Source: a virus
Reading direction: 5' to 3' (one strand)
Virus record (IMG/VR): IMGVR_UViG_3300040808_001371
Span: 1 to 22,826 of that record
Length of the DNA stretch: 22,826 nucleotides
Below are positions 1 to 22,826 of this stretch, piece after piece. The notes beneath the pieces were generated by a model. The model ran no database searches and was not told the DNA's origin. It saw only the letters and a program-made list of their open reading frames with translations. Position numbers and translations under genes: made by a program. Numbering within the stretch: position 1 is the first letter of the stretch; every line of letters starts with the position of its first letter.

Positions 1-302
1 CTTAGGTCATACTCATTTACATCGTCTCCACTAGACCCTACAACATACATCTTTAGGCCATCTGGTTTGAAGAAGAATCCTTGTGGACTTATCTCTTGAG
101 CAGCTACAGAGAAGTTCTGAAGATAAGAAGCTGAAGAAATATCCCAAGCAGTGCTTAGGTCATACTCGTTAACGTCTCGTCCACTAGCCCCTAGAATATA
201 CATCTTTAGGCCATCTGGTTTGAAGAAGACTTCTATTGGGACTGTATCTTGGGCAGAGACAGAGAAGTTCTGAAGATAAGAAGCTGAAGAAATATCCCAA
301 GC
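1..302. repeat. 153-bp tandem coding repeat
   Basis: Two tandem units begin at 1 and 154 (both start CTTAGGTCATACTC). Their most conserved part, 44 identical nt, lies at 106-149 and 259-302, a 153-bp offset equal to 51 codons. Related but more diverged units continue in the neighbouring gene up to about 1290. The window ends inside the array, which suggests either a deliberate cut or an assembly break in the repeats. Confidence 0.8.
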
Positions 303-383
303 GCCAACTGGATCACCACTACCAGCGCCACCTGAATCACCACTACCAGCCGCTCCCATCTGCATCAGTCGAGCAATACTCAT
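1..383 (-). CDS. Blade-repeat (beta-propeller-like) phage protein, partial at left edge
   Basis: The ATG at 383 shares an ATGA overlap with the stop of the upstream gene, and the frame stays open to position 1, so the C-terminus is outside the window. The product begins [15 protein letters not shown], then a short Gly/Ser/Asp linker, then at least two copies of a 51-residue repeat with the cores [13 protein letters not shown] and [20 protein letters not shown]. The repeat type (PDGxKMYVxG followed by a YDLSTAWD strand) resembles beta-propeller blades of the kind found in surface or receptor-binding proteins; that role is inferred. The first blade is entered mid-way (AWDISSASY follows the linker directly), as if an upstream half-blade were deleted. 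At DNA level the two copies are spaced exactly 153 bp and share a perfect 44-nt stretch (106-149 and 259-302). The region is richer in AT than the replication genes. Confidence 0.8.
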
Positions 384-1765
384 GCCAGTGCATCTCCTGC
401 TTGGAAGCCGTACCAGTTCGTCCCACTGTCAGTGGTGTAGAACACCAGCACATCTGTCTCACCATCAGCAGGGGCATCAGGGGCTGTGCCTGAGGGCCAA
501 TCAACAGAAGCCGGATAAGTGATAGTGGCGGGGGCTGATGTGCCTGTGGTGTATTGGTAGATGGTGTCGGTGGCAGAGCCTACGACATACATTTTCGTGC
601 CGTCAGGTTTGAAAAATACGCCATTTGGTGAAGTTTCTTGAGTGCCGACCCCAAAAGAAATGCTGTTATAGGTTGCGGTCGATATGTCCCAAGCTGCGCT
701 TAAATCATACTCATAGACGCTGTTGGCTTGATCCCCAACGACATACATCTTTGTTCCATCTGGGTTAAATAATACATCCTCTGGTGCATTGTCTTGCGTA
801 ACAACGCTGAAACTTTGAACGTATGATGCGCTAGAAATGTCCCAAGCTGTGCTTAAAGAGTATTCAAATACCGCATCGTTTGTTGCTCCAGAGACATACA
901 TCTTTGAGCCATTAGGCTTGAAAAACAAGCCTCTAGGAGTGGCAACCTGTCCAGAAACGCTGAAGTTTTGAAAGTATGATGCAGAAGATACATCCCAAGC
1001 CGTGCTTAGGTCATATTCATTCACATCATCCCCGTCAAAACCTGTTATATACATCTTGCTTCCATCAGGCTTAAAAAATAAACCAGATGCACCGAGTTCT
1101 TCGGTTGCAACACTGAAGCTCTGTAAAAAAGAGGCGCTAGTTATATCCCAAGCAGTGCTAAGGTCATATTCGTTAATGTCGTCGCCACTAGCCCCAAGGA
1201 TATACACCTTCGTGCCGTCAGGCTTAAAGAAAATGGCCTCAGGGCTTCCCTCCTGCCCCGCCACGCTAAAGCTAACACTATCATAACTCGCATTAGCTAG
1301 GTCATACCCAGACACAACATTCGTCCCAGTAACAGCCAGAGCAAAGCCAGTGGCAGTGCCAGACGCAGGTGCGTTGCTGAAGGTAAACGTAGTGTTAGCT
1401 GTGGGGGTGTATGCGAAGTAGTTGCCAGTGGAGGCGTCAATATCAGAGCCGCTGATGGTGCCGACACTGCCCTCAAGAAACGAAAGATTTGTGGCCGACG
1501 CATAAACTACGGCAGAACCGCTTAGGCTGATAGCGGCACCAGAATTGCTGCTTTCCTCGACGGAACGTGAAAGCGTAGTGTTAGAAGCAGTATATGTGCC
1601 TATTCCGATTTCCCAGTTGTTGCCGTCCTCGATGACATAGCGAACCTTGTCGCCGTCAGAAAGAACGTCGGAAAATCCTTGATAGCCTGCCTCGGCGGAG
1701 CCAAGGGTTATTGTCCCAGTACCCACAGTAGAGGTTGCGGCCTTTACTCTGTTGACCAGCTTCAT
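380..1765 (-). CDS. Tail-type protein with inserted five-blade propeller-like array
   Basis: This 461-residue protein starts with an ATGA overlap on the upstream gene. Residues 1-105 ([18 protein letters not shown] onward) are clearly paralogous to residues 1-105 of the next gene upstream: both have [17 protein letters not shown], IGxGTYTAS and LSGSAVVY. The last 45 residues ([15 protein letters not shown] to GFQAGDALA) are also paralogous to the end of that gene. Between them, about residues 150-405, sit five copies of a ~51-residue repeat with the core [13 protein letters not shown] and a following [15 protein letters not shown] strand. The protein is therefore the shorter paralogue with a blade array inserted into it. 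A propeller fold and a role at the virion surface or tail fibre are inferences. No signal peptide or membrane segment is seen. Confidence 0.85.
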
Positions 1766-2367
1766 GCCATCGCATCCCCAACTTGGAAGCCATAGTAGGT
1801 CGTGCCGCCGTCAGTGGTGTAGAATGTATATACGTCAGTCTCGCCAGACGCTGGAGCCGTGGGTGCTGTGCCACCTGCCCAATCAACCGAGGCGGGCCAA
1901 GTCACTGTCACTGTCGCAGAGGGCGTCACCTTCAGCGTGAAGCCATATGCTGTGCCAGATGCGGGCGGGTTGCTGAAAACATACGTCACGTTGGCAGATG
2001 GTGCGTCAGAAAACACGTTGCCCGTGGACAGGTCCAGAGTGCTGGAGGCGATTGTGCCGACTGTTTCCTCGCGAAAGTCTGCGTCGGTAGCCGACACATA
2101 AACCACCGCGCTGCCGGACAGGTTCAGCGCAGCATCAGCATTGGAACTCTCGCTCACAGTCCGTGTAAGGGTCGTGCCAGAGGCCGTATAGGTGCCTGTG
2201 CCGATCTCCCAGTCAGTACCGTCCTCGATCACATAGCGGACAACCTCCCCGTCAGCCACACCAGCATCAGCAAACGACTGATAGCCGCTTTCAGCGGTGC
2301 CGAGCGTGATCGTCCCCGTGCCAGTCGTGGCCGTGGACATCTTGGCGCGGTTGGCGAGAGTTACCAT
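1762..2367 (-). CDS. Phage tail-type structural protein, short paralogue
   Basis: A 201-residue protein, [19 protein letters not shown] onward, rich in Thr, Ala, Ser and Gly and predicted to be all-beta. A purine-rich AGGTGA precedes the ATG by four bases. It is the uninterrupted version of the next gene downstream: the paralogues share the N-terminal ~105 residues ([33 protein letters not shown]) and the C-terminal segment ([17 protein letters not shown] to GFQVGDAMA). Proteins of this build are common in the tail or appendage region of phages of marine alphaproteobacteria, by my recollection. Exact function unknown. It is linked to its downstream paralogue by a four-base ATGA overlap, so they are probably co-translated. 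Confidence 0.75.
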
Positions 2368-2407
2368 TGGCTCACCTGTGTTGCTGTCGTTGCTTTAGAT
2401 CAGTCTA

Positions 2408-2779
2408 TCAGGCAGGGTCGGGGATACCGATTGCGACCGACGACAGCGTGAAGGTGTTGCCCGAGGTTACCGACTGCGAAGCCGTGAGTGAACCAGTCGC
2501 CAGCAGGCGGCTGTTGCTGGTGTCCACAATCGCATAGTGCGTGGCGGTGCCAGTGCCAGTGACCGAGCCATCGGTGATCGCATCGACGACAACCTCGCGA
2601 CCTCCACCGGAGCGATCTTGCGGTGCGCCGATGGACAGCGAAGTCGAGTTGCCAAGCGTGTAGGTGCTGGTAGCGGCGGCATAAGTCGCCGGCTCCTGCG
2701 AGCAGATGTCGATGCGGTTTGCTTCGGTGTCGAGAACGGTCAGGCCGTTGTCAAACACCCGGTCGTTAAGTGTAGCCAT
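2408..2779 (-). CDS. Small phage structural protein, function unknown
   Basis: A 123-residue Ser/Thr/Gly-rich protein starting MATLNDRVFDNGLTVLDTEA. The start is supported by AAGGAG seven bases upstream of the ATG. The composition (DTEANRIDICSQEP near the N-terminus, then TSTYTLGNSTSLSIG and SVTSGNTFTLSS) suggests a beta-rich virion protein. Its ATG overlaps the end of the upstream 69-codon gene by 14 nt, so the two are likely translationally coupled. No enzymatic motif seen. A head-completion or tail-appendage role is possible from context, not shown. Confidence 0.7.
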   Translation of the reverse strand: MATLNDRVFDNGLTVLDTEANRIDICSQEPATYAAATSTYTLGNSTSLSIGAPQDRSGGGREVVVDAITDGSVTGTGTATHYAIVDTSNSRLLATGSLTASQSVTSGNTFTLSSVAIGIPDPA

Positions 2780-2975
2780 TATTCATCTCCTTGGCTAAGT
2801 TCTCTAGCGCGCGCCCGATACCAATCACGGCCAGCTGCTCCGATCTTTCTTCCCATTTGGATACGCAAACTGCAAAGCGTTGATCGGCATCAGGAAAATC
2901 CGCAACTGCCTCGGCATCGCCCATGCAGCGGTCAAGCCATTCATCTCGGGCTTCGCCTGATCTTGGTTCTGGCAT
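2766..2975 (-). CDS. Small conserved phage protein (69 aa), function unknown
   Basis: MPEPRSGEARDEWLDRCMGD onward. The pattern PRSGExRDEWLxRCMGDxEAVxDFPDxDQRFAVCxSKWE is one I recall as a short module found near portal and protease genes in many phages, sometimes free-standing and sometimes fused to a protease or scaffold. It has two cysteines (in RCMGD and FAVCVSKW) and is charged and soluble. GAGG sits four bases before the ATG. It is the first gene after a 59-bp gap that carries a good promoter and a palindrome, so it may begin an internal transcription unit. Function not established. Confidence 0.65.
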   Translation of the reverse strand: MPEPRSGEARDEWLDRCMGDAEAVADFPDADQRFAVCVSKWEERSEQLAVIGIGRALENLAKEMNNGYT

Positions 2976-2983
2976 AATGCCTC

Positions 2984-2995
2984 ACTTTGCAAAGT
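2984..2995. promoter_or_regulatory. Palindromic operator candidate ACTTTGCAAAGT
   Basis: A perfect 12-bp palindrome just upstream of the 69-aa gene, placed where transcription from the neighbouring leftward promoter would start. A second, imperfect copy with the same TTTGCA core lies at about 3012-3028, between the -35 and -10 boxes. Two related dyads on one promoter suggest binding of a regulator, which is not identified. Confidence 0.4.
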
Positions 2996-3003
2996 TTGTG
3001 CGA

Positions 3004-3032
3004 AGTATAGCATCAAACTGCAAACTTGAAAA
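3004..3032 (-). promoter_or_regulatory. Leftward sigma70-type promoter candidate
   Basis: Read on the minus strand: -35 TTTTCA (3027-3032), 17-bp spacer, -10 TATACT (3004-3009), preceded by TGC, which makes it an extended -10. It lies wholly in the 59-bp gap between the MuF gene and the 69-aa gene, one of the few non-coding gaps in the leftward operon. No transcription data; judged by match only. Confidence 0.5.
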
Positions 3033-3034
3033 GA

Positions 3035-3784
3035 TCAGCGATCCGCCCGCCGAAACGTCACACTGCACCGGCAGTTGATGACATTGCCAGCCGTGCCGCT
3101 GGGATCGCCAGGATACATGATCGGCTCGCGCGTTCCGAAGATCGTCGGGACCATGAATGGTTGTTCCATGGCCACTCGTTCGCCATCCATGATGCGATGA
3201 TCGTAATTGTCATCGTCCATAATCGTGCGGGTGCGGGCGTCCTCGACGCTGTTCCACATCTTGACCAGCGGGCGAGTTGATTGCATCGCCGTTCGCATCT
3301 GGCCGTATTGGCTGGAACCATGTGTTTCGGTGCGGGCGATGACGCGGGAACGATAGGCGCTGAACTCTGGAATGGCCTTCCGCAGTGCCTTGGCGATCTG
3401 CTCGACACCAAAGCCCTCACGCTGACCGTCGCGAATGACTTCCATGATCTGGCGGCGTGTCGTCTCAAGGATTTGCTGCACCTTCTGCGCGCCGAATTGC
3501 TCGATGAATTCCTCGATGAACCGCTGAAACAGGCTATCCTCCTCCTGCTTGGTTTGCAGATGCGGAAAGCAGTCCTTCATGTCCTCGATCATCGGCTGGC
3601 CACCCATGCGCATGGCCGTCGCATAGATTTCGCGCAGCATATTCTCGACGCGCTCGCGCCCATCTGGGGGAATGGCTGCGATATCGTCGGCCTCATAGCG
3701 ATCAACGATGTCGCGCATCAATGCCGTCAGCGTCCGCTCGATGAGCGGCTGCGTGGCATCTTCCATTTTGTCGAGGTCAGCCAT
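3035..3784 (-). CDS. MuF-type phage head morphogenesis protein (SPP1 gp7-like)
   Basis: A 249-residue protein. The N-terminal half is charged and helical. The C-terminal ~110 residues match the MuF signature: AYRSRVIARTETHGSSQYGQ, then KMWNSVEDARTR, DHRIMDGERV, a hydrophobic PFMVPTIFG stretch, and the closing PGDPSGTAGNVINCRCSV. In Mu gpF and SPP1 gp7 relatives this is a minor head protein that associates with the portal and acts in head assembly or DNA ejection; that role is taken from the family. It starts with an ATG that overlaps the end of the portal gene by 8 nt, the usual portal-then-MuF order. Length is typical for a protein with only the MuF domain and no C-terminal toxin extension. 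Confidence 0.9.
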   Translation of the reverse strand: MADLDKMEDATQPLIERTLTALMRDIVDRYEADDIAAIPPDGRERVENMLREIYATAMRMGGQPMIEDMKDCFPHLQTKQEEDSLFQRFIEEFIEQFGAQKVQQILETTRRQIMEVIRDGQREGFGVEQIAKALRKAIPEFSAYRSRVIARTETHGSSQYGQMRTAMQSTRPLVKMWNSVEDARTRTIMDDDNYDHRIMDGERVAMEQPFMVPTIFGTREPIMYPGDPSGTAGNVINCRCSVTFRRADR

Positions 3785-5339
3785 AGGCGATCTTATGCAG
3801 CAATTCGGCGGCTGTCAGGCTTTTGTCGTCGTCCATCGCCCGGACCTTATCGCGCGCCCATGACTGGCCTGCATCGCCGCCCCAGAGCGCCCATGCAATG
3901 CGCCCTGCGCTCGGATAGCCATCCTCGCCGGGACTGAACCCCTCGGCCTGCTTGTCCACCTCGTGGCGGCTGAAGAAGCTGTGCATCCTCTTGACGGTAT
4001 CGGCAGATAGGTTCTTGCCGTTCATGATGTCGCGCGCTCGGGCTACACCCACTTCGGTGCCGCCGCGATTGAATTCCTTGCGCCATTCAAGGCCCTTGCG
4101 CGCCTCTTCCTTCATGCCATCCGTCGGCGTGTAGCCTTCGGCTTTCTGCTCCATAGGTGCGGCCAGAAGCGGCGTGTATTCGCCCTCACCCTCTGCCGGG
4201 AAGCCCATCATCATCCGGCTTTCCTCGCGGGTCAAAACACCCTTTTCAAAGGCCAGAACAGCGCGATCAAACATGCGCTGCCGGTTTCCCTCAAGGGCCG
4301 AGATGCTGTCCAGATCAAGCCGGAACTCCAGCCCCTCGCTGTAGCGCGGAAGCAGCCATGCCGACAGTGCGCCCATGAATTCATCCATGAGCGGAATAAC
4401 GGTGTCGGTGTAAAGCCGCTCCTTGGCTTGCTCCAGGTTGTTGAAGGTGCTGGCATCGTTGTCAATCAGTGGCAGCGGCACGCCGAATGCGCTGGCGACA
4501 TACTTGGCCGTTTCCTTCATCGTGTTGATGAAGTCCATATCCATCGGCGACTTGGACAATTCAACGAATTCGGCATCGTCTGCCAGCATCGGGATTTCCC
4601 CGGCATTGCGTTCGCCAGATAGCGCCGCCTTGAAATATTCGCGCATTCTCTGGATGGCTTCGCCGCCGGGATATCCGCCCTTGAACCGCACAAGCCCGCT
4701 CGGGCGGGCGCTGTTTTTGAGCAGGCTATAGTTCCAGCTTGATCCGGCGTTGTGCGTGTCAGCGGCGAGCGCTGCGGCCATCAGGGGCGATTGCCCGCGC
4801 CAATAGTTGTCGGGGTTGTAGGTCTTGAGGTAAAACACCTCGCTTTGTCCGGTGAGCGGATCAACGGCGAAGCGCGTTTCGTGCTTGCCTCGCTTGTGGG
4901 TGTAGGCGCTGGGCAGACCGTGCGGGCCTGGCGTCACCTCCACGTCAATCGGATTGAGCGGCCAGAGTTCCGCGAATTGGCCATCAGGTGCGCCGACGCA
5001 GAAGGTTTCGCCAAACAGCAGGCGGTTGACCATCATTTCGGACAGCCATTGATCATAGGCTTGCCACGGGTTGGGGCGGTCGAGCAGATCAAGTGCCGGA
5101 TGCTGCTCAATCAGGGTGTCGCCCTGATACAGTTCGATGCTGATGGCCTTGCACGCCTCGACGATCTCGCGGATGGCGCGATAGACGATGACGTTATGCT
5201 GATAGCCTTCCTTGATGTAGCTGCGCCGATCATTGGCGCGCGACCATTGGGCATTTGAGCCGATCAGGAAGGCTGCGCCCGCTGGATGCTCTTTGATTTC
5301 GATTTGCGGCTTGCGAGAAGGGAATGGCCAGACCATCAA
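3777..5339 (-). CDS. Portal protein (HK97 family) with extra C-terminal module
   Basis: A 520-residue protein. Residues ~40-390 have HK97-portal features: YRAIREIVEACKAISIELYQ, LLDRPNPWQAYDQWLSEMMV, LLFGETFC, the NPDNYWRGQSPLMAAALAAD region, SGLVRFKGGYPGGEA, and MKETAKYVASAFGVPLPLI. The portal is the dodecameric ring at one head vertex through which DNA is packaged. The family is usually about 400-430 residues, so roughly 110 residues are extra. That tail (from about residue 410) carries GLEWRKEFNRGGTEVGVARA, then HSFFSRHEVDK and AGRIAWALWGGDAGQSWA, a module I recall in other phage head-region proteins, here fused to the portal. The gene is a start/stop overlap (ATGA) downstream of the large terminase. 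Confidence 0.92.
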   Translation of the reverse strand: MMVWPFPSRKPQIEIKEHPAGAAFLIGSNAQWSRANDRRSYIKEGYQHNVIVYRAIREIVEACKAISIELYQGDTLIEQHPALDLLDRPNPWQAYDQWLSEMMVNRLLFGETFCVGAPDGQFAELWPLNPIDVEVTPGPHGLPSAYTHKRGKHETRFAVDPLTGQSEVFYLKTYNPDNYWRGQSPLMAAALAADTHNAGSSWNYSLLKNSARPSGLVRFKGGYPGGEAIQRMREYFKAALSGERNAGEIPMLADDAEFVELSKSPMDMDFINTMKETAKYVASAFGVPLPLIDNDASTFNNLEQAKERLYTDTVIPLMDEFMGALSAWLLPRYSEGLEFRLDLDSISALEGNRQRMFDRAVLAFEKGVLTREESRMMMGFPAEGEGEYTPLLAAPMEQKAEGYTPTDGMKEEARKGLEWRKEFNRGGTEVGVARARDIMNGKNLSADTVKRMHSFFSRHEVDKQAEGFSPGEDGYPSAGRIAWALWGGDAGQSWARDKVRAMDDDKSLTAAELLHKIAYG

Positions 5340-6556
5340 AGCACCCCGAATATTTGTTGACTTGAACCGCCGATCATCGGCTGGAGGGCATAGCGCAGGG
5401 CGTCGATGTAGTGGTTATTTGCGTCCACGATCTTCGGCATGATGTCTCCCGACAAGCGATCCTGCTTATACGAATAAAGCCGGAACTCGCGGGCGGTTTC
5501 CGGGCAGTCGGGATGAATGATAACACGATCAAGGGATTTGATAAAGGCTATGCCGTCCTCGACCGATCCGGCCCACTTTTTGACCGGCTTGATGGATGGA
5601 ATGCCGTGGCGTTGCAGGTAACTGATGCTTTCGGGGCGTGCGCTATCGGCGCGCACTGTGTGCAGTGGCAGCGTCGGCATACGATCTTGGATGAATGCGG
5701 GCGTATCATCCAGATCAAGCCCGACCTTGCCAGCTTCTCGGCGGATGTAGAGCCGTTCGTTGTGGATGTAGCATTCGATTGCGGCGGTCGGGTCTTGGGC
5801 AAAACCGAAGTCCATGCCGAAGTAAGGGCCATCCCAGAGGTGGGTCGGCTCGAAGTCGGCGATTTCAAACTTGCCGCTGAAGACCTGGGCATCGCTGTTT
5901 TGCAGGTAAGCCCCTTCCCAAACGTGGGCATAGGTGGCCGGATCGAGGCGCTGCTGCTCTCGGCGGCGCAGCTTGTCGAGGCCTTCGGGGAAGAAGGGGT
6001 TCTCCTGCCAATTGACTTCGGCGATCAGCGCATCGGCGGGTGGGTTTTTGCGGAAGCGTTTGTCTACGGGCGATCCATCATCGCGGGGGTTCCATATTGC
6101 CCATAACTCGGAGCGTGCCTGCCGGAAAACGGTAGCCTCAAGGGCAAGCCAGCTATCTTCCGGCACGTCCTCGGCCTCCTCGACGATGGTAAGATCGATC
6201 CCGGCCAGCGACTTGATGCTGGATGTGTTGTGGCGCAGACCGCGAAAGATGAACTCGGTGCCGTTCTTGCCGCGCAGATAGTCGATGCCGACGTCGTAAT
6301 GGGCTGCCATCCACGGTGTGCGCTCGATGGCGTCCTTGAGTTCGCGGTGAAAGCTGTCCTTGATGCTGACCTGCAATTCGCGGGTGCAAAGGATGCGCAG
6401 CGGCTCACGAAAGCCCCAGTAGGCGGCGATCATTGCGGCTGATTGCGATTTCCCTGATCCTCGACCACCATAGATGGCGCGATATTGTGCTGCCCCACGA
6501 TCCGGCCCGAATACGTCCAGGACCGCATCAGGAACATCAATTGTCGCTTGCGTCAT
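5336..6556 (-). CDS. terL: Terminase large subunit
   Basis: A 406-residue packaging motor. ATPase part: Walker A GGRGSGKS at residues 30-37, Walker B with catalytic acid in LTIVEEAED at 122-130, and a coupling-type motif AIWNPRDD near 153-160. Nuclease part (RNase H fold): first Asp in YFGMDFGFAQDP (D249), a second in VRADSARPE (D304), and a third in NNHYIDALRYAL (D385). This order is the PBSX/Terminase_3-type large subunit, which cuts concatemeric DNA and pumps it into the prohead through the portal. The start overlaps the small-subunit gene by 20 nt, and the stop overlaps the portal ATG by four. All key residues are present, so it should be active. Confidence 0.96.
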   Translation of the reverse strand: MTQATIDVPDAVLDVFGPDRGAAQYRAIYGGRGSGKSQSAAMIAAYWGFREPLRILCTRELQVSIKDSFHRELKDAIERTPWMAAHYDVGIDYLRGKNGTEFIFRGLRHNTSSIKSLAGIDLTIVEEAEDVPEDSWLALEATVFRQARSELWAIWNPRDDGSPVDKRFRKNPPADALIAEVNWQENPFFPEGLDKLRRREQQRLDPATYAHVWEGAYLQNSDAQVFSGKFEIADFEPTHLWDGPYFGMDFGFAQDPTAAIECYIHNERLYIRREAGKVGLDLDDTPAFIQDRMPTLPLHTVRADSARPESISYLQRHGIPSIKPVKKWAGSVEDGIAFIKSLDRVIIHPDCPETAREFRLYSYKQDRLSGDIMPKIVDANNHYIDALRYALQPMIGGSSQQIFGVL

Positions 6557-6890
6557 CGGGCTTTACGCCACGCAGCACGATGGTTTCGGGCGGGGACATG
6601 CTGCCGTCGCTAGAGATAAAGTCGTGCCGCTCGGCCCAGCGTGCGCGGGTTTTCATCCAGAAGATTTGCGCGGCTGTGTCGCCGCCTTTGGCTTTGTTGA
6701 ATAGCGCCCCGCCGATTGTGGCGTTGGCCTTGTCCATGCCGAGATCAAGTTCATCGCGATAGTGCTTGCGCAGGGTCTTTGGGTCAATGCCTATGATGCG
6801 CGCGATGTTTTCGGACTTCGTGCCGATGGTGGCGTGTAGCTGGACTAGCTGACGCTGTTCTGGCGTTGGTTCATGCGGGTGGCGCGGCAT
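6537..6890 (-). CDS. Terminase small subunit (putative)
   Basis: A 117-residue protein. The N-terminal half (TPEQRQLVQLHATIGTKSEN, then IARIIGIDPKTLRKHYRDEL) is a helix-turn-helix of the kind that recognises the packaging site. The rest (LDLGMDKANATIGGALFNKA, then DTAAQIFWMKTRARWAERHD) is helical and typical of small terminase oligomerisation segments. The position immediately before the large terminase, with a 20-nt overlap on each side, supports the call. Length fits the family. The packaging site cannot be placed, as there is no free non-coding DNA next to it. The alternative would be a generic phage HTH protein. Confidence 0.8.
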   Translation of the reverse strand: MPRHPHEPTPEQRQLVQLHATIGTKSENIARIIGIDPKTLRKHYRDELDLGMDKANATIGGALFNKAKGGDTAAQIFWMKTRARWAERHDFISSDGSMSPPETIVLRGVKPDDASDN

Positions 6891-8124
6891 TGCTTAGTTC
6901 CTCGTATGTCTTGCCGGTTTCCTCATGTATAGCACATTCTCCGGTAAAATCCTGCCAGCGTTTGATGATGACGTCGCAGTATTTGGGGTCAAGTTCCATC
7001 ATGCGGCAGTCGCGGGCTGTCTTTTCGCAGGCGATGAGGGTGGAGCCGGAGCCGCCGAAGAGATCAAGAACGATGCCTGTATTTTTTGCAACTATTGCAA
7101 TGCCGCGCTCTGGCAAATCAACAGGAAAGCAGGCTTTGTGATTTTCTGCTTGCGCACCTGTGTTGCTTACTTGCCAAAAATTGCTTGTTACTTCCTTGAC
7201 CGCTACAGGCTGCTTGTTTGTTGAGAACACATAGATAGGTTCCCAATCTCTCATCAATGATCCTTTGAATGGAATTGTGCTGCTTTTTTTCCAGCATATT
7301 TGCTCAACAAGATATGGAAGCCTGCCCGATATTTGCTGGATGTATTCAAATCTTGATTTAGCGTTATAGCTGACGTTCCAGAAGATGAAGCCATCAGTTA
7401 CGGCAAAGCATACCTCCAAAACAGATGCGGCAAAATCAACATAAGCCTGAGATGGTAGGTTATCAGAATATCCGTCTGCATACAGCTTCACGCTTTTTTT
7501 CTTGTTGAAAATGTCTCCCTGACCAGCCTTGGCGTCTGCATTATACGGCGGGGATGTAAACACCATGTCCGCCTTGCGCCCATCCATCAGCTTCTCAACC
7601 GCATCAATGCTGGTGCTATCTCCGCACATCAGCCGATGACGCCCCAGAAGCCACACGTCGCCCTCAACCGTGACAGGCTGCACTGGAACGTCTGGCACCG
7701 CGTCCTCATCGGTCAGGCCCTCGGTGACTTCCTCGGGAAACAGCGCCTGGATTTCGTCTACATCAAAGCCGGTCAGGGATAGATCAAAATCCATCTCTTG
7801 CAGGTCTGAGATTTCGAGCGCGAGAAGTTCGTTGTCCCATTCGGCCAGTTCAGCCACCTTATTGACGCTGAGCCGGAAGGCTTTGATCTGCGCCTCGCTC
7901 ATGTCATCGGCGAGGACAACTGGCACCTCGGTGAGGCCCAGCTTTTTGGCGGCTTTCAGGCGAAGATGCCCGTCAACCACGGTGCCGTCACTCTTGGCGC
8001 AGATTGGCACGCGGAAGCCGAACTCACGGATGGCCGCTGCTACCTTATCAACTGCGTGATCGTTTTTGCGCGGGTTTCGCGCGTAATCAACGCAGCGCTC
8101 AATGGGCCAATGCTCAAACTGCAT
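6871..8124 (-). CDS. ParB-like nuclease domain/DNA methyltransferase fusion
   Basis: A 417-residue protein. Residues ~1-90 are ParB/Srx-like: CVDYARNPRKND, AAIREFGFRVPI, and GTVVDGHLRLKAAKKLG. After a linker the methyltransferase follows, with catalytic motif IV TSPPYN at 190-195 and the SAM-binding DLFGGSGST at 354-362. That order (motif IV before motif I) is the beta group, so the target recognition domain lies between them, at about 197-350. The base modified (N6-adenine or N4-cytosine) cannot be read with confidence. It probably methylates phage DNA against host restriction. The stretch for residues ~197-350 (positions ~7070-7533) is visibly richer in AT than both flanks, suggesting domain replacement. 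The HNH gene stop overlaps its start by 11 nt. Confidence 0.9.
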   Translation of the reverse strand: MQFEHWPIERCVDYARNPRKNDHAVDKVAAAIREFGFRVPICAKSDGTVVDGHLRLKAAKKLGLTEVPVVLADDMSEAQIKAFRLSVNKVAELAEWDNELLALEISDLQEMDFDLSLTGFDVDEIQALFPEEVTEGLTDEDAVPDVPVQPVTVEGDVWLLGRHRLMCGDSTSIDAVEKLMDGRKADMVFTSPPYNADAKAGQGDIFNKKKSVKLYADGYSDNLPSQAYVDFAASVLEVCFAVTDGFIFWNVSYNAKSRFEYIQQISGRLPYLVEQICWKKSSTIPFKGSLMRDWEPIYVFSTNKQPVAVKEVTSNFWQVSNTGAQAENHKACFPVDLPERGIAIVAKNTGIVLDLFGGSGSTLIACEKTARDCRMMELDPKYCDVIIKRWQDFTGECAIHEETGKTYEELSNAAPPA

Positions 8125-8647
8125 TTTTAACTTCCTTTAGCTTGACAGGGGGAACGCTCACTGTTCGCCACGTTTTCCCAGTTACTGCGTCGTATGCTGT
8201 CAGCTTCTTTAACCCCATGCCTTCAGCGACACTCATGAATGGCTCACCAGCGGCAACCCTCAATCTCATCTCAGATACCAAGGCTTCTGTTAGTTTTGCA
8301 TTGTGATGCTTTTCACCAGGATGCGCACCAAAGGCGGTTCCGTGCTTATACCTATCATGGGCGTTTTCAAGCCTTGTAGCCCAGCGCAGGTTTGAAACGC
8401 AGTTGTTCAAGTTGTTCCCATCGTTGTGTGCAACGTCAAGATTTTCCCATCCTTCTGGAAGACCAATCCATGCCATTGCCACAAGCCGGTGAACGTTTCT
8501 CCAGTGATATTTTCCAGACCTGTAAAGCCCAACACTCTTGTATCCAAATCGGTGCTTTGGCTTCAAAATCTTCTGAAACCGTTTGCTTTTGACATCGCCA
8601 GTTGCGCTGACCTCATAGCCATCAAAAGTTGGTATTGCCTTGAACAT
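8114..8647 (-). CDS. HNH homing-type endonuclease with NUMOD4 domain
   Basis: A 177-residue protein. The start chosen is the ATG at 8647 because GGAGG lies six bases before it; a longer in-frame version to 8680 has no such site. The N-terminus MFKAIPTFDGYEVSATGDVK is NUMOD4-like. The HNH core is visible in YHWRNVHRLVAMAWIG, LDVAHNDGNNLNNCVSNLRW and TRLENAHDRY, with histidines, Asp and Asn at the expected places for the beta-beta-alpha metal site. A C-terminal helix-turn-helix-like part (AKLTEALVSEMRLRV and SVAEGMGLKK) may bind DNA. Free-standing enzymes of this type are usually selfish homing endonucleases. GC is lower than in the neighbours, and the gene lies between a methyltransferase and the remnant of another, which fits mobility. 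Confidence 0.88.
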   Translation of the reverse strand: MFKAIPTFDGYEVSATGDVKSKRFQKILKPKHRFGYKSVGLYRSGKYHWRNVHRLVAMAWIGLPEGWENLDVAHNDGNNLNNCVSNLRWATRLENAHDRYKHGTAFGAHPGEKHHNAKLTEALVSEMRLRVAAGEPFMSVAEGMGLKKLTAYDAVTGKTWRTVSVPPVKLKEVKNAV

Positions 8648-8774
8648 TGATTGCCTCCACTTCACAGGCACAATAACCAAACTTTAGCCAGTTCGCAAAC
8701 CTAAACCGAACTTCCAAGGCATACGGAATGAGATCAGCTACAGAAATTGTTTTATACGCGGGAAAATCACTCAT
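8622..8774 (-). pseudogene. N-terminal remnant of a second ParB-like methyltransferase gene
   Basis: A 50-codon frame starting at the ATG at 8774, coupled by an ATGA overlap to the upstream gene and preceded by GGAGGA. The first 19 residues, MSDFPAYKTISVADLIPYA, look like the N-terminus of phage ParB-domain methyltransferases, which normally go on with a basic RNxRTH box. Here the sequence diverges at about 8717 into an unrelated, Phe/Trp/Cys-containing tail that ends at 8622, after overlapping the HNH start by 26 nt. I read this as a truncated gene cut by arrival of the HNH/methyltransferase segment. It could still be translated as a short peptide. Confidence 0.55.
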
Positions 8775-9073
8775 TCCTCCGCCACCTCTGCTGCAAGGGC
8801 GCATTCGTATTCGATGCCAGTGTAAGCCATTCCATCGACATAGCTGTCGCGGTGCGTTGGGTTGTGGAACCGGCGTGCGATCTTGGTGGCTTGGTGCAGG
8901 AGTGCGACTTCGCGGGCTGTGATGTCGCGTCCGGTGATGGCGTTGAAGATGTTGGCGATGTGCTGATGGTTTGCGACGGGATCGCCGTAGGCGCGGTTCC
9001 GGTCGCCACCTGTTAGGTCTGCCGCGTCCTCAAGGCAGGCCATGCGCGGTGGAGGGATGTCGTCGTGGGTCAT
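8771..9073 (-). CDS. DUF6378-like conserved phage protein
   Basis: A 100-residue protein. The start at 9073 is chosen because AGGAGG stands six bases upstream; an in-frame ATG at 9094 lacks this. The body carries TGGDRNRAYGDPVANHQHIA, IFNAITGRDITAREVALLHQ and RDSYVDGMAYTGIEYECALA, a pattern I recognise as a small domain common in phages and assigned to DUF6378. The function is unknown. Predicted helical, soluble. It is the second gene of the leftward operon and is coupled by an ATGA overlap to the truncated reading frame that follows. Confidence 0.75.
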   Translation of the reverse strand: MTHDDIPPPRMACLEDAADLTGGDRNRAYGDPVANHQHIANIFNAITGRDITAREVALLHQATKIARRFHNPTHRDSYVDGMAYTGIEYECALAAEVAEE

Positions 9074-9165
9074 AGTGCGCCTCCTGCGGGCCATCCTGAT
9101 GGGTTGGTGCGAGGGCAGGGAAGTCAGGTTCTTCCGGTTCCCTCCGTCGAGGTAGCCCGCGCCGA

Positions 9166-9357
9166 TCAGCGTATTGCGTTTCTCGGGTCGCTGTCAACAC
9201 TCTCCGACAGATACGCAATAGCCGTTAGTGCGCCAAGGATGAGCCGGTCGAGGCTGACGCCATGCTCGGCGCAGATTTCGAAGAACTCAAGCGCGAGGTC
9301 TGTTTCGTGGATCACGTCCTGACCGGGTTCGAAGGAGATGAAGCATTCGGTTTGCAT
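9166..9357 (-). CDS. Small acidic hypothetical protein
   Basis: A 63-residue frame, MQTECFISFEPGQDVIHETD onward, acidic and helical, with LEFFEICAEHGVSLDRLILG. It would be the first gene of the leftward operon, starting at the edge of the divergent non-coding region. No Shine-Dalgarno sequence is visible before the ATG (the preceding bases are pyrimidine-rich), so either it is leaderless or weakly translated, or the start is wrong. No family recognised. The 92-nt gap after it holds no other supported gene. Confidence 0.5.
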   Translation of the reverse strand: MQTECFISFEPGQDVIHETDLALEFFEICAEHGVSLDRLILGALTAIAYLSESVDSDPRNAIR

Positions 9358-9647
9358 GTGGGAAGGGTATCACAGGATTGTGGCCACGCAAGATGGGATC
9401 GGGTGGGCTGAATAAGTTTATAAATTCTTCTCCATAAGGGATGTAGGTAGTATCCCCCATAGAGAGGGTAGGTAGAGAGAGTATATATAATAAAATAAAA
9501 AAATATCTCTCTTATATATATAGTAGGCTCAGACCCCTTGTTTCCTTGGGGTTTCGGCATCGCAATTCATTTGTTCGTGGCATCATTGATTTCTACAAAT
9601 TTGAAAGGCGCGCGGCATTTCCTCGTAACCCGAAAAATCGGATTGGC

Positions 9648-9677
9648 TTGACCTTGCCAATTAATGCCGTGTATCAA
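9648..9677 (+). promoter_or_regulatory. Rightward promoter for the primase operon, with overlapping dyad
   Basis: -35 TTGACC (9648-9653), 18-bp spacer, -10 TATCAA (9672-9677). A perfect inverted repeat, ATGCCG at 9664-9669 and CGGCAT at 9681-9686 with 11 bp between, is centred on the -10 box, a good place for a repressor. Transcription would start at about 9684, just before the leader hairpin. Judged by sequence match only. Confidence 0.45.
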
Positions 9678-9688
9678 GATCGGCATGA

Positions 9689-9719
9689 AAAGGCCCCGCG
9701 CAGCGGGAACTGCCGGGGC
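9689..9719. other. Strong leader hairpin upstream of the primase gene
   Basis: GGCCCCG pairs with CGGGGCC, and inside them GCAG pairs with CTGC around a CGGGAA loop, with one bulged C. On the plus strand no U-run follows, so it is probably a leader structure rather than a terminator. On the minus strand the stem is followed by TTTT, so it could block leftward read-through. Confidence 0.5.
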
Positions 9720-9756
9720 CGGGACCGAAACCTTTTGAGAGGAGATCGAGGCTTCG

Positions 9757-12042
9757 ATGCGTGATAACATATCAGACACCCATGAGCAGGCCAAGAGATA
9801 CCATGAGATGAGCTGGGCGCTTGTTGGCATTCCTGCGGGCAGCAAGGCACCCACGACATTTGGATGGCAGCAGCGCGCCACGCCGCCGGAATATTGGGTT
9901 GATCATCCCAGCCACAACATCGGCCTGCTGCACTCTCTGAGCGGGACGTGCGCGCTTGACATTGATCACATGGCGCACACGCGGCTGATTTGCGAGGCGC
10001 TGAATATTGATCTGGATGCAATCCTTGCGTCGGCTCCGAGAATCGTGGGCAGGCCGGATCGCGGGAAGGTTCTGTTTCGCGTGCCGGATGGCGTCGATCT
10101 GACGACGCGCAAGATAAGCTGGCCGGTGGAGGGCGATCCGCGCAAGACGGAAGTGATATTCGAACTGCGCGCCGGATCGGTGCAGGACGTGCTGCCGCCG
10201 TCGATCCATCCTGACACGGGCAATGCGTATCACTGGGCCGGGGTTGCGCCGGAGGATATCGGCCCGGTGCCGGATCAATTGCTGACGATCTGGACGGAGT
10301 GGGATCGGTTTCGCCCCCAGTTGATGGAATTATGCCCTTGGGCGCGGGAGAAGCCGTTCAAGCCACCTCAGAAGCCCCGCAAGGCTGGCAATGAGGGTGA
10401 GAGCGTCATTGAGGCTTACAACGCCTCCACGGGCGTTGTGGAGGCTCTTGAGGCGGTTGGATACCGCCGCTTCGGCAATCGCTGGCTGTCGCCCAACTCT
10501 TCGAGTGGCATTCCTGGTGTTGTGGTTTTTGATGATGGGCGGGCCTACAGCCATCATGCGTCTGATCCGTTTGACCCGGCCCATAGTTTCGATGCGTTCG
10601 AGGTGTTCTGCCAATATGAGCATCTGGGCAACATGACAGCGGCTGTGCGGGCGGCTGGGGAGGCTCTGGATATTAGGCAGCTACCATCGGCCCCGAGCGA
10701 GGAAGAGCGGGAGATGTCGCGCCACGGTGCCAAGGTGGCGGAACTGATCATGTCATCGAAGGATGTGCCGAAACATTTGCTGACCGTGCCGGGGGTGCTG
10801 GGTGAGGTGGTGAAGTATTCGGCGCGGACGTGCATTATCAGCCAGCCGCAGTTTGATGTGCAGACGGCCTTGGCGCTCGGGTCTGTGCTGATGGGGCGTC
10901 GGTTCGTGACGGACAATCGAAACATGACGGGCTTGTATTTCCTCAATGTGGCCAAGACCGGCACGGGCAAGGAGCATGCCAATACGGTCATCGAGGATGT
11001 GCTTGAGGCGTCGGGCCTGATTGGCCTGCGCGGCCCGAATGGCTACACATCCGCCACAGGCGTTCTGTCGGTTTTGAAGGACAAGCCATGCCATATCACG
11101 GTGATTGATGAATTCGGATCGTATCTCCAGAGCGCGGCGGCAAAGGGCAATCAGCACCGGGCTGATGCAATGGTGATGCTGATGGAGGCATTCGGGCGGC
11201 AGACGAAGACGCTGCGGAACCTGGGCTATGCCACCCTGAGCCTGAACGACAGTCAGAAGAAAGCGATGACGGTCGAAATACGGTCGCCATCCATCACGCT
11301 GATCGGCATGACAACGCCGGAGACGTTTTATGATGCCATTGGGTCGAAGGACGTGGCGAGCGGGTTTCTGAACCGGCTTCTGATCGTGGAAAGTCGTCGC
11401 CCGCGTGAGGTGTCGAGAACGCCGGAACTGATTGACGTGCCGGAGAACGTGATTGCATGGGCAAGGGCAACGGCTGCGGCAGTGGCCGAGGATGCGGGCG
11501 ATCTGACGGACAACGGGCATGAATTTCCGCCTGATCCCATCATGGTGCCATTCAGCGGGGCGGCGCGCGATTTGTTTCGGGAATATGAGCGGACAATCAT
11601 CGAGCGGCAGAACTCAACGGAACACCTGGCGCTGGCGGACATGATGAACCGTTCGCGCGAAATCGCGATGCGCCTGAGCCTGATCGTGGCGCACAGCATG
11701 GGCGAGAGGGAAATTGATGTTGTCGCCGCTCAATGGGGCATTGATTACGTTGATTTCTACTTGCGCCAGACGCTTGATGCCATGTCCGTCAATATCAGCG
11801 AAGGCGGAACGGATGAAATCCGCAAGAAGATCGCGGCGGCAATCGAGAAAGCCGGAACGGCTGGCCTCAAGATCAACGAACTGATCAAGGAGGTTCCCAA
11901 ATTGGGAAATCTGAAGAAATACGAACGCGACGGCGTTCTGGCGATGGTGTGCGAGGATTTCCCCATCGAGCGGCTGCAACAGAAGTCAGAAAGCGGGCGC
12001 GGACGCCCGGCTGTCATTCACAGGTGGATCGGGGAGGGTTAA
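9757..12042 (+). CDS. Bifunctional primase-polymerase/helicase protein
   Basis: A 761-residue replication protein. N-terminal archaeo-eukaryotic primase (prim-pol) domain, residues ~10-180: catalytic acids in CALDIDHM (D68, D70) and the S-x-H motif in PPSIHPDTG (S149, H151). Middle and C-terminal part, ~320-690: P-loop ATPase of the DUF3987-like helicase type, with Walker A AKTGTGKEH (K405) and Walker B ITVIDEFGS (D451, E452). The C-terminal ~70 residues look like a winged helix (GLKINELIKEVPKLGNLKKY). It would open duplex DNA and lay primers for phage replication. GAGG lies five bases before the ATG, and another AGGAG is slightly further up. It is the first gene of the rightward early operon. 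Its stop shares the palindrome TTAA with the stop of the converging gene. Confidence 0.9.
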   Translation: MRDNISDTHEQAKRYHEMSWALVGIPAGSKAPTTFGWQQRATPPEYWVDHPSHNIGLLHSLSGTCALDIDHMAHTRLICEALNIDLDAILASAPRIVGRPDRGKVLFRVPDGVDLTTRKISWPVEGDPRKTEVIFELRAGSVQDVLPPSIHPDTGNAYHWAGVAPEDIGPVPDQLLTIWTEWDRFRPQLMELCPWAREKPFKPPQKPRKAGNEGESVIEAYNASTGVVEALEAVGYRRFGNRWLSPNSSSGIPGVVVFDDGRAYSHHASDPFDPAHSFDAFEVFCQYEHLGNMTAAVRAAGEALDIRQLPSAPSEEEREMSRHGAKVAELIMSSKDVPKHLLTVPGVLGEVVKYSARTCIISQPQFDVQTALALGSVLMGRRFVTDNRNMTGLYFLNVAKTGTGKEHANTVIEDVLEASGLIGLRGPNGYTSATGVLSVLKDKPCHITVIDEFGSYLQSAAAKGNQHRADAMVMLMEAFGRQTKTLRNLGYATLSLNDSQKKAMTVEIRSPSITLIGMTTPETFYDAIGSKDVASGFLNRLLIVESRRPREVSRTPELIDVPENVIAWARATAAAVAEDAGDLTDNGHEFPPDPIMVPFSGAARDLFREYERTIIERQNSTEHLALADMMNRSREIAMRLSLIVAHSMGEREIDVVAAQWGIDYVDFYLRQTLDAMSVNISEGGTDEIRKKIAAAIEKAGTAGLKINELIKEVPKLGNLKKYERDGVLAMVCEDFPIERLQQKSESGRGRPAVIHRWIGEG

Positions 12043-12242
12043 AACATCGGCCTCCACTCAAGTGGCTGCGGCTTGGCCCGTTCATAAGTCAAGCCGCCAT
12101 CATCCTCATCCCAATACACCCACGCCTCCATGAATGGCGCGTCATCATAGGCGACAGCCATCTCAACACCGCCACACACGCCGATGATCGGTGCGCCATT
12201 CTTGGGTGCGTTTTCGATTGGCTGATATTTGTATTTGGCCAT
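12039..12242 (-). CDS. Small hypothetical protein of the HTH cassette
   Basis: A 67-residue protein, MAKYKYQPIENAPKNGAPII onward. The start at 12242 has GGGAGG seven bases upstream and overlaps the stop of the HTH gene (ATGA). The pattern of a QPIENAPKNG start, short beta strands and a closing LEWRPMF is reminiscent of the DUF551-like group of small phage proteins (an xPIxxAPKDG start and a W-rich end). Function unknown. It faces the primase gene and the two share a TTAA stop, leaving no room for a terminator. Probably co-expressed with the regulator. Confidence 0.65.
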   Translation of the reverse strand: MAKYKYQPIENAPKNGAPIIGVCGGVEMAVAYDDAPFMEAWVYWDEDDGGLTYERAKPQPLEWRPMF

Positions 12243-12427
12243 CAGATGTCCTCCCTGAAATAATCCGACAGGGCGCGCCACGTGCGCAGGGTGATATTGT
12301 CATCGCCATCAGCGATCCGCTTGACGGTCGGATGCGACAGGCCGGAACGCTTTGCCACAAGCGGCAATCGACGATCTTCTAGCTTGCGCCGGATGGTTTC
12401 AATCGGCATGAGATCGGTGGTTTGCAT
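12242..12427 (-). CDS. Small Cro/CI-type helix-turn-helix regulator
   Basis: A 61-residue protein starting MQTTDLMPIETIRRKLED. The start at 12427 is supported by AAGGA upstream. The longer open frame that runs on to 12847 overlaps the opposite-strand gene and is not real. The HTH is in LPLVAKRSGLSHPTVKRIAD followed by TLRTWRALSDYF, the usual Cro/XRE arrangement, and no other domain is present, so it is Cro-like in size. It is transcribed away from the recombination cassette, from a promoter that overlaps the opposing promoter, which suggests it represses one or both. An anti-repressor or a full CI repressor is not seen in the window. Confidence 0.85.
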   Translation of the reverse strand: MQTTDLMPIETIRRKLEDRRLPLVAKRSGLSHPTVKRIADGDDNITLRTWRALSDYFREDI

Positions 12428-12457
12428 ATTTTTTTCCTTTAGTATGTAAAAACGCGC

Positions 12458-12490
12458 TTGCAATATGGGATAAAAGACATTTATGGTCAA
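12458..12490. promoter_or_regulatory. Face-to-face overlapping promoters with central operator dyad
   Basis: Leftward: TTGACC (12485-12490), 17-bp spacer, CATATT (12462-12467), driving the HTH gene. Rightward: TTGCAA (12458-12463), 18-bp spacer, TATGGT (12482-12487), driving the recombination cassette. The two occupy the same DNA, so polymerase can use only one at a time. A perfect dyad, ATAAA-N5-TTTAT at 12470-12484, lies in the shared spacer and is the best operator candidate for the HTH protein. Confidence 0.55.
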
Positions 12491-12520
12491 TCCTGTTGGA
12501 AGAAGAAAAGGAGTTGCGAG

Positions 12521-12901
12521 ATGAGCAACATTGACGGCCTTTTGGCCGATTGGCTTGACGCGAAAGCGGCAGAGCAAAAGGCGCAGGCACTGCGCTACAA
12601 GATCGAGGCGGAAATCACAGCCGCCTTTGATACGAAGCCCGAAGGGGCGATCACCCACAAGACGGATCAACACAAGGTCACGCTGACGCAGCCCGTCACG
12701 CGCAAGCTGGATATCATGGCTTGGGACAAGGTGCGTGATCTTTGCCCTGCGGACATGCAGCCGATCAAGGTGAAGGTCGAAGCCGATGCGGCGGGGTGCA
12801 AATGGCTTGCTGCAAATAAGCCGGAACTCTGGGCGAAGATCGCCCAAGCATTCGAAACCAAGCCCGGCAAGATCGGGGTCAAGGTGGAGAAGCTGGCATG
12901 A
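12521..12901 (+). CDS. Conserved phage protein of the recombination operon, function unknown
   Basis: A 126-residue protein, MSNIDGLLADWLDAKAAEQK onward. The start at 12521 is set by GGAG seven bases upstream; an open frame from 12458 would begin in the promoter. The N-terminal ~40 residues are a long Ala/Glu-rich helix (possible coiled coil). The middle has THKTDQHKVTLTQPVTRKLD, and the end has FETKPGKIGVKVEKLA. I have seen similar proteins beside Sak4-like ATPases and DUF669 genes, but know no function. First gene of the cassette; its stop overlaps the next ATG by four bases. Confidence 0.75.
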   Translation: MSNIDGLLADWLDAKAAEQKAQALRYKIEAEITAAFDTKPEGAITHKTDQHKVTLTQPVTRKLDIMAWDKVRDLCPADMQPIKVKVEADAAGCKWLAANKPELWAKIAQAFETKPGKIGVKVEKLA

Positions 12902-13125
12902 TTATTCGGATCGAGGCCGAAGACGGTCAGGACTTCTTTGTCGGCTGCGATGAGCAGACCGGCAGTATCAAGATGGGCATTCTCTCTGATCGGGGGAACG
13001 GTCAGCGTGTCGTTGCCGATCACTTCACCATCGAAGAAGCCAAGGCGGCAATCGCTGCCTTGGAATTTGCAATCAGGATCGCGGAAGCAGAGCGCGAAGA
13101 AATGGAGGCCCGCAATGGCCATTAA
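12898..13125 (+). CDS. Small acidic hypothetical protein
   Basis: A 75-residue protein, MIIRIEAEDGQDFFVGCDEQ onward, with a beta-rich start and a C-terminal helix EEAKAAIAALEFAIRIAEAE that could be a coiled coil. It starts in an ATGA overlap with the previous gene, and its 3' end overlaps the ATPase start by 11 nt, so translation of the three is probably coupled. No family recognised. Confidence 0.7.
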   Translation: MIIRIEAEDGQDFFVGCDEQTGSIKMGILSDRGNGQRVVADHFTIEEAKAAIAALEFAIRIAEAEREEMEARNGH

Positions 13126-13873
13126 CTTATCCCAACTCACAACGCCCAGCGGGCAGCGTCCGATCATCGTGACGCTTTTCGGCGAGGGCGGGACCGGCAA
13201 GACAACGCTGGCCGCAATGTTTCCGAAACCGGTGATCATCAGAACAGAGGACGGCACGCAGAGCCTTCAAGGCAATGATGGCGTTCATCTTTTTCCGCTT
13301 GCAACCAGCACCAAGGACGTGCTGGACGCCATCGAGGCGCTGGCCACGCAAGAGCATGACTTCAAGACGCTGGTGATCGACAGCATCACGCAGCTTGCCA
13401 CGATGATCGAGCATGAGATCGTCGAGGCCGATCCCAAGGCCAAGAGCATCAACCAAGCCGGTGGCGGATATGGTGCCGGTTACAGCACGGCCAGCGAGAT
13501 GCATCGCAAAGTGCGCGATTGGGCTGGCGCATTGGCCTATGAGAAAGGCATGAATGTCGTCTTTATCGGTCACGCTGATACCGAGACGATGGACCTGCCG
13601 GACATGGATCAATACACGCGCTATTCGGTTCGCCTGCACAAGAAGAGCTTGCCGCATTACACTGACAATGTGGATGCGGTCTGCATGGTGCGGCTCAAGA
13701 CATTCACGCGCGAAGGCTCTGGCGACAAGAAGCGCGCGATCAGCACCGGCGAGCGTGAAATCATCTGCCACCCGCAGGCGGCGTCTGTAACGAAGAACCG
13801 CTTCAACATCACCGAGCCGCTGCCGTTCACATTCGACGGCGGCAATCCCTTTGAACAATGGGTCATGAAGTAA
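13115..13873 (+). CDS. RecA-like AAA ATPase (Sak4-like recombinase candidate)
   Basis: A 252-residue protein. The start at 13115 is fixed by GGAGG six bases upstream; the frame is open further up only as a shadow of the previous gene. Walker A is GEGGTGKTT (K29) and Walker B is TLVIDSIT (D89), followed by MNVVFIGHAD, a sensor-like strand. The compact single-domain form with AAA_24-type motifs is that of phage Sak4-like proteins, which work with a single-strand binding protein in annealing or recombination. The next gene is a DUF669-like putative ssDNA-binding protein, which supports this. Alternatively it is a general phage NTP-binding protein. The exact recombinase activity is inferred. Confidence 0.85.
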   Translation: MAINLSQLTTPSGQRPIIVTLFGEGGTGKTTLAAMFPKPVIIRTEDGTQSLQGNDGVHLFPLATSTKDVLDAIEALATQEHDFKTLVIDSITQLATMIEHEIVEADPKAKSINQAGGGYGAGYSTASEMHRKVRDWAGALAYEKGMNVVFIGHADTETMDLPDMDQYTRYSVRLHKKSLPHYTDNVDAVCMVRLKTFTREGSGDKKRAISTGEREIICHPQAASVTKNRFNITEPLPFTFDGGNPFEQWVMK

Positions 13874-13885
13874 GGAGAAAACATC

Positions 13886-14338
13886 ATGGACTTGAATGGT
13901 TTTAACGCAGCCGAGATCGATCCGAATACGGTCTACGAGCCAATTCCGGCAGGCTGGTATAAGGTTGTCTTTACCGAGGCCGAGGAAAAGCCAACAAAGG
14001 CGCAGACGGGCAGCTATTTGCAAATCAGTGCCGAGGTGATTGAAGGCGAATATCAGGGGCGCAAGCTGATCGAGCGGCTGAACCTCAACAATCCCAACAG
14101 CACGGCGGTCGAGATTGCCCAGCGCACCCTGTCTGCCATTTGTCGCGGCGTCGGGGTGATGACGCCTCGTCATAGTTCCGACCTGCTCAACAAGCCGATC
14201 ATGGCGAAAGTGGCTGTGAAGCCCGGCGATGGCCAATATGGCCCCTCCAATGAGATCAAGGGCTATGAGGCACCCAACGGCGCTGAACCGACCCCTGCGG
14301 CGGCTCCTGCGGCCTCTACGCCGCCCTGGAAGCGTTGA
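13886..14338 (+). CDS. DUF669-like putative single-stranded DNA-binding protein
   Basis: A 150-residue protein. The start has AAGGAG upstream. Features: EPIPAGWYKVVFTEAEEKPT at the front, SYLQISAEVIEGEYQGRKLI and RLNLNNPNSTAVEIAQRTLS in the core, then an Ala/Pro-rich disordered tail ending TPPWKR. This follows the DUF669 build, a family repeatedly found beside phage recombinases and proposed to bind ssDNA with an OB-like fold. A conserved C-terminal tip after a disordered linker is typical of SSB-like proteins, although here it is basic rather than acidic. It follows the ATPase by 12 nt, and a strong hairpin lies just after it. Confidence 0.78.
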   Translation: MDLNGFNAAEIDPNTVYEPIPAGWYKVVFTEAEEKPTKAQTGSYLQISAEVIEGEYQGRKLIERLNLNNPNSTAVEIAQRTLSAICRGVGVMTPRHSSDLLNKPIMAKVAVKPGDGQYGPSNEIKGYEAPNGAEPTPAAAPAASTPPWKR

Positions 14339-14346
14339 TCAAGGAG

Positions 14347-14367
14347 TGGGGCGGCGTGTCCGCCCCA
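14347..14367. other. Intercistronic hairpin between DUF669-like and nuclease genes
   Basis: TGGGGCGG and CCGCCCCA form a perfect 8-bp stem with a CGTGT loop. There is no U-run after it, so not a standard intrinsic terminator. It may protect the upstream mRNA end or reduce expression of the downstream genes. Confidence 0.55.
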
Positions 14368-14390
14368 TCACTGGATGAACGGAGGGTGAG

Positions 14391-15335
14391 ATGGATTTGG
14401 AGCAACACACGACGCCGGAAACGATCAAGCGCATATTTGCCCACTATCAGGCCAAGCGAAAAAATGAGCATCGGCCCCATTTGGGCGGAAGCCAGATCGG
14501 GCGGGAGTGTCAGAGGGCGCTTTGGTATCAATTCCGGTGGGCGTGGACGCCACGCTTTGAGGGGCGGATGCTGCGCCTGTTCGAGACGGGCGACCGCGAG
14601 GAAGAGCGCATCGTGCGGAACCTGCGCGACATTGGCGTGAAGGTCTGGGATCGCGATCCAGAAACAGGCAAGCAGGTTCGGTTTGAGGCTTGCGGGGGTC
14701 ACTTTGCCTTGAGCCTTGATGGTGTCGGCGAGGGCTTTGCTGAGAGCAGCGCGCCGCACACTCTGGAATTCAAAACGATGAACACGAAGAACTTCAAGGC
14801 GCTGACGGCCAAGGGGTTGAGAGAAACGCAGCCGGTCTATTGGGCGCAGTGTCAGATCGGAATGCACCTGGCCGGATTGGGCCGATGCTATTTCTTCGCA
14901 GTGTGCAAAGAAACAGATGCCATCTATGGCGAGCGGGTCAAGGCCGATCCGGCGGAGGGAATGATGCTGATTGCAAAGGCCGACAACATTGTATTTGCCG
15001 AAAATCCACCACCACGCTTAAGCGAAGAGCCGAGCGATTGGCGCTGCAAGTTTTGTCCATATTGGGCGATCTGCCACGGCTGCAAGATACCGGAAGTTCA
15101 TTGCCGCACTTGCGCACATGTCACGCCAGAGCGCGATGGAACGTGGTCCTGCGCAAAGGGCCGCAAGGTTGAAACGGCCTGCCCTGAACATCTGTTTATT
15201 CCGCAGATCATGCCGAAAGGCTGGGATGTTTTGAATGCCAGCGAAGATCATGTGGAATATCACGATGAGGATGGGCAGGTGGTCATCAATGAGCGAAACA
15301 GCCAGCAGCTTTTTGAGGGGAGGATGAGGGAGTGA
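14391..15335 (+). CDS. Cas4/RecB-like PD-(D/E)XK nuclease with Fe-S-type cysteines
   Basis: A 314-residue protein; GGAGG precedes the ATG at 14391. Nuclease core: D110 in LSLDGVGEG, E126-x-K128 in LEFKTM, then a Q-rich helix QPVYWAQCQIGMHL. Cysteines C40 (GRECQRALWY) and C219, C222, C228 (CKFCPYWAIC) are placed as in the 4Fe-4S nucleases Cas4 and AddB. A further set, C238, C241, C254 and C264 (HCRTCAHV to TACPEH), looks like a separate zinc ribbon at the C-terminus. It probably resects DNA ends in recombination with the neighbouring ATPase and helicase; exonuclease polarity cannot be told. Its stop overlaps the GTG start of the helicase gene. It is not a CRISPR component: no array or cas1/cas2 is present. 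Confidence 0.88.
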   Translation: MDLEQHTTPETIKRIFAHYQAKRKNEHRPHLGGSQIGRECQRALWYQFRWAWTPRFEGRMLRLFETGDREEERIVRNLRDIGVKVWDRDPETGKQVRFEACGGHFALSLDGVGEGFAESSAPHTLEFKTMNTKNFKALTAKGLRETQPVYWAQCQIGMHLAGLGRCYFFAVCKETDAIYGERVKADPAEGMMLIAKADNIVFAENPPPRLSEEPSDWRCKFCPYWAICHGCKIPEVHCRTCAHVTPERDGTWSCAKGRKVETACPEHLFIPQIMPKGWDVLNASEDHVEYHDEDGQVVINERNSQQLFEGRMRE

Positions 15336-16975
15336 CCTTCACACTTAGACCATACCAGCGCGAAGCCATCGACGGTCTGTATAGTTATTGGGCTGGTGGG
15401 CGCGGTGATAATCCGCTCATCGTGGCCCCAACCGGATCGGGCAAGACGGCCATTATTGCCCAGCTTGTAAAGGACGCAATGGACTTCCCCGGCACGCGGG
15501 TGTTGATCCTGACGCATGTCAAGGAGCTGCTGGAGCAGGGCGCGCAGGGCCTTCTGCGAATGTATCCGCAGGCGCAGATCGGCTTCTACAGCGCCAGCAT
15601 CGGGCAGAAGAGGCTGGATCAGCCGATCACGTTTGCGGGCATTCAGAGCGTCTACAGGCGGGCGTTTGACATGATCCCGCCGCCTGATCTGGTGCTGATT
15701 GATGAAGCGCACATGGTGCCGAAGAATACCTCGACGCGATATGGTCAATTCTTGGCCGATCTGCGCACGGCAAACCCGGCGGTGAAGGTGGTGGGTCTGA
15801 CGGCCACGCCGTATCGGTTGGACAGCGGAATGCTGCACGAGGGCGATGAGGCGCTGTTTGACGGCATTGCCTATGACATTCCGGTCGGGCAGTTGATGGA
15901 TGATGGCTACCTGTCGCCGGTCATCTCGAAAGGCGGGGCGAAGCAGATTGACCTGACGAATGTCGGAAAGCGCGGCGGTGAGTTCATTGAAAGCGAACTG
16001 GCGATTGCGGCGTCTGACCCTGAACTGGTAGCAGCGACGGTTGCCGAGATTTGCGAACTGGGCGCGGATCGAAAGTCATGGCTGATTTTTGGCAGCGGCA
16101 TCAAGCACGCGCAGATGCTGGCAGATGGCATTGAGGCCGAAGGCTACAGCGTTGAGGTCGTGACGGGCCAGGACGACATGAAAGACCGGGCCAGCAAGAT
16201 TGATCGGTTCCGCCGGGGTGAGGTTCGGGCGCTGGTGAATTGCAACGTGCTGACAACGGGCTTTGATGTGCCGGGCGTTGATCTGGTGGCGCTGGTGCGG
16301 GCGACCGAAAGCACAGGCCTCTATGTGCAGATCGTCGGGCGCGGCACGCGGATCGCGGAAGGCAAGGAGAATTGCCTCGTGCTGGACTACGGCGGCAACG
16401 TGGCGCGGCATGGGTTTATTGATGCGGTTAATCCCAATCGCAAAGGCGGAACAGGCGACGGCGAAGCACCGGCCAAGCAATGCCCTGAATGCGAAATGAT
16501 GTGCCACACAGCCATTCGGATTTGCCCAGCTTGTGGGCATGAATGGCCAGCCCCGGAATTGAACCACGGTCACAAAGCCTATGATGGCGCTGTTCTGTCC
16601 AGCCAAGTCGAGGCGGAATGGCTTGATGTGAGCGATGTTTTCTATGCGCGGCACAAGAAAGAGGGGAAGCCCGACAGCATCCGCGTGACATATTACTGCG
16701 GGCTGATGAAGGTGAATGAATGGCTTTGCCCGGATCACGGCGGCTACGCTGCGAGCCGGTATCATGCGAGGATGGTCGCGCTCAATGCAACGGCGATGAC
16801 AACCGAGGAAGCCTTGCTTGAGTGCGATGATTGGGTCAAGCCCAGCCGGATCAAGATCAAGCCCGACGGCAAGTTCCACAAGATCGAGCAGCTTGATTAC
16901 AAGCCAAAGGAGGAAGATCGTGCAGCAAAAGCAGAACGGCAGCGTATCGACGCCATCCTTGAGGACTTCATGTAA
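15332..16975 (+). CDS. DEAH-box SF2 helicase with C-terminal zinc ribbon
   Basis: A 547-residue protein starting at GTG (15332) in a four-base overlap with the nuclease stop. Motifs in order: Q-like LRPYQREA (5-12), Walker A APTGSGKT (32-39), DEAH (124-127), motif III TATP (157-160), and motif VI QIVGRGTRI (about 332-340). Four cysteines at about 384-401 (CPECEMMC, then CPACG) form a zinc ribbon, and a further ~140 residues complete the protein. The helicase core is of the RecG/UvrB/Ssl2-like type common in phages. It likely unwinds recombination or replication intermediates with the nuclease next to it. Frames on the opposite strand here are shadows. Confidence 0.92.
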   Translation: MTFTLRPYQREAIDGLYSYWAGGRGDNPLIVAPTGSGKTAIIAQLVKDAMDFPGTRVLILTHVKELLEQGAQGLLRMYPQAQIGFYSASIGQKRLDQPITFAGIQSVYRRAFDMIPPPDLVLIDEAHMVPKNTSTRYGQFLADLRTANPAVKVVGLTATPYRLDSGMLHEGDEALFDGIAYDIPVGQLMDDGYLSPVISKGGAKQIDLTNVGKRGGEFIESELAIAASDPELVAATVAEICELGADRKSWLIFGSGIKHAQMLADGIEAEGYSVEVVTGQDDMKDRASKIDRFRRGEVRALVNCNVLTTGFDVPGVDLVALVRATESTGLYVQIVGRGTRIAEGKENCLVLDYGGNVARHGFIDAVNPNRKGGTGDGEAPAKQCPECEMMCHTAIRICPACGHEWPAPELNHGHKAYDGAVLSSQVEAEWLDVSDVFYARHKKEGKPDSIRVTYYCGLMKVNEWLCPDHGGYAASRYHARMVALNATAMTTEEALLECDDWVKPSRIKIKPDGKFHKIEQLDYKPKEEDRAAKAERQRIDAILEDFM

Positions 16976-17087
16976 GGACTGCATGAACCTGTATGACGGC
17001 AGATATTGCACGAAATGGCGCGACGTAGTGCCGGAGGAGGTTCAACCGCATGGTTGCGAGGAAATCGACCAATATCCACCCTTCTGA
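16920..17087 (+). CDS. Small four-cysteine (zinc-ribbon-like) protein
   Basis: A 55-codon gene with a GTG start at 16920, supported by GGAGG exactly six bases upstream. It overlaps the helicase 3' end by 56 nt in another frame. Cysteines C18 and C21 (SCKDC), C30 (RYCTKW) and C46 (PHGCEE) could bind zinc, and the pattern YCxKWRDVVPEEVQPHGC with a PPF end is one I recall in phage genomes. An ATG start at 16984 would lose the first two cysteines, so the GTG is preferred. Function unknown; DNA- or protein-binding helper of the neighbouring enzymes is plausible. Confidence 0.7.
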   Translation: MQQKQNGSVSTPSLRTSCKDCMNLYDGRYCTKWRDVVPEEVQPHGCEEIDQYPPF

Positions 17088-17433
17088 GCATCAGGAGCAG
17101 GCTGGATTTATCCATTGGTTTCGGCATCAGTTTCCGCGCGTGCTGATTTTTGCTGTTCCCAACGGCGAGCATCGTTCGATCAGCGTTGCCAAGAGGCTCA
17201 AGGCCGAGGGCGTAGTGCGCGGCATTCCTGATCTGTGCATTCCGGCCTGGAACCTGTGGGTTGAGATGAAGCGGATCGAGGGTGGCAGGCTGTCAAAGGA
17301 GCAGCGCGAGATGATCCGATACTTGGAAAGCATTGGTCACACGGTGATTGTCGGTAGAGGTGCGAAGGACGCCAGCCGCCAAGTATTGCAATTTATAAAA
17401 AAAGATATTGACGAGGTGCAGGAAAATAATTAG
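17050..17433 (+). CDS. VRR-NUC domain nuclease
   Basis: A 127-residue protein that is almost all VRR-NUC domain: EHQEQAGFIHWFRHQFPRVL at the front, VRGIPDLCIP with the metal-binding Asp, then WVEMKRIEGG with the E-x-K, and QREMIRYLESIGHTVIVGRG. This PD-(D/E)XK relative is found in phages and in FAN1, and the phage versions are thought to act as structure-specific or junction nucleases. It overlaps the four-cysteine gene by 38 nt and has GGAGG upstream. A second PD-(D/E)XK nuclease of another type stands 1.7 kb upstream, so the cassette has two. Confidence 0.88.
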   Translation: MVARKSTNIHPSEHQEQAGFIHWFRHQFPRVLIFAVPNGEHRSISVAKRLKAEGVVRGIPDLCIPAWNLWVEMKRIEGGRLSKEQREMIRYLESIGHTVIVGRGAKDASRQVLQFIKKDIDEVQENN

Positions 17434-17480
17434 ATTGAGGTCATAGGGCAATGAAGCCCGCCAAATAGGAGACATGACAG

Positions 17481-17783
17481 ATGGCAACTGAACGCATCAA
17501 CATCAAATCGACTGACATTTCGTTTTTCGAAGACATCAACGGCACCGCGTACTTTGTCGTCATGGCGTGGGATGCCGACGGGCGCGAATATGCATTGGGG
17601 GATGCGACATATCCGATCCTGCCGATGCCCTTCCCCAAGGCCAGCAAACTGAAAGAGCGAGTTGCGGATCGGGGAAGTATTGACCCTGATCTTTGGGCAT
17701 GCCGCACCCCCTACGGCACAAATGCTTGGCTTCTTGATGGTTGCGAAGAGCGCCAGATCGAAGACGAACGAGACGCCGCCTAA
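17481..17783 (+). CDS. Hypothetical protein (100 aa)
   Basis: MATERINIKSTDISFFEDIN onward, with GGAGA upstream of the ATG. Mixed alpha/beta, soluble, with a WDADGREYALGDATYPILPM segment and a PYGTNAWLLDGCEERQ end. No family recognised. It follows the VRR-NUC gene by 47 nt and is followed by a perfect stem-loop. It lies in the early operon, so it may be an early host-takeover or accessory protein; that is only context. Confidence 0.7.
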   Translation: MATERINIKSTDISFFEDINGTAYFVVMAWDADGREYALGDATYPILPMPFPKASKLKERVADRGSIDPDLWACRTPYGTNAWLLDGCEERQIEDERDAA

Positions 17784-17792
17784 CACCCACAA

Positions 17793-17810
17793 CGGGGGCT
17801 TCGGCCCCCG
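17793..17810. other. UUCG-capped hairpin
   Basis: CGGGGGC and GCCCCCG form a perfect 7-bp stem closed by the very stable TTCG tetraloop. No U-run follows on the plus strand, so it is more likely a transcript-stabilising or partial-termination hairpin between the 100-aa gene and the next. Confidence 0.6.
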
Positions 17811-17832
17811 CCACACCACAAGGAGAGACGAC

Positions 17833-17994
17833 ATGACCTTATCACCTTCCGCCCGCCGCGTTGCCGCAGAAGCCGCATCAGCGCCCGAGATTAGCTTGCC
17901 GATCTGCAACGCATCCATGAGTGGCCGGATCAGCAGCGCCGAACTGGTCGTGCTGCTGGGTATGAGCCGCGAAGAATTGAAAGCCACCACCTAA
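17833..17994 (+). CDS. Small Ala/Ser-rich hypothetical protein (53 aa)
   Basis: MTLSPSARRVAAEAASAPEI onward. The start at 17833 has AAGGAG seven bases upstream; the open frame before it runs through the hairpin and is not coding. The C-terminal half, SMSGRISSAELVVLLGMSRE, could be a small helix-turn-helix-like or dimerisation segment. No family recognised. Confidence 0.6.
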   Translation: MTLSPSARRVAAEAASAPEISLPICNASMSGRISSAELVVLLGMSREELKATT

Positions 17995-18003
17995 CATCCT
18001 CCC

Positions 18004-18073
18004 GCGCGCAGGTTTCTTTCTCTCCCTACTGCGCGCCAACTTGGGGGAGGTTGCCCCTGCTCGGTGCCTCCCC
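18004..18073. other. Two consecutive stem-loops in a 100-nt gap
   Basis: First: GCGCGCAG (18004-18011) pairs with CTGCGCGC (18029-18036), with a 17-nt pyrimidine-rich loop. Second: GGGGAGG (18044-18050) pairs with CCTCCCC (18067-18073), and CCTTTT follows four bases later. The second could be a weak terminator, and together they could form an attenuator or a small structured RNA. They fill the longest gap in the early operon after the primase. Confidence 0.5.
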
Positions 18074-18094
18074 ATCCTTTTCAGGAGATCACAC

Positions 18095-18190
18095 ATGCGC
18101 ATTCGCGATATCATCATCGACATCATCACCTTGGCCCTGCTGATCGGCACGATCTACGGCGGCAGCATTATTCTGTGGGCGGCGATGTGA
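18095..18190 (+). CDS. 31-residue single-span membrane peptide
   Basis: The product is a charged start (MRIRD), a ~22-residue hydrophobic stretch (IIIDIITLALLIG then YGGSIILW) and a short end. AGGAG stands seven bases before the ATG. It is too short for most gene callers, but the start site, the clean reading frame and the one-base overlap of its stop with the next ATG support it. An inner-membrane location is likely. Function unknown. Confidence 0.65.
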   Translation: MRIRDIIIDIITLALLIGTIYGGSIILWAAM

Positions 18191-18351
18191 TGAAACCACA
18201 TCCCATCACCTACACGCCGCATTTTCTGCTGCGTCCCCGCGTCAACGAGATGACGCGCAAGGAAAAGATCACCGCTGGCCAGGCGCGGTCGCTCTTGCGC
18301 CGCAAGGTCAAAGTCACGTTACCTAAATCACCTTGGGAGAAAAACAAATGA
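18190..18351 (+). CDS. Small basic hypothetical protein (53 aa)
   Basis: MKPHPITYTPHFLLRPRVNE onward, strongly basic (RKEK, LLRRKVKV, WEKNK), which suits nucleic-acid binding but shows no known fold. It starts at the last base of the previous stop codon, and its own stop overlaps the ATG of the following gene. No family recognised. Confidence 0.6.
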   Translation: MKPHPITYTPHFLLRPRVNEMTRKEKITAGQARSLLRRKVKVTLPKSPWEKNK

Positions 18352-18560
18352 CCGACTACAATGAAGCCCTTCATGAATTGAATGACGTAATCTATCGCGT
18401 CATTCGTGCCGCTGACAGCGAAGACGGTGCGCCAGTGGCAGCACTGAAAGAAATCGCCGCAGACATCGACTGCCTGATCGACCACGGCATGACGCGTCGT
18501 GCGTTCGAAGATGCCAAGGCCCTCTACGAGGGCGCAAAGCTGGCGGGGTTGACGGGATGA
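18348..18560 (+). CDS. Small acidic hypothetical protein (70 aa)
   Basis: MTDYNEALHELNDVIYRVIR onward, helical and acidic. The start at 18348 uses the ATGA overlap and has GGGAG upstream; an ATG 15 nt earlier lacks spacing. It ends in ATGA with the next gene. Function unknown; part of a chain of coupled small early genes. Confidence 0.65.
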   Translation: MTDYNEALHELNDVIYRVIRAADSEDGAPVAALKEIAADIDCLIDHGMTRRAFEDAKALYEGAKLAGLTG

Positions 18561-18826
18561 CTGACGATCTGGCGAAGCGTCTGCGCGACCACATAGCTGT
18601 GTCCTTTGACGACAGAGGGCATGTATTTGAGGATGAGGTGCTTTGCGACGACGCAGCCGACCGCATCGAAGAACTGGAGGCCAAGCTGGCGAAGGCGATG
18701 GATGTCATTGATTGGGCTTTGATCTGCTGGGATGACCATCAAGAGCACGGCTACAACATGCAAGGTGATTGGGTTTCTGATGCCCGCGCCACCATCGCAG
18801 AACTGACAGGAGGCAAGGATGAGTAA
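18557..18826 (+). CDS. Coiled-coil early protein (89 aa), paralogue of next gene
   Basis: MTDDLAKRLRDHIAVSFDDR onward, with DAADRIEELEAKLAKAMDVI, a short heptad-like helix typical of many phage early proteins (Ea22-like in style). The coding stretch for this helix is a near-exact 37-bp copy of one in the next gene. ATGA overlap upstream, eight-base overlap downstream. Function unknown. Confidence 0.65.
   Translation: MTDDLAKRLRDHIAVSFDDRGHVFEDEVLCDDAADRIEELEAKLAKAMDVIDWALICWDDHQEHGYNMQGDWVSDARATIAELTGGKDE
18661..18697 (+). repeat. 37-bp direct repeat, copy 1
   Basis: The segment starting CCGCATCGAAGAACTGG and ending GCTGGCGAAGGCG recurs at 19013-19049 with one difference. It codes for RIEELEAKLAKA in both genes. 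It is a shared coding module and a likely recombination site. Confidence 0.8.
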
Positions 18827-19190
18827 AGCACCCGAGTGGATTTATCTTGATGGGGATGTTGAGGCGGGCGACGGCATGTTCCCAAGATGCTTTGAGAACC
18901 CTAAGTATGCAAGCGAACCGCAGGTTGAATACGTCCGAGTCGATCTGGCGGAGGCTGCGGAACAACAAGGCTACGCCAGCGCAATGGAAGATGCGCGTAA
19001 GCTACACGAGGCCCGCATCGAGGAACTGGAGGCCAAGCTGGCGAAGGCGGTGGAGGCCCTAACAAAGGCGGCTGAATACCACGAAGATGAGCGGACGTGG
19101 TGGGATATTGACCGTAGCAAGGATATACGCGCCATCCTCGCAGAACTAGGGGAGGGCGAGAAGGGCGAGAAAGGTGGCCACGATGACTAA
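18819..19190 (+). CDS. Coiled-coil early protein (123 aa)
   Basis: MSKAPEWIYLDGDVEAGDGM onward. The front resembles the start of many phage early proteins (PEWIYL, then an EPQVEYVRVDLAEA segment). The central helix ARIEELEAKLAKAVEALTKA is the part duplicated from the previous gene. It ends in a charged Gly/Lys-rich tail (GEGEKGEKGGHDD). Function unknown. AGGAGG lies upstream of the ATG. Overlaps the next gene by eight nt. Confidence 0.65.
   Translation: MSKAPEWIYLDGDVEAGDGMFPRCFENPKYASEPQVEYVRVDLAEAAEQQGYASAMEDARKLHEARIEELEAKLAKAVEALTKAAEYHEDERTWWDIDRSKDIRAILAELGEGEKGEKGGHDD
19013..19049 (+). repeat. 37-bp direct repeat, copy 2
   Basis: Matches 18661-18697 except for one A-to-G change in a wobble base, so the copies are either recently exchanged or under selection for the helix they encode. 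Confidence 0.8.
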
Positions 19191-19392
19191 GTTCTGGACC
19201 TTCCTGATCCTGACCTACCCGGTCCTCGGCGAGGATGCTCAAGGGGTTATCGTGTTCCCCAGCATGAAAGAGTGCGGCGATGCGATGCCCGCGATCTACG
19301 AGCCGATCCACAAGGTCTACCCCGACAGCATGGCCCAGTGCCGAGAGACAAACTTGATTTCGTCATCACCTAGGCCGAGGATGAGGCCATGA
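19183..19392 (+). CDS. Small exported or membrane-anchored protein (69 aa)
   Basis: MTKFWTFLILTYPVLGEDAQ onward: a hydrophobic N-terminus of ~13 residues that can act as a signal or anchor, then two cysteines (KECGDAM and AQCRET) that could form a disulphide in the periplasm. The C-terminal tail is rich in Pro and Arg. The start at 19183 overlaps the previous stop; its stop overlaps the next ATG. I recall similar small Cys-containing exported proteins in phages of this group but no function. Confidence 0.6.
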   Translation: MTKFWTFLILTYPVLGEDAQGVIVFPSMKECGDAMPAIYEPIHKVYPDSMAQCRETNLISSSPRPRMRP

Positions 19393-19625
19393 CCGATCTT
19401 TCCAGCGTCAGCACAATCAAGGATTTCGCAGAATGGATCAAATCCGCTGAGCCTGGCGATGCCGTGATTTACCATATTGGGAACAACGTGGGCGGTGATA
19501 TTTGCCGCTTCGCCATGCGCATGTGCGATGAAAGCTACATCGCCCTTGTCCGGCGTCGGATTGACACCGAGGGCCTGAGCCGGTTTCAATTCGAGGCGCA
19601 GCGCACGCGGAAGAGGATGCGATGA
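19389..19625 (+). CDS. Hypothetical protein (78 aa)
   Basis: MTDLSSVSTIKDFAEWIKSA onward, alpha/beta, with GDAVIYHIGNNVGGDICRFA and a basic C-terminus (EAQRTRKRMR), which may allow binding to nucleic acid. ATGA overlap upstream and four-base overlap downstream. No family recognised. Confidence 0.65.
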   Translation: MTDLSSVSTIKDFAEWIKSAEPGDAVIYHIGNNVGGDICRFAMRMCDESYIALVRRRIDTEGLSRFQFEAQRTRKRMR

Positions 19626-19801
19626 GCGGCGGCAGCGAGCTCAAAGGAAGATCGGCTCAAGCCTTGCGGGCGGCTGGCTTTCTACCCTTGCCGCGCCTGT
19701 GGGTGACACCGGATCAGATGGAGGTCATCGTGCGCATCGCCGAAGGCAACAAGGACGTGGTTAACGAGATAAGGGCGCAGGCAAGAAAGGGTGCCGAATG
19801 A
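19622..19801 (+). CDS. Small hypothetical protein (59 aa)
   Basis: MSGGSELKGRSAQALRAAGF onward, then LPLPRLWVTPDQMEVIVRIA. A short basic helix is followed by a Pro-rich turn and an acidic helix, a pattern I recall in short phage proteins. It is short but bridged on both sides by four-base start/stop overlaps, which makes it a real link in the gene chain. Function unknown. Confidence 0.65.
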   Translation: MSGGSELKGRSAQALRAAGFLPLPRLWVTPDQMEVIVRIAEGNKDVVNEIRAQARKGAE

Positions 19802-20007
19802 TAAAGCTAAAGATCATGGCCTATCTGCAAGACATTCAGGTGGCAGCGCGGGTGCCGCGCATCGCTCAGGTGACGGGCGAGCGGGATCGGGACGTGCAAT
19901 CAGCACTGATTGAATTGGATGACGAAGGCATGGTGATCATGCGCAATGGTTGGTATCTTGCCAGTGCGCAGGGCATGAATTACAATACCAACAAGCGCGG
20001 GCCATAG
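19798..20007 (+). CDS. Small winged-helix-like protein (69 aa)
   Basis: MIKLKIMAYLQDIQVAARVP onward. The order of a helix (MAYLQDIQ), RVPRIAQVTGERDRDVQSAL as a helix-turn-helix, and a LDDEGMVIMRNGWYL beta wing suggests a small DNA-binding protein. It is the last gene of the rightward operon. The left arm of the 11-bp inverted repeat lies inside its last codons, so its 3' end is part of the terminator-like structure. Target unknown. Confidence 0.6.
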   Translation: MIKLKIMAYLQDIQVAARVPRIAQVTGERDRDVQSALIELDDEGMVIMRNGWYLASAQGMNYNTNKRGP

Positions 20008-20083
20008 TATTCATCTTGCGAGGGACAAGCCGAAGCGGGGGTGGATGCGCTACCGAATGCGCCACATTCACCGGCCCGCGCTT
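19993..20083. terminator. Bidirectional terminator-like structure at convergent junction
   Basis: AAGCGCGGGCC (19993-20003) and GGCCCGCGCTT (20073-20083) are perfect 11-bp inverted arms around 69 bp that hold a further stem (GGTGGATG with CATTCACC, one wobble). On the plus strand AATTATT and a T-rich tract (TTTTCATTTTTT) follow. It stands between the end of the early operon and the end of the leftward protease gene, a normal place for a two-way terminator, although the long loop is unusual. Confidence 0.5.
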
Positions 20084-20085
20084 AA

Positions 20086-20868
20086 TTATTCCTTTTCATT
20101 TTTTGACGCCATGCAAACCTCGTGGCTTTCAGCATGTTCATCCCAGACTTCTGACCAGCAATTGTCGTCAAGAAACTGCCGGACTTGAAAGAATGGGATG
20201 GCCAGACCAAGATGCCCGTTGCCCGGCACGCCAGCCGCAGGCACGCCGATTAGTTCACCAGACGAATTAAATAGAGCGCCGCCGCTATTGCCGCCCGTGA
20301 TGCCCGCGTCGATCTGAATGAATGGCACCTCTGCTTCTGCCCACGAAACTCGAAACATTCGATTGGTGGATGAAATCACACCTCGCGTGACGGTGGCATC
20401 AAGGCCGAGCGGGTTGCCGACAACAGTGACCTCCTCGCCGCGCTGCACCACATCGCCCGAAAATACGGTGGCAGCAATGGAGTTTGGCAACTCTGCCCGA
20501 ACCTGAAGCAAGGCCAGATCACTTTCCTGCCAACGGGCGATAAGCTGGGCTTTATATCGCGCCTCACCGACAAGCCTGTAATCCTCATACATTCGTTGCG
20601 ACACGTCCATGTCGCGCAGTTCTTCGACCTGCTTTTGCACGACCGTGCCATCGTCCTCGACCACTTCCTTGCGGCGCTTGATGACAGCGTCTCCGATGCA
20701 GTGATGATTGGTCAGGATCAGCCTGTGTTCGAGCGAGATCAGGGTGCCGCTGCATCCCCTGCCGACGATGAAGTTGGCGCTGTTGATCGTCTTGTTCATG
20801 TCATCAACAGTCCAGGCCAAGGCTGGGGCGGCAAGACATACGGCCAAGGCCGCTATGCGCATGATCAT
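20086..20868 (-). CDS. Secreted trypsin-like serine protease
   Basis: A 260-residue protein with AAGGAGG six bases before the ATG. Residues 1-18 are a signal peptide (basic start, hydrophobic core, ALA before Trp). The catalytic triad is complete: H56 in ILTNHHC, D117 in ESDLALLQV, and S195 in TGGNSGGAL. C39 and C57 flank the His as in chymotrypsin-fold enzymes; C237 and C252 may form a second bond. There is no PDZ domain, so it is not an HtrA-type protein. The protein should reach the periplasm. It follows the o-spanin gene by 16 nt on the same strand, so it is probably expressed late, with lysis genes. Roles in envelope breakdown or protein degradation at lysis are inferred. A cellular gene origin is possible. 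Confidence 0.9.
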   Translation of the reverse strand: MIMRIAALAVCLAAPALAWTVDDMNKTINSANFIVGRGCSGTLISLEHRLILTNHHCIGDAVIKRRKEVVEDDGTVVQKQVEELRDMDVSQRMYEDYRLVGEARYKAQLIARWQESDLALLQVRAELPNSIAATVFSGDVVQRGEEVTVVGNPLGLDATVTRGVISSTNRMFRVSWAEAEVPFIQIDAGITGGNSGGALFNSSGELIGVPAAGVPGNGHLGLAIPFFQVRQFLDDNCWSEVWDEHAESHEVCMASKNEKE

Positions 20869-20884
20869 GTTTTACCTCCTTCGG

Positions 20885-21094
20885 TTAATTTCGATCAGTC
20901 TTGCAAAGCGCCGCCCACGTTTCATTCGCAATGATGATGTCTCGCAGTAGATCGTCGTCATTCTCCGACAGCCAGATCACAGTGCGACTGTCGTCGAAAT
21001 ACAGCGGCGAAGCTATATCGCAGTAGCTATTCGTCGTTGTTACGCACCCAGCGCTGAGCGCGAGCGGCAAGATCATTATCACTTTCCACATCAT
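20885..21094 (-). CDS. o-spanin (Rz1-like outer-membrane lipoprotein)
   Basis: A 69-residue protein starting MMWKVIMILPLALSAGC. The start at 21094 is chosen because AAAGGA lies eight bases upstream. The signal ends in S-A-G-C, so Cys17 would be the lipidated residue. The mature part (SYCDIASPLYFDDS then IIIANETWAALC) resembles Rz1-type proteins of other phages. The gene begins inside the i-spanin gene in another frame (68-nt overlap), as in the classic Rz/Rz1 arrangement. With the i-spanin it would bridge the periplasm and disrupt the outer membrane in the final step of lysis. Confidence 0.82.
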   Translation of the reverse strand: MMWKVIMILPLALSAGCVTTTNSYCDIASPLYFDDSRTVIWLSENDDDLLRDIIIANETWAALCKTDRN

Positions 21095-21251
21095 CACGCA
21101 CATCCTTTGCTGTTTGCATGGCCTCGATCCGGCGGCGCACATGCCGGTCACGCTCTGCATCGGCCCCGTCTGACCTTCCGCGCCAGTAAATGCCAAGCAG
21201 GCCCAGAACAAAAGCAGCGCCAGCGGCGAGGTATAGCTTTATCCGCGCCAC
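21027..21251 (-). CDS. i-spanin (Rz-like inner-membrane protein)
   Basis: A 74-residue protein with a GTG start at 21251, just after the endolysin stop. The N-terminus (KLYLAAGAAFVLGLLGIYW) is one transmembrane helix. The rest is charged and helical (GADAERDRHVRRRIEAMQTA, then DNDLAARAQRWVRNND), as expected for the periplasmic part of Rz. Short for the family. Its 3' half contains the start of the o-spanin gene in another frame. The two form the spanin complex. Confidence 0.8.
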   Translation of the reverse strand: MARIKLYLAAGAAFVLGLLGIYWRGRSDGADAERDRHVRRRIEAMQTAKDVRDDVESDNDLAARAQRWVRNNDE

Positions 21252-21254
21252 GCT

Positions 21255-21872
21255 TCACCGCCACCCAGAAGCCCAAGCCATGAGCCGTTCGCGCAGGATG
21301 AACATTGCCAGACCAATGATGATCAAACAGCCTCCGATGGCCACGATCTGAGCAGTGCCGTCAAGCGCCTGAAAGGCCGCTACAGCGCCACCAACAGCCG
21401 AAGCACCCTGCACCACCGAAGCCTGCACAGTGCGGCTCTGCGCGGCGCTACGGCGTGGCTCCGGCGCAGGCTGGCCGGTTGTCCAGTCGCTTGCCGGATA
21501 GACTTCGCGCTTCAGTTCGAAGTGTGGGCCATCGCGAAACTTCGACCAGCGCCCGCCCCATGTAATCTCTACGCCCTCAGCCTTTGCCGCAGCCTCTACA
21601 GCAGGGCCAAGTTTATGATAGAGAGGCCATGCAAACTCGGGACCGTTGGAGCCAATGGGCAGAAGATCAACGGCGTGTCCCGTGATGTGACGGCTGTTCA
21701 TGGTCTTGGATGCACCCGATGCGACCAGTTCAGCTTGTCGTTTCTTGCTGCGGACACCCTCGATGACGATGAAATCCAGCGGGCTTTCCTGCAAGGCGCG
21801 ATCAATCACCCGCCGAAGATCAGGATGAATTCCCTTCAGACTGGCAAGACTGCGCGCGCTGTATCGTCTCAT
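21255..21872 (-). CDS. Endolysin: M15-type peptidase with C-terminal membrane segment
   Basis: A 205-residue protein. The zinc-peptidase core is residues ~1-125: H62 and D69 in SRHITGHAVD and H117 in DGPHFEL are the metal ligands of M15 (T5-endolysin-like, L-alanyl-D-glutamate peptidase) enzymes. A Pro/Ala/Ser-rich linker follows, then a hydrophobic stretch at ~174-195 (AQIVAIGGCLIIIGLAMFIL) with positive residues after it, which is unusual for this family. It cuts peptidoglycan cross-links. The membrane segment could hold the enzyme at the inner membrane or give it holin-like action. The ATG overlaps the stop of the previous gene by four bases. Confidence 0.88.
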   Translation of the reverse strand: MRRYSARSLASLKGIHPDLRRVIDRALQESPLDFIVIEGVRSKKRQAELVASGASKTMNSRHITGHAVDLLPIGSNGPEFAWPLYHKLGPAVEAAAKAEGVEITWGGRWSKFRDGPHFELKREVYPASDWTTGQPAPEPRRSAAQSRTVQASVVQGASAVGGAVAAFQALDGTAQIVAIGGCLIIIGLAMFILRERLMAWASGWR

Positions 21873-22099
21873 TTGCCCACCTTGGCGATCAGGGCTTTGA
21901 TATCGTCGCGTATCTCGGCCAGCATTGCGTTGGTGTCTTCGCGCGCCTGTTTCGATATCTCCATGTCCTCTCTGCGTTGGTTCCAGAGCCGCTTGATTTC
22001 CTTCGTGTTCTCAACCGACCTAGCCTCAAGCCGAATGAGCCACACAAGAAAGCCAACGAAGCCGATGGCTACTGGCCAGAATTTCAATACCACGTCCAT
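21869..22099 (-). CDS. Small N-anchored coiled-coil protein, holin candidate
   Basis: A 76-residue protein: one transmembrane helix at ~5-22 (LKFWPVAIGFVGFLVWLI), then a long charged helix (ENTKEIKRLWNQRREDMEIS, ending IRDDIKALIAKVGK). It lies directly before the endolysin with an ATGA overlap, the usual place for a holin or holin-associated protein. One TM plus a cytoplasmic or periplasmic coiled coil is also compatible with a spanin-like or accessory role. Role assigned from position. Confidence 0.6.
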   Translation of the reverse strand: MDVVLKFWPVAIGFVGFLVWLIRLEARSVENTKEIKRLWNQRREDMEISKQAREDTNAMLAEIRDDIKALIAKVGK

Positions 22100-22100
22100 G

Positions 22101-22205
22101 TCACGCTCGCCTCTGTCGATTGCACTCCACCCAGATGTAACTCGCTCCCGGAGAAACCTGTAACTTGCCGCAGCCCGTCAGCGTGAGAGTGGTATTTTGT
22201 GCTAT
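22101..22205 (-). pseudogene. 34-codon reading frame with ATA in place of a start codon
   Basis: On the minus strand, GGAG stands six bases before ATA at 22205, and the frame that follows reads AQNTTLTLTGCGKLQVSP, then GASYIWVECNRQRRA, and stops at 22101, two bases before the ATG of the holin candidate. Spacing to the ribosome site, protein-like composition (Thr-rich beta, similar in style to short phage virion peptides) and fit to the operon suggest a gene whose ATG has become ATA, by mutation or by base-calling error. ATA start use is rare. Low confidence. Confidence 0.3.
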
Positions 22206-22240
22206 GTTGGTCTCCGTTCATTTCGGTTAAGGTGAGTGTA

Positions 22241-22483
22241 TCACGGTTGCTCTGGCCAAACAACGCTGCCGGGAAAGCCGTCTTGCTGCGGAACATCGCG
22301 CAGGGCCTGACGATAGGTCGCCCATGCGGCTTGATCCACAGGTGCATCCGCCACTTGCGTCCAATCTGAATCGGCAAGAATAGCATTGCGCATTTGCCTG
22401 ATCTCGGCCTCGCTCACAACGGGCGTATAGTCCTGCTGCGTTGTTTCGCCGGTCTGGGCATTGATGATGATTTCAATTGCCAT
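22241..22483 (-). CDS. Tail fibre assembly/chaperone-like protein
   Basis: An 80-residue protein. The C-terminal half matches the short phage tail assembly chaperone-type domain (DWTQVADAP, QAAWATYRQALRDVPQQDGF, PGSVVWPEQP). The N-terminal part (MAIEIIINAQTGETTQQDYT) is a typical start for such proteins. These are thought to help fold or attach tail fibres. GGGGTG lies five bases before the ATG, in a one-base overlap with the end of the upstream gene. Confidence 0.75.
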   Translation of the reverse strand: MAIEIIINAQTGETTQQDYTPVVSEAEIRQMRNAILADSDWTQVADAPVDQAAWATYRQALRDVPQQDGFPGSVVWPEQP

Positions 22484-22826
22484 TATTTCACCCCATAGAC
22501 GTTGATAAGTCCGCCATCGAACACAACACCGGCTGGCAATATGATTTCGACCGAAACAGATGTGCTGGCCGTTGTCAGCGTTGATGTAAATACACTGCTC
22601 GTCGCAGTTCTTGGATCGCTGCTTGCCAAGTCCGCCAATTGAGACATTCCGACGGATGTAGCCAAGTCAACACGAACAAAGCCACAGATATTATTTGCGC
22701 TATCAGAAGTTGATGTAACCAGTGCGCCCGCTGCCCCCGCAAATTTTATGCCCCGCGCAGCGTTGGAGGATAAATCAACGCCATCAAACACGGCCAGCAT
22801 GTGAGTAAAGTTGCTCAAATCAATGC
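22483..22826 (-). CDS. Tail-region structural protein, start at or beyond right edge
   Basis: The frame is open to the right edge. Possible starts are an ATG at 22800 or a TTG at 22818, neither with a clear ribosome site, so the true start is probably outside the window. The visible part (FTHMLAVFDGVDLSSNAARG, then a Thr/Ser/Ala-rich beta section, ending AGVVFDGGLINVYGVK) looks like a small virion protein, beta-rich, with no enzymatic motif. Its stop overlaps the ATG of the tail-chaperone-like gene. Confidence 0.65.
   Translation of the reverse strand, partial: IDLSNFTHMLAVFDGVDLSSNAARGIKFAGAAGALVTSTSDSANNICGFVRVDLATSVGMSQLADLASSDPRTATSSVFTSTLTTASTSVSVEIILPAGVVFDGGLINVYGVK

Follow-up and report, generated by a model that had tools for sequence, protein, structure and literature searches.

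The locus described here raises the question of how two adjacent phage genes came to share both of their ends while only one of them carries an array of repeats in between, and what that array might do. The window, a stretch of 22,826 nucleotides, was a fragment from the genome of an uncultivated marine tailed phage (IMG/VR record IMGVR_UViG_3300040808_001371). The gene order on its minus strand was terminase small and large subunits, portal, MuF-like head protein, P0005, P0003, P0002 and a third gene (P0006). The open reading frames (ORF) of P0003 and P0002 were confirmed on the minus strand and overlapped by 4 nt (Table 1). With a probability of roughly 0.7, P0002 was interpreted as a subunit of a phage fibre or adhesin consisting of an N domain, a beta-sandwich-like carrier and a five-bladed propeller lodged in a hairpin of the carrier, the propeller being an exchangeable receptor-binding tip. 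P0003 is a carrier of the same type whose site is unoccupied.

Table 1. Features of the propeller gene cluster, in window positions
Feature	Positions	Strand	Basis
P0006 (third gene) start, free-standing propeller, cut by contig end	3..383	-	complete in contig L003
P0002, 461 aa, N-Ca-propeller-Cb	380..1765	-	translation; model pLDDT 88.1
P0002 Cb, second carrier half (aa 410-461)	380..538	-	83% identity to L021 carrier; tail fibre PHROG 9017
P0002 five-bladed propeller insert and linkers (aa 147-409)	539..1327	-	alignment; profile; model; fold match
P0002 blade 5 (aa 363-409)	539..679	-	repeat starts; predicted strands
P0002 blade 4 (aa 312-362)	680..832	-	repeat starts; predicted strands
P0002 blade 3 (aa 261-311)	833..985	-	repeat starts; predicted strands
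P0002 blade 2 (aa 210-260)	986..1138	-	repeat starts; predicted strands
P0002 blade 1 (aa 158-209)	1139..1294	-	repeat starts; predicted strands
P0002 Ca, first carrier half (aa 100-146)	1328..1468	-	92% identity to L021 Ca-b5-Cb protein
P0002 N domain (aa 1-98)	1472..1765	-	alignment; N-domain profile
P0003, 201 aa, N domain and empty carrier (N-Ca-Cb)	1762..2367	-	translation; PHROG tail fibre matches; model
P0003 carrier (aa 100-201), docking hairpin unfilled	1762..2070	-	95% identity to blade-free carriers of other phages
P0003 hairpin turn P149-S150-A151, empty docking site	1915..1923	-	junction comparison; model strands
P0003 N domain (aa 1-98)	2074..2367	-	alignment; N-domain profile; fold matches
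P0005, small beta-rich protein, upstream of cluster	2408..2779	-	PHROG 240 head protein

The two proteins aligned as homologues at either end, with 62% identity over 153 residues (E = 3e-49) and 71% over the final 52 (E = 3e-21), as a sequence-only reading of the window had proposed. That reading had put the common N-terminal stretch at about 105 residues, which the alignment lengthened to about 146 (an N domain of about 98 residues plus the first carrier half), and the common C-terminal stretch at about 45 residues, which was indeed shared and measured 52. Because the shared N-terminal part extended into the C-terminal carrier domain and took in its first half, the extra segment of P0002 was placed inside one domain and not between two. 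Exactly five repeats, each 51-52 residues long and beginning at aa 158, 210, 261, 312 and 363, were counted in this segment, in agreement with the five blades of about 51 residues anticipated at approximately 540-1320.

An AlphaFold2 model of P0002, built with 63 aligned sequences, predicted 20 strands in the insert, arranged as five blades of four strands and closed (pLDDT 97-98), with the carrier at pLDDT of about 90 and the N domain at about 65-70. The model of P0003 had two beta domains (mean pLDDT 87.2). In the predictions of both proteins, the propeller-like array was thus a self-contained closed domain set into a host protein, and not an integral part of one fold common to both. The best matches of the propeller in the PDB were the C-terminal domain of YjiK (3qqz) and the glutaminyl cyclases 3mbr and 3nol (Z 21-23, rmsd 2.6-2.8), and among solved structures the archaeal surface-layer protein 1l0q matched best by sequence (family profile, E = 3e-16). 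P0002 also passed the Pfam cut-offs for SGL (44.3, cut-off 26.3) and Lactonase (29.7, cut-off 21.7). These models, together with the enzymes among the best fold matches, would fit a lactonase-like or glutaminyl-cyclase-like enzyme acting on the host surface or on metabolites. Such an activity is very unlikely, as the loops varied strongly and the positions conserved most strongly (F, D, G, Y, A and W) looked like a structural repeat signature common to all blades, and not like one active site.

Profiles of the N domain, of the two carrier halves (Ca and Cb) and of the blade were run over all ORF of 157 loci, and the blade profile matched in 193 ORF of related loci. The number of blades was 5, 10 or 15 in 149 of the 159 complete blade ORF (5 in 93, 10 in 55 and 15 in 1), which argues that the five-repeat array did not arise by chance. 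The same numbers held for 127 of 140 distinct ORF in phages, 62 of 72 in cells, and 47 of the 57 clusters formed at 60% identity. Proteins with either a carrier or blades included Ca-Cb (66), b5 (51), N-Ca-Cb (24) and b10 (17). Carriers were combined with blades as Ca-b5-Cb (27), b5-Ca-b5-Cb (19), Ca-b10-Cb (10), N-Ca-b10-Cb (9), b5-Ca-Cb (9) and N-Ca-b5-Cb (4). Both the blade-free and the blade-containing forms that the sequence-only reading suggested looking for therefore occurred in related phages. Among cultured phages, 5 blades were counted in ICBM2, 10 in CRP-738 and 15 each in CRP-2, CRP-9 and CRP-13. Several numbers that were not multiples of five (L098, L042 and L055) likely resulted from assembly collapse or frameshift; the difference in length between L098 (444 aa) and L097 (546 aa) was exactly two blades. 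Some cellular and divergent ORF also departed from the fives (28, 6, 4, 3 and 2 blades), perhaps in part due to missed blades.

The third gene was interrupted by the end of the contig, which stopped inside its repeat array (window 1-383), likely at an assembly break. Contig L003 was identical to the window over 8.4 kb and extended past its end, and there the complete gene (7982-8827) encoded a protein of 281 aa that lacked a carrier and had exactly five repeats of 51 residues; TRF gave 5.0 copies of 153 nt with 88% matches. This strict closure at five, in neighbouring genes whose repeats are either recent (88% DNA matches) or old and divergent, provides a natural series for the origin of propellers, which bears on how repeat amplification gives rise to them.

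Homologues, mostly with five blades, were also found in cellular genome bins and single cells (L237-L315) of SAR11, Patescibacteria, Bacteroidota and archaea; some of these contigs may be viral. A Reichenbachiella protein of 2947 aa (L307:1252-10095) had 28 detected blades of the same family.

The docking site was a beta-hairpin of the C-terminal carrier domain. P0003 had the three-residue turn PSA at this point and so displays the empty state, as had been suggested for the shorter protein. Propeller-bearing carriers broke after FTLKVT, where empty carriers read PSA, and filled carriers read FTLKVT-GANVxSGYDLAN-[blades]-ATFTYP, at the same position in dozens of sequences. Two orthologous carriers, L037:66-428 without a propeller and L022:3609-4769 with one, could be aligned to either side of the insert, which measured about 0.8 kb. 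Other domains were observed at or near the site: one carrier (L082:7857-9143) had a DUF7483 domain at the docking site that elsewhere holds propellers, and another carrier (L015:743-1756) was immediately preceded by a laminin-G-like domain, so that guests have a second position before Ca.

The carrier of P0002 was closest to a filled carrier of another phage (L021; 88% overall, 92% in Ca and 83% in Cb) and only 66% identical to that of P0003, which ranked 18th (index 17) by closeness among 130 carriers. The carrier of P0003 was in turn 95% identical to empty carriers of other phages. The sequence-only reading had held that the 201-aa gene was duplicated and that the repeat array was inserted into one of the copies in this lineage. 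The adjacency of two genes with both ends in common agrees with this history, as does a tree joining both N domains, which was no worse than the free tree. The comparisons spoke against it: beyond the carrier identities, a clade of the P0002 and P0003 carriers was rejected in a tree of 31 rows (p-AU = 0.0003), and the N domains were 69% identical to each other and up to 75% to those of other phages. Local duplication followed by insertion is therefore distinctly unlikely. A recent duplicate was rejected on carrier identity, though a quick tree of 130 rows did not reject the joint carrier clade (AU p = 0.17). Since its carrier grouped with propeller-bearing carriers of other phages, P0002 probably arrived with the site already filled, and from these comparisons it is best read as a filled carrier of another lineage joined to an N domain, and not as a copy of P0003 with a local insert.

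Whole propellers were exchanged between near-identical carriers. In pairs with carriers 92-99% identical (synonymous differences, pS, 0.04-0.25), the propellers were only 45-61% identical (pS 0.53-0.81). Measured in 60-nt steps, DNA identity stood at 93-100% before the site, fell to about 50% within the propeller and returned to 95-100% beyond it. Contigs L037 and L157 were 95% identical before the cluster and 97% after it, and differed in their propellers. Conversely, propellers 94-95% identical were carried by different genes (L038:422 and L157:7442; L048 and L063). In a few pairs with 92-100% carrier identity the propellers were near-identical too, and the contigs matched completely or almost completely along their whole length, which would be expected of very close relatives. 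Divergence of the propeller within each gene through point mutation and selection, with no replacement, would account for the hypervariable propeller loops and is highly improbable: synonymous sites approached saturation in the propellers and not in the carriers, the borders were sharp, and near-identical propellers occurred on different genes.

A similar mosaic was apparent in the sequences of the cultured roseophages CRP-2, CRP-9 and CRP-13, in which the scaffold pieces of a 1.2-kaa protein were mostly 75-100% identical and the propellers mostly 20-45%. An assembly artefact was considered and rejected as a general cause of the mosaic, given that independent contigs agreed (L016/L017, L022/L042 and L070-L072) and that the complete genomes of the cultured CRP phages had the same kind of pattern. 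Judging from these comparisons, related phages keep the carrier almost unchanged and exchange, add or lose the propeller. More tentatively, with somewhat less than an even chance, the cluster may belong to a general system of plug-in domains by which marine phages contact their hosts, in which fixed docking sites on carriers, one inside the hairpin and one just before the carrier domain, would receive whole guest domains swapped by recombination in the conserved coding sequence of the carrier. The guests would be five-bladed propellers, single or doubled, laminin-G-like lectin domains and DUF7483; with up to four genes in tandem, one virion may display several different tips simultaneously.

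The proposal of the sequence-only reading that the protein belonged to the tail and diversified a receptor contact gained indirect support. Matches to the tail fibre PHROG 9017 and 7760 (E = 1e-7 to 2e-4) fell mainly in the carrier domain. A homologue of the tail-fibre assembly chaperone (Phage_tail_APC) was present in 101 of 133 related loci and was the first gene downstream in 82, and the homologue in the isolate ICBM2 sat in a tail-fibre module. In contig L003, the third gene was followed by P0007 (Phage_tail_APC, E = 2.7e-20), a repeat-rich protein and a BppU_N-type protein, and further on, as read by eye, by an apparent prohead protease and then an HK97-type capsid protein. The position of the cluster between the MuF-like gene and the apparent protease and major capsid genes was odd for tail fibres and counts against a tail-fibre reading. 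It would suit a fibre or decoration of the head (capsid) that bears this swappable propeller, as would the match of P0005 to a head-protein PHROG and the best fold match of the carrier, the capsid spike of Pa223 (Z 6.7). The other fold matches of the carrier were the KP1 baseplate, CBA120 TSP4 and T4 gp9, and those of the N domain were best with parts of the JBD30 and Chi tail tips and with a GP4 portal-tail chain (Z about 7); the matches of both domains, taken from models, were weak (Z 5-7) and only suggestive. The search of the carrier sequence against solved structures gave no match. A head fibre is rather unlikely with the chaperone gene adjacent in the window phage and its homologues in most related loci, a BppU_N baseplate-type protein nearby and the tail-fibre module of ICBM2. 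P0005 also had a weak, sub-threshold match to Gp80 fibre I, its homologues occurred in 21 loci on the upstream side of propeller genes, no more than a few genes away, and its search against solved structures returned chance-level matches only.

For the receptor-binding tip, loop entropy was 2.61 bits on the face with the A-B and C-D loops and 1.00 bits on the face with the D-A and B-C loops (p = 6e-5), the faces being assigned from strand order (blades A-B-C-D) as a topological inference. High loop entropy could partly reflect relaxed constraint. By that assignment, both ends of the propeller would exit on the D-A loop face (start of strand A and end of strand D), and because this D-A/B-C face was nearly invariant, the conserved face would meet the carrier and the variable one would point outward. 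One variable face, the chaperone homologues in related loci and the tail-fibre module of ICBM2 together suggest a receptor-binding tip. In the proposed mechanism, the N domain probably attaches to the virion or to another part of the fibre, and the variable A-B and C-D loops would lie on the far side from the carrier, where they would face the host cell and bind a surface ligand, probably a glycan by analogy with the propeller of phi11 Gp45. Exchange would rely on homologous recombination within conserved blocks of the carrier (about 300-650 nt) and would replace the tip with the rest of the fibre undisturbed; the neighbouring free-standing propeller gene may be part of the same device. The propeller would not simply specify the host strain, since CRP-2, CRP-9 and CRP-13 infect the same strain, FZCC0023, and their propellers were about 20-45% identical in most stretches.

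How phages change their receptor contact is a central question, and the known exchanges mostly replace the end of the fibre. The paired cases here, in metagenomes and in cultured phages of one host strain, differed mainly in an internal module, so that the contribution of one domain to adsorption becomes directly testable.

Propellers of the YVTN and lactonase types are seven-bladed (Pfam names Lactonase as 7-bladed). The P0002 family had the PDG-K-Y repeat signature of YVTN, lactonase and SGL propellers (1l0q), but closed at five blades, with relatives in multiples of five. Tachylectin-2, with five similar blades around a ring, was not among the fold matches listed for the P0002 propeller, a result that excludes nothing. 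In the phage vB_LenP_ICBM2 of Lentibacter sp. SH36, gp51 resembled P0002 in having a split beta domain (by eye) and five blades after a short N-terminus, and lay between two tail fibre assembly genes; it was 43-47% identical, with another N-terminus, and is annotated as a hypothetical protein.

Five-bladed receptor-binding propellers and modular fibre exchange are already known. The staphylococcal (S. aureus) phage phi11 has a five-bladed receptor-binding propeller in Gp45, placed after a helical stem, with an N-terminal strand closing the last blade, a cavity of the size of GlcNAc and 3nol as top DALI match, and the P2 protein of PRD1 has a distorted five-bladed one (PMC4901313). Like phi11 Gp45 (PF21311, Phage_RBD_prop), P0002 had five blades and was near 3nol in fold; unlike it, the blades of P0002 were near-identical, of 51 residues and four consecutive strands, inserted in a hairpin and exchanged between carriers. 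The PF21311 family model did not match P0002, and its best score among relatives was sub-threshold (20.8 bits, cut-off 23.7) in the two-propeller L006. Modular tail fibres of phages and eCIS pair a conserved anchor with an exchangeable receptor-binding module (PMC12923769), as does the P0002 family, but the exchange in the latter was internal, the module being lodged in a hairpin and flanked on either side by conserved coding sequence. Neither the family itself nor its internal docking site, the swapping of closed propellers there or the restriction to fives was found in the open-licence literature searched.

Other genes were also noticed. P0008 (L003:9374-10600) had repeats of about 20 residues (ITTGQPTVGASSIAQVHDL...), and its homologues were second downstream of propeller genes in about 31 loci. 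A minus-strand gene of the window (20086-20868) encoded a peptidase domain of the trypsin-like type (Trypsin_2, E = 6e-26), here in a phage genome, and another region (6871-8124), adjoining the terminase genes, encoded a ParB-like domain fused to a DNA methyltransferase.
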